Origin: a virus
DNA length: 47,389 nt
IMG/VR virus record: IMGVR_UViG_3300021197_001430
Location: 1-47,389 of that record
Reading direction: 5' to 3' (one strand)
Every line of letters starts with the position of its first letter. The stretch's first letter is position 1. A program made the position numbers and the translations under genes. Of this stretch, positions 1 through 47,389 are shown piece by piece. The notes beneath the pieces are model-generated. The model was not told where the DNA came from. It saw only the letters and a list, made by a program, of their open reading frames with translations, and searched no databases.

Positions 1-1584
1 ATAGTATGTCTTAAAGAAGACGGTACTTATGAAAAATTAAATAATTCTAATATAAGTAGAGTATTTGGATTAGTTGTTAACGTAGTTGGTAGTAGTAGAG
101 AATTATTACTATATGGTGTATCAAGAAATAGCGATACATTTAGTGTAGTCAATAATACCAATTGGAGAAGTGGTAACGATCCTTTCTTGTATATGAATAC
201 CAACGAGGGAGATTCCGACGTAGGTAAATTATCTACGACGGACCAAGGCGATATTAATATATCACCCGGTGGATTAAGAATTAGTGATCAAATAGTATTT
301 TTTACTAACTCACGTTTTGCTCAAGGATATGCGACTCCTTCCTCCAACACACTTGCCAGTACAGCAAGATCTTCTTTTGCTTATACTGCCGCAATTGTGG
401 CAGGAAGCAGTGCTGGAGGAAACACAGGTGGCGGCGGATATGTTGGATCTAAATCATCGTCAGAATCTAATAATATTTTAGTCAATGGTGGATTTGATGT
501 TTGGCAAAGAGGAATTGGTGTGGCTGCTGCTAACACAGGAACTGGTGATACTTTCTTTGCAGATAGATGGGCAAGAACTTCTAAATTGGGTGGATCGACA
601 GGCGCATCTGCCGATATGAGTATTGAAAGAAAGTCATTCGTAGGAGGACAATATGCAGTCATGGGTTCTCCTCGTTACTATACTGAAGTGATGGCATCGA
701 TTACTGGTGGATCAGGAGAAACCGCAGGTGATTATGTTAGTTTTGATAACAGAATTGAAGATGCTAATAGTTATGCAAACACACCCGTAGCACTTTCTTT
801 CTATGCTCATGGAACTACTGGAGCAACAGGATTCCTTGCAGTAGAATATAGACAATATTGGGATGGTACTTACGCCAATAGCACCAGCCAGAATCTAGAT
901 TTAATTTACTTAGATGGAACAACCGAATGGAGTCGATACGCAATTGCGTTTGTACCTTCTAAGTTACCTTCTGGTGTTACTTATAATCAAGATGAAAGTT
1001 TTTCATCAGTAGGTATTTTTCCTTATAGATTTAATGGAGTTACAGGTTCTACTGGTGGAGCGGATGTTTCATATAGTCAGCCATTTAGTATCGCTAAGGT
1101 TCAGTTGGAGCCTGGAGTTACGATTACAAATCCAAAACGAATTGAAATTAATGATGAATTAAACCGATGCAAAAGATACTACCAAACTAGTTATTCTTAT
1201 AATGATTATAACGGAAAAACTACTTTAGTAGGATCTATGCCGAATCAAGGATCACCCGAAGTAGTCATGAGTGACTCTGGTAACTTCACATATAATCTTC
1301 CAGTTGAGATGAGAAAAATACCAGGCACAGTTAGTGTTTGGTCTCCTTCTGGAATTGCTTCAATGGGATTTAATATAAGTGCCGGTATCGATATGAATAA
1401 GACATCAGGATCGAAGGGATTTAATAATGCTACTAGAGTAGGACTTAATTCTGCCTCTGTGTCAGCATCTTCAAATTCAACAAACGGATTTAATGTATTC
1501 GCTCCTAACGGATACGTTCCCCTAGATAGAGTATCATTCCACTTTGCAGCAGACGCAGAATTCAATACAGGAGTCACTGAATAA
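1..1584 (+). CDS. tail fibre/adhesin with 'NGGFDVWQRG' carbohydrate-binding-like module (5' partial)
   Basis: The frame is open from the first base of the window, so the 527 codons seen are the C-terminal part of a larger protein; the first in-frame ATG (187) is not a convincing start. From about base 475 the protein reads NILVNGGFDVWQRG, then FADRWAR about 25 residues later, and near its end VQLEPG followed by ELNRCKRYYQ. This set of motifs recurs in receptor-binding ends of many phage fibres and is thought to be a carbohydrate-binding beta-sandwich. The upstream part is Ser/Gly/Asn-rich and fibre-like. The stop overlaps the next start by one base (TAATG), so the two are probably translated together as adjacent fibre genes. 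The fibre role is inferred from motifs and neighbours; the receptor is unknown. Confidence 0.75.
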   Translation: MVCLKEDGTYEKLNNSNISRVFGLVVNVVGSSRELLLYGVSRNSDTFSVVNNTNWRSGNDPFLYMNTNEGDSDVGKLSTTDQGDINISPGGLRISDQIVFFTNSRFAQGYATPSSNTLASTARSSFAYTAAIVAGSSAGGNTGGGGYVGSKSSSESNNILVNGGFDVWQRGIGVAAANTGTGDTFFADRWARTSKLGGSTGASADMSIERKSFVGGQYAVMGSPRYYTEVMASITGGSGETAGDYVSFDNRIEDANSYANTPVALSFYAHGTTGATGFLAVEYRQYWDGTYANSTSQNLDLIYLDGTTEWSRYAIAFVPSKLPSGVTYNQDESFSSVGIFPYRFNGVTGSTGGADVSYSQPFSIAKVQLEPGVTITNPKRIEINDELNRCKRYYQTSYSYNDYNGKTTLVGSMPNQGSPEVVMSDSGNFTYNLPVEMRKIPGTVSVWSPSGIASMGFNISAGIDMNKTSGSKGFNNATRVGLNSASVSASSNSTNGFNVFAPNGYVPLDRVSFHFAADAEFNTGVTE

Positions 1585-2909
1585 TGACAGATTGTAATAC
1601 CTCAAGTTCAAATATTTCAGGAACTCCTATTGCGGGAACTATTACGCAAGTTGGATCTAACTTAGAAATTAGTAATGTTGTTCAAACTAACCACGGGTTT
1701 ACTGTGGGTAATGTTATTCGATTTGATGTAGGCTCTAATGGTTATACATTATCACAAGCCGATAGTCCAGCAAACGCAGAAGTATGTGGTGTTGTTAGTT
1801 CGGCAGGAGATGTAAATGTATTCAACTATGTTGTTGAGGGTGATATTAATACTTCAGCATTCAGTGGTAATGGTGTGGTATATGGAGCAACAGCAGCAGA
1901 AGTTTTCTTCTTAAGTTCTGCTACTGCTGGTGCGTTGGATAGTGTTCCACCCAATGATGCAGGAACTGTGCTGAAAGCAATCTTAGTTCGTACACCAACT
2001 CTGTTGGATGGTAGTGGAATAACACAAGATAAAGCATTAGTAAAAAACTATGTTGGTAATTATCTTGGTGGTGATACTGCGGTTTATATGAGTGGTGTCA
2101 ATCCCGTAGGTTCAGTTCATGCTTTTGCCGGAGCCGAATCTAAAATACCAGCAGGTTGGGCCTTATGTAATGGACAGGCAATTAGTTCTACGACTTATCC
2201 AGATTACAATACCACGATGGATGGAAGATATGGCTTTAGAGATACTCTTACCTTTGATGTGTCCACCCGAGGTGCCGCCACCTATGTTAAGCAAGGTACT
2301 AATTATTGGGCCAAAATAATCAGTGGTGCTGGTACTAAAGACGTAGTAGTAGAATATGAAGTATTAGAAGATGCGACTGATCTAGAAGATTCAGTCCGTG
2401 GTGATAATGAAACTTCCGCACAAAAACAAAATACTACTGTCGCCATAAACGGTTATATTGCAAATGACACTACTAATACAGTTATCTTTTATCTCACTAG
2501 AGACGGCATCGAGGTCGGCACGGCGTTGGTGCCTACCGCAGTAACTAGAGATTCGACATTAACTCCAGACCTAAGAAACAAATTTATATTTGGAGCGACT
2601 GGAGATTCTACAACTTTAAGTGGGTTGAATGAAACTGGTGGTTACACAAAGATCGATTTGAATAGCGAACAAGAAACAGAGACTGGTGTCAATAGAGGAA
2701 TCTCAGACTCAACCTTTACCGCTATCAGTAATATGCCTCCATATGTTACATTGAATTGGATTATTAGGATTGGTGATTCTAGTTATACGGCTTTATTAAA
2801 TCAGTTGAGTCTAAAAACTCTTAGCCTGACTGAACTACCTACTAGTGACAGTGGACTGGCAGTTGGGTCTGTGTATAACGATGGTGGTGTTCTTAAAATC
2901 GTAACTTGA
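1584..2909 (+). CDS. tail fibre with phage tail collar domain
   Basis: This 441-residue protein has a two-part phage tail collar domain. The first part (about residues 168-210) contains VGSVHAFAG, IPAGWALCNGQ and TTYPDYN. The second (about 326-395) contains TPDLRNKFIFGA, ETGGYTKI and NMPPYVTLNWIIRIG. About 115 residues are inserted between them, where standard collar domains have a short link. The C-terminus carries LPTSDSGLAVGSVYNDGG, a tail ending I recall from several marine phage virion proteins. Residues 1-150 are beta-rich repeats of unknown origin. Translation starts at an ATG overlapping the previous stop, with AGGAG upstream. It is probably a short or distal fibre subunit anchored near the baseplate. 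Confidence 0.8.
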   Translation: MTDCNTSSSNISGTPIAGTITQVGSNLEISNVVQTNHGFTVGNVIRFDVGSNGYTLSQADSPANAEVCGVVSSAGDVNVFNYVVEGDINTSAFSGNGVVYGATAAEVFFLSSATAGALDSVPPNDAGTVLKAILVRTPTLLDGSGITQDKALVKNYVGNYLGGDTAVYMSGVNPVGSVHAFAGAESKIPAGWALCNGQAISSTTYPDYNTTMDGRYGFRDTLTFDVSTRGAATYVKQGTNYWAKIISGAGTKDVVVEYEVLEDATDLEDSVRGDNETSAQKQNTTVAINGYIANDTTNTVIFYLTRDGIEVGTALVPTAVTRDSTLTPDLRNKFIFGATGDSTTLSGLNETGGYTKIDLNSEQETETGVNRGISDSTFTAISNMPPYVTLNWIIRIGDSSYTALLNQLSLKTLSLTELPTSDSGLAVGSVYNDGGVLKIVT

Positions 2910-2917
2910 GGCGATAA

Positions 2918-4063
2918 ATGTCAAACAGCGTAATAGGATATAACTTTGGGGCGCAAGGTCCAACTGGAAATACAGGTGGAACTGGGGCTAATGGTTTAAC
3001 AGGACCATACGGACCTAGTGGTTCTATTGGTAACATTGGTCCTATTGGTTCTCCTATTACCAAAATTGAAATCAGTGATTTTAATCAAGATGGTGATTTA
3101 GATATCCGTACCACATATAGTAATGGTGTGGTTATAGATGGATCTGGAGTAATCGGTACTAATGGTTCTCTAGGTCCAAGTGGAGAAACAGTATTTGAAT
3201 TATTCACAGAAACTTTAGGAACAGAAGAGGCTGTTGTAAATGGAACAATAGGTGGTTGTTATCAAGGAACAATACAATTTAAATCTATTACAGGAACAGG
3301 TGGAATTGTAGTTACAGAAGACGGTAATGAAATATTCGTTACATATAAAAACTTCGGAGTGATTACGGGTGTTACTGGTGGATTGAATCAAATTGCATAT
3401 ATGGGAGGATCGGCTGGTAACAGCGCCGATGCTTTACCATTAGTTCGTGGTGCTACTGGTTTTTCATATAACACAGAATTTAATAGCGTTAGTGCAATTT
3501 CTAAAAACTATAAAGAAGTAGGTCATAGATTTACAATGAATGAGGTTAGTGGTGGGAGTATAACAGAAGCAACTAGACTTGTTGAGTTTAATGTTAATCC
3601 TTCTATGAGACTTGGTATAACATATAACCAAGAAGATCCATATGGTTCAACTGGTCCTTGGGGTAATGTTTGGTATATTGATGTTGATCAATTATATACT
3701 TCACAAGTCTCCGGCGAATTTATCTCTGGATTATCAGGTCCCTTCGTCAAGATAAATGATATAACAGGAACAGCAGATATATTCAATAAATATTTTGGTG
3801 GTGGTTCTAACAGAAGAGTATCTGCATTCACACTTGTTGTTAATGGTGGAAGCAGCGAACCCAGAGATGATGGATTTACTTCCGATGGAAATGTGTTTCC
3901 TGCTAATTGGATTTTCCCATATGGAGAAAGACCTGTACTAACAGAAGCAAAAGACATATATCAATTCTTTTCTAATGGAACTAAAAATGAAAATGGAATC
4001 GTTTGGTATGGAATGGCCTTGAAGTCACAACCTGATATAGATATATTCTTTCCTACATATTAG
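2918..4063 (+). CDS. collagen-like fibre protein
   Basis: This 381-residue protein starts with a short leader, then a collagen-like Gly-X-Y run (residues about 11-45, GPTGNTGGTGANG and similar) that probably forms a trimeric stalk. A beta-rich module follows with an IFVTYKNFG-type segment and then GLNQIAYMG. Comparable modules occur in the two large proteins downstream, so these genes look like paralogues with different distal ends. The C-terminal half (residues about 180-381) has no motif I recognise; it may be the tip. GAGG lies upstream of the ATG. There is no signal peptide, as expected for a virion protein assembled in the host cytoplasm. Confidence 0.7.
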   Translation: MSNSVIGYNFGAQGPTGNTGGTGANGLTGPYGPSGSIGNIGPIGSPITKIEISDFNQDGDLDIRTTYSNGVVIDGSGVIGTNGSLGPSGETVFELFTETLGTEEAVVNGTIGGCYQGTIQFKSITGTGGIVVTEDGNEIFVTYKNFGVITGVTGGLNQIAYMGGSAGNSADALPLVRGATGFSYNTEFNSVSAISKNYKEVGHRFTMNEVSGGSITEATRLVEFNVNPSMRLGITYNQEDPYGSTGPWGNVWYIDVDQLYTSQVSGEFISGLSGPFVKINDITGTADIFNKYFGGGSNRRVSAFTLVVNGGSSEPRDDGFTSDGNVFPANWIFPYGERPVLTEAKDIYQFFSNGTKNENGIVWYGMALKSQPDIDIFFPTY

Positions 4064-4087
4064 GTCTATATACTGTGGGAATAACAT

Positions 4088-7000
4088 ATGAGTAACTCTT
4101 CCATTTCTACAATCATGGGTCCATCAGGACCACGGGGCCCTGCCGCACCAGATGGTAGTACAGGAGCAAGTGGTTCTACTGGGGGTACAGGGCCTATTGG
4201 GGCTACAGGACCAACAGGTAGCGCCGTCACTGGCTCTTCTACAGATATAATTGATTGTAATACCGCAGTTTTAATAAATGCAGATGGTACAACAGCATCC
4301 ATTGGTCCTATAGCGGGTAACACAGGATCTGTGACTGGAACGCCTAATCACAACATAATAAATTTAGGAAAAGGTGCTGGGATTTTTAAAGAATCTTCCG
4401 GTGTAACTGCATACTTTAGAACCTTCAGATCTAGTGGTGATATTACAATTACAGAAAGTACAAATGATCTAACAATCACTGCTCCTGTTGGATCTGGTAT
4501 TCTATCACAAGTAGTAGGTAAAACGGGAGAGTTACTTTATTTTGCAGGAACAACCTACATAAAAGGTTCAACTGATACATTCTATGTCGAAGGATCTAGT
4601 GCCGAAGATAATTCTTTACAGGCAGTTCTTGGTGATTTTAAGGAACTAGTAAAGAGACACGATCCCGCCGCCGAGGGTCAGGTTACAGTAGATTTAAATG
4701 AAGCAAACAACCATTACATAGTAGGTGCTAATAAATTTAATATAGTTGATGCAACAACAAATACAAATAACTTCCCAGATCTCGAAACAACTGGAGTTAC
4801 TTTCGGTGAATCTGTGAATGCTACATTCATATTGAAGAATGCAGGACTTGCTAACAACCAAAACCCATTCGATAATAATAAGTTTTTATTCAGTCCCGCA
4901 GGACCAACATTCACTATAAGCGGAACTGATATAGTAAACTGTATATCATTAAATAATGGAGATGACTTCCATTGTTTTATTGCGGGCAAGGATTATAACA
5001 CAACAATAGAAACTAATAGTCTATCAATAGGTGCTTGTTGTACTCCACCGGTGGAGTCAAATGGTATAACCTCTTGTTCTGATTATGTTTTAAACACTAA
5101 TTGTACTGGATCATTTAATGAGTTATTAACTTGTGATGCAGAGCCATGTTCTACAGTATTTGGTTCATGTTGTGTTAATAATACATGCTTCCAATTTTCA
5201 GAAAATAAATGCGATGCAATCTATGGAAGATTTTTTGCTAATCTTGATTGTTCTGATTTTGTATGTCCAGGTCCATGTGATGAGATAGGCTGTTGTTGTT
5301 TAGGTGTAGAAGGAAGTTTAACTACTACTGAAGCAGTTTGTGATAGTTTAAGTGGACTTTTTCTGGAAGGTACAAGTTGTGAAGATTATGCAGAGAATAA
5401 TTCAAATGCAGATCCATGCGACGAATTCTCAAGAGGTGCTTGTTGTCTTTCCACAGAATGCGTAGGGGAAAAAACGACATCAGAATGTGCAAGTATAAAC
5501 GGCATTCATATGGGTATAGGAACTCTTTGTGCTACTGTAGATTGTTGTGCTGGACAAGCAGTTCCTCTTGGTGCTTGTTGTTGTAGCAGTGGAAATTGTA
5601 ATGATCTAATTCCAGAATCACTTTGTACTGATACAGATTGTGAATGGGTTTCCTCTGCTGATTGTGCTATGTGTGGAACAGTGTTAAACTGTAACTGTGG
5701 GACAGAAACCGCAGGATATATGCGATGGAAACTATGGATTAAAGAAATAAAGGCAGGTCCAACTGATACTGCTGCTGATTTAAGATTACTAGATGAGTCT
5801 GTTCTTACTCCTACTGTATCGGGACCAACTGGTTGTGATAGAGTATCGGATGGATTACATAACACATATTATGAAGGTTATGAGTTTGCCGGTGATCCAA
5901 ATCTATCAGCAATTCCATATGCTCATAGTTTAAATATAGGTGGACAGGCTGAGGAACTAAACTTCTATATTCCCAGTATAAATGAAATGTCCTTTATTGT
6001 TTTACAAGATAAGACTAATGAAAATATATTATTGGGTAATTCAAATCCTGCTTCTAGATACTGGACATCTACTAGAAAAGTTAATAGACAATTCTGGACT
6101 ATAGATCAAAATGGTTATGCTATTGATATGCAGATGTCTAATGTAGGTGTAAACAACACAGGCAAAAAAGCAGTAATTGTTCAAAGAGAAATTATGGTGG
6201 ATGGTGAAACAAACTTAAATACAATAGGAGACTATGATTCTGTTAATGGAAGAACTTTTGCTGGAGAATTTATCGCTGGTTGTTCTCCTATATTAAGTAA
6301 TCACACTTTAGCAAATATTTACAATCTTCCAGTTTATACTTGCTCCGACCAACAAGAAACTGGATTCTGTTGCGTTGGTACAGACTGTTCAATAAATAAT
6401 GAATATGATTGTATATCTGTGCCTAACGGAAATTATTTTGGTGATGACCTTACGGCCAACTGTGCTACAAACAGTCCATGTACAGTTTCCTTAATAGATA
6501 CCAGAACAAATAACTGTGTTAGGGCAGGACAAAATCCATCTCACGCCATAACCGAAACTGATTGTGCATTAGGACTTCCTCCACAGATGTATTACTATGC
6601 GGGAACATTAAATGCCGATGGAAATCCATCAAACCCAACAACATATGATCCTCGTAATTATAAGATAAGTTCTACAAATTTCAATATTGATCCAATTCAT
6701 GTTGTTTCTGGTGGAGATCTAACACAAGGTTATTGTCTAGGACATGATAAGGCAACAGAATGTAACACGGATAGAAATATATTATCCCCAACAGTTATAG
6801 CAGCAGGTTCTCTTAAAGCGTATTGTAATAGAGATAATATCTATGGATTAAACTATACATGTGATGATGCAAATGTCTGTGTTGAAACTGCACCAAACTT
6901 TGATAAAACAGCAGATGATTGTCATACTTCTAATGCAAATGCATTTTGTGGTAGAGAATTAAGTAGAGATCAAATTACAATTCTAAATTCAAATAATGAT

Positions 7001-7951
7001 ACAACCTGTGATACTATTGGTTGGCCTATTGATAGTCAGTGGAGATATCCATGTGGTGATAGTAGTTCTGAATGTAATACTCTAATAAAAATGTATGATG
7101 GTAGAGTGGGTGGTTGGATTCAAGGAACTGTCAGTAAACCTACTGTCTTTAGTTGTGAGCCTTGTTTAAATTCATTCTGTGCCTATGTTACTAGTGTAGA
7201 TTCAACCAAACTTAATTGTTGTAATCCTGATGGCAGTTGGAGTAAAGATTGTGCAAGTCTATATAAATCTTATATGAATAGTGTTTATTATAACGAGTGC
7301 GATAGTAATAACCCATTCTGTGGATCTGATGTTGCATGGAACGATATAACTACACCTACTTCAATTGGAACATATTCCATAGATGATAAAACTAACTTCA
7401 GTAGTTCATCACAAACATGTAGATTGTGGATAGAAAATCTTAGAACAGGTTCTAATAGTTCACCAAATTGTAATACAATTAATGGTACTCCAGAATTTAG
7501 AAAGATGTTCTTTGTTGACTTTTCTGAGCAAGCAAAAGTGACTAGTCTTATTCAAAGCGGAATTTCTGCTGATGTTCCAGTCGGACTTTACTTTGAATTT
7601 ATGCCAGTTCTTTGTGGAAGCAATGGTACTTGTATCGCAGGACAAACAGATAAGGCATCACAATATACTCCTCAAAGATATACTAGTTTGGTTTTTGGAA
7701 TTAATGATCCATCTATTCCCCAAGGAAACAAATCATTAGTAGGAAACACTAATGGTAATATTGGTTTATGTGTAGATGGAAATTGTAGAGATGACATATC
7801 TGCTGAAAATGGAGATAGAACAACTAGAGTAAATAATATTATGACTACAAATGCAAATATAAATTATAATAATAATACTCATTATGGTTTGATCATAACC
7901 AACTGTCAGAACAAAGCATTTTGTCGAGGCAATAGTTGTATTGAGTGTTGA
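4088..7951 (+). CDS. giant collagen-headed, cysteine-rich adhesin with Lcl_C-like domain
   Basis: This 1287-residue protein has a mosaic structure. Residues about 11-46 are collagen-like. Residues about 90-150 match the FRTFRSSGDITI-type module shared with its neighbours. Residues about 210-305 form a module ending in DIVNCISLNNGDDF. Residues about 315-535 hold five tandem cysteine modules beginning GACC, GSCC or GCCC, each with further paired cysteines. Residues about 610-710 read SLNIGG, YIPSINEMSFIVL, RYWTST and AVIVQRE, resembling the Lcl_C/DUF1566 lectin-like domain that follows collagen repeats in the Legionella Lcl adhesin. More Cys-rich sequence fills the C-terminal half. It is most likely a host-binding fibre. 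Many cysteines suggest disulphide or metal stabilisation outside the cell. The ribosome-binding site is weak. Confidence 0.7.
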   Translation: MSNSSISTIMGPSGPRGPAAPDGSTGASGSTGGTGPIGATGPTGSAVTGSSTDIIDCNTAVLINADGTTASIGPIAGNTGSVTGTPNHNIINLGKGAGIFKESSGVTAYFRTFRSSGDITITESTNDLTITAPVGSGILSQVVGKTGELLYFAGTTYIKGSTDTFYVEGSSAEDNSLQAVLGDFKELVKRHDPAAEGQVTVDLNEANNHYIVGANKFNIVDATTNTNNFPDLETTGVTFGESVNATFILKNAGLANNQNPFDNNKFLFSPAGPTFTISGTDIVNCISLNNGDDFHCFIAGKDYNTTIETNSLSIGACCTPPVESNGITSCSDYVLNTNCTGSFNELLTCDAEPCSTVFGSCCVNNTCFQFSENKCDAIYGRFFANLDCSDFVCPGPCDEIGCCCLGVEGSLTTTEAVCDSLSGLFLEGTSCEDYAENNSNADPCDEFSRGACCLSTECVGEKTTSECASINGIHMGIGTLCATVDCCAGQAVPLGACCCSSGNCNDLIPESLCTDTDCEWVSSADCAMCGTVLNCNCGTETAGYMRWKLWIKEIKAGPTDTAADLRLLDESVLTPTVSGPTGCDRVSDGLHNTYYEGYEFAGDPNLSAIPYAHSLNIGGQAEELNFYIPSINEMSFIVLQDKTNENILLGNSNPASRYWTSTRKVNRQFWTIDQNGYAIDMQMSNVGVNNTGKKAVIVQREIMVDGETNLNTIGDYDSVNGRTFAGEFIAGCSPILSNHTLANIYNLPVYTCSDQQETGFCCVGTDCSINNEYDCISVPNGNYFGDDLTANCATNSPCTVSLIDTRTNNCVRAGQNPSHAITETDCALGLPPQMYYYAGTLNADGNPSNPTTYDPRNYKISSTNFNIDPIHVVSGGDLTQGYCLGHDKATECNTDRNILSPTVIAAGSLKAYCNRDNIYGLNYTCDDANVCVETAPNFDKTADDCHTSNANAFCGRELSRDQITILNSNNDTTCDTIGWPIDSQWRYPCGDSSSECNTLIKMYDGRVGGWIQGTVSKPTVFSCEPCLNSFCAYVTSVDSTKLNCCNPDGSWSKDCASLYKSYMNSVYYNECDSNNPFCGSDVAWNDITTPTSIGTYSIDDKTNFSSSSQTCRLWIENLRTGSNSSPNCNTINGTPEFRKMFFVDFSEQAKVTSLIQSGISADVPVGLYFEFMPVLCGSNGTCIAGQTDKASQYTPQRYTSLVFGINDPSIPQGNKSLVGNTNGNIGLCVDGNCRDDISAENGDRTTRVNNIMTTNANINYNNNTHYGLIITNCQNKAFCRGNSCIEC

Positions 7952-7981
7952 TAAAAATAGCATACATAATTAGAGGATCAT

Positions 7982-10900
7982 ATGGCATATAGCACATTTC
8001 AATCTATAACAGGGCCTTCTGGACCAGAAGGTATAAAGGCAGTTGGAGTAGCAGGTTCTACTGGTAACACTGGTCCTACTGGTGGTACAGGACCAGAGGC
8101 TCCTCGTTTAACAGAATATAAATGGTCTGTATTGGATGCAGAAGGCAACACAAAGGCCAGACTGACTTTTTCTGATGAAAGTGTTATTTACATTGATGGT
8201 TTAACGGGCCCTAGTGGATACGGAACCGGAACTGCTGATGCTATTAATCTCGGTAGTTCGGGAGAATTATTCAAAGCAAGAACAACAACTGGTCCCGGTG
8301 TAACTTTTCAGTTTAGAGGATTGACTGCCACTGATGATTTATCATTAGTAGTTGGGTCTGATGCAATTACAATATCTGGTTCGCCTGGTATATCATCTGC
8401 ATATGTTGAATTGGGATCTACTGGTGAGTTTCTTCATCTATATCCTCAATGGAAAGCCCAAGGAGCAAGTGGTTCTTTCTATGGACCTTCTGCTGATAAT
8501 ACAGGAACTGGTGATTCTATAACGGTTAAGTTCCGTAATGCAATAGGAACTATGGGAAATGAGTATAATTTAGATTATTGCGATAGAACATACCTTTCTA
8601 GTGGTGATGAATTTCAGGAATATATTTTAGACGTAAGTAACATAGTAAGCAATAGATTAAATAATTCCACAGGGGCATTTGGTTATCTTTGTATAACTAG
8701 TTCTTTCTTAACATCAAGGGATAGGATTGTTGTTCTAAGAACAAAGGTTGATAACGAAACCGATACAGATATTTTAAAACTACCTCTGTATGGAGCATCT
8801 GAAGTTAACTTTGCAGATCCCTCTTCTGGTAAAATTTTATTCGCGGGTGTATCTTCCGATGATAGTTCAAGTGGTTATGGTAATAATGACTACAGACGAG
8901 GCATCACTGATTTTAATACACCATATGAAAATACGGAGGAAGATTATGTTGCTGGTATTCATCCACAATTATGGAATTCATCAGGAATAGACTATGATTG
9001 CCCTACTCCAGATGCAGTTATTTTTGATACGAACTGTAGTAACGATACTGAGTTATCGACTAACATATTTAGAGGACAACCTTTTTGCGAAGTAGTTTTT
9101 GATACTGATAATCCTAATCCTTTAAATCCTAGTAGTCCTACATCAAGTGCATATTCATATTGTATTCGATTAGATGATACTATGTTTGAATCACAAAACG
9201 AAAATGATCCTTGGTACGGTAAAATTCGTTTAGTTGTTATGCCAGGATGTTCTAATCTAGGAACCAGCAGTGAGTTAGGTTTTCAGATTGGGTGTGGTGA
9301 TCCATGTGCATCAAATGGTACAGACTGTTGTTTTGTTCGTTCAGATGAAACTAGTGAATCAAACCCTGATGGTCTTACTGGTAGATTTGAATTAGATATA
9401 ACAAACCACGATAACATCCTATTAAATGCACCAGTTGAAATAACAGGAATAACTTGGGGTTATGAACAGAGAGCAGGTTTATCTTTAGACTCGGATGATG
9501 GTATTGATTATGCTGAAACGAAAAACGTAACTCTATTAATAAATGGTGGACCATACAATATTGTATTCCCATCTAATGTTAAATTTGCAGGTACACCTAC
9601 GTTTACAAATGGTGTTGACATCGTAAACTTATTGACTGTTGATAATGGAAAAACTTGGTTTGCTACCTTAACAGGATATGGGTGGGATGTTAATATCTTT
9701 AGTTCTGATGATTTAGGATCTTGTTGTAGTAATCTTGGATGTATTGATTATGTAAGTCAGTCTTACTGTGATACAATTAATGGGGCATTTGAAGAGGGTA
9801 TATCTTGTTACCTAAGAACAGAAGAGGTTTGTGGTGCAGGAATCACTGGAGCGTGTTGTACGGGTACATATGATGCAGGAACTATAATTTACTGTCCTCC
9901 TCAAACACAAAGTGAATTATGTGCGGGAGAATTAGGAGAACCCTCAGATCCAAATGCTTATTCGTCTTATCTATGTACATTAGGTGAATGCTCCTTATGT
10001 TGTACAGGTGAGACCTCCTCGTATGGTTTTTGTGAAAACGATGAGTTATGTGATCAAGTAATAACGAAATGTTGTGTACCATTAGAAAATGGTAATGGTT
10101 GTTTTTCATTCCCAAACAACTGCATTAGATGTGATGCTTTGAACTTTGGTTATGGATTAGGAAGTTATGTAGGGCAGGGCGATGGTGGTCCGCAAAATTG
10201 TGCAGAGTGTAGAGGCGATGTAGACTTAGGGCCTTGTTGTGCGCCTTGTCCTGTTGGATGTATAGAAGAAACGACTCAAGCAGAATGTGAGTCATATGGC
10301 GAAGATGCGATATGGAGAGGTGTATTTGGTACATGTGACAATTGTACACAGTATGACGAAACTACAACCACTTTAGGAACACCTGCTTGCCTTCCCGATA
10401 GAACATTACTTCAATGTGATTTAATCAATGGTGTGTTTATACCAACAACTGCTGATAGACCAAATCCATGCGAAGCACGAAACGAGACTTGGCAAAATGG
10501 ATGTGAATATGATGCATGTCTACCACCAGTATTGGGATCTTGTTGTGATAAAGTTACAGGAACTTGTTATGGAATAATGAGAGAGTCACAATGTGAGGCA
10601 TATGCAGGAGAAAATCATCGTTGGATCTCTGATGGAGAATGTGATGATTGTTGTTTGGATCCTCAAATTTTTGGTGCGTGTTGTCTTTGTGACGAAAACT
10701 GTTTGGAAAATATAACCCCACAAGAATGCTCCGCATACGGCGGGGTCTTTATGGGTGTTGAGTCTGTATGTGCTAGTGTTAATTGTTCAATCGCTGGTCC
10801 ATGTAACTGTCAATGTGTAGGACCAGGATGTTGTAACTGTCCAGAGAAGGCGAGTCTTTGTTGCACAGATTCGAGCCTTCCTGAATGTTGTTCACCCGGT

Positions 10901-12427
10901 GATGATTGTTGTCCAGAGAACGATGCCTGTTGTGATGGAGGACAACCCGGTTGTGATGGAGAATGTGACTGCGAAAGGGATCCGAATTCGGAACAATGTC
11001 TAGATAACGGCGGCTGTGATAACCGAGATGTCTCAGATCCTGGTCGATGGACGGGGATCCCAGGCGGTAAGACGCGGCCAGGAGGCGGCGGCCCTCCTGG
11101 TCCAGGCGGCGTGCGTGGTGGTGACAAAGGAGCATGTTGTGATCATCTTGGATGTAGGCATTTATTCGCTTGGGATATACCGGGTGGTTTAGGTGGTGCG
11201 GTGAGGAATGCACGAAAGTGTGCCGGCTCCTATTATCCGGGATCACTCTGCTCCGTGCAAAAATGTGAACTTTCAAAGCATATTGGTGCGTGTTGTTGTA
11301 TAATGTTCAAAGTCCAATGTCCAGACCTCCCGGATGGCGACGCCGATGGCCCGAATAGGCTAAACTGCGATGGCTGTGAAATTAGTACAGAATTCTCAAC
11401 TTGTACTAATTGTTCGTTTAATGGAGAATTCCCGGGAATAAACCAACCGATCAATGGCCAAGCGGGCCCAAGTCAACCTCTACCGGATGGCTATAGTAGA
11501 AATGGTGTATATGATCCCGAGCCAGGCGCAACGGATCCCAAGGGTAGAGATACAGGTAAACCATATTACCCCGGTGGGAGCGGCGGTCCTCTTCCATTCG
11601 GTTGGCGTGATTGTTGCAAGAGTCCAGGCGGTTGTACTACTAAGCCATGTACACTAACCGACAAATATGTGTTCGATCGGGACTTCCCGTCGATTTTTGA
11701 AGCCGGCGGCGATGCTGATTGCTCTGGACTTGATTACGGGGATTGTCCCGTCACGAATAATCCATGTGAAACCGGTGGCCCAAATCCGTATTGCGACGAA
11801 GTTTCAGATCTAATGGATGCCTGTGGTAAATGTCCGTGGTTTATCGACACCACCGGTGATGGGGTTAAGGACTGCCATCGAGACTGGTACAGTGACGAGT
11901 GTTGTACCGGACCTAGGAATGGAACCATCCTCGGCCAGCAGACGGAGTTTGAGCAACTGTATGAGCAGTCCAATGTGTCGTCATGCAAACAATGTGCATG
12001 TGGGCCCGCACCACAGGTTCCATTTGGTGCGGCTTGTTCGTGCGAGAAATGCGAGAACAGAATATTCAGTCAATGTAAGTTTGTTTATGATATGAATAAC
12101 TTTGTAAACATAGGTACACAAGATGCTTTGACAGGTAGTAGTTGTGGTGGGATAGCGGGTGATCAGAAAGATGGACGTGCCGCTTTGGGTAGTATGTCGA
12201 TATGTGACTCTATGAAAAAAGAACTATGGGGCGAGGGTATTCAAGATAATGGGCCAGGGTACGATGGTGGCCAGCCTGGTTTTATATTCGATAGTCCATT
12301 CGAGACCGCAGGCTTTGCAAGAAGCAATATTGGCAAATCTAGTCCTAATTTTAGAACCATAAATACTATGACTCCAACAGTTACTGTTAGGAATTCACTT
12401 AGAATATTTGGATATAAGAGAAGGTGA
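7982..12427 (+). CDS. giant collagen-headed 'GACC'-module cysteine-rich fibre protein
   Basis: This is the largest protein in the window (1481 residues). It opens like its upstream neighbour: a collagen-like run at residues about 11-38, the FRGLTATDDLSLVV module, and a module with GVDIVNLLTVDNGKTWFA. From residue about 578 on there are repeated GACC/GSCC/GPCC cysteine modules. Residues about 940-1000 are extremely cysteine-dense (CNCQC, CCNC, ECCSPGDDCC, DGECDCE). A Gly/Pro-rich stretch (GGGGPPGPGG) and two further GACC modules follow. The DNA from about 10980 to 12060 is much richer in G+C than the flanks, suggesting a separately acquired segment. AGAGGATC precedes the ATG. It is probably an extended disulphide-bonded virion adhesin; the ligand is unknown. 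Confidence 0.65.
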   Translation: MAYSTFQSITGPSGPEGIKAVGVAGSTGNTGPTGGTGPEAPRLTEYKWSVLDAEGNTKARLTFSDESVIYIDGLTGPSGYGTGTADAINLGSSGELFKARTTTGPGVTFQFRGLTATDDLSLVVGSDAITISGSPGISSAYVELGSTGEFLHLYPQWKAQGASGSFYGPSADNTGTGDSITVKFRNAIGTMGNEYNLDYCDRTYLSSGDEFQEYILDVSNIVSNRLNNSTGAFGYLCITSSFLTSRDRIVVLRTKVDNETDTDILKLPLYGASEVNFADPSSGKILFAGVSSDDSSSGYGNNDYRRGITDFNTPYENTEEDYVAGIHPQLWNSSGIDYDCPTPDAVIFDTNCSNDTELSTNIFRGQPFCEVVFDTDNPNPLNPSSPTSSAYSYCIRLDDTMFESQNENDPWYGKIRLVVMPGCSNLGTSSELGFQIGCGDPCASNGTDCCFVRSDETSESNPDGLTGRFELDITNHDNILLNAPVEITGITWGYEQRAGLSLDSDDGIDYAETKNVTLLINGGPYNIVFPSNVKFAGTPTFTNGVDIVNLLTVDNGKTWFATLTGYGWDVNIFSSDDLGSCCSNLGCIDYVSQSYCDTINGAFEEGISCYLRTEEVCGAGITGACCTGTYDAGTIIYCPPQTQSELCAGELGEPSDPNAYSSYLCTLGECSLCCTGETSSYGFCENDELCDQVITKCCVPLENGNGCFSFPNNCIRCDALNFGYGLGSYVGQGDGGPQNCAECRGDVDLGPCCAPCPVGCIEETTQAECESYGEDAIWRGVFGTCDNCTQYDETTTTLGTPACLPDRTLLQCDLINGVFIPTTADRPNPCEARNETWQNGCEYDACLPPVLGSCCDKVTGTCYGIMRESQCEAYAGENHRWISDGECDDCCLDPQIFGACCLCDENCLENITPQECSAYGGVFMGVESVCASVNCSIAGPCNCQCVGPGCCNCPEKASLCCTDSSLPECCSPGDDCCPENDACCDGGQPGCDGECDCERDPNSEQCLDNGGCDNRDVSDPGRWTGIPGGKTRPGGGGPPGPGGVRGGDKGACCDHLGCRHLFAWDIPGGLGGAVRNARKCAGSYYPGSLCSVQKCELSKHIGACCCIMFKVQCPDLPDGDADGPNRLNCDGCEISTEFSTCTNCSFNGEFPGINQPINGQAGPSQPLPDGYSRNGVYDPEPGATDPKGRDTGKPYYPGGSGGPLPFGWRDCCKSPGGCTTKPCTLTDKYVFDRDFPSIFEAGGDADCSGLDYGDCPVTNNPCETGGPNPYCDEVSDLMDACGKCPWFIDTTGDGVKDCHRDWYSDECCTGPRNGTILGQQTEFEQLYEQSNVSSCKQCACGPAPQVPFGAACSCEKCENRIFSQCKFVYDMNNFVNIGTQDALTGSSCGGIAGDQKDGRAALGSMSICDSMKKELWGEGIQDNGPGYDGGQPGFIFDSPFETAGFARSNIGKSSPNFRTINTMTPTVTVRNSLRIFGYKRR
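10980..12060. other. GC-rich segment inside the giant fibre gene
   Basis: Base composition changes sharply within one open frame. By hand count, 11041-11100 is 44/60 G+C, whereas 12061-12120 in the same gene is 15/60. The segment encodes the Gly/Pro-rich linker, two GACC modules and Asp/Gly-rich sequence. The reading frame is kept throughout, so this is an in-frame difference and not a broken gene. Edges are approximate. Recent acquisition of a domain block is the simplest explanation, though strong Gly/Pro/Cys codon demand also raises G+C. Confidence 0.6.
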
Positions 12428-12433
12428 CTATTT

Positions 12434-15400
12434 ATGCCTATTGAGTTTAGAACAAGAACAAAATCAATTCAACCAAACCCCAGTGATATTGGGGCTTGTT
12501 GTGTGTATAACGAAACCACATCATCTTATGATTGTTTTGGTAATGTAAAATATATTGATTGTAAACGTGATCTTGGTATATTTAGAGGTAAGGATTCTAA
12601 TTGTGATGACAACCCATGCCCAACATCTGGTACGCCAGGTGGTCAGGGTTTATCGCCACTGCAATCAGATCAACATGGTGCATGTAAAACTTGTTCAACA
12701 TGTACTGATAATGTTTTAGAAGAAAAATGTATAACTCAAGATAACTTTGATGCTGAATTCTTCGGCGGTAAAGTTTGCACTCAGGTAGTAAATCAAAAAT
12801 TATCATCAATACTTACTGCATCGTATGGTTGTTGTATTGATGATGGATGTTTTGATACATGTAACCCATCTTACTGTTCTTCGTTAGGTGGAATATTACA
12901 TGATGGTGTAAATACAGACCTTGCTATGAACTGCAATTCAAATCCATGCAGTTCTATGGAGGAAAGTAATCAAGTATTATTAGGTGCTTGCTGTAAATCA
13001 GGAAGTTCTATAGGAAATTTAACCAAGTATGATTGCGAAAGAAACTATGGATCTTGGAAAGGAGTTGGAACTGATTCTACAAATTATAGTTGCTCCAATG
13101 ATGCATTAATTGGATCTGTTAATAATATAAATTCACAAGATCCAGTTTCTAGTGTAGAGGGCTTTCAAATTGTATGTTCTAAACCTACACCAAGAAAATA
13201 TTATAACATGGACGGTGGTTTATGGAATAATACAATAGGACCAACCTATGGCAGAGAAGCCGTTATTGTTGAACTACATGAAACCGCACAGAGTTGTGAA
13301 GACATGGGTGGTATCGTTAGTGCAACAGATGGTGATATCGATAAAGCAATAATGTGGGGCGGTTGTCAATGGCATGATGGTAATCTTAATATATGGAAGT
13401 GTGAATCAAAAACATACGAACAATGTGCAGGAATAAGTGGTAGTTGGACAGCGGGTATTTACTGTGATGATATAAGATCTGCACCAGCCAGTGGATTGTA
13501 TTTTGCTGAATACTTACCAACAGGTGTTGATCAGCAAGAAAAATACTTAGCAGGAAGATGTTATATAATAGACAAAGTTACAAATCCATCAACTAATCCA
13601 GATTTAAATACTAAATGCGCCGACTATTTGACAGAGTATCAATGCGCACAACAAGTTCAAGTAATACTGGATCGTTATCTCATAATGATTGAAGATGGTA
13701 CTAATGTAGGATGGGACGAATCTAATCTCGGCGAAGATAATCTCACAAGTATATGGGAAGCCGGTAAAAGATGTTCCGATTGTGTAGATGAAAGTCAACT
13801 TCCCATAACAGATTATACTGTTGGATTGTGTATATTAGATCCAATACAAACAGGTTCTTATATGAATACAGATTCAGATGGATCTTTCGGTGTTCCTACA
13901 GACTATAATTATAAAACAAGCAATCAATCTGCTTGTATGTCTGGTTATAATAGAACCGATTGTCTGTCGATGCATGGAACTTGGATTAATACCTGTGACA
14001 CATGTGAAGAGCATGATCAGGATCTTCCTATTCCAGTAGAAACTGGTTCTTGTTGCCAATCATCATCTAGTTGTTTAGATGGTAAAACATATAGTGAGTG
14101 TGAGAATTTGGTGCCAAGGGGATACTTCCACGGACCTGGAACGACTTGTGTAGGAAGAGATTGTTCGATGGTTGCATATCTCGACGACCGGAACGCGGCC
14201 CAAATCTCTCCTGCGAAATGTAGTTGTAAGGTTAGTGATAATCCGAATCCAAACGATGACACTATTACAGAAATTTTTGCTAATTCATCTGAACAGGGAA
14301 CCAACTTGTGGTCTGGATCAACCTGTGGTGATCCGACTGTAAACGCTGTTCCATATTGGAGAGAGAGTAATAATTTTGCTACTGACATATTAGTTAACTA
14401 TAGGGATAATGTCACAATTAATGGTAGTAAATTTATAAATTCACAGAGTGTAGATGCAGCAAGATATAATATTGAAGGTACTAGTGCAGTTTTTAGAAAT
14501 TTCATTACTACAGGAATAGATGGTGGTACTGGATCTTTCCTTGATGAGATGCTAATTCAAAATGAGCAAACTTGTTACTTTAGAGTAGACGACAAGGCTC
14601 CTATTCTTATACCAAAAACAAAAGAAACTTTGAGCAGAATATATGGAAAAACATTACAAACGAATCAGCCAGCAAAGTCTATCTATACTTTAATTCTAAA
14701 TCATCCAAGGTTTGGATGGGACGATGGACCTATCCCTAGAGATAGAAAAATTACCTTTGTTAATCTTGCTGGTATGGAGGAACTGCGTATTTTTGCTGTC
14801 CAAGGAAATAACTGGACAACACTACAAAGTGATTTTGAGAGTAAGTCATTCCCTCTCCTTAGAGTTCTAGATTTAAGAACTAGTAATCTTGAGGGGTTGG
14901 ACTTAACAAAATGTGAAGCAATAGAAGAACTTAATTTAAATAATAATAATATTACAACTCTAGATCTAAGTGGAAATGATTACATGACAAATCTAGATGT
15001 TTCATATAACAAAAAGTTATCGACATTAGATTTGGGTACTGGTATTAAGAAGTATTTTACTAAAATAAATGCAAACTACAATGATGCATTTACCGGGTTG
15101 GGTAATACTGTCAATCCTGATATTGGGGCAATATGTCCTCAACTAGTACACTTTTCTGCTTTGAGATGTAGTATTGCTGATATGGAATTTTCTAATATGC
15201 CTTATCTTGAGTATATTGATCTAACAGGAAATTCTTTACAAACACTAGTTATCGAAAGAACACCATCGATAGAAACAATTGCTTTAGATTCAACTGTAAC
15301 TAGTTCTGCAACATTGCGTAACTGGAGACTTCCAGATTCGACTAACAGAATAATAATTGAGGCTGATTGGCCAACGGATCTCAGTGATGCTGTTATTCCT

Positions 15401-15847
15401 AGTCCAAATACAATTCGATACTTTACATTTAAGAAGAATACAATTCCAGATGATGGTGTTAATACTGCAAACTTCATTATAAAATTAGCAAAGACAACAG
15501 CAATAACAAGTCTAATAGAATTTGATAGAACCACTTTCCCACCCTTATCTACGCCAATTGGTAGTTATGATGGTTCAATTTCTTCTTTGTCTATAGATTT
15601 TAGTAATGCTATTGTCTCACCATACGAAGATGATAATGGTACTACTAATACAATAAAGGAATTTCTATTATACCTATTTGGAAATGCTGAACTCACTGAC
15701 ATAACTCATGATGAAAGAATAGAAATAAGATTGACAAATATAAATAAGGATGTACAATCATATGAAGAGGCCGAGGCCACGCGACAAATCATTATAGATG
15801 CCCTTCAGGGTCTTGTTATTAGTTCACGGTTATCAATAATTACTTAA
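12434..15847 (+). CDS. cysteine-module fibre protein with C-terminal leucine-rich repeats
   Basis: This 1137-residue protein lacks the collagen head of its neighbours but starts almost directly with a cysteine module (DIGACCVYN). Further modules recur at YGCCIDDGC, LLGACCKSG and ETGSCCQSS over residues about 15-590. From about residue 775 to 1000 it turns into leucine-rich repeats: LRVLDLRTSNLEGLDL, IEELNLNNNNITTLDL, NLDVSYNKKLSTLDL and YIDLTGNSLQTL. These form a curved binding surface in known LRR proteins, including bacterial adhesins. The last 130 residues are mixed and end in a helical-looking segment. GAGAAGGTGAC precedes the ATG. A virion host-contact role is inferred from position and modules; an effector role cannot be excluded. 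Confidence 0.65.
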   Translation: MPIEFRTRTKSIQPNPSDIGACCVYNETTSSYDCFGNVKYIDCKRDLGIFRGKDSNCDDNPCPTSGTPGGQGLSPLQSDQHGACKTCSTCTDNVLEEKCITQDNFDAEFFGGKVCTQVVNQKLSSILTASYGCCIDDGCFDTCNPSYCSSLGGILHDGVNTDLAMNCNSNPCSSMEESNQVLLGACCKSGSSIGNLTKYDCERNYGSWKGVGTDSTNYSCSNDALIGSVNNINSQDPVSSVEGFQIVCSKPTPRKYYNMDGGLWNNTIGPTYGREAVIVELHETAQSCEDMGGIVSATDGDIDKAIMWGGCQWHDGNLNIWKCESKTYEQCAGISGSWTAGIYCDDIRSAPASGLYFAEYLPTGVDQQEKYLAGRCYIIDKVTNPSTNPDLNTKCADYLTEYQCAQQVQVILDRYLIMIEDGTNVGWDESNLGEDNLTSIWEAGKRCSDCVDESQLPITDYTVGLCILDPIQTGSYMNTDSDGSFGVPTDYNYKTSNQSACMSGYNRTDCLSMHGTWINTCDTCEEHDQDLPIPVETGSCCQSSSSCLDGKTYSECENLVPRGYFHGPGTTCVGRDCSMVAYLDDRNAAQISPAKCSCKVSDNPNPNDDTITEIFANSSEQGTNLWSGSTCGDPTVNAVPYWRESNNFATDILVNYRDNVTINGSKFINSQSVDAARYNIEGTSAVFRNFITTGIDGGTGSFLDEMLIQNEQTCYFRVDDKAPILIPKTKETLSRIYGKTLQTNQPAKSIYTLILNHPRFGWDDGPIPRDRKITFVNLAGMEELRIFAVQGNNWTTLQSDFESKSFPLLRVLDLRTSNLEGLDLTKCEAIEELNLNNNNITTLDLSGNDYMTNLDVSYNKKLSTLDLGTGIKKYFTKINANYNDAFTGLGNTVNPDIGAICPQLVHFSALRCSIADMEFSNMPYLEYIDLTGNSLQTLVIERTPSIETIALDSTVTSSATLRNWRLPDSTNRIIIEADWPTDLSDAVIPSPNTIRYFTFKKNTIPDDGVNTANFIIKLAKTTAITSLIEFDRTTFPPLSTPIGSYDGSISSLSIDFSNAIVSPYEDDNGTTNTIKEFLLYLFGNAELTDITHDERIEIRLTNINKDVQSYEEAEATRQIIIDALQGLVISSRLSIIT

Positions 15848-15857
15848 TGGAGGATTT

Positions 15858-16382
15858 ATGTCTCAAAAAGATATCAATTCGAGAATAGAAAAATCAAATC
15901 AAAAAAAAGATGTAAAATTTGCACCTGCAAAGGATCTAGGAAAGAAAACTCTAAAAGACAGAATCGGTATGGTCGGTTCTTACGCTGCTGCAATGGCATC
16001 ACGGGGTCTTTCTAATAATAGAATAGACAAAAAAACGAAGCAACTTAGAGTTCTTTCTTGTCATGGACAAGGTGAACTTCCTCCATGCGAATATTTAAAG
16101 AAAAGTAAAATAGATCCAACAAAGAATTACTGTGGTGGGTGTGGGTGTGGCGATAGAAAGGCAACATGGTTAGTATCTAATGAAGATCATTATAGTAAAT
16201 TAGATCATCCTAAGTTATCTTGTCCTCTCAATATGCCTGGTTTTACTAACTACGAAACATCTTCTATTGGCGAGTCAAAAGCACCTATCACTAGAAGATA
16301 TTATATCGAGCAAATGGAAATGGAAGATGTAGAAAAGGTTTCAGTAACCATCAACGGATCACCTCCTCCTCCTAGTAAATAA
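15858..16382 (+). CDS. conserved-looking small Cys-cluster protein of unknown function
   Basis: I do not recognise a named family. The 174-residue protein has a basic, helical N-terminus (residues 1-60, with SYAAAMASRGLS) and a central cysteine cluster: Cys68, Cys77, CGGCGC at 92-97 and Cys122, with several histidines nearby. This would fit a zinc or iron-sulphur site. The C-terminus ends in a run of prolines (GSPPPPSK). It has a good ribosome-binding site (TGGAGGATTT) and sits between the fibre genes and the neck gene 13, so it may be a virion or assembly factor. The sequence itself gives no enzymatic motif. Confidence 0.6.
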   Translation: MSQKDINSRIEKSNQKKDVKFAPAKDLGKKTLKDRIGMVGSYAAAMASRGLSNNRIDKKTKQLRVLSCHGQGELPPCEYLKKSKIDPTKNYCGGCGCGDRKATWLVSNEDHYSKLDHPKLSCPLNMPGFTNYETSSIGESKAPITRRYYIEQMEMEDVEKVSVTINGSPPPPSK

Positions 16383-16401
16383 AGCGATACATACATTCTA
16401 T

Positions 16402-16441
16402 ATCTCCTATGTTCTTATACATACTTAAGAACATAGGAGAT
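16402..16441 (+). promoter_or_regulatory. hairpin sequestering the gene 13 ribosome-binding site, with embedded TATACATA octamer
   Basis: A perfect 16-bp inverted repeat (left arm 16402-16417, right arm 16426-16441, 8-base loop) contains the AGGAGAT ribosome-binding site of gene 13 in its right arm. The octamer TATACATA lies at 16416-16423. If it acts as a late promoter, transcription would start near 16429, inside the right arm, leaving the site free. Read-through mRNA from upstream would fold it shut. The four T residues after the stem are too few for a convincing terminator. Confidence 0.75.
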
Positions 16442-16447
16442 TTTAAC

Positions 16448-17254
16448 ATGGCAAGCGTGTCTTCCAGAGAGCAACTTATTGATTATGCTATGCGTAAACT
16501 TGGCGCGCCTGTCGTTGAAATCAATGTAGATTATCAGCAGGCCGAAGATCGACTAGACGAAGCATTAGACTTTTTCACAGAAAGACATTTTGATGGCGTC
16601 GAAAGATGTTATTTTAAGCATCAAATTACCGCAACTGATGTAACCAATGGTTATATTACAACCACAGACATAGGTCCAGTAGATGGTCCTACAGGAAATG
16701 GTCCTAGTGGTAAGGACATTGTTAGTGTGGTGAGAGTTCTTAGATTTGAATCAGGAACTGTTAACATGTTTAATGTTAGATACCAATGGGCATTGAATGA
16801 TATGTTTGGTGTTAACCGAGGATTAGCAGGTGGAGGAGGAGCAGAACCCCTTGCTGCTTATGATTCCTTCCGTAGATATAATAGTCTCATCCAAGATTTC
16901 TTTAGTCCAGACAAATCAATTCGCTTTAGTAAAGTAACAGATAAGATTCATATCGATATGGATTGGTCAGAAGCAACAACCGTTGGTGAATATCTGTGTG
17001 TTGAAGCATACGCTGCTTTAGATCCTATCATATACACTAAGATTTTCGATGATCGAATGGTGAAGAAATATTTCACAGCCCTACTCAAGAAGCAATGGGG
17101 TATGAACATGCTCAAGTATGATGGTATTCAATTACCTGGCGGAGTTAGTCTAAAGGGTGGAGAGATTTATCAACAAGCCGAACAAGAGGTAGAAAAACTC
17201 GAAGAAGAGATATTAGGACAATACGAACTCCCAGTAGATTTCATGACAGGGTAA
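16448..17254 (+). CDS. gp13: neck protein gp13 (head completion)
   Basis: The 268-residue product resembles T4 gp13, which with gp14 forms the neck that closes the filled head and receives the tail. The most telling part is the N-terminus: REQLIDYAMRKLGAPVVEIN followed by DRLDEALDFF, the helical start of this family. T4 gp13 is somewhat longer (309). An in-frame ATG lies upstream at 16409 but falls inside the hairpin. The ATG at 16448 is chosen because AGGAGAT sits 6 bases before it and the family N-terminus begins there. Gene 14 follows after 3 bases, as in T4. Confidence 0.88.
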   Translation: MASVSSREQLIDYAMRKLGAPVVEINVDYQQAEDRLDEALDFFTERHFDGVERCYFKHQITATDVTNGYITTTDIGPVDGPTGNGPSGKDIVSVVRVLRFESGTVNMFNVRYQWALNDMFGVNRGLAGGGGAEPLAAYDSFRRYNSLIQDFFSPDKSIRFSKVTDKIHIDMDWSEATTVGEYLCVEAYAALDPIIYTKIFDDRMVKKYFTALLKKQWGMNMLKYDGIQLPGGVSLKGGEIYQQAEQEVEKLEEEILGQYELPVDFMTG

Positions 17255-17257
17255 TAC

Positions 17258-18187
17258 ATGGCAACAAATCCATATTTCAATTTTAAGAGTTCTGCTCCAG
17301 AACAAAACCTAATGGAAGATTTGACCATCGAAGCAATCAAAACGATGGGTATGGATGTTCTATATCTCCCTAGAGAATACGTCAAGAAAGACCTTCTCTT
17401 TGGTGAAGATATATTAAGTAAGTTTACTAAGACATATGAGATAGAAATGTATCTTCAAAGTTACGATGGCTTTGAGGGTGAGGGTGATATTCTTGCCAAG
17501 TATGGTTTAGAAATTAAAGACAAGGTTAGTTTGGTTGTTTCACGAAGAAGATTTATGGATGAAGTTGGAAATCTTGAGGCGAATGTTAATCGTCCCAGAG
17601 AAGGAGATTTGATATACTTCCCAATGGGAAAATATCTGTTTGAAATAAACTTTGTTGAACACGAAAATCCTTTCTATCAATTAGGAAAGAATCAAACGTA
17701 TCTAATTCAAGCAGAACTATTCACTTACTCACTAGAGAATATTCAAACTGGTGTTTGTGGACCTGATTCAGTTACACAATTACAGAAACTATATGCTCAA
17801 GAATTTACTACAGGAGTTGCAGTTACATCTGGACCTGGTTTCTATCGAGGAGAAACTGTATATCAAGTTGCAGGTGTTAGTGGTGCTGGTGCTACATTGG
17901 GTATTGCGACATCAACTGGTACTGTAATTGATTGGGTTAGTACAACCAGTAAACTTACTGTATCAAGTATATCTACTGTTCCGTTTGAAGCAGGATCTAC
18001 AGCAACTGTTAAGGGATCACAATCTGGTACTGAATATATCTTGTCAGGAATAACAGCAACTAACTTGGTCATTCCAGAGAATATAATATTAAATACACCA
18101 TCAGGTGATGCAAATACATTCGGTGTTGAGCAGCAAGGAGTCCTTGACTTCTCAGAAACAGATCCATTCAGTGAAGGACGATATTGA
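17258..18187 (+). CDS. gp14: neck protein gp14
   Basis: This 309-residue protein matches T4 gp14, the second neck component, in its N-terminal third: LYLPREYVKKDLLFGEDILSKFTKTYEIEMYLQSYDGFEGEG corresponds to the VPREYV...LIFGED...KFTKAW...YLNSFEGYEG region of T4 (split here by dots, positions about residues 35-80). The C-terminal part (residues about 190-285) is Gly/Thr/Ser-rich and repetitive and is longer than in T4, which has 256 residues. Genes 13, 14 and 15 are contiguous. The stop overlaps the start of gene 15 by one base (TGATG). Confidence 0.88.
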   Translation: MATNPYFNFKSSAPEQNLMEDLTIEAIKTMGMDVLYLPREYVKKDLLFGEDILSKFTKTYEIEMYLQSYDGFEGEGDILAKYGLEIKDKVSLVVSRRRFMDEVGNLEANVNRPREGDLIYFPMGKYLFEINFVEHENPFYQLGKNQTYLIQAELFTYSLENIQTGVCGPDSVTQLQKLYAQEFTTGVAVTSGPGFYRGETVYQVAGVSGAGATLGIATSTGTVIDWVSTTSKLTVSSISTVPFEAGSTATVKGSQSGTEYILSGITATNLVIPENIILNTPSGDANTFGVEQQGVLDFSETDPFSEGRY

Positions 18188-19011
18188 TGTTTAGTACATA
18201 CTACAATGCCGCAGTAAGAAAATTAGTAATAGGGTTTGGTTCTCTTTTTGATAACATCACTATAGAGAGACTCAATAGTTCAAACGCACAGGTAGATCGG
18301 ATTAGGGTTCCGTTGGCATACGGACCATCTGAAAAGTTTTTAATGAGGTTAGATAATCTTAGTTCGATAAATGAAGATCAAACTAAACCACAAATTACTT
18401 TACCTAGAATGTCATTTGAAATTACTGCCATTTCATACGATTCTGGTAGGGCAAAAAATAGATTAAATCAAACTTGGAAGACTCCTGACTCAGATGGAAC
18501 TACAACATATTCATATTCAGAAGTTCCTTATAATGTTACATTCTCTCTCTATGCTATGGTTAGAAATATGGATGATGGTTTCCAGATTATGGAACAGATT
18601 CTTCCTTTATTCTCACCAGACTTTAATATTACAATCAATTTTACAGATTTATATAAGAAGGTAGATGTTCCAATCATATTAAATGATGTTACTTTAGCAG
18701 AAGATTATGACGGGGATTTTGAGACTAGAAGAAATATTCTACTCACATTTGACTTTACTGCTAAGACTTATGTCTATGGACCAGAGAAAAGTTCCAAGAT
18801 TATTAGCGATACAAATATTCGTGCTTGGGATTATATAAATGGTAAGTCAGGCGCAATGGAGTTTGTGCAAACAGGAGTATGTGGTGGTGTATCTGGTTAT
18901 ACAGCAGGACAAACATACGACACATACAAGTATAATTATGAACTTGGAGTGCATGGACAGACAGGAGCAATAGATACCTTCGGGAACTACATTGGTCCCA
19001 CATATGGATGA
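18187..19011 (+). CDS. gp15: tail sheath stabiliser / tail completion protein gp15
   Basis: This 274-residue product has the size of T4 gp15 (272), the hexameric terminator that caps the tail tube and sheath and binds the neck. The family-like beginning FSTYYNAAVRKLVIGFGSLF and the central IPLA-type segment (VPLAYGPSEKFLMRL) are visible, along with RMSFEI. A TTG at 18184 is in frame, but the ATG at 18187 is the natural start, overlapping the gene 14 stop. The last residues are Gly/Tyr/Thr-rich. Its place between 14 and 16 is the canonical T4 order. Confidence 0.88.
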   Translation: MFSTYYNAAVRKLVIGFGSLFDNITIERLNSSNAQVDRIRVPLAYGPSEKFLMRLDNLSSINEDQTKPQITLPRMSFEITAISYDSGRAKNRLNQTWKTPDSDGTTTYSYSEVPYNVTFSLYAMVRNMDDGFQIMEQILPLFSPDFNITINFTDLYKKVDVPIILNDVTLAEDYDGDFETRRNILLTFDFTAKTYVYGPEKSSKIISDTNIRAWDYINGKSGAMEFVQTGVCGGVSGYTAGQTYDTYKYNYELGVHGQTGAIDTFGNYIGPTYG

Positions 19012-19022
19012 TAGGATAAATT

Positions 19023-19493
19023 ATGGATGCTAATAAAAATCTAGCAAAGGCATTAGGCGTGGATTTTGAAGAAAAGAAAAATAAAGAAATAGTTCGCAAG
19101 AAACCAACTGAAATTTCTATAGATCATAAGGACATAAAAGATCCTGATCTTAAGAAAGACTATCTTGTAACTAGAAAGAACCTGATGGATCTTATCGATA
19201 ATGGTAAGGATGCCATCAAGGGTATTATGAATGTAGCAGAAGAGGGTGAGCATCCGCGAGCATATGAAGTGGTTGCTCAACTCATCAAGACTGTTGCTGA
19301 TGTGAATAAGGATCTCATTGACATTCACAAGAAAGTCAAAGATGTAGAAGTCACCAAAGTTGAAAATAATGAAACAACTAATAACTCAATATTTATTGGA
19401 TCGACATCGGAACTACAAAATCTGATCAATGCCGGTAGAAGCACCAAGAAGGTTATTAATGAACTAGTGGAAGAACCAAAGGATGACGGATAA
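19023..19493 (+). CDS. gp16: terminase small subunit gp16
   Basis: The protein has 156 residues and is lysine/aspartate-rich and mostly helical, close to T4 gp16 (164), which recognises DNA and stimulates the large terminase during packaging. The central helix pair (DYLVTRKNLMDLIDNGKDAI, then HPRAYEVVAQLIKTVADVNK) corresponds to the oligomerising coiled-coil core of the family. It ends 11 bases inside gene 17, as expected for a coupled terminase pair. Identification rests on length, helical pattern and position more than on invariant motifs. Confidence 0.88.
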   Translation: MDANKNLAKALGVDFEEKKNKEIVRKKPTEISIDHKDIKDPDLKKDYLVTRKNLMDLIDNGKDAIKGIMNVAEEGEHPRAYEVVAQLIKTVADVNKDLIDIHKKVKDVEVTKVENNETTNNSIFIGSTSELQNLINAGRSTKKVINELVEEPKDDG

Positions 19494-21159
19494 GAAAACT
19501 GGATATCTAGGAAACCCAAACCTCAAAGAGTCTGGGCGTGAGCAGAACTTCACCAAACATCAAGTCACTGAATATATGAAGTGCGCCCAAGATCCGAACT
19601 ACTTTATCAAGAAGTATGTGAAGGTTGTATCTCTAGATGAAGGTTTGATTCCATTTGAATTATATGATTATCAAGAAGATATCATAACTAAAGTCCATAA
19701 CAATAGGTTCGTAATTGCGAAACTACCTAGACAGAGTGGTAAGTCAACAACTATTGTTGCGTATATCTTACATTATATTTTGTTTAACCAGTCAATGACT
19801 GTTGGTATTCTTGCCAATAAGCAAGCAACTGCCCGTGAAATTCTATCTCGTTTAAGACTTGCTTATGAATATCTACCCCTATGGTTACAGCAAGGCATTC
19901 AAGAATGGAATAAGGGTTCGATTCTATTAGAGAATGGATCTAAGGTTCTTGCTTCTGCGACATCATCATCTGCCATTCGTGGTGGTTCTTTTAACATGAT
20001 CTTCCTTGACGAATTTGCTCACGTTCCGAATAATATTGCCGAAGAGTTCTTCAGTTCGGTATATCCCACCGTGACATCTGGACAGAACACGAAGGTGCTT
20101 ATGGTATCGACACCAAATGGATTGAATATGTTCTACCATTATTGGAAGCACGCGATCAAACCAGTTGGAGAGCCAGGCAAGAATGAATACGTTCCTATTG
20201 AGGTCCATTGGTCAGATGTTCCTTTATATCCAGGCGGACCTCTTCGAGACGAAAAGTGGAGAACAGAAACGGTTGCCAATACTAGCGAACAGCAATTCCA
20301 GTCAGAGTTTGAATGTGACTTTATTGGTTCTACAAATACTCTTATATCATCACATAAAATTCATTCCTTGGCTTGGATAAAACCAAAGATTCAAAATTCA
20401 GATGGACTTGCCATCTATGATGATCCAATCGAAGGACATACCTATGTCATCACTGTGGATACCTCCAGAGGACAGGGAAAGGACTACAGTGCGTTCTGTG
20501 TTATAGATATCACAGACCCCCCATATAAAGTTGTAGCGAAGTATAGAAACAACCTTATTTCTCCAATGGTGTATCCAACCGTGATTAAGAGACTAGCAGA
20601 GCAGTTTAATAATGCTTTCTGCCTTGTAGAGATTAATGATATTGGTGGTCAGGTAGCAGACGTTTTGTATTCAGATCTTGAGTATGAAAATGTGTTGATG
20701 TGTTCTCACCAAGGTAGAAAGGGACAGACTATTAGTGGTGGCTTTGGCAAAGGAAATGTTCAGTTTGGTGTTCGCACATCACAGGTGGTCAAGAAACTAG
20801 GCTGTTCTGTTCTCAAGAGTCTGTTAGAAGAAGACAAGATGATAGTAGAAGATCAAGATATCGTGAACGAACTCACCACGTTCGTGGCCAAAAAGCAGTC
20901 ATATGAGGCAGATGATGGACACAACGATGACTTGGTTATGTGTTTGGTTTTATTTGGATGGTTGACCAGGCAGGAATACTTTAAGAACCTAACGAACATT
21001 GATGTTAGAACTGATATTTATCAGGACGAGATTGATCAATTGGAAGATGATATGTCTCCTTTTGGTTTTATTGATACTGGTACTAAAGAAGATGGTGTTT
21101 GGGACGGAAAAGATCGTTGGTTTTCTGATAAAGATGATACTACAGGGTCGTTCTTCTAA
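19483..21159 (+). CDS. gp17: terminase large subunit gp17 (packaging ATPase-nuclease)
   Basis: This is the DNA-packaging motor. The N-terminal ATPase has a Walker A-like LPRQSGKSTT (residues about 80-90) and Walker B with catalytic carboxylate MIFLDEFAHV (about 172-181), followed by a VSTPNG coupling motif. The C-terminal RNase H-like nuclease has TVDTSRGQGKDYSAF (about 324-338), EINDIGGQ (about 386) and GHNDDLVM (about 479-486), supplying the acidic metal ligands. At 558 residues it is slightly shorter than T4 gp17 (610). It cuts concatemers and docks on portal gp20. The start overlaps gene 16. Confidence 0.96.
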   Translation: MTDKKTGYLGNPNLKESGREQNFTKHQVTEYMKCAQDPNYFIKKYVKVVSLDEGLIPFELYDYQEDIITKVHNNRFVIAKLPRQSGKSTTIVAYILHYILFNQSMTVGILANKQATAREILSRLRLAYEYLPLWLQQGIQEWNKGSILLENGSKVLASATSSSAIRGGSFNMIFLDEFAHVPNNIAEEFFSSVYPTVTSGQNTKVLMVSTPNGLNMFYHYWKHAIKPVGEPGKNEYVPIEVHWSDVPLYPGGPLRDEKWRTETVANTSEQQFQSEFECDFIGSTNTLISSHKIHSLAWIKPKIQNSDGLAIYDDPIEGHTYVITVDTSRGQGKDYSAFCVIDITDPPYKVVAKYRNNLISPMVYPTVIKRLAEQFNNAFCLVEINDIGGQVADVLYSDLEYENVLMCSHQGRKGQTISGGFGKGNVQFGVRTSQVVKKLGCSVLKSLLEEDKMIVEDQDIVNELTTFVAKKQSYEADDGHNDDLVMCLVLFGWLTRQEYFKNLTNIDVRTDIYQDEIDQLEDDMSPFGFIDTGTKEDGVWDGKDRWFSDKDDTTGSFF

Positions 21160-21170
21160 ATACGGAAAAG

Positions 21171-21178
21171 TATAAATA
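21171..21178 (+). promoter_or_regulatory. T4-type late promoter (TATAAATA) for gene 18
   Basis: The exact T4 late-promoter octamer lies in the 53-base gap between genes 17 and 18. Using T4 spacing, transcription would start near 21184, giving a leader of about 30 bases that includes the strong AAGGAGAT ribosome-binding site at about 21200. Recognition would require gp55 and the clamp gp45, both encoded in this window. Confidence 0.8.
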
Positions 21179-21212
21179 AAGAGAATACGAAGCGTATCTA
21201 AGGAGATAGAAA

Positions 21213-23033
21213 ATGGCATTTACTTTAAGTCCCAGTGTTACCGTTACCGAAAGAGACTTTTCTGGTATTGTATCACTTGTTGCGACAACACCTGCTGCCT
21301 TTGTCGGTCGTTTCGACAAGGGACCAGTTAATACAAGAACCCTTATCAGTAGTGTTAAGGAACTTCAAGAAACCTTTGGTACACCAAGCGTTGAGCGTTA
21401 TGGTAATGACTGGTGGACATGTTTTAACTTTCTTCAGTATGGAAATAACCTAACCATTGTTAGAGTCGGAGCCTCTGGCGCTACTAGTGGTAGTGTCGGA
21501 CTTTCTGGTGGTGATGGGGAATTATTCGTCTTCAATTCCAAGGATGTAGGATCTCAAGTAAATGGCGCACTCGAAATTCAAATCATTAGTGCCGGTTTAA
21601 CTTATGATCAAAAAATCACTGATGTATTTTCAGCACAACCTCAAACTTCTTCTCACGCTGCACGATTCGGTGCCACTGGTGATGAACTTTCACTCGCTGT
21701 TATTGACCGAAAAGGTGTTTATGGTCCTAGTGGTTCGGTTCTAGAACTATACGAAGGCATGTCTCAGATCATTAATGCTGTTGATGATCTAGGTAATGCC
21801 TTATATTACAAGTATGTTCTTGCGGAGTCTGATTTTATTACAATTGCCCCCAGTGTCGGTGAGTTTGAAAGTTTGTTTGGTTCTTCGGGCGGACAGTCCT
21901 TAGACGTATACCCCACCTCTTTGTATTATGCAAACGACTTCACAAACGGACTCGACGTAACGGTTTCCTCTGCTGACCTTGATGCCAATGGAGACCTCAT
22001 TGCCTCTAAAGTAAACTTTGCTAAACGTCCTCTTGATACAGTCGGTAACATAGGAAACTCAGGTGGATCTGCACCACTGACATACACTATTGTGGGTGGT
22101 AGTTTTGGTACAGAACCAGTAACTTCTGCCCTTGTAGAGACTGCATGGACAACTTATTTTGCAGATCCAGAAGAAGTTGATGTTAGTCTTCTCATTGCAG
22201 GTGATGCATCTAATGAACTAAACCAAAAAGTAATTGATCTTGCAAACCTAAGAAAAGATTGTATGGCTTTAATTTCTACACCAGTAGGTGCTAGTGGATC
22301 GTTTGGTGCCGCGGCCCCCGCGTTAATCAACAAAGCAACTCTTCCAGAAATCGATTACACATCCGTTTTAAACTATCGTAAGAATACACTAAATAGAGAT
22401 ACTTCATACGCTGCAATGGATGGTAACTGGAAATATATTTCAGATTCATATAATGGAGTCTCTAGATGGGTTCCACTAAACGGTGACGTTGCAGGACTTA
22501 TTGCCAGAACCGAAACCGATTTTGCTGCTTGGTTCTCTCCTGCTGGTTATGCTAGGGGTAATATTTCTAACGTAATTAAACTCGCATTCAATCCATCTAA
22601 AGCACAAAGAGATGGTTTGTATAGTGCGGGAATCAATAATATCTTTGCCTTCCCTGGCTCTGGAACAGTTCTATGGGGAGACAAAACTCTCCAGACTAAA
22701 CCAAGTGCCTTTGATAGGATTCAGGTTAGACGACTCTTCAATATTCTTGAGAAGTCATTTGCTACATCTGCTAACTTTGTTCTCTTTGAACAGAATGATG
22801 CCTTTACTAGACAGAACTTTATTGGTCAATTAGAACCAGTCCTTCGAGAAGTACAAAACGGAAGAGGATTAGAAAACTACAGAATTGTATGTGATGAAAG
22901 TAACAATCCCGGAAACGTAGTAGACAGGGGTGAATTTGTTTGTGATATTTACTTACAACCAACTAAGAGTATTCAACTAATTAAACTTAATTTTGTTGCA
23001 AATAATTCTGGATCATTCTTCACAGAAGGATGA
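21213..23033 (+). CDS. gp18: tail sheath protein gp18
   Basis: This 606-residue protein is the contractile tail sheath subunit (T4 gp18 has 659). Family hallmarks are the N-terminal VTVTERDFSG with AAFVGRFDKGP and the C-terminal block NWKYISDSYNG, AAWFSPAGYARGNI, GINNIFAFPGSGTVLWGDKT, RIQVRRLFNILEKS and NFVLFEQNDAFTRQNF, seen as successive segments at residues about 400-540. The central, surface-exposed domain (residues about 90-300) is divergent, as usual. It has its own late promoter and a strong ribosome-binding site, consistent with high late expression. Confidence 0.95.
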   Translation: MAFTLSPSVTVTERDFSGIVSLVATTPAAFVGRFDKGPVNTRTLISSVKELQETFGTPSVERYGNDWWTCFNFLQYGNNLTIVRVGASGATSGSVGLSGGDGELFVFNSKDVGSQVNGALEIQIISAGLTYDQKITDVFSAQPQTSSHAARFGATGDELSLAVIDRKGVYGPSGSVLELYEGMSQIINAVDDLGNALYYKYVLAESDFITIAPSVGEFESLFGSSGGQSLDVYPTSLYYANDFTNGLDVTVSSADLDANGDLIASKVNFAKRPLDTVGNIGNSGGSAPLTYTIVGGSFGTEPVTSALVETAWTTYFADPEEVDVSLLIAGDASNELNQKVIDLANLRKDCMALISTPVGASGSFGAAAPALINKATLPEIDYTSVLNYRKNTLNRDTSYAAMDGNWKYISDSYNGVSRWVPLNGDVAGLIARTETDFAAWFSPAGYARGNISNVIKLAFNPSKAQRDGLYSAGINNIFAFPGSGTVLWGDKTLQTKPSAFDRIQVRRLFNILEKSFATSANFVLFEQNDAFTRQNFIGQLEPVLREVQNGRGLENYRIVCDESNNPGNVVDRGEFVCDIYLQPTKSIQLIKLNFVANNSGSFFTEG

Positions 23034-23039
23034 TACATA
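23032..23039 (+). promoter_or_regulatory. candidate variant late promoter (GATACATA) for gene 19
   Basis: GATACATA differs from the T4 late octamer at two positions. With T4 spacing, transcription would begin near 23045, 19 bases before the gene 19 ATG and just before its AGGAGA ribosome-binding site. The same leader length would result at gene 13 from TATACATA. This is an inferred element. Confidence 0.4.
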
Positions 23040-23063
23040 TAGTAGAATAAAGGAGATATGATC

Positions 23064-23603
23064 ATGGCATCATTAGGAAGGTTCACAAAGAAATTTGGGC
23101 AAGGTATTAGACCAAATCTATTCACGGTCAATGGAGGCTTCGGCGCCGTTGGCAATATGGATGACGCGGATTCGTTTTTAATAAAAGCCGCTGCATTACC
23201 CTCTTCAAATTTAGGAACTATAACTATTCCGTATCGAGGTAGGGAAATTAAAAGATCCGGTGATAGAACATTCACTGACTGGAGCATTACTGTTTTGTGT
23301 GATGAGAAGATGGATATCCATAGGAAGTTTATGGATTGGTCAGCAGGTTTTGTTTCACTAAACGACACCGATAGAGGTTTGGCTTATGCTGATTGGCAAG
23401 TTGAACCATTACAAGTAGGAGATGGCAACAACCAAGGCGCTGCTGTCGGAACTCTGGGAACTGCTGGTGTTGATAAGGCTAAATTTAATTTAGTAGATTG
23501 TTGGCCTGTTGAAGTTGGTACTGTTGATCTTAGTTTTGATAGTGCAGATTCTGTTGCTGAGTTTACAGTTACAATTGGATTTGATCACTGGAAGTATCAG
23601 TGA
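23064..23603 (+). CDS. gp19: tail tube protein gp19
   Basis: The 179-residue product is the tail tube subunit that stacks in hexamers inside the sheath. The matching pattern to T4 gp19 (163 residues) is RPNLFTVNGGFG near the N-terminus, then GREIKRSGDRTFTDWSITVL (compare the GDRTFDDWTVTV of T4), RKFMDWSAG, and the C-terminal FNLVDCWPVEVG...FTVTIGFDHW (compare LWPTNVG and FEVTLALDYW). Two in-frame ATGs exist: 23058 is only one base from the AGGAGA site, so 23064 with 7-base spacing is preferred. Confidence 0.94.
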   Translation: MASLGRFTKKFGQGIRPNLFTVNGGFGAVGNMDDADSFLIKAAALPSSNLGTITIPYRGREIKRSGDRTFTDWSITVLCDEKMDIHRKFMDWSAGFVSLNDTDRGLAYADWQVEPLQVGDGNNQGAAVGTLGTAGVDKAKFNLVDCWPVEVGTVDLSFDSADSVAEFTVTIGFDHWKYQ

Positions 23604-23647
23604 TCTGGGAATTTTGATTTTATTATTTATTATTGAGGAGAATGTAA

Positions 23648-25180
23648 ATGCCAATTGATCTATTTGGATTTACCATTGGTCGTAATGGAAAAATGTCACC
23701 ACAACCAACAAGTGGCTCTGACCTCAAGTCGGAGTCATTTGTCGGTCCTGATGAATATGATGGAACCTTCACCTTAGATGGTGGTGGTGTAGTTGGTCAG
23801 TATGTTGATTTTAATGGTTCATTAAAAACAGAAAATGATTTAATCGCTCGTTATAGAGGTATGGCAGTATATCCAGAAGTGGATCTTGCTATAGATGATA
23901 TAACAACCGAGGCAATAGTTCATGGACAAGACAGAACTATTGTTGATATAGATCTAGATAAAGTAGATCTACCAGAAAGTATTAAAAAGAAAATGAAGGG
24001 TGAATTCACAAACATCCTTCGTCTTTTAAAGTTTAATCATAAAGCCTATGAAATTTTTAGAAGATGGTATATTGATAGTAAGATTTACTACCATATCATC
24101 ACAGATAAAGATTCTAAAAATAAAGGTATTTTAGAATTGCGTGCTATTGATCCAATCAAGATCAAAAAGATTCGCAATATACAAAAGAAAAACGAAAATG
24201 TTAAAGGAACAATAGTTCCACTTGTGAAAAAAGTAGAAGAGTTTTATCTCTATACTAACCTTGATAAACAATCTTCTTTCCAAACCAACCAAACTGGACT
24301 CAAGATTGCTCCTGATTCTATCTGTTATGTTCACTCTGGTATTATTGATTCTGGAACCAAGCGAGTTGTTGGGTATCTTCAAAAGGCAATTCGTCCACTG
24401 AACATGCTTCGACAGACGGAAGATGCCACTGTTATCTACAGAATCTCCCGTGCGCCTGAACGTCGTATCTTCTATATTGACGTTGGTAACTTACCCAAAC
24501 AAAAAGCAGAGCAGTATCTTAAAGATATTATGAATCGATACCAGAACAAGTTGGTCTATGATGCCAGCACTGGTGAGATTCGTGATGATCGTAAGCATAT
24601 GAACATGCTTGAAGACTACTGGTTGCCACGACGTGAAGGTGGCAGAGGAACCGAGATCACCACCCTAGATGGTGGACAGAATCTTGGTGAGATGGAAGAC
24701 GTTGATTACTTCCTCAAGAAAGTATATCGCGCCCTTCATGTTCCTACCTCTCGTATGGATGCCGAGAACGGATTCAACATGGGACGATCTTCGGAGATCA
24801 GCAGAGACGAACTAAACTTCTTCAAGTTCATTGATCGTCTTCGTATGAGATTTTCAGATCTATTCCTTCAACTATTGAGAACTCAATGTTTACTTACGGG
24901 AATTATGAAGGAAGATGATTGGCTGAAAATTCATCAAGATATCTTCTTTAATTTCCAAAAGGATTCATATTTTACTGAACTCAAAGAAACAGAAATTATG
25001 AAGGAAAGACTCGAACTATTACAGGGTATGGAACCTTGGTTGGGTCGATTCTATTCTGACGATTGGGTTAGAAAGAATATTTTAAAGTTGAATGAAGGCG
25101 AAATGAAAGATATAGCCAAAGAAATGGCCAAAGAAATGCCGGCGGAAGCCGACCCACCTATAGAGGATGAAACACAATGA
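23648..25180 (+). CDS. gp20: portal protein gp20
   Basis: This 510-residue protein is the dodecameric portal vertex through which DNA is packaged and to which the neck attaches (T4 gp20 has 524). Strong family blocks are RYRGMAVYPEVDLAIDDI (residues about 65-85), FNHKAYEIFRRWYIDSKIYYH (about 132-152, broken here into segments), ISRAPERRIFYIDVGNLPK, RKHMNMLEDYWLPRREGGRG, EITTLDGGQNLGEMEDV and VPTSRM. The acidic C-terminus overlaps the next start (ATGA). GAGGAG precedes the ATG. The start of head assembly and the packaging motor both depend on it. Confidence 0.96.
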   Translation: MPIDLFGFTIGRNGKMSPQPTSGSDLKSESFVGPDEYDGTFTLDGGGVVGQYVDFNGSLKTENDLIARYRGMAVYPEVDLAIDDITTEAIVHGQDRTIVDIDLDKVDLPESIKKKMKGEFTNILRLLKFNHKAYEIFRRWYIDSKIYYHIITDKDSKNKGILELRAIDPIKIKKIRNIQKKNENVKGTIVPLVKKVEEFYLYTNLDKQSSFQTNQTGLKIAPDSICYVHSGIIDSGTKRVVGYLQKAIRPLNMLRQTEDATVIYRISRAPERRIFYIDVGNLPKQKAEQYLKDIMNRYQNKLVYDASTGEIRDDRKHMNMLEDYWLPRREGGRGTEITTLDGGQNLGEMEDVDYFLKKVYRALHVPTSRMDAENGFNMGRSSEISRDELNFFKFIDRLRMRFSDLFLQLLRTQCLLTGIMKEDDWLKIHQDIFFNFQKDSYFTELKETEIMKERLELLQGMEPWLGRFYSDDWVRKNILKLNEGEMKDIAKEMAKEMPAEADPPIEDETQ

Positions 25181-25380
25181 AACCAGCAGAAGAACTATTA
25201 AAAAATATGTTAGATGATAATATGGAAAAGTTTAAAGCCACATTTGGTGATACATTTAATCTAAAGGTTCAAGATGTTACGGGTGTAATGACTCCCGATA
25301 TCGTAGCAAATCTAATCAAAGATCCTGAAGAAGTAGAAGAAGTAGAACTAGAAGGAGAGGATACAGATGGAACCGACTGA
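25177..25380 (+). CDS. gp67: prohead core protein gp67-like
   Basis: This 67-residue protein is short and acidic. Its N-terminal helix (EELLKNMLDDNMEKFKATF) and Glu/Asp-rich tail (EEVEEVELEGED) fit the prohead core proteins that fill the T4 head precursor and are degraded by gp21. It lies exactly where gene 67 lies in T4, between 20 and 68/21, and is coupled to 20 by an ATGA overlap. Assignment rests on position, size and charge; sequence similarity alone would not prove it. Confidence 0.7.
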   Translation: MKPAEELLKNMLDDNMEKFKATFGDTFNLKVQDVTGVMTPDIVANLIKDPEEVEEVELEGEDTDGTD

Positions 25381-25525
25381 AATTATAAATAATTTACTAG
25401 ATAAGAACTATGTGAACGCAGAGAACAATATCAAGTCTCTTCTATATAAGAAAATGGCGGATGCAGTTAATGATAAGTATCCCTCATCACAGGAACAAGA
25501 AGTAGAAACTCCAACAGAGGAATAG
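25367..25525 (+). CDS. gp68: small prohead core protein, gp68-like position
   Basis: A 52-codon frame starts at the ATG at 25367 behind AAGGAGAGG, overlaps the 67-like gene by 14 bases and stops just before gene 21. The product begins MEPTEIINNLLDKNYVNAEN and ends in a Glu-rich tail (EQEVETPTEE). It is far shorter than T4 gp68 (141), but its place, ribosome-binding site and helical/acidic character suggest a reduced prohead core component. It is below usual gene-calling cut-offs. The gp68 name is positional inference. Confidence 0.65.
   Translation: MEPTEIINNLLDKNYVNAENNIKSLLYKKMADAVNDKYPSSQEQEVETPTEE
25384..25391 (+). promoter_or_regulatory. TATAAATA late-promoter octamer inside the gp68-like gene
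   Basis: The exact late octamer lies in the beginning of the small core gene and would start transcription near 25397, about 130 bases ahead of gene 21. T4 also places late promoters within head genes, so this may boost 21 and later genes. It is coding DNA (codons for Ile-Ile-Asn), so coincidence is possible. Confidence 0.45.
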
Positions 25526-25528
25526 TAA

Positions 25529-26191
25529 ATGTTACTAATCACCGAAACAAATACAGAAGACGTTCGCTTAGTTACTGAAGCAACAGAAGATGGCAAGAAG
25601 AATTACTTTATCGAAGGTGTCTTCATGCAGTCTAATAAGCCCAATCGTAACAATCGCATCTATGAGAGAAATATTCTTTTCAATGAGGCCAAGCGATACA
25701 TCAAAACCTATGTTAATGAGAATAGAGCATTTGGTGAATTGAACCATCCACAGGGCCCAACCGTAAATCTTGATCGCGTTTCTCATATCATTAAAGAGAT
25801 GAAAGAAGATGGTGATAACCTAATGGGTAAAGCCAAGATTATGGATACACCAATGGGTAAGATCGTGCAGAACCTTATGGATGAAGGTGCCAAACTCGGT
25901 GTATCATCCAGAGGTATGGGATCACTAAAAGAAAGAAACGGAATCAATGAAGTCCAAAAAGACTTCATGCTTTCCGCAGTTGATATTGTCGCAGATCCAT
26001 CTGCTCCTGATGCCTTTGTCAATGGTATCATGGAAGGTAGGGAATGGATCTGGGATAACGGTATTTTGAAAGAGAAGGACATGCAGTCCTTCAAAGAGAG
26101 TATTGAGTCTGTGTATACTACCAGACAAAATAGAGAAGAAAAACTAATTGAAGTATACGCCGACTTCATGTCAAAACTTAAAAATGTATAA
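25529..26191 (+). CDS. gp21: prohead core protease gp21
   Basis: This serine protease matures the prohead by cutting gp23, scaffold and core proteins after (I/L)-x-Glu. The 220 residues (T4 gp21 has 212) include the conserved start FIEGVFMQSNKPNRNNRIY, the histidine motif GELNHP (His73), and the nucleophile motif LGVSSRGMGS (Ser126/127), followed by DIVADPSAPDAFVNG, which is typical of the herpes-protease-like prohead protease superfamily. GAGGA lies 8 bases before the ATG. Gene 22 follows at once, as in T4. Confidence 0.95.
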   Translation: MLLITETNTEDVRLVTEATEDGKKNYFIEGVFMQSNKPNRNNRIYERNILFNEAKRYIKTYVNENRAFGELNHPQGPTVNLDRVSHIIKEMKEDGDNLMGKAKIMDTPMGKIVQNLMDEGAKLGVSSRGMGSLKERNGINEVQKDFMLSAVDIVADPSAPDAFVNGIMEGREWIWDNGILKEKDMQSFKESIESVYTTRQNREEKLIEVYADFMSKLKNV

Positions 26192-26194
26192 ATA
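26187..26194 (+). promoter_or_regulatory. T4-type late promoter (TATAAATA) for gene 22
   Basis: An exact late octamer overlaps the stop codon of gene 21. Start of transcription would be near 26200, so the in-frame ATG at 26195 would be left out of the message. The ATG at 26231, behind AAAGGAG, would be the first usable start. This helps fix the start of gene 22. Confidence 0.75.
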
Positions 26195-26230
26195 ATGGCG
26201 CTAGCAAAGAATAAAAAGGAGTCCCTTCAC

Positions 26231-27193
26231 ATGAGCCAGAATCCAGTAGACACAGCAAGAACAATTCTTGAAAAGATCGAGACAATCGATGAAATCGAGA
26301 AGCCTGTTCTTGACTCAGAAACTTACAATAAGGACGCCACCGGCAAAGGTGATGAGGTTCACACCGATGAGGGTCCTAACAATGCTAAGAAGAACAAGAA
26401 GACAGTCAGTGGTAAACCATCTGCTGCTAAAGCAGAGAAGAAGATTCCATCAGTAGTCCCCGCAGGTGGAGACCAGGCTGGTGGTGGTGTTACCGAAGAT
26501 TTAGATGCGTTGTTTAATGGAGAAGATCTTACTGAAGACTTTAAAATTAAAGCAATCACTATCTTTGAGGCTGCTATCAACGAGAAGATTGAAACTATTA
26601 CTTCCTCACTAGAGGAATTATATAGCGACAGACTTACCCAAGAAGTAGCCGAAGTAACTGAGGAACTCACCAACAAGATTGATGAGTATCTTGATTACGC
26701 AGTCCAGAACTGGCTCTCTGAGAATGAACTCACAGTAGAGCAAGGTATTCGTACTGAAGTTACTGAGTCCTTCATGGAAGGTCTTAAGACTCTATTCGAC
26801 AACCACTACATCGAGATCCCTGAAAGCAAGATTGATCTTGTTGATGGACTTGCTGAAGAGAACGAGGAACTCGTTACTCGACTCAACAATGAAATTCAAG
26901 CAACTATGGATATGTCAGAAGAACTTCTTGACTTCAAGAAATCTTATGTATTCAATGAAATGTCTGAAGGACTTGTTGATACTGAAGTAGAAAAGTTCAA
27001 GACTCTCGCTGAAGGTGTAGAACACGCCGACATCGAAGAGTATATTGAAAAACTTGACATCATCCGAGAATCATATTTCGGAGAAGGTATCAGCGAGAAT
27101 GTCGCAGATGATACAATCGAAGGTACACCTGAAGTAACAGGAACCAATTCGTTGATGGAAGGTTACGCAAAAGCAATAAGTAGAAGTTCCTGA
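26231..27193 (+). CDS. gp22: prohead scaffold protein gp22
   Basis: The 320-residue protein is highly charged and mostly helical, as expected for the T4 main scaffold (269 residues). The N-terminal third is Lys/Ala/Gly-rich with a probable flexible linker (residues about 45-90). The rest is Glu-rich with long helices (for example EELYSDRLTQEVAEVTEEL and EENEELVTRLNNEIQATMDM). The C-terminus LMEGYAKAIS matches the ending recurring in gp22-type scaffolds. The start is set by AAGGAG and by the late promoter upstream. It lies between protease 21 and capsid 23. Confidence 0.9.
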   Translation: MSQNPVDTARTILEKIETIDEIEKPVLDSETYNKDATGKGDEVHTDEGPNNAKKNKKTVSGKPSAAKAEKKIPSVVPAGGDQAGGGVTEDLDALFNGEDLTEDFKIKAITIFEAAINEKIETITSSLEELYSDRLTQEVAEVTEELTNKIDEYLDYAVQNWLSENELTVEQGIRTEVTESFMEGLKTLFDNHYIEIPESKIDLVDGLAEENEELVTRLNNEIQATMDMSEELLDFKKSYVFNEMSEGLVDTEVEKFKTLAEGVEHADIEEYIEKLDIIRESYFGEGISENVADDTIEGTPEVTGTNSLMEGYAKAISRSS

Positions 27194-27237
27194 TAGGATT
27201 AGTTAGTAGATCACACAACCATAAAAGGAGAAGTCTA

Positions 27238-28686
27238 ATGGATTTCGATTCAGTCACACCAATGGATTCACTTGAAGAGAAGTGGACCCCAATTTTAAAC
27301 CATACAGATCTTGAACCAATTCAAGATTCATACAAGAGGAAGGTCACTGCCGTCCTTCTTGAGAACAATGAGAAGGCTCTTCGTGAGCAGAATCTTTCAG
27401 AAACCCCAATGAACGCAGCCGGTGGTTACATCGGTGGTGGTGCGGGTTCTGGTACAGCATCAGCCAACTATGCTGGTTTTGATCCTGTACTCATCTCGCT
27501 CGTTCGTCGTGCTATGCCGAACCTAATTGCTTACGATGTCTGTGGTGTTCAGCCAATGAGCGCACCCACTGGCTTGATCTTCGCAATGAAGGCTCAGTAC
27601 GCAAACGAAAATCTGTTTACGGCTGCTCGTAGTACTAATGAAGCACTATTCAGTGAAGCAGATACCCGTGCCAGTGCTGCTGGTAGTACATTCTCTTCAG
27701 TATCTGATGTCAGTACCGATCCCTTCGGTTCTGGCACTGCTGCTGATTCTGCTGCCTACGCAGGTGGTATGAATGTTTCAACTGCGGAAGGTCTTGGTCA
27801 ACTTGGTACGGGTTTCCGCGAGATGGCATTCACCATCGAACGAGTTGCTGTTGAAGCAAAGACTCGTGCCCTCAAGGCTCAGTACACCACTGAACTCGCT
27901 CAAGACCTCAAGGCCGTTCACGGACTTGATGCTGAAAGCGAACTCGCTAATATCCTCTCGACTGAAATCCTCGCGGAAATCAACCGAGAAGTTATTCGTC
28001 GGATCTACTTCAACGCCAAACTTGGTGCTAGAAACTCAGATCTTTCCTTCTATAGTGCCGGCGCGGTCAAGGGACTCACTTCTGATGGTGTCTTCCGCGA
28101 ATCGCACGTTCGAGCAGGACTCACTGGTGGTATCTATGATGTCAACCGTGATGCTGACGGACGTTGGAGTGCTGAACGCTTCCGTGGACTCATGTTCCAG
28201 ATCGAACGTGAAGCCAATGCGATTGCTAAGGACACTCGACGCGGTAAGGGTAACTTCATCATCTGCTCGTCAGATGTTGCTTCTGCTCTCGCAATGGGTG
28301 GCTTCCTCAATATCTCACCAGCCCTTAACGTCAGCCTTAATGTTGACGATACTGGCAACACCTTCGCTGGTGTTCTCAATGGTAAGATGAAGGTTTACAT
28401 TGATCCATACGCTGGATCACGAAACTTCATCTGCGTAGGTTACAGAGGTGCTAGTCCCTACGATGCTGGTATGTTCTACTGCCCCTACGTTCCACTACAG
28501 ATGGTTCGTGCGGTTGGTGAGGACACCTTCCAGCCTCGCATCGGGTTCAAGACTCGTTACGGAATGGTTGCCAACCCATACGTTGGAACCTTCGGTAGTA
28601 ATGACCAGATCGATACCACTGGTGTTAACCAGTACTATCGTGTCTTCGAGGTTCTTAACCTCCACGGACAGAACACGGCCGAGTGA
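27238..28686 (+). CDS. gp23: major capsid protein gp23
   Basis: This 482-residue HK97-fold capsid precursor (T4 has 521) shows clear family blocks: GFDPVLISLVRRAMPNLIAYDVCGVQPM (residues about 80-107, read in segments), PTGLIFAMKAQY, EMAFTIERVAVEAKTRALKAQYTTELAQDLKAVHGLDAE, ANAIAKDTRRGKGNFIICS and VYIDPYA. The first 55 residues form the delta domain, and LSE at 53-55 fits the gp21 cleavage rule, releasing a mature chain of about 427 residues. It has a strong AAAAGGAGAAG site and more C-ending codons than its neighbours, as expected for the most abundant virion protein. Confidence 0.97.
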   Translation: MDFDSVTPMDSLEEKWTPILNHTDLEPIQDSYKRKVTAVLLENNEKALREQNLSETPMNAAGGYIGGGAGSGTASANYAGFDPVLISLVRRAMPNLIAYDVCGVQPMSAPTGLIFAMKAQYANENLFTAARSTNEALFSEADTRASAAGSTFSSVSDVSTDPFGSGTAADSAAYAGGMNVSTAEGLGQLGTGFREMAFTIERVAVEAKTRALKAQYTTELAQDLKAVHGLDAESELANILSTEILAEINREVIRRIYFNAKLGARNSDLSFYSAGAVKGLTSDGVFRESHVRAGLTGGIYDVNRDADGRWSAERFRGLMFQIEREANAIAKDTRRGKGNFIICSSDVASALAMGGFLNISPALNVSLNVDDTGNTFAGVLNGKMKVYIDPYAGSRNFICVGYRGASPYDAGMFYCPYVPLQMVRAVGEDTFQPRIGFKTRYGMVANPYVGTFGSNDQIDTTGVNQYYRVFEVLNLHGQNTAE

Positions 28687-28714
28687 TGAGTCTAGTTCTA
28701 AGGTAGCATAAATT

Positions 28715-28747
28715 CACAGCCTCCCTCACGGGGGGCTGTGTTTTTTT
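28715..28747 (+). terminator. intrinsic terminator after gene 23
   Basis: CACAGCCTCCC and GGGGGGCTGTG form an 11-bp stem (one G-T pair) around a 4-base loop, directly followed by seven T. It sits 28 bases after the gp23 stop and is the only convincing rho-independent terminator in the window. It separates the head/tail operon from the virion gene and uvsY downstream. Confidence 0.93.
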
Positions 28748-28748
28748 G

Positions 28749-28756
28749 TATACATA
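28749..28756 (+). promoter_or_regulatory. candidate variant late promoter (TATACATA) after the terminator
   Basis: TATACATA immediately follows the terminator T-run and lies 17 bases before the ATG at 28774. T4-type spacing would start RNA near 28762, just before the TTGGAGAT ribosome-binding site. A promoter is expected here because the terminator isolates this gene. Confidence 0.45.
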
Positions 28757-28773
28757 CTTTATTGGAGATAGTT

Positions 28774-29271
28774 ATGGCCGACAGAACAGCCCCAAAATCT
28801 GTGAATTATCTAAAGAATAATGGGTTTAAACTAACAATAAATAAAATACCAAACGTAAACTTCTATATTCAAGAAACGAATATTCCTTCAGTCGAAGTTG
28901 AATATGTTGAAACTAAATCAATATATGCTAGACCAAATATGCAAACAGGCGGAAGAATCATATATGGATCATTGAATGTTAGTTTTATAGTTGATGAGGA
29001 TATGACCAATTATATTGAATTGTTCAATTGGATTAATTCTGAAGTTCCTGTTACAACATTAAATCAAGTAGTTAAACCAACTGAGCGATATGATGATGGT
29101 AGTCTTATTATATTGAATAACTCTTTTAGACCAAATCTTAAAGTATCTTTTGAAACTTTATTTCCAGTTAGGTTAGATGAAATTGGATTTGATTTGACAA
29201 CCACCGATCCAGACCCTATAATTATAGGTGCAGAATTTAAATTTAATGGAATGAAAATTAGTAAGTTATGA
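28774..29271 (+). CDS. tail-tube-like virion protein
   Basis: This 165-residue protein has the pattern NGFKLTINKIPNVNFYIQET, IPSVEVEY, GSLNVSFIVDEDMTNYIELFNWI, SLIILNN and VSFETLFPVRLDEIGFDLT. This is typical of a marine phage structural family that looks like the tail-tube fold (gp19-like). In marine T4-like genomes a tail completion gene (gp3) is often placed between 23 and uvsY, so it may be that component; I cannot separate the two from sequence alone. The ATG at 28774 is chosen over 28738 because TTGGAGAT lies just before it and 28738 falls inside the terminator. The stop overlaps uvsY (ATGA). Confidence 0.65.
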   Translation: MADRTAPKSVNYLKNNGFKLTINKIPNVNFYIQETNIPSVEVEYVETKSIYARPNMQTGGRIIYGSLNVSFIVDEDMTNYIELFNWINSEVPVTTLNQVVKPTERYDDGSLIILNNSFRPNLKVSFETLFPVRLDEIGFDLTTTDPDPIIIGAEFKFNGMKISKL

Positions 29272-29702
29272 ACCTAAATGATATTCGTGAGATGGTCAGT
29301 AAAGACCTAGAGATGGATCGAACAGAACTAGATATCGAGTCCATCAAAACACCCCAACTTCATAACAAGTATCTTATCCTATTCACGGATGAGACGTTGT
29401 TGTATAAGAAGATGCAGTCTCAATACAAAACACTTCGTAAAAATAAGTGGCTATATTATACTGGTAAAATGGGTGATGATGAACTCAAAGAACGAAGTTG
29501 GGAACCATTTCCACTCAATGTTCTTCGAGCCGATATTGATCAGTTCATTGAGTCCGACCGTGAACTAATCATTCAATCTCATCGTCTTTCTCTACAGGAA
29601 GAAAAGATGAAATACCTAGAAGGTGTTGTGAAGATTATCAACAATCGCCAGTGGTATATCCGTTCCGCTATCGACTGGGCTAAATTCTCTAACGGCGGAT
29701 AA
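29268..29702 (+). CDS. uvsY: recombination mediator UvsY
   Basis: The 144-residue product fits T4 UvsY (137 residues), which loads the UvsX recombinase on single-stranded DNA coated with gp32. Shared layout: N-terminal LNDIREMVSKDLEMDRTELD, a central basic helix RKNKWLYYTGKMGDDEL (compare the LDYYSGRGDGDEF of T4), VLRADIDQFIESDREL, and a C-terminal helix VVKIINNRQWYIRSAIDW. The start overlaps the preceding virion gene (ATGA), so uvsY is translated from late-region mRNA here. uvsX itself is not in the window. Confidence 0.9.
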   Translation: MNLNDIREMVSKDLEMDRTELDIESIKTPQLHNKYLILFTDETLLYKKMQSQYKTLRKNKWLYYTGKMGDDELKERSWEPFPLNVLRADIDQFIESDRELIIQSHRLSLQEEKMKYLEGVVKIINNRQWYIRSAIDWAKFSNGG

Positions 29703-29705
29703 CTC

Positions 29706-29728
29706 CTCATATACATATAGTGTATGAG
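29706..29728 (+). promoter_or_regulatory. start-codon hairpin of uvsW with embedded TATACATA octamer
   Basis: CTCATATAC and GTGTATGAG pair over 9 bp (one G-U) around a 5-base loop, and the uvsW ATG (29724-29726) is buried in the right arm. TATACATA lies at 29710-29717 and would start RNA at about 29723, next to the ATG, giving an almost leaderless message. No ribosome-binding site is visible before this ATG. Confidence 0.6.
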
Positions 29729-31223
29729 TGATATTTCTGTTCTACATCTAGATTCCGTATATGTAAAATTGGATTGTGAGAGGTGGATAGCAAAAGAGTT
29801 ATCTGACTTCTTCACGTTCAAGGTGCCAAATCACGAGTTCAGTCCCGCTTACAAAAAGAAGCAGTGGGACGGCACTATCAAATTATTCAACCTATACAAG
29901 CAGACTATCTACCGAGGTTTACTGGATTATGTCATTCAGTTCGCTAAGGATAGAAATTATAGTATCCAGTTAGAGGAAACGCTGAAGGACTCTCTACCGT
30001 CCTCAGAGTTCTCTCAGAGCGACGTTACGGAGTTTATCGACTCCCTGTCCATCGTAGCAAATAATAAAGCAATTAAACCACACTTACATCAAGTGAATGC
30101 TATCCAACACGCACTAAACACCAAGAGATGTCTCCTGCTGTCTCCTACTGCGTCTGGGAAGTCGCTGATCATCTACACGTTGATGCGTTACTATATGGAA
30201 CTGCTCCCTCCAGATAAGAAGTTGTTGATCATTGTTCCAACCACAGGACTAGTATCACAGATGCTCGAAGACTTTAAAGACTATTCGTCTAATGACGATT
30301 GGGATTGTATGTCAAATTGTCACCAAGTGTTTAGTGGGCAGTCAAAAGAAACAGACAAGAGAATTATCATCTCAACTTGGCAAAGTTTGTATCAAATGCC
30401 AAAAGAATATTTTTCAAAATTCGGTTGTGTTTTTGGAGACGAATGCCATTTGTTTAAAGCCAAATCACTTTCGACTCTAATGTCGAATCTAGATGACTGC
30501 TATTACCGAATAGGAACAACAGGAACTCTCGACGGAACACAGACACACAAACTTGTAATCGAAGGACTCTTTGGTAGAGTGTTTCAGGTTACAACAACCA
30601 AGAACCTAATGGATAAGAAACTCCTATCGACTTTGGATATCAACTGCCTTGTGCTACAATATACCAAGGACGAGAAGGAGTTTATGAAGAGAAAAAAATA
30701 TCAGGATGAAATAGAATGGATTGTTACTCATGGAAAGAGAAACCAGTTTATTGCTGAACTAACCAACAGGTTAAAGGGTAATACTCTAGTCCTCTTCAAC
30801 TATGTGGAGAAGCACGGGAAACCGTTGTATGAATTGATTAGTCAAGGAGATAAAGAGACTTTCCTCATACACGGAGCAACAGATGTCATACAACGGGAAG
30901 AGATTCGCAAGATCGTTGATAGGAAAACTAACTCGGTTCTGGTCGCGTCTTACGGAACCTGCTCTACTGGCATTAATATTAGGAATATTGATAACATTGT
31001 TTTCGCTAGCCCTTCTAAATCTGTTGTAAGAGTTCTTCAAAGTATTGGTAGAGGATTGAGAAAAACAGAAAGGAAGAATAAAGTTAAGTTGTTTGATCTT
31101 TCAGATGATCTCACATTAGGAAAATATGAAAATCATACCTTTAGACATTTGAACGAAAGAATTAAAATATATACTAATGAGAAGTTTGATTATGAGTTAT
31201 CTAAAATACATTTAAGGAGATGA
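29724..31223 (+). CDS. uvsW: DNA/RNA helicase UvsW
   Basis: This 499-residue SF2 helicase matches T4 UvsW (502), which unwinds R-loops and branched DNA and shifts replication from origin to recombination-dependent mode. The N-terminal domain (VKLDCERWIAKELSDFFTF, KKKQWDGTIKLF) is the UvsW-specific DNA-binding region. Helicase motifs: Q-like HLHQVNAIQHAL, Walker A PTASGKS (141-147), DECH (239-242), GTTGTLDG, then VASYGTCSTGINIRNI and QSIGRGLRKT. The start is fixed by alignment of the N-terminus with T4. The Lsm gene overlaps its stop region through a shared AGGAGATGA. Confidence 0.94.
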   Translation: MSDISVLHLDSVYVKLDCERWIAKELSDFFTFKVPNHEFSPAYKKKQWDGTIKLFNLYKQTIYRGLLDYVIQFAKDRNYSIQLEETLKDSLPSSEFSQSDVTEFIDSLSIVANNKAIKPHLHQVNAIQHALNTKRCLLLSPTASGKSLIIYTLMRYYMELLPPDKKLLIIVPTTGLVSQMLEDFKDYSSNDDWDCMSNCHQVFSGQSKETDKRIIISTWQSLYQMPKEYFSKFGCVFGDECHLFKAKSLSTLMSNLDDCYYRIGTTGTLDGTQTHKLVIEGLFGRVFQVTTTKNLMDKKLLSTLDINCLVLQYTKDEKEFMKRKKYQDEIEWIVTHGKRNQFIAELTNRLKGNTLVLFNYVEKHGKPLYELISQGDKETFLIHGATDVIQREEIRKIVDRKTNSVLVASYGTCSTGINIRNIDNIVFASPSKSVVRVLQSIGRGLRKTERKNKVKLFDLSDDLTLGKYENHTFRHLNERIKIYTNEKFDYELSKIHLRR

Positions 31224-31225
31224 TT

Positions 31226-31933
31226 ATGAACGAGAAACTAGAAAGTAAAATCATCAGATTAAATAATGGTGAGGATGTTATAGCAAAAATTATTAAGTCA
31301 GATAAGAGAAATATTACATTAGAAAAACCTTTTATCTTTAAAACACAATCAGTGATTGATCCAAGAAGTGGAATAAAAAAGGATGTAACTATGCTTCAAA
31401 GTTGGTTATCATTCGTAGACAGCGATGAAATTACTATTGGCCAAGATAATGTTCTTGCCTTTCTTTCACCCACAGGTGAAACAGAAAAACTATATGATAT
31501 AGAAAAGGAAAGAGAAGAACATCTTAAAAAGCAAAGAAATGTAATTAATTATAATGACGAAGAAACTAAACCTACAAAACATCCCAACGATGATATAATC
31601 GGTAAAAATAGTATGAATCCTGATGTTGAATCTACTATGAAAAAATTATATGATGATCTAGCAGATCAACTCGATGGCGTAGATGGACTAGATGAACTGG
31701 ATGAGGATGAGATGCAAGAGTTTATTGTGATGACTCTTATGATTCCGCCAGACATTCTTAAGAAGATGATAAATGAGGGCATTATTAAACCAGAACAGAT
31801 GTCTGAATTCTTGTTTGATAATATGAACGCACAGAAAACAACAGAGGAATATACTGGGGATGATGAAAATCATCCAGACTTTGGCAATAGGTTGACTGAT
31901 TGGAGTTCGGATACCGACGAATACCTTAATTAA
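31226..31933 (+). CDS. Lsm/Sm-like (Hfq-like) protein with acidic C-terminal extension
   Basis: The first 75 or so residues have the Sm fold signature: KIIRLNNGEDVIAKIIKSDKR (strand-loop-strand with the conserved NGEDVIAKI), NITLEKPF, and later SFVDSDEITIGQDNVLAFL. Sm-like proteins form rings that bind U-rich or A-rich RNA, so a role in phage or host mRNA handling is plausible. Residues about 95-235 are Asp/Glu-rich with a DLADQLDGVDGLDELDEDEM stretch and are probably disordered. ATG 31220 overlaps the ribosome-binding site; ATG 31226 with AAGGAG 6 bases upstream is preferred. Lsm-like genes occur near uvsW in marine T4-like phages. Confidence 0.75.
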   Translation: MNEKLESKIIRLNNGEDVIAKIIKSDKRNITLEKPFIFKTQSVIDPRSGIKKDVTMLQSWLSFVDSDEITIGQDNVLAFLSPTGETEKLYDIEKEREEHLKKQRNVINYNDEETKPTKHPNDDIIGKNSMNPDVESTMKKLYDDLADQLDGVDGLDELDEDEMQEFIVMTLMIPPDILKKMINEGIIKPEQMSEFLFDNMNAQKTTEEYTGDDENHPDFGNRLTDWSSDTDEYLN

Positions 31934-31942
31934 GGGGACTAC

Positions 31943-32461
31943 ATGGACAGAGAAGTCTTGCTCCTGAACGCTTCCGAGGAAGTATTAAACGTGATCGATT
32001 GGAAAAAAGCAGTTGCTCTATTAGAGTCTGGTAAGGCTATTCAACCTTACTCATTCTCTAGAACATATAAAATCAAAACACCTAGAGGAACTTATCCTTT
32101 ACCACTTGTTTTAGTTTTACTTAAATATGTTCTAACACCACATCAATCACATCTACCTACTCGAAAGAATATTTTCAAAAGAGATAAGTGGACATGTCAG
32201 TATTGTGGTAAAAAGAGTAAGAGTGGAAAGGTATTAACAATAGATCATGTCACTCCCAGTTCAAGAGGTGGAGATTCATCTTGGACTAATCTCACAACAG
32301 CATGTTCTCCTTGTAATACAAAAAAGGGAAACAAGAAACCCAAAGAATGTAAGATGCCCTTGATTTCTAAACCAATAAAACCAAAGCATTTGGAAATGGA
32401 ACTCGCTGCTGTTACCGATGAATTATTGAAAATTTGGAAGAGATGGATTCAACACACCTAG
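31943..32461 (+). CDS. HNH endonuclease
   Basis: This 172-residue protein has a C-terminal HNH nuclease domain: zinc pair CQYC (85-88), TIDHV with catalytic His102, the Asn of WTNL (116) and second zinc pair CSPC (121-124), then NTKKGNKKP. The N-terminal 75 residues (VLLLNASEEVLNVIDWKKAVALL, PLPLVLVLLKYV) match the domain that accompanies this HNH type in many bacteria and phages. It may be a free-standing homing endonuclease or a DNA-processing nuclease; context does not decide. AAGGGGA precedes the ATG. Between its stop and gene 55 lie about 130 bases with a sigma70-like promoter. Confidence 0.88.
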   Translation: MDREVLLLNASEEVLNVIDWKKAVALLESGKAIQPYSFSRTYKIKTPRGTYPLPLVLVLLKYVLTPHQSHLPTRKNIFKRDKWTCQYCGKKSKSGKVLTIDHVTPSSRGGDSSWTNLTTACSPCNTKKGNKKPKECKMPLISKPIKPKHLEMELAAVTDELLKIWKRWIQHT

Positions 32462-32544
32462 TATAACCGGTGTTTCTAGAGGGATTCTTTTTCGTCTTCA
32501 CAAGTGAAATTATATGGGTAAACTGGAAACTGTCAAGGAAAAAC

Positions 32545-32572
32545 TTGACAATAATTATTTTCAGTGTATAGT
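32545..32572 (+). promoter_or_regulatory. sigma70-like promoter for gene 55
   Basis: TTGACA (32545-32550) and TATAGT (32567-32572) are separated by 16 bases. Transcription would start near 32579, where AAAGGA begins, giving a very short leader before the gp55 ATG at 32592. This would let the host polymerase make the late sigma factor early. Confidence 0.7.
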
Positions 32573-32591
32573 ATGTTCAAAGGATATATTT

Positions 32592-33164
32592 ATGGCCAAG
32601 AAGAAAAGCACAAATCATTATATCGATAACAAATTGTTCTTCGAGAAAATGTCCGAGTGGAAAGAATTAGTGATACTCGCCGAAGAAAATGGTGACCCAA
32701 AGCCTCCAATGACAGAGTATATTGGCACTTGCTTTATCAAGATTGCTACCAATCTAGCAATGAAGCCTAACTTTATGAACTATTCTTTTGTGGATGAAAT
32801 GATTGGGGATGCTATTGAGAATTGTATTCTCTACGCACATAATTTCAATCCAGAGAAGTCAAAGAATCCTTTCTCATATTTTACACAGATCATCTATTAT
32901 GCCTTTCTTCGCCGTATCGAAAAGGAGAAGAAGCAATCTTATGTTAAGTTTAAGATGATTGAAGAGGGAGATCATTCTGGTGGAATTTATAAGTGGTTCA
33001 AAGAAAACTACTTCGAGAAGAATCCAGATCAGGCAATGAAAGAGTTCTTTCAGTTAAATGATAATGATATTAAGAAGTTTCAGCCAAAGAAGAGTAAGAA
33101 GAAAACTCAAGCCGGCTTGACTTCTTGTTTTGAGGATGTAAATGAAGATAGCAATAATCTCTGA
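32592..33164 (+). CDS. gp55: late-transcription sigma factor gp55
   Basis: The 190-residue product corresponds to T4 gp55 (185), the small sigma-family protein that directs host RNA polymerase to TATAAATA late promoters together with clamp gp45. Matching blocks: N-terminal YIDNKLFFEKMSEWK, CFIKIATNLAMKPNFMNYSF, MIGDAIENCILYAHNFNPEKSKNPFSYFTQIIYYAFLRRIEKEKKQ (read in pieces; compare [21 protein letters not shown] and FVQRIKKERKE of T4). An in-frame ATG at 32514 lies upstream of the sigma70-like promoter; the ATG at 32592 behind AAAGGA gives the family length. The end overlaps gene 47 by 23 bases. Confidence 0.92.
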   Translation: MAKKKSTNHYIDNKLFFEKMSEWKELVILAEENGDPKPPMTEYIGTCFIKIATNLAMKPNFMNYSFVDEMIGDAIENCILYAHNFNPEKSKNPFSYFTQIIYYAFLRRIEKEKKQSYVKFKMIEEGDHSGGIYKWFKENYFEKNPDQAMKEFFQLNDNDIKKFQPKKSKKKTQAGLTSCFEDVNEDSNNL

Positions 33165-34197
33165 TTCCCACTTTGGGGCGAGATCAGATAGTCAAATATT
33201 TTTAGATTACTTCACAGACTTTTTCCGTGAGCAGTTCTTTCCTTATCTAAAGGAGAACAAAATTGATACTGTTCTCCATCTAGGTGATCTTATGGATCGC
33301 CGTAAGTTTGTTAACTTCAATACTTTAAGTGCCGTTCGTAATGAGTTCATGGAGCCACTGCTTCGTAATGGTATTACGGTTCATTGTATTCTAGGAAACC
33401 ACGACACGTTCTATAAGAACACCAATGATCTCAACTCTATTACTGAGTTGTTCGGTGATCGATACTCAAACTTTTTCATCTATCAAGAGCCTACTGATCT
33501 AGAATTTGATGGTGTAAAAATTGGCATGGTTCCGTGGGTAAATAGTGAGAATCGTGAGGGGACACTTGGGTATCTTAAGAACACGAAGAGTAATATTATC
33601 TGCGGACACTTTGAACTGAATGGTTACGAAGTAATGCGAGGACTGCCGTTCGACGGTGGTATGTCAGATGAATGCCTTCGCCGTTTCGATATGGTATTTT
33701 CAGGACACTTCCATAGTCGAAGTGTTCAGAACAACGTAACTTACCTAGGCACTCAATATCAAATTACGTTTAGTGATCTCAACGACCGAAAAGGTTTTCA
33801 TGTGTTTGACACAGAGACACGGGAATTAGAATTTGTAGAGAACCCACGAAAGAAGTTCTTTAAGATTTCGTATGATGATAGTAAAGACTTTGATATAAGC
33901 AAATTCCCATTCAAGGAATATAAAAATGCCTATGTGAAACTCTTTGTTGACAATAAAACTAAACCATATTTGTTTGACAGATTCCTTGACAACCTGTATG
34001 ATGTGCCTGTCTCTAATGTTACATTGGTTGAAGACTATGGAAGCGAAGATGAAACCGAAGAGGATGTCGATCTGTCTCTGGACACTGTTTCAATCATATC
34101 AAATGAGGTAGAAGATATGAAAGAACTAAATGTTGAGCAGAAGACAAAGTTAAAAATTATGATTCGTGATTTGTATATGGAGTCTTTGACTGTATGA
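33142..34197 (+). CDS. gp47: recombination nuclease subunit gp47 (Mre11/SbcD-like)
   Basis: This 351-residue metallophosphoesterase is the nuclease half of the gp46/gp47 complex that resects double-strand ends for recombination-dependent replication. Metal-binding motifs are in the usual order: DSHFG (Asp8, His10), HLGDLMDRR (Asp49), ILGNHD (Asn86, His87), then CGHFE and FSGHFHSR. T4 gp47 has 339 residues. The start lies inside the end of 55 with GAGGA upstream. The stop overlaps the 46 start (ATGA), so the two subunits are made together. Confidence 0.96.
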   Translation: MKIAIISDSHFGARSDSQIFLDYFTDFFREQFFPYLKENKIDTVLHLGDLMDRRKFVNFNTLSAVRNEFMEPLLRNGITVHCILGNHDTFYKNTNDLNSITELFGDRYSNFFIYQEPTDLEFDGVKIGMVPWVNSENREGTLGYLKNTKSNIICGHFELNGYEVMRGLPFDGGMSDECLRRFDMVFSGHFHSRSVQNNVTYLGTQYQITFSDLNDRKGFHVFDTETRELEFVENPRKKFFKISYDDSKDFDISKFPFKEYKNAYVKLFVDNKTKPYLFDRFLDNLYDVPVSNVTLVEDYGSEDETEEDVDLSLDTVSIISNEVEDMKELNVEQKTKLKIMIRDLYMESLTV

Positions 34198-35915
34198 TTG
34201 AATTTAAGACTGTCCGATTTAAGAACTTCGGTTCGTTCGGAAATTATTTCACAGAAATATATTTAGATAAGTATCCAATGGTTCTTGTATCAGGATCGAA
34301 CGGACAGGGTAAGTCTTTTGCCCTGCTCGATTCTATTACATTCGGTTTGTTTGGTAAGCCTTTTCGTAAGGTGAATATTCCACAATTAGTAAACAGCATC
34401 AACCAGAAGCATTGTATTGTTGAGGTTGAGTTCTCTATTGGTAATGATGATTACAAAGTTCGACGAGGCCTTGCTCCGAAGATTTTTGAGATTCATAAAA
34501 ACGATGTCATGTTACATCAAGATGCCAAGACAAAAGATTATCAAAAAATGCTTGAGGAACAGATTCTTAAGATGAACTACAAGTCATTCACTCAAGTGGT
34601 GATTCTTGGTAGTTCATCTTTCGTGCCTTTCATGCAGTTACCTGCCGCTGATAGGCGAGAAGTCATTGAAGATATTCTAGATATCCAGATATTCTCCACA
34701 ATGAATACACTTGTGAAGAGTAAGTATTCAGAAATCAAAGGAAGTATTGGCATCATAGATCAGAAGATTGAGGTCATTCGAGAGAAAGTTTCTGTTCACA
34801 AGAAGATGATTGAAACTTTACAGAAGCAGAATGAAGAGAATCTAGAAGTGATCATGACAGATGTTAAGAACACCGAAGATAACATTAAAGATTTAGAGTC
34901 TAAGATTGTTTCTTTACAGGTAAGTGTTGATAGTCTCTTACTTAAATTGAATGATCAGGATGAAACACAAAAGACATTCCGTGATCTAACGAAAAAAGTA
35001 AATCAAACAGAACAGATGCTCAATCGTCTAGAGAAGGAAATGAAGTTCTATACAGAAAACGATAACTGCTCGACTTGTCGTCAGTCTATTGCCGAAGATC
35101 ATAAGAATAAAATATGTTCAATGATCAACGAAGAAAAAGAATCCAAGACTAAAGATAGAAATGCCTTTGATGTAAGTCTTAATAATGTTGAGAAACAACT
35201 AAATGAATATACTAATATCCTTAGTGAAGTTAGGGAAAAGGAAAAGGAAATTAGTAACCATAATACTACGATTCGATCCAACCAAAGTTATATCACAAAG
35301 AATCAAAAAGAATATACTAGATTAATGTCTGTTGATAAAGAGAACCTAAAGGAGAAAGATCTTCTCAAGGATCTTGCCAAAGAAGGTAAACATCAGGTAG
35401 AAAAACAACAGACAATGAAGGAAGATAAAGTTCTGATGGAATATTCTATGGCACTACTAAAGGACAGTGGGATCAAATCTAAGATCATCCGACACTACCT
35501 TCCCACCATGAATAAACTTATTAACAAGTATCTAACTGTTATGGATTTCTTTGCCCAATTTAATCTAGACGAAAACTTCAATGAAACTATCAAGTCTAGG
35601 CATCGAGATGACTTCAGTTATATGAGTTTCAGTGAAGGCGAAAAACTTAGGATTGATTTAGCCATACTACTAACATGGCGAGAGATTGCTAGGTTGAAGA
35701 ATAGTGCCAACACTAACCTGTTGATTCTAGACGAGGTGTTTGATTCCTCTTTAGATTCAGGGGGAACGGACGAGTTTATGAAACTACTTCATAACCTAGG
35801 CTCCCGATGTAATGTTTATATTATTAGCCATAAGGCAGATCAGTTATCTGATAAGTTCAATAACATGATGGTATTTAACAAGAAGAATAACTTTAGTAAG
35901 TTAAAGATAGTATGA
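34194..35915 (+). CDS. gp46: recombination ATPase subunit gp46 (Rad50/SbcC-like)
   Basis: This 573-residue SMC-like ATPase partners gp47 (T4 gp46 has 560). Walker A GSNGQGKS is at about 34-41, followed by a Q-loop region with QVVILGSSSFVPFMQL. Two long coiled-coil arms flank a zinc-hook CSTC (about 292-295). The C-terminal half holds the ABC signature SFSEGEKLRIDLAILL (about 479) and Walker B LLILDEVFDSSLD (about 511-523), then the ISH switch histidine. It is translationally coupled to 47 upstream and to the GIY-YIG-like gene downstream by ATGA overlaps. Confidence 0.96.
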   Translation: MIEFKTVRFKNFGSFGNYFTEIYLDKYPMVLVSGSNGQGKSFALLDSITFGLFGKPFRKVNIPQLVNSINQKHCIVEVEFSIGNDDYKVRRGLAPKIFEIHKNDVMLHQDAKTKDYQKMLEEQILKMNYKSFTQVVILGSSSFVPFMQLPAADRREVIEDILDIQIFSTMNTLVKSKYSEIKGSIGIIDQKIEVIREKVSVHKKMIETLQKQNEENLEVIMTDVKNTEDNIKDLESKIVSLQVSVDSLLLKLNDQDETQKTFRDLTKKVNQTEQMLNRLEKEMKFYTENDNCSTCRQSIAEDHKNKICSMINEEKESKTKDRNAFDVSLNNVEKQLNEYTNILSEVREKEKEISNHNTTIRSNQSYITKNQKEYTRLMSVDKENLKEKDLLKDLAKEGKHQVEKQQTMKEDKVLMEYSMALLKDSGIKSKIIRHYLPTMNKLINKYLTVMDFFAQFNLDENFNETIKSRHRDDFSYMSFSEGEKLRIDLAILLTWREIARLKNSANTNLLILDEVFDSSLDSGGTDEFMKLLHNLGSRCNVYIISHKADQLSDKFNNMMVFNKKNNFSKLKIV

Positions 35916-36382
35916 GTCTATTTAGAACAAAAGAACAACAAAAAGACCTACAATTATACGAAGAGTCAGTACGAGAAACTAATCTACGTCTACAGAAGGT
36001 TATTGAAAACCTGATAGATGTTGGTGTAGATTGGAGTGGGAGAATACCTCTTTCAAATAAATGTAATGGATCTGGTATAGGAACTAGTAGAGGTGTGTAT
36101 AAAGTTATGGATAGTTATGGCCATGTTGTCTATTATGGCGAAGGAAAAATAACACAAAGAATTGTAGTATGTTGCCGAGTCTTTCTTAATAAAGGAGAGA
36201 TGATTGGGGGTAATCAATATCCAGCCGCTAAAAAAATGTATCAAGAAAATCCAGATATTTCCAATTGGTTTTTTTCGTATTTTATTGTAGATAAACAAAT
36301 AGGAAAAGGCTTAGAGAAGTTTTTGATAGATCAAGATTCTCCTCGATTCAATTTACGAACACAAGCGGGAGCCAAAGTATGA
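35912..36382 (+). CDS. GIY-YIG-like nuclease domain protein
   Basis: The 156-residue protein has a degenerate GIY-YIG pattern: GVYKVMDSYG (61-70), VVYYGEGK (73-79), Arg83, then Glu135 in KGLEKFLIDQ and a P-x-FN ending (SPRFNLR). This is the order of catalytic elements in GIY-YIG nucleases, though spacing between the Arg and Glu is modest and the N-terminus (residues 1-55) is helical and unknown. It could be a homing-type or repair nuclease. Its start overlaps the 46 stop and its stop overlaps the PLP-enzyme start, both as ATGA, so it is firmly part of this operon. Confidence 0.6.
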   Translation: MSLFRTKEQQKDLQLYEESVRETNLRLQKVIENLIDVGVDWSGRIPLSNKCNGSGIGTSRGVYKVMDSYGHVVYYGEGKITQRIVVCCRVFLNKGEMIGGNQYPAAKKMYQENPDISNWFFSYFIVDKQIGKGLEKFLIDQDSPRFNLRTQAGAKV

Positions 36383-37146
36383 GTCTATTCACAGAGACAG
36401 CAGAAGACTACCTCACGCTACTTGGTGATTGGACTGATCCTCTCCCTCCTCCCGTCTTGGAAGAGCATGAGGGGTTCCTCATCGTCCGTGACGATCTCAT
36501 TGGTGGTGGATCGAAGATGAGGTTCGCCGACTACTTGATTCGTTCGCAGCCTGAGATCAAAGAGTGGGTGTATGGCAGTTCACCAGCAACTGGTTACGCA
36601 CAGATATCACTGGCACATCTATGTACTAAGTATGATAAGAAGGCAGTCATCTTCATGGCAGATCGTGCTGTGGAAAAAAGACACTCTTATCAGTTGCAAG
36701 CAATCGAAGCAGGTGGTATAATGCGTTGGATTCCTAACGGAATGCTCAGTGTTACGGAAAAAAGGGCAAGAGACTATGTTGCAGAAGATCCAAAAACTCG
36801 TAGACTTCTGCCTATCGGATTTGATGATGAATCTGTTATGGGTAGCATCATTCGTGTATCTCGGAATCTTGATATTGACCCACATGAAGTTTGGAGTGTA
36901 GGCTCAAGTGGCACACTCACCAGAGGATTACAACTCGCATGGCCCAAAGCAGACTTTCATTGTGTGCGTGTGGGACATAGTGGCAAATATGGAAGAGCAA
37001 AGATCTATGAATCTAAATATGCTTTCAACAAAGACACCAAAGTCTTGCCCCCATTTCCGTCAGCCCCAACCTACGACGCAAAGGCGTGGGAGTTTATGTT
37101 GGATCATGCGTCACCTGGCGCACTTTTTTGGAATGTAGGAGCATGA
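36379..37146 (+). CDS. fold-type-II PLP-dependent enzyme (ACC deaminase/D-cysteine desulfhydrase-like)
   Basis: This 255-residue protein looks like a compact tryptophan-synthase-beta-fold enzyme. VRDDLIGGGSKMRFADYLI (residues 36-54) matches the GGNKTRKLEYL segment of ACC deaminase and D-cysteine desulfhydrase, placing the Schiff-base lysine at Lys46. GSSPATGYAQISLAHLC (66-82) fits the substrate-binding helix, and VGSSGTLTRGLQ (174-185) fits the phosphate-binding loop. It is shorter than cellular enzymes (about 330). The substrate is unknown. It is coupled by ATGA on both sides, to a GIY-YIG-like gene and to a methyltransferase-like gene, which suggests a joint reaction, perhaps on DNA. Confidence 0.75.
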   Translation: MSLFTETAEDYLTLLGDWTDPLPPPVLEEHEGFLIVRDDLIGGGSKMRFADYLIRSQPEIKEWVYGSSPATGYAQISLAHLCTKYDKKAVIFMADRAVEKRHSYQLQAIEAGGIMRWIPNGMLSVTEKRARDYVAEDPKTRRLLPIGFDDESVMGSIIRVSRNLDIDPHEVWSVGSSGTLTRGLQLAWPKADFHCVRVGHSGKYGRAKIYESKYAFNKDTKVLPPFPSAPTYDAKAWEFMLDHASPGALFWNVGA

Positions 37147-38717
37147 AATTTTATCAACGAAATGATCATATCATCAATAGTGATGTGAATGTAAATTTTG
37201 AAGACCTTCTAGAGATGACACCCGATCAGTTTAAGGATTGGGTGATTCAACTTCGGAAGGAGTTGACTGCCGCATGGGACACCTATGGGTGTCCTCCTCG
37301 GACGGGCAAGAACGAAGATGATATTATCAGTAGTTTTAATAGAATGGCTGAGTTCCCTGCTCATCAGTTTGAGTTTGATGATGAACTATCAGATTCACCA
37401 AAGGATGTGATCATCAACAAGTCCCGACTGGGTGTTGAAGCAGATCAATTCTTTGACAACATGTTCAAGACAAGAATTAATTATACGGAGAAAGACAATG
37501 GACACTCAATATACGACCTGGTCGCTAACCCAGATTATTTTAATAGAGTTTATAAGGGTTCTCTTCGTCACTTTCGTCGTGACTCTTTTTATTCTCATGC
37601 TCTCTCCACCATCAAACAATCAAGGAAGTATAGCGTTGTTTCTGTCGATTCTGGCAGCGAATGGATTAATACATTTTTTGAAAGTCCGTCGCTCTTTGCG
37701 GGTAAAGATTTCTTCCTCGAAGAAGTGAAGATTCGTGAGGGAATGAATAGTGGATATTTTCAATTAGAGCAAAGTGATATTCTTCAGTTGACGCGAGAAC
37801 AAGTAGAAGATATTCGTGAGAAGTTAGAGTATCGACATCACTCTACGTTTGATATTGATAGTATGGATGATGAGCATGTCTATGCCATTCGATTGTATGA
37901 TAAGGGAAAGAAGATTTTCCCTGGCGGCTTCAAGTCTTTTCGTATTGGTTATATTCAACCCGCTGTTAACTTTCCACCGATGACTGCCAAGTATCTTTAT
38001 GAAAGATTTACAAATGAAATCAAAGACAGACAAATCAAAATCTACGATCCGTCAAGCGGTTGGGGCGGTCGTATTCTCGGCGCAATGGCTGTCCGTGATG
38101 ATCGCAATATTCATTACATTGGTACTGATCCCAATCCTGACAATCATTATCCTGATGGAACTTCTAGGTATAGCGATCTCGCGGATTTTTATAACACAAA
38201 AACCTATAGATCAAACCCATTCTTTTCAAGCACACATACATACGAAGTCTTCAAATTAGGATCAGAGGAGATTCGGCATGACAAAGATTTTCAAAGACAC
38301 AGAGGCGAGATTGACTTGGTGTTTACTTCTCCTCCTTATTTCAATCGAGAGGCTTATAGCGAAGATGAAAATCAGAGTTACAAGAAATATGGAAGTTCGT
38401 ATGAGTCGTGGCGTGATGGATTCCTGCGACCGACACTTTCCACTTGTGTTGAATGGCTACGACCAGGCGGTTATCTCCTATGGAATATTGCCGATATATT
38501 AATCAAGGGAGAATATTTGAATTTAGAGCAAGACTCTATTGACATACTGGGTGAACTTGGTGTAGAATATAAATATAAATTGAAAATGGCTCTTGAAGGA
38601 ATGCCAGGTCAGAACCGCGTCGGTGAAGATGGCAAACCAAAGTGTAAGAACTTCTGTCAGGTGAAAGATCGATATCTTAAATATGAACCTATTTTTGTTT
38701 TTTGGAAACCACAATGA
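37143..38717 (+). CDS. DNA methyltransferase-like protein (SPPY type) with large N-terminal domain
   Basis: The 524-residue protein has a C-terminal SAM-dependent amino-methyltransferase core: motif I IYDPSSGWGGRILGAM (about 299-314), GTDPNP (motif II acidic residue), motif IV LVFTSPPYFNREAYS (about 392-406) and LRPGGYLLWNIADI. SPPY marks N6-adenine or N4-cytosine enzymes. Residues 1-290 are unusual: they include YGCPPRTGKNEDDI and no target-recognition domain I recognise. A start at 37086 is in frame, but ATG 37143, overlapping the PLP-enzyme stop and preceded by TAGGAG, is clearly better. No restriction enzyme gene is adjacent. It could modify DNA or use SAM in another transfer. Confidence 0.8.
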   Translation: MKFYQRNDHIINSDVNVNFEDLLEMTPDQFKDWVIQLRKELTAAWDTYGCPPRTGKNEDDIISSFNRMAEFPAHQFEFDDELSDSPKDVIINKSRLGVEADQFFDNMFKTRINYTEKDNGHSIYDLVANPDYFNRVYKGSLRHFRRDSFYSHALSTIKQSRKYSVVSVDSGSEWINTFFESPSLFAGKDFFLEEVKIREGMNSGYFQLEQSDILQLTREQVEDIREKLEYRHHSTFDIDSMDDEHVYAIRLYDKGKKIFPGGFKSFRIGYIQPAVNFPPMTAKYLYERFTNEIKDRQIKIYDPSSGWGGRILGAMAVRDDRNIHYIGTDPNPDNHYPDGTSRYSDLADFYNTKTYRSNPFFSSTHTYEVFKLGSEEIRHDKDFQRHRGEIDLVFTSPPYFNREAYSEDENQSYKKYGSSYESWRDGFLRPTLSTCVEWLRPGGYLLWNIADILIKGEYLNLEQDSIDILGELGVEYKYKLKMALEGMPGQNRVGEDGKPKCKNFCQVKDRYLKYEPIFVFWKPQ

Positions 38718-39418
38718 AAACTGAAACCGAATTTGGTTACACTCTCGAACGATTCTTGGATGATTATATGGGTAATCTTTCTAAAGGGGGTTCCGTTAGA
38801 AAACCCAACTTTGAGAGTGCTATCAAATCATACAAGCCTACGAAGAGAGAGATTAAAATTCTCAAGGAACACTTTCAAGAAGTCCGCAATGAAATTTGTG
38901 GTGCTATTAATAAGACCGATATGGATTTAGTTGAGGGATATTCTTTCCTTTCCACCACCAAGTTGAAGAAACTAAATGGATATCTTGAGTCTTTGATCGA
39001 GGTTCTAGAATCCAAGTCCAAGATCACTCGACGCAAACGAAAGGTAGATCCTAATAAACTCGTAAAGTCGGTTCAGTATATGACTGAATCTAAGGAATTT
39101 GAACTCGAATCGGTCAATCCTGTTGGTATATTTGGTGCTAAAGGACTTCTATGTTTCAATACTAAGACTAAGAAACTAACTTTGTTTGAGGCTAAAACTA
39201 GTGAAGGTCTTAGTATTAAAGGAACAACTGTTCAAGGATTCTCTGAAGATTCTATAACTAAGACCATTCGTAAGAATAATTATAACATTTTTAGTCTCAT
39301 TACCGAGGGTAGAATTGTTCATACTAAAGGTGTTATGACTAAGGTTAAAACTAAAAATTCTACTCCTACTGGTAGAATCAATAAAGACACTTTGATTTTG
39401 AGAACGTACCTACAATAA
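38714..39418 (+). CDS. conserved-looking protein of unknown function
   Basis: I cannot name this 234-residue protein. Its N-terminal half is helical and Lys/Glu-rich (REIKILKEHFQEVRNEI). The C-terminal part is beta-rich: VGIFGAKGLLCFNTKTKKLTLFEAKTSEGLSIKGTTVQGF (seen in segments, residues about 140-180), then SITKTIRK. This C-terminal pattern recalls a hypothetical protein common near gene 45 in marine T4-like phages. It is the last gene of the ATGA-coupled chain that starts with 47. The ATG at 38714 overlaps the methyltransferase stop; the upstream ATG at 38702 lacks a better site. Confidence 0.6.
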   Translation: MKTETEFGYTLERFLDDYMGNLSKGGSVRKPNFESAIKSYKPTKREIKILKEHFQEVRNEICGAINKTDMDLVEGYSFLSTTKLKKLNGYLESLIEVLESKSKITRRKRKVDPNKLVKSVQYMTESKEFELESVNPVGIFGAKGLLCFNTKTKKLTLFEAKTSEGLSIKGTTVQGFSEDSITKTIRKNNYNIFSLITEGRIVHTKGVMTKVKTKNSTPTGRINKDTLILRTYLQ

Positions 39419-39452
39419 CATATATACTAGGTGTTCTTTATGGAAGCATCTT

Positions 39453-40190
39453 ATGGATAATAAATATCAAGGTTATTACAAGGCAGTTGATGCCAGTGGT
39501 AATCTAATAACTTATAATCCCGGTGACGTTGTTAGCAAGAATGGTATAAACTACTTAGCAACAGCCACTATCACTGGTTACTCACCTGAACACGGCACTC
39601 GTGTTGGGTGGGTTTCTTTTGGTGGAGGTGTTCTTGGTGCTACTGGTCCTACTGGGCCCGCTGGTGCGACTGGTGCTACTGGTCCTGCTGGTCCTATTGG
39701 CAACACTGGTGCAACAGGTGCCGTAGATTTATCCTTCACTGGTGGTGTTCCTGCTGGTGCTTCTGCTGGTGACTTATGGTTTGATTCTACTGCTGGAGTT
39801 TTCTCCGTTTACATTGATGATGGTGATTCTAATCAATGGGTAGAATTAGCAGGTAAACAAGGAGAAACTGGGCCCGCTCCAACAATAAACGACTCATACA
39901 CTGGACTTATAGAATCTCCTACGAACAAGACATACACAATCGATGACTATACAGTCGCATCCAGAACATTTAATTTCCTGCGTGCTACATGTGTCACTGG
40001 TGGTTGTAGTGCTGATTTTTATGCCGCTGGATCTACACTTTCAAATACTTTGAATGTGACACCAAGTGGAGCGTCTGCTAGTTTCTCTACCGTTGTGCCT
40101 GTAGGATCAACATTCTCACTTGTTGTTACGGGAATCACTGGTGCAGTTACAACGACTGATCTTAGATTTGTTGCGGGGTATGCCCAATGA
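39453..40190 (+). CDS. collagen-like virion protein with N-terminal binding-like domain
   Basis: This 245-residue protein starts with GYYKAVDASGNLITYNPGDVVSKNGINYLATATI (residues about 7-40, in segments), whose 'YNPGDVVSKNGINYLA' pattern resembles small carbohydrate-binding modules (CBM5/12-like). A collagen-like Gly-X-Y run covers residues 62-90. The middle GDLWFDSTAGVFSVYIDDGDSNQWVEL segment is a phage-fibre motif. The C-terminus is beta-rich with VTPSGASASFSTVVPVGSTF. It opens a second virion cassette between replication genes. GGAAG lies 7 bases before the ATG. The next gene overlaps (ATGA). It is probably a fibre or head decoration protein. Confidence 0.65.
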   Translation: MDNKYQGYYKAVDASGNLITYNPGDVVSKNGINYLATATITGYSPEHGTRVGWVSFGGGVLGATGPTGPAGATGATGPAGPIGNTGATGAVDLSFTGGVPAGASAGDLWFDSTAGVFSVYIDDGDSNQWVELAGKQGETGPAPTINDSYTGLIESPTNKTYTIDDYTVASRTFNFLRATCVTGGCSADFYAAGSTLSNTLNVTPSGASASFSTVVPVGSTFSLVVTGITGAVTTTDLRFVAGYAQ

Positions 40191-40582
40191 GTAAGTGGTT
40201 ATATATTCCTGCTCAAGGCTCGGCGGTGACCCTCAGTTTTTCTGGGACGGTCGGGAACATATATACGTTCTATGCCGATACGACTAACTTCACAAGCAAC
40301 GTAACAACGAACGCTACTAGGCTTCGGGCTTCCTTGGCAGCCGTGGGCCTCCGCTTTTTCTTTGGCAACCAGACTGATCGTGACGCTTTTGAAACAGCGT
40401 ACCCATCGGGCGTCGGCGAGTGGAGTCTCGAAATTAACGGGGAAACCGTCACTACCTCATCTTGGTCGTGGAACCACAGTTCAGGAACAACCATCACAGA
40501 CGTTCGACAAAGCCAATGGTCGCCATTTCTTCAAAATTTCCCGTATACCGTCGGTGATTCCTTCAACGTCACACTTACTTGA
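40187..40582 (+). CDS. small beta-rich protein, probably virion, GC-richer than neighbours
   Basis: The 131-residue product has no motif I recognise. It is Ser/Thr/Phe/Trp-rich (SLEINGETVTTSSWSWNHSSG) and lacks cysteine and a signal peptide, fitting a beta-sandwich virion component. It is coupled to the collagen-like gene by an ATGA overlap. The DNA is noticeably richer in G+C than its neighbours (40381-40440 is 33/60 by hand count), which suggests a recent arrival from another phage. No functional prediction is possible beyond its place in the cassette. Confidence 0.55.
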   Translation: MSKWLYIPAQGSAVTLSFSGTVGNIYTFYADTTNFTSNVTTNATRLRASLAAVGLRFFFGNQTDRDAFETAYPSGVGEWSLEINGETVTTSSWSWNHSSGTTITDVRQSQWSPFLQNFPYTVGDSFNVTLT

Positions 40583-40638
40583 GAGCAAACAGCATCATGA
40601 ACACCATACAGCACTACGATTCTCTTTCACTAATTAGG

Positions 40639-40646
40639 TATAAATA
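40639..40646 (+). promoter_or_regulatory. T4-type late promoter (TATAAATA) directly before a fibre gene
   Basis: An exact late octamer lies in the 69-base gap after the GC-richer gene. T4-type spacing would start RNA at about 40652, exactly the A of the next ATG, so the message may be leaderless. No ribosome-binding site is visible before that ATG. Confidence 0.75.
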
Positions 40647-40651
40647 CTAGT

Positions 40652-41389
40652 ATGACACAGTTTCCAAATAGTCCATCAGTCGGCGATAAAGTAACTTTCA
40701 ATGATGCTACCTATGAATGGGATGGCAATCGTTGGAAGTCTCTCGGAACTATTGCTGTTGGTCCTACAGGTGCTACTGGTCCTCAAGGGACTATAGGTAA
40801 CACTGGACCCACTGGTGCAACTGGTGCTACAGGTTCTGGTTATAGCAGTGCTTCGATAGTTGGTGTTACTCTTCAGATGACGTTCCAAGCAGCAGGAGTT
40901 GGTTTCGGTTCGACGCAAATTATAGGTAGAGTAGTTGGTGCTACTGGTAGTGATGGATCCGCTGGTGTTACTGGACCTACTGGGCCTACTGGTCCGACTG
41001 AACCTGAATATATTGTAGGATTTAATTTTGATGGACAAGGAACAGATCTAGCAATACAAGTCTATACTGATTTCGTAAGACCTATTGAAGTAGCAGGAAC
41101 AGCCACTGAATTTATAATCCGTTCTCCAACTCCAGTTTCTGGAGGTGTTCGATGCTCGTTTAGGAAAGTTCCTTCTAGTTATATTGGAGCGTCTGGTGCT
41201 TCTTTAGATGCAGATGCTACGACAATAGGTGGTAGTTTTATAATGCTAGGATCAGGGGAAGGCGGCACTATCGGAGTGCCTGGTGGTAGTAATACTAATC
41301 TAAATGCTGGTGACTTAATCTTTATGGACTTTGCTGGATCTGGATTGAAGGATAAGTTGCAATGTTCAATGCGGTATAGGGGTTCATAA
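40652..41389 (+). CDS. collagen-like virion/fibre protein
   Basis: This 245-residue protein begins MTQFPNSPSVGDKVTFNDATYEWDGNRWKSL, in segments a motif frequent at the N-termini of marine phage virion proteins ('P..P.vGD...fn..tY.WdG..W'). Two collagen-like runs follow at residues 37-63 and 97-118. The rest is beta-rich (EFIIRSPTPVSGGVRCSFRKVP and GGSFIMLGSGEGG). The late promoter immediately upstream marks it as late. The stop overlaps the start of the beta-helix gene (TAATG). Likely role: trimeric stalk or connector for the tailspike-like protein encoded next. Confidence 0.7.
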   Translation: MTQFPNSPSVGDKVTFNDATYEWDGNRWKSLGTIAVGPTGATGPQGTIGNTGPTGATGATGSGYSSASIVGVTLQMTFQAAGVGFGSTQIIGRVVGATGSDGSAGVTGPTGPTGPTEPEYIVGFNFDGQGTDLAIQVYTDFVRPIEVAGTATEFIIRSPTPVSGGVRCSFRKVPSSYIGASGASLDADATTIGGSFIMLGSGEGGTIGVPGGSNTNLNAGDLIFMDFAGSGLKDKLQCSMRYRGS

Positions 41390-42687
41390 TGACAGATTAT
41401 TATGTTAGACCAGTGAATGGTGATGATACTGCAAACGGATTGAGTTCCGGAACTGCATGGAAATCTTTCTTTGGTCCTACAGATCATGGAAATAGTAGAG
41501 GTGGCACATATAATTGTGCTACGGTTACTGACGGCGATAGAGTTTTTCTGTGGGCAGAAGGTACAACTGGTGGTGAAATATTAACAGAGAATTTTCAGTG
41601 GTATTGGCCTTTAGAAAATGGCAACGTATGTTGTATTGGGGTAAACGAAAATGGTGTGGAAGACGGTACGAGATATAACATATACCTCAACGAAGGCTGG
41701 AGTAGTGGGTTTGGTGTTAATCCTAATCGGGCGACTGACTGGAGTGCATATTATCCCGAACTTACTAGTACATATGAGGGACTAGCAAACTATATTTGGT
41801 TGGGAAAAAATTTAAGGTGGACAGAATCCAAAACAATAGATCCCTCGCAAGGATCAGCCAACGGAACTATTCTGATTGGAAGTTATATGGCCTCCTCTCG
41901 TCCCATACTATACAATTGCGAGTCTGGTCCATTCACGACTACGGTCGGGAGTCGTGGTCTACCAACGCAGAGTAGGTATGGTGGTGATCTTGCGTGGGTA
42001 AAATGTTATTTTCATGACATAGCGTCGGTTGGAGATCCACCACTAGCAGATATTACTATCGTTGGGTGTTTGTTTGATAATGTTAGTAATACTATTGATA
42101 GCACTTTGTATGGTCATGGTCCTACTATAATAAACAATGTTTTCTCTAACCATACAGGTAATGGTGTGATTAAATTAAATGAACAGGCTGGTAATGAGAA
42201 CTCTTTTGGTCTAATAGCAAATAATGTTTTTTATAATAATGATGGTTACTGTATTCAAAGTGAGGACGATCAATCATTAAGTAAGTTACATATTCATAAT
42301 AATATATTTGATTCTAATGAAGCAGTTTTTGATCTAAACAGTATTTCACACACCTATGCTATGGTCGGCTTGAGTAATAATATATTTAATAATAATACTA
42401 ATATTATGTTAAATGCTGGATCAAATACGATAGATGATTTTATGTCTATTGGTTTTGGTGCAGGAGGTTCTGGTGGAGTAGGAACTTCTGCTGGTATGGC
42501 TAATCTATTATCTGGAACACCCACATATGTTTCTGCTGTTACCGGACCCAGCGGTGACTATAGATTAGGTCCAACATCTGGTGTCGGATTAGAAACGGGC
42601 GCACTTTTAATGGGTGCTGGTATAGGAAACAAATCTGGTTCTGGCTCTACAGGCACAACACTACCTACAATCGTTTCGTTTTTCTAG
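41389..42687 (+). CDS. right-handed beta-helix tailspike-like protein
   Basis: This 432-residue protein starts DYYVRPVNGDDTANGLSSGTAWKS, the N-terminal hallmark of pectate-lyase-type parallel beta-helix proteins. Residues about 220-350 contain regularly spaced repeats with 'NNVF' and 'NNIF' turns (IANNVFYNNDGYCIQ, IHNNIFDSNEAVFDL, LSNNIFNNNTNI), the rungs of the helix. The C-terminus (SGDYRLGPTSGVGLETGALLMG) resembles endings of such proteins. In phages these are tailspikes that bind or cut polysaccharide. Catalytic residues cannot be assigned by eye, so it may be an adhesin only. Confidence 0.78.
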   Translation: MTDYYVRPVNGDDTANGLSSGTAWKSFFGPTDHGNSRGGTYNCATVTDGDRVFLWAEGTTGGEILTENFQWYWPLENGNVCCIGVNENGVEDGTRYNIYLNEGWSSGFGVNPNRATDWSAYYPELTSTYEGLANYIWLGKNLRWTESKTIDPSQGSANGTILIGSYMASSRPILYNCESGPFTTTVGSRGLPTQSRYGGDLAWVKCYFHDIASVGDPPLADITIVGCLFDNVSNTIDSTLYGHGPTIINNVFSNHTGNGVIKLNEQAGNENSFGLIANNVFYNNDGYCIQSEDDQSLSKLHIHNNIFDSNEAVFDLNSISHTYAMVGLSNNIFNNNTNIMLNAGSNTIDDFMSIGFGAGGSGGVGTSAGMANLLSGTPTYVSAVTGPSGDYRLGPTSGVGLETGALLMGAGIGNKSGSGSTGTTLPTIVSFF

Positions 42688-42694
42688 TTATCAC

Positions 42695-42722
42695 TTGACA
42701 ATTCCGTGAAGTGAGGTATAAT
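42695..42722 (+). promoter_or_regulatory. sigma70-like promoter for the clamp operon
   Basis: A perfect TTGACA (42695-42700) and a perfect TATAAT (42717-42722) are separated by 16 bases, just after the beta-helix gene stop. RNA would start near 42729, 17 bases before the small charged gene at 42746, whose site is the AATGGAG stretch. This likely drives 45-44-62 and regA early with host polymerase. Confidence 0.85.
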
Positions 42723-42745
42723 TCATATTGAAATGGAGTTTATAG

Positions 42746-42943
42746 ATGGGAAGTAAGAAAAAGTTAAATTATGATGAAGACTTGAACTCTGAATACAAAA
42801 GCAATGGCGTCAGAGGCGAAAAGAAAACAAAGAAAAGATCTTCCAGACATAATGCAAAGGTTATGATTGACAAAGTTAATCATGGTCTGTTAGACTCTAC
42901 AGAACTAGATGAGTATCTAGAATTTGATTCGATTGATGATTGA
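42746..42943 (+). CDS. small charged protein of unknown function
   Basis: This 65-residue protein has a very basic first half (GSKKKLNYDED, RGEKKTKKRSSRHNAK) and an acidic C-terminus (LDSTELDEYLEFDSIDD). It is the first gene after the strong promoter and lies immediately before the clamp gene, the region where T4 encodes RpbA (an RNA polymerase-binding protein of 129 residues). I see no real RpbA similarity, so no function is given. Charge pattern suggests nucleic-acid or polymerase contact. TGGAG lies 9 bases before the ATG. Confidence 0.7.
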   Translation: MGSKKKLNYDEDLNSEYKSNGVRGEKKTKKRSSRHNAKVMIDKVNHGLLDSTELDEYLEFDSIDD

Positions 42944-42970
42944 TAACCCCTACATGGAGATTTATTCGTA

Positions 42971-43660
42971 ATGGCTGTAATGACAAGTGTGAAGATTTCA
43001 AAAGAAACCCTATCCATACTGAAGAACTTTTCTCAGTTGAACTCTAACCTTTTGGTTAAGCAAGGCAACATGATTAATACAATCACTGGTGCTAAAAATG
43101 TAATGGCAGAGGCAACTATTGAAGAGAACTTTGAAGTTGAATTTGGTATTTGGGATCTAAACAAATTCCTTGGAACAGTGTCGTTGTTTGATTCACCTTC
43201 CTTTGAGTTTGGTGAGAAGTCTGTGAGGATCTCTGGTAATAATGGTTCTGCTGTTACTTACTATTATTCAGAACCAAGTCTTCTTTCTACGGTTAACAAA
43301 AAGGTTCAGATGCCTGAGTCAGTGATTTCTTTTGACTTCACAGAAAGTATGTTCTCTGATCTTCAGAGAGCCGCTTCGGTTCTTGCTCTTCCTGATCTTT
43401 GTATTCGTTCAGAAGGAACTAATATTGTTGCTGTTGCTCTTGATAAGAAAGATCCAACATCAAACCAGTATGCTGTTGAACTGGCGAATTATGATGGCAA
43501 TGCAACCTTCAACTTCAATTTTAAGATTGAGAATTTGAAGATGCTTGCTGGTGATTATCAAGTAGATATCTGTGAATCTGTTGTGAGTTCCTTTACTAAC
43601 AAGAATGTTGATGTTAAGTATTGGATTGCACTCGAAACTGATTCCACTTATACTGCTTGA
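42971..43660 (+). CDS. gp45: DNA polymerase sliding clamp gp45
   Basis: The 229-residue product matches T4 gp45 (228), the trimeric ring that tethers polymerase gp43 and also activates late transcription with gp55. Matching segments: VKISKETLSILKNFSQLNSNLLVKQG, FEVEFGIWDLNKFLGTVSLFDSP, YYYSEPSLL, FDFTESMFSDLQRAASVLALPDLCI and VDICESVVSSFTNKNVDVKYWIALE (each a short block in the same order as T4). GGAGAT lies 11 bases before the ATG, a slightly long spacing. The clamp loader genes follow directly. Confidence 0.95.
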   Translation: MAVMTSVKISKETLSILKNFSQLNSNLLVKQGNMINTITGAKNVMAEATIEENFEVEFGIWDLNKFLGTVSLFDSPSFEFGEKSVRISGNNGSAVTYYYSEPSLLSTVNKKVQMPESVISFDFTESMFSDLQRAASVLALPDLCIRSEGTNIVAVALDKKDPTSNQYAVELANYDGNATFNFNFKIENLKMLAGDYQVDICESVVSSFTNKNVDVKYWIALETDSTYTA

Positions 43661-43673
43661 TAAAGGATTGATA

Positions 43674-44618
43674 ATGAACGATGTGAAAAACTATCTGTGG
43701 GTCGAGAAGTATCGGCCGCAGAAGATTGATGATTGTATTCTTCCAGTGGAAATCAAATCCACCTTTACCCAAATGGTAAAAGCAGGTGAGGTACAGAACC
43801 TTCTGCTTTCTGGTGGTGCTGGTTGTGGTAAGACAACTGTAGCAAAGGCGTTGTGTAACGAACTTGATCTTGAGTATATCTTGATCAACTGTTCAGAGGA
43901 GGGTAACATTGATACTCTTCGTACAACCATTCGTCAGTTCGCAAGCACTGTCTCTATGACGGGACAGAAAAAGATTGTGATCCTAGACGAATTTGACTAT
44001 AGTAATGCCCAGAGCATTCAACCAGCCCTTCGCGGTGCTATCGAGGAGTTTGCTAACAGTTGTAGATTTATTCTAACTTGTAACTACAAGAACCGAATTA
44101 TCCAACCGTTGCACTCCCGATGCACCACTATTGAGTTTAAGATTCCTAGCAACGAGAAGCCGACGCTCGCCGTTGGTATTCTTGAAAGAATAGAAAATAT
44201 TCTCAAGACAGAGGGCATTAAGTATGAACGTCCTATTCTTCTTGAACTTATCAAGAAGCACTTTCCTGATATTCGTAGGATTATAAATGAACTCCAACGC
44301 TATTCAGTTTCTGGTGTGATTGACACAGGAATTCTTGCTCAGATTGGTGAGATTCGTGTCAAGACTTTGATGAAGTCGATGAAGGAAAAGAACTTCACTG
44401 AGGTTCGGAAGTGGGTTGTTGAAAATCTAGACAACTCACAGGAGCAAATGATTCGTACTTTGTATGATTCAATGTATCAATACATGAAGCCAGGATCGAT
44501 CCCGCAGGCGATCCTAATCTGTGGTGAGTATCTTTACAAGGCTGCTTTCGTTGCCGACACAGAGATTAATATGACTGCGTGTCTGGTTCAAATTATGATG
44601 GAGTGTGAATTCAAATGA
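43674..44618 (+). CDS. gp44: clamp loader ATPase subunit gp44
   Basis: This 314-residue AAA+ ATPase (T4 gp44 has 319) forms the clamp loader with gp62. The family opening LWVEKYRPQKIDDCILP is followed by Walker A GGAGCGKTT (47-55), Walker B ILDEFD (103-108), a sensor-1 stretch FILTCNYKN, and the arginine-finger SRC (148-150). The frame is open upstream to 43605, but that part overlaps the clamp gene; ATG 43674 behind AAAGGATTG gives the family N-terminus. The stop overlaps the co-chaperonin start (ATGA). Confidence 0.95.
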   Translation: MNDVKNYLWVEKYRPQKIDDCILPVEIKSTFTQMVKAGEVQNLLLSGGAGCGKTTVAKALCNELDLEYILINCSEEGNIDTLRTTIRQFASTVSMTGQKKIVILDEFDYSNAQSIQPALRGAIEEFANSCRFILTCNYKNRIIQPLHSRCTTIEFKIPSNEKPTLAVGILERIENILKTEGIKYERPILLELIKKHFPDIRRIINELQRYSVSGVIDTGILAQIGEIRVKTLMKSMKEKNFTEVRKWVVENLDNSQEQMIRTLYDSMYQYMKPGSIPQAILICGEYLYKAAFVADTEINMTACLVQIMMECEFK

Positions 44619-44905
44619 AAAAGTTTTATGTAACAAGAGGTAAGATTGCCATCAAGGAAGATAATCCTGATAATGAAACCAGTAATGGAATCATTTATCA
44701 AGAGAAGGCCAGTAAGGTTCATGGGACAGGAGTTGTTTCCAGTATAGGACTTCCTATGTTTTTAGAAAATGGTATGCAAATTCCTATTAAGATAAACGAG
44801 GGTGATCGAGTTATCTTTGATAAGTCAAAGGGTTACTCTACTTTTGGTGGTCTTTCTATTCTAAATCAGGAATTAATTCTGGGAGTCTTTGTTGAAACTG
44901 ACTGA
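44615..44905 (+). CDS. GroES-like co-chaperonin (gp31-type)
   Basis: This 96-residue protein has the length and layout of GroES: an opening strand RGKIAIKEDNP, a mobile-loop-like segment ETSNGIIYQEKASKVHGTGVV (residues about 21-41, in pieces; compare SAGGIVL...RGEVLAVG of GroES), EGDRVIFDKSKGY (compare VGDIVIFN) and a closing ELILGVFVE strand (compare ESDILAIVE). In T4, gp31 replaces GroES to let the host GroEL fold gp23, so the same job is likely. It is placed unusually, between 44 and 62, with ATGA coupling to 44 and a 14-base overlap with 62. Confidence 0.82.
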   Translation: MKKFYVTRGKIAIKEDNPDNETSNGIIYQEKASKVHGTGVVSSIGLPMFLENGMQIPIKINEGDRVIFDKSKGYSTFGGLSILNQELILGVFVETD

Positions 44906-45293
44906 ATATCTCAACGCGATTAATCATAGTAAGGAATCTCTTATGGACACTGAAGATGAATCAGTTGAAAAAGAGTATGTTCCTTTTGTGGTTAATCGCT
45001 GTCTTTCGTATTTTCCTGATACGATTTATTTTTCTAATGAGATGAATCAGTATCATACACTACCTAAGAATATGCAGTTTGATTTTCTTAGATTAGGTGT
45101 TCGTAAGAACAAGAGATATAGTTCGTGGTTAAAGAAGCAGAAGATTGATAATATTGATATAATCAAACAATATTTTGGATACTCAGATGCAAAGGCAATT
45201 CAGGTAGCAGATCTTCTATCAGGTGAAGATTTGATCTCTATGCAAGAGGAAATGTATACTGGCGGTACTCAAAAGATGAAAAAACCTAAATAA
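44892..45293 (+). CDS. gp62: clamp loader small subunit gp62 (TTG start)
   Basis: The 133-residue product corresponds to the short gp62 of marine T4-like phages (T4 has 187). Matching blocks are LTEYLNAINHSKESLM, YVPFVVNRCLSYFPDTIYFSNEMNQYH, MQFDFLRLGVRKNKRYSSWLKK and IKQYFGYSDAKAIQVADLL. The conserved block begins upstream of the first ATG (44943), so a TTG must start it. GGGAG at 44881-44885 is 6 bases before TTG 44892 and 3 before TTG 44889, favouring 44892. With gp44 it opens and loads the clamp. Confidence 0.9.
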   Translation: MKLTEYLNAINHSKESLMDTEDESVEKEYVPFVVNRCLSYFPDTIYFSNEMNQYHTLPKNMQFDFLRLGVRKNKRYSSWLKKQKIDNIDIIKQYFGYSDAKAIQVADLLSGEDLISMQEEMYTGGTQKMKKPK

Positions 45294-45309
45294 AACGTAT
45301 AAAACGTAT
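45292..45309 (+). repeat. 9-base tandem direct repeat before regA
   Basis: AAAACGTAT occurs twice head to tail, starting at the stop codon of 62, about 30 bases before the regA start. It is the only such repeat noticed in the replication intergenic gaps. It may be an operator or part of a promoter, or chance in AT-rich DNA. Confidence 0.45.
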
Positions 45310-45339
45310 ACAGTATGGTATTTTCATTGAGAGAACGAT

Positions 45340-45747
45340 ATGGAACCAGAAGATTTATTTGATGGCTATGGTGTAGAAATAACTCTTAAAGAACGTGATG
45401 ATTTCTTAAAGGTAAAGGAAACCCTAACACGATTAGGTGTTTCTTCCCGTAAAGAAAATAAGTTATATCAGTCGTGTCACATCTTGCATAAACGAGGAAA
45501 GTATGCTATACTACATTTCAAGGAATTGTTTTCCTTGGATGGGTTAGATAGCGATATCTCGGAAACGGATATAGGTAGAAGGAATACAATAGTAAAACTT
45601 CTAGTAGAATGGAAACTACTTAAAGTAGTTGATGAAGAAGAGTATGCTGAACCTCAAGTTAGTCTTGCTCAACTAAAGATTCTACCTCACTCTGAGAAAA
45701 AGAACTGGGAATTGATACCTAAATACCATATAGGGAAAAGAAGATAG
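45340..45747 (+). CDS. regA: translational repressor RegA
   Basis: This is a clear RegA: VEITLKERDDFLKVKETLTRLGV, LYQSCHILHKRGKYAILHFKELFSLDG and NWELIPKYHIG follow T4 RegA (IEITLKKPEDFLKVKETLTRMG, LYQSCHILQKKGLYYIVHFKEM, EWKLVPKYTIG) almost residue for residue (split by commas). RegA binds the start region of many early mRNAs, including the clamp and clamp-loader messages and its own, and blocks translation. The 135-residue form has about 11 extra N-terminal residues (MEPEDLFDGYG) compared with T4 (122). Confidence 0.96.
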   Translation: MEPEDLFDGYGVEITLKERDDFLKVKETLTRLGVSSRKENKLYQSCHILHKRGKYAILHFKELFSLDGLDSDISETDIGRRNTIVKLLVEWKLLKVVDEEEYAEPQVSLAQLKILPHSEKKNWELIPKYHIGKRR

Positions 45748-45760
45748 GAACTTTTTTATT

Positions 45761-46468
45761 ATGAAAATTATTGTGAAGATGGCTACTAGAAGCCGCCCAG
45801 AAAAATTTAAGACTGCAATGAAACGATACTTCGACTACCTGTCAGGGAAGAATGAAGTTCGTTTTGTTATTACATGCGATCTTAATGATGAGACAATGAA
45901 CAACGATGACATGAAGTCTTGGTTTGATGAAGCAAAGAAGACTCAAGATATTGATGTTTTCTATGGTAATTGCAAGTCAAAGGTTGAAGCATGTAATGCA
46001 GATCTAGATAACGAAGAAGGTGATGTTCTTCTTGTTGCTAGTGATGATATGATGCCTGTCGTAGAAGACTATGATGAGTATATTTCTGTTGCATTTGAAA
46101 AACTATTCCCTAATTTCGATGGAGCAGTTAAGTTTCACGATGGACTTCGTAATGATATCCTAATGACTCTTCCTTGTCTTGGATGGAAACTATACAAGGC
46201 AATTGGTCACTGCTATCATCCAGATTATACTTCGTTGTATTGCGACAACGAACAAACACAAATCTGTCATAGCATGGAGAGACTAGGAGTTTCTAATCAG
46301 TGTATCATTCAGCATCAATGGGTTCCTGGCAATCATGAACTTGCAGATGATCTTCATAAGAGAAATGAAAATCCAAAGATGTATGATATAGATGGTAAGG
46401 TATTTGAAAGAAGGAAGCAGAATAACTTTGATGTCGAACTTGTAAGAGAAAGATTAAGTAAACTATGA
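45761..46468 (+). CDS. glycosyltransferase-like protein (GT-A type)
   Basis: This 235-residue protein has the features of a GT-A glycosyltransferase: an opening strand with IIVKMATRSRPEKF, a mid-domain DVLLVASDDMMPV with paired Asp (95-96) at the expected DxD-like position, and GAVKFHDG followed by LGWKLYKAIGHCYHPDY. The C-terminal segment NHELADDLHKRN may close the active site. Donor and acceptor are unknown; DNA, virion fibre proteins or host glycans are possible. It follows regA and is coupled to the second sugar gene by an ATGA overlap. DNA polymerase 43 would be expected in this position in T4. Confidence 0.65.
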   Translation: MKIIVKMATRSRPEKFKTAMKRYFDYLSGKNEVRFVITCDLNDETMNNDDMKSWFDEAKKTQDIDVFYGNCKSKVEACNADLDNEEGDVLLVASDDMMPVVEDYDEYISVAFEKLFPNFDGAVKFHDGLRNDILMTLPCLGWKLYKAIGHCYHPDYTSLYCDNEQTQICHSMERLGVSNQCIIQHQWVPGNHELADDLHKRNENPKMYDIDGKVFERRKQNNFDVELVRERLSKL

Positions 46469-47283
46469 TTTCACTTTCTACAGTATGCACAAAGTCTAGA
46501 ATAAAAGAATTTCTGGTAACAAAGAAAACATTAGAACTACATCATGAATGTATTTGGTATTCTGTGTGTGATCAAGAAACAGCCGACTACTTTAAGGATG
46601 ATGATAAGTTCATCCCAGTAAAAATTGTAGACAAAGAAGGAAAGCACTATGTCGGGGATCATGATTCCGCCAAAGACTTCTTTGAATTGGTCATGAATAA
46701 AATGGTTGCCATGAAGGAAGGTATCGAGAGACAAGGTTATACTTTGTTCTTAGATACCGATTTGGTTTTTCTTTCTCCGCTAGATCATTCTTTCTTTTCG
46801 TTTTTGGAAAACAAAGAGAAGACGTTGTTCTTGACTAGTCACTGCCATACAGATGGACATCGAGACAACGAAGAAATGTATGGAACATACAATGTAGGAA
46901 TGTTGGCATGTAAGGATGTAAACTTTGCTGACTTATGGGAAAAGGAAACGGTTGCTTTGAATTGTCCTCATGGATTAGAACAGAAACCAGTTACTACTAT
47001 TGCTAATAGAATGATGGAGTCTGTGGTTGTTGCTCCACCTCATTATAATTATGGTTGGTGGAGAAATATTATCTCTGATGATATGAACAAAATAACAGTA
47101 GAAGATAACAAACTAACATTGTATGATAATGAGGTTATTAACTTACATGCACACACAGATCCTAACAACTCTCGCGGAGCATATGAAGTTAACTTCTTAA
47201 ATGTTATATTCCAGAAGATGTCTCAAACTACTTCATATAATGAAGTGTTTAATATAATCCGTGAAGTATATGGTATGAAATGA
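46465..47283 (+). CDS. glycosyltransferase-like protein with DTD motif
   Basis: The 272-residue protein resembles GT8-like nucleotide-sugar transferases: SLSTVCTKSRIKEFL at the start, KMVAMKEGIERQGYTLFLDTDLVFLSPL with a DxD-type metal motif (97-99), then TYNVGMLACKD and a His-containing segment NLHAHTDPNNSRGAYEV that could bind the product side. It is co-translated with the preceding transferase-like gene (ATGA) and with the partial gene at the right end. The acceptor is unknown. Fibre glycosylation is attractive given the collagen-like proteins, but nothing in the sequence proves it. Confidence 0.65.
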   Translation: MISLSTVCTKSRIKEFLVTKKTLELHHECIWYSVCDQETADYFKDDDKFIPVKIVDKEGKHYVGDHDSAKDFFELVMNKMVAMKEGIERQGYTLFLDTDLVFLSPLDHSFFSFLENKEKTLFLTSHCHTDGHRDNEEMYGTYNVGMLACKDVNFADLWEKETVALNCPHGLEQKPVTTIANRMMESVVVAPPHYNYGWWRNIISDDMNKITVEDNKLTLYDNEVINLHAHTDPNNSRGAYEVNFLNVIFQKMSQTTSYNEVFNIIREVYGMK

Positions 47284-47389
47284 ATAAGATAAAACTAACA
47301 CCAAACTATCCAGTATATCCTCCTTATCATAAGGGAGAATACTTAGAAGATTACTATATGACGTTTAGTGATAGTAACACTATTAATAC
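47280..47389 (+). CDS. 5' end of a further gene (3' partial)
   Basis: A frame starts at ATG 47280, overlapping the preceding stop as ATGA, and stays open to the window end. The 36 complete codons read MNKIKLTPNYPVYPPYHKG and EYLEDYYMTFSDSN. It is probably the third gene of the same sugar-related run. I do not recognise it from this fragment. Confidence 0.6.
   Translation, partial: MNKIKLTPNYPVYPPYHKGEYLEDYYMTFSDSNTIN

Follow-up and report, generated by a model that had tools for sequence, protein, structure and literature searches.

A putative promoter-linked translation switch before the neck protein gene 13 of an uncultured T4-like phage

In phage T4, the long early RNAs of gene e sequester the start region of the gene, and the late RNAs lack the 5' strand of this structure (PMC3014915). 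In a similar way the ribosome-binding sites of I-TevI, I-TevII and segB of T4 and of mobE of phage Aeh1 are sequestered by RNA structure on upstream-initiated RNA; in the case of I-TevI a late promoter lies immediately upstream, and the late RNA is too short to fold the structure (PMC2988022). The T4 examples that we came across act on genes for lysis, endonucleases, capsid decoration and recombination, and I-TevI, I-TevII, segB and mobE encode homing endonucleases situated inside or beside other genes, whereas the case described here is conserved and concerns a virion structural gene, the neck gene 13. The first-pass annotation had considered the layout unreported before a neck gene; in the open-access literature, to which the search was confined (subscription papers were outside its scope), no report of such a switch before gene 13 was found.

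The DNA analysed, called the window in the following, comprises all 47,389 bp at positions 1-47,389 of the IMG/VR virus record IMGVR_UViG_3300021197_001430. The virus is an uncultured aquatic relative of phage T4. The window carries a T4-like structural and replication block (gp13, gp14, gp15, both terminase subunits, gp18, tail tube, portal, protease, scaffold, major capsid, UvsY, UvsW, gp55 and gp44), and the predicted genes of this block all lie on the plus strand. Gene 13 (16448-17254, plus strand) was assigned by a PHROG match to the neck protein or head-tail adaptor Ad2 (E 4e-34). Among the matches listed, its product shares at most about 40% identity with gp13 of named phages, mostly marine Kyanoviridae and Stenotrophomonas phages. 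A gp55-type late sigma factor is encoded at 32514-33164 on the plus strand (phrog_234, E 6e-54). Directly before gene 13 lies a conserved Cys-rich gene (15858-16382, plus strand). Its 174-aa product has no PHROG or Pfam match, and homologous sequence is present in 149 of the fetched loci.

Between these two genes the window contains a perfect inverted repeat on the plus strand. The left arm ATCTCCTATGTTCTTA (16402-16417) and the right arm TAAGAACATAGGAGAT (16426-16441) are 100% complementary over 16 bp and enclose a loop of 8 nt. The right arm contains AGGAGAT (16435-16441), the Shine-Dalgarno sequence of gene 13, which ends 6 nt before the ATG at 16448. The octamer TATACATA (16416-16423, plus strand), which is of the late-promoter type, overlaps the stem by two bases, and its other six lie in the loop. 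Both observations of the first-pass annotation, a 16-bp stem hiding the ribosome-binding site and an octamer straddling stem and loop, are thus borne out by direct reading and, for the stem, by a repeat finder. In the whole window this is the sole non-overlapping inverted repeat longer than 11 bp with arms at most 30 nt apart, and by a rough estimate from the base composition such a stem is expected by chance in 47 kb with a probability below one in a thousand. The RNA from 16395 to 16460 is predicted to fold with -26.8 kcal/mol, compared with -8.2 +/- 2.5 kcal/mol for shuffled sequences (z -7.3; 0 of 200 shuffles as good). A search of the window against Rfam gave nothing at or above the gathering score. 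An in-frame ATG at 16409 within the left arm was rejected as the start of gene 13; since it is not kept in relatives (the frame has a stop in L004 and a GTG in L018), 16448 is taken as the start codon.

For the octamer, the T4 gene e promoter offers a close comparison. There, too, a late promoter (TATAAATA) is situated immediately upstream of the Shine-Dalgarno sequence, but gene e is a lysis gene, its stem is unrelated and the octamer in the window is TATACATA. This octamer differs from the T4 consensus at one base; the late octamer of cyanophage S-PM2 is NATAAATA (PMC2984593). Judged by frequency alone, TATACATA is not significant, as its 3 matches in the window equal the count of about 3 expected by chance, and its weight comes from its position. 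All nine TATA[AC]ATA matches in the window lie on the coding strand. When the window and 19 stretches of four related contigs were counted together, 25 of 51 ATACATA and 44 of 121 ATAAATA occurrences were found at most 70 nt before the first ATG of an open reading frame of at least 100 aa, compared with 3-19% for permuted 7-mers, so that the enrichment of ATACATA before genes at least equals that of ATAAATA. At the gene 13 site the octamer is invariant within the clade of the window and its position is conserved as well. With gp55 encoded and the octamer enriched before gene starts, we infer that TATACATA is a candidate gp55 promoter. In T4, late transcription starts at the sixth base after the octamer; this spacing would place the start at 16429 on the plus strand, and RNA from there would be without the left arm.

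The distance between the octamer end and the first ATG is bimodal, being either 4-6 nt or at least 13 nt, with none at 7-12 nt. At 40639-40652 and 29710-29724 of the window the predicted late start falls at or within 1-2 bases of the AUG, which would give leaderless late mRNAs, and the same placement is seen in nine gene 13 leaders (L026, L031, L034, L039, L040, L043, L049, L050 and L053).

The predicted effect of the hairpin was expressed as the cost of opening the start region, comparing RNA that reaches past the left arm with RNA that starts six bases after the octamer. In the window this cost is 17.4 kcal/mol for the read-through RNA versus 4.1 kcal/mol for RNA from 16429, and in the relative G003, whose site ranked first by z score among the octamer sites surveyed, it is 17.8 versus 4.0 kcal/mol. 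The predicted late start falls 3' of the left arm, and the RNA from 16429 (folded up to 16480) forms only a weak structure no better than that of shuffled sequences. These predictions agree with the earlier proposal that upstream RNA would fold the site shut and that RNA starting at about 16429 would be translatable. A closely similar calculation for T4 gave 17.2 and 1.9 kcal/mol for the long and the late RNA of gene e, 14.7 and 3.2 kcal/mol for gene 49 and 13.1 and 0.4 kcal/mol for I-TevII; I-TevI, whose leader was truncated in the sequence used, gave no valid score. The long-RNA energies of gene e and gene 13 are nearly equal. Gene 49 resembles the window also in that a late-promoter-type octamer (AATAAATA) is part of the 5' arm, although it encodes a Holliday-junction endonuclease and has another stem. 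The T4 positive control soc, another precedent cited by the first-pass annotation, was not recovered by the opening-cost score. Shuffling with the octamer held fixed was dropped as the main score because it misses stems in which the octamer itself takes part in the pairing, such as that of T4 gene 49.

We therefore propose, with a probability of roughly 0.74, that the hairpin works in cis as a translation switch linked to a promoter, of the type seen at T4 gene e. RNA started upstream would carry both arms and fold into the stable 16-bp hairpin that hides the Shine-Dalgarno sequence, and gene 13 would be poorly translated from this read-through RNA. RNA polymerase with gp55 would start at about 16429, directed by the octamer in the loop; on this late RNA, which would lack the left arm, AGGAG would be free and gene 13 translated. 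Since only the late RNA without the left arm would leave AGGAG free, gene 13 would depend on its own late promoter and be insulated from read-through. For T4 gene e, repression and start sites have been measured, whereas the gene 13 switch is proposed from sequence and predicted folds; from these we infer promoter activity, the position of the start, in vivo repression, and the origin and timing of the upstream RNA.

Pairing is kept among close relatives. All fetched relatives at 76-87% gp13 identity with a readable upstream region keep the hairpin pairing, and in the clade of the window the stem always covers the Shine-Dalgarno sequence. Among seven distinct close homologues, 96.4% of the pair cells are standard pairs versus 38-55% when one arm is slid by 1-3 bases; two pairs have changed on both sides (UA to CG and AU to GC) and one shows a GU step. 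No relative that keeps the right arm but has lost pairing with the left, a pattern that would speak against the switch, was present among these seven sequences. Because the sample is small and the stem conserved, the close relatives by themselves give moderate evidence that the pairing is maintained by selection. The exact string of arm and octamer was found in 15 viral stretches, one of which (L094) covers a short part of the L021 contig; the 14 matched contigs are gene 13 relatives, and there is no evidence that the string is a mobile element.

The evidence from wider relatives is stronger. From three protein searches and the named phages, 169 regions upstream of gene 13 were collected and grouped into 63 clusters, 56 of which have a late octamer at most 75 nt upstream. 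A strong contiguous stem that spans the octamer and whose 5' arm precedes the predicted start is present in 23 of these 56 clusters versus 5 of 79 octamer sites before other genes (Fisher 2e-6). This value overstates independence and serves as a guide only, because clusters within a clade are related; the control sites come from five contigs, and the rule by which they were picked favours certain spacings. When duplex energies were used instead, 17 of the 56 clusters had p <= 0.01. The stems are of several kinds. A CTCCTATG-type stem over the Shine-Dalgarno sequence characterises the clade of the window, a GCCATGTTA-type stem lies over the AUG in L022 and L025, CTCC-type stems mask the Shine-Dalgarno sequence in another branch (L232, L233, L240 and L264), and a TTTTCCTTAT-type stem does so in L054. 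L232 resembles L018, which may reflect common descent. On the gp13 tree the label of a masked Shine-Dalgarno sequence needs three changes in the best tree, at least two of them forced by the starred branches. In six clusters (L028, L029, L230, L235, L266 and L351) a terminator directly precedes the octamer. No strong hairpin before gene 13 was seen in the pelagiphages and most freshwater clusters surveyed, and in T4 no late octamer is present in the 100 nt upstream of gene 13, wac and uvsW. As the relatives keep the layout, often with unrelated stems, the comparison suggests that the hairpin is a real switch.

A further form of leader occurs in cyanophages of the S-PM2 type (range L296-L355), where NATAAATA or CCTAAATA likewise lies in the loop of a 10-13-bp hairpin, here of the TCCCT type. 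Unlike in the window, 15-19 nt separate its 3' arm from the AUG, and a U tract comes after the arm, so that this hairpin is terminator-like and not masking the ribosome-binding site. Terminator-like hairpins with a late octamer in the loop were noted in the gene 13 leaders of L296, L297, L298, L316 and L355.

These leaders bear on the main rival explanation, that the hairpin before gene 13 serves mainly as an intrinsic terminator of upstream transcription, that transcription restarts from the late promoter in the loop and that the Shine-Dalgarno sequence is hidden incidentally. We consider this improbable for the window. The S-PM2-type hairpin, GC-rich and ending well before the AUG, is what such a terminator would look like, and a true terminator does precede another TATACATA in the window: a canonical intrinsic terminator at 28715-28740 is followed by the octamer at 28749-28756 before the tail-tube gene (both plus strand), which is the other gating design in the same genome. 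At gene 13 the stem is followed by a U run of 4 nt, and in close relatives by 4 to 6 U in 8 nt, so that partial termination is possible. Yet the stem is AU-rich, its four U remain below the scan criterion of five T in eight and the terminator scan does not list it; in L003 and L005 the U run is broken (GGTTCTC) though the stem is intact. The short and broken U run argues against termination at this hairpin. Class B stems, moreover, lie over the AUG without a U tract, and the invariable position of the stem over the Shine-Dalgarno sequence in the clade of the window points the same way.

Stable hairpins near start codons can also protect or position mRNA 5' ends or mark processing sites in T4-type phages, and in T4 itself gene 13 is immediately preceded by a GGGGCCGCAAGGCCCC hairpin. 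That the hairpin of the window has such a role and is no switch appears very unlikely, as the stem covers the Shine-Dalgarno sequence and does not merely precede it, and lineages whose stems differ retain the octamer between the arms. Least probable of all is that a protein acting at the late promoter binds the palindrome as a double-stranded DNA operator, with RNA pairing as a by-product: I-TevI is autorepressed through an operator over its late promoter (PMC2988022), but between lineages the arm sequences are unrelated while complementarity is kept, and the 3' arm tracks the Shine-Dalgarno sequence or the AUG in the respective classes.

Because related phages do the same job with terminators, translation masking would be one of several solutions. 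The evidence is about evenly balanced on the broader reading that gene 13 is a conserved gate in aquatic T4-like phages, with the octamer either in a hairpin of interchangeable mechanism or after a terminator. The gate would then consist in masking of the Shine-Dalgarno sequence, in masking of the AUG or in an intrinsic terminator whose loop holds the promoter, and expression of the neck gene would have been insulated from read-through repeatedly. We read the gene 13 case as joining the T4 class of late-promoter and hairpin switches within this broader recurrent gate. Unrelated stems giving the same layout in other lineages would mean that phages have reason to silence gene 13 on read-through RNA, and harm to assembly from premature or excess neck protein becomes testable. 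The form with the promoter in the terminator loop, if true, would be a promoter removing its own terminator.

Whether the switch separates early from late expression depends on the upstream RNA. The co-directional gene upstream ends at 16382, and the terminator scan lists none between it and gene 13. A TATAAATA octamer is situated at 15739-15746 (plus strand) inside the open reading frame 12434-15847, two genes upstream of gene 13, and is overlapped by a sigma70-like sequence TTGACA-16-TACAAT (15731-15758). This octamer is kept in relatives, a conservation confounded with that of the coding sequence. It is a possible source of RNA reading into gene 13, and RNA entering from upstream may itself be late. 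Since late RNA could reach gene 13 from the 15739 site, the role of the hairpin may be to tie the gene to its own promoter and not to time it strictly; with a late promoter at 15739, it would separate two late units, not early from late.

The layout yields a sequence rule by which uncultured phages can be searched for such switches, with the helicase gene uvsW (29724-31223, plus strand) as a second target, possibly controlled by a switch of the same type. Here a 9-bp CTCATATAC/GTGTATGAG hairpin (29706-29728, plus strand) includes the start codon at 29724, and TATACATA at 29710-29717 sits in its arm and loop. In relatives (L105, L114, L116 and L119) the uvsW start codon lies in or beside differing octamer hairpins, e.g. 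ACACCAT/ATGGTGT. This second case of the pattern in the window is weaker than that of gene 13. The promoters before gp18, the scaffold gene and the tail-tube gene of the window show no comparable mask. Two further arrangements were noted in other loci. At L193:16593 the overlapping late octamers of two divergent genes form part of a palindrome that could mask both start codons, and at L194:10589-10614 (contig G013) GATAAATA lies inside a ATACTCAACT/AGTTGAGTAT hairpin that covers the AUG of a phrog_455 gene of 400 aa.
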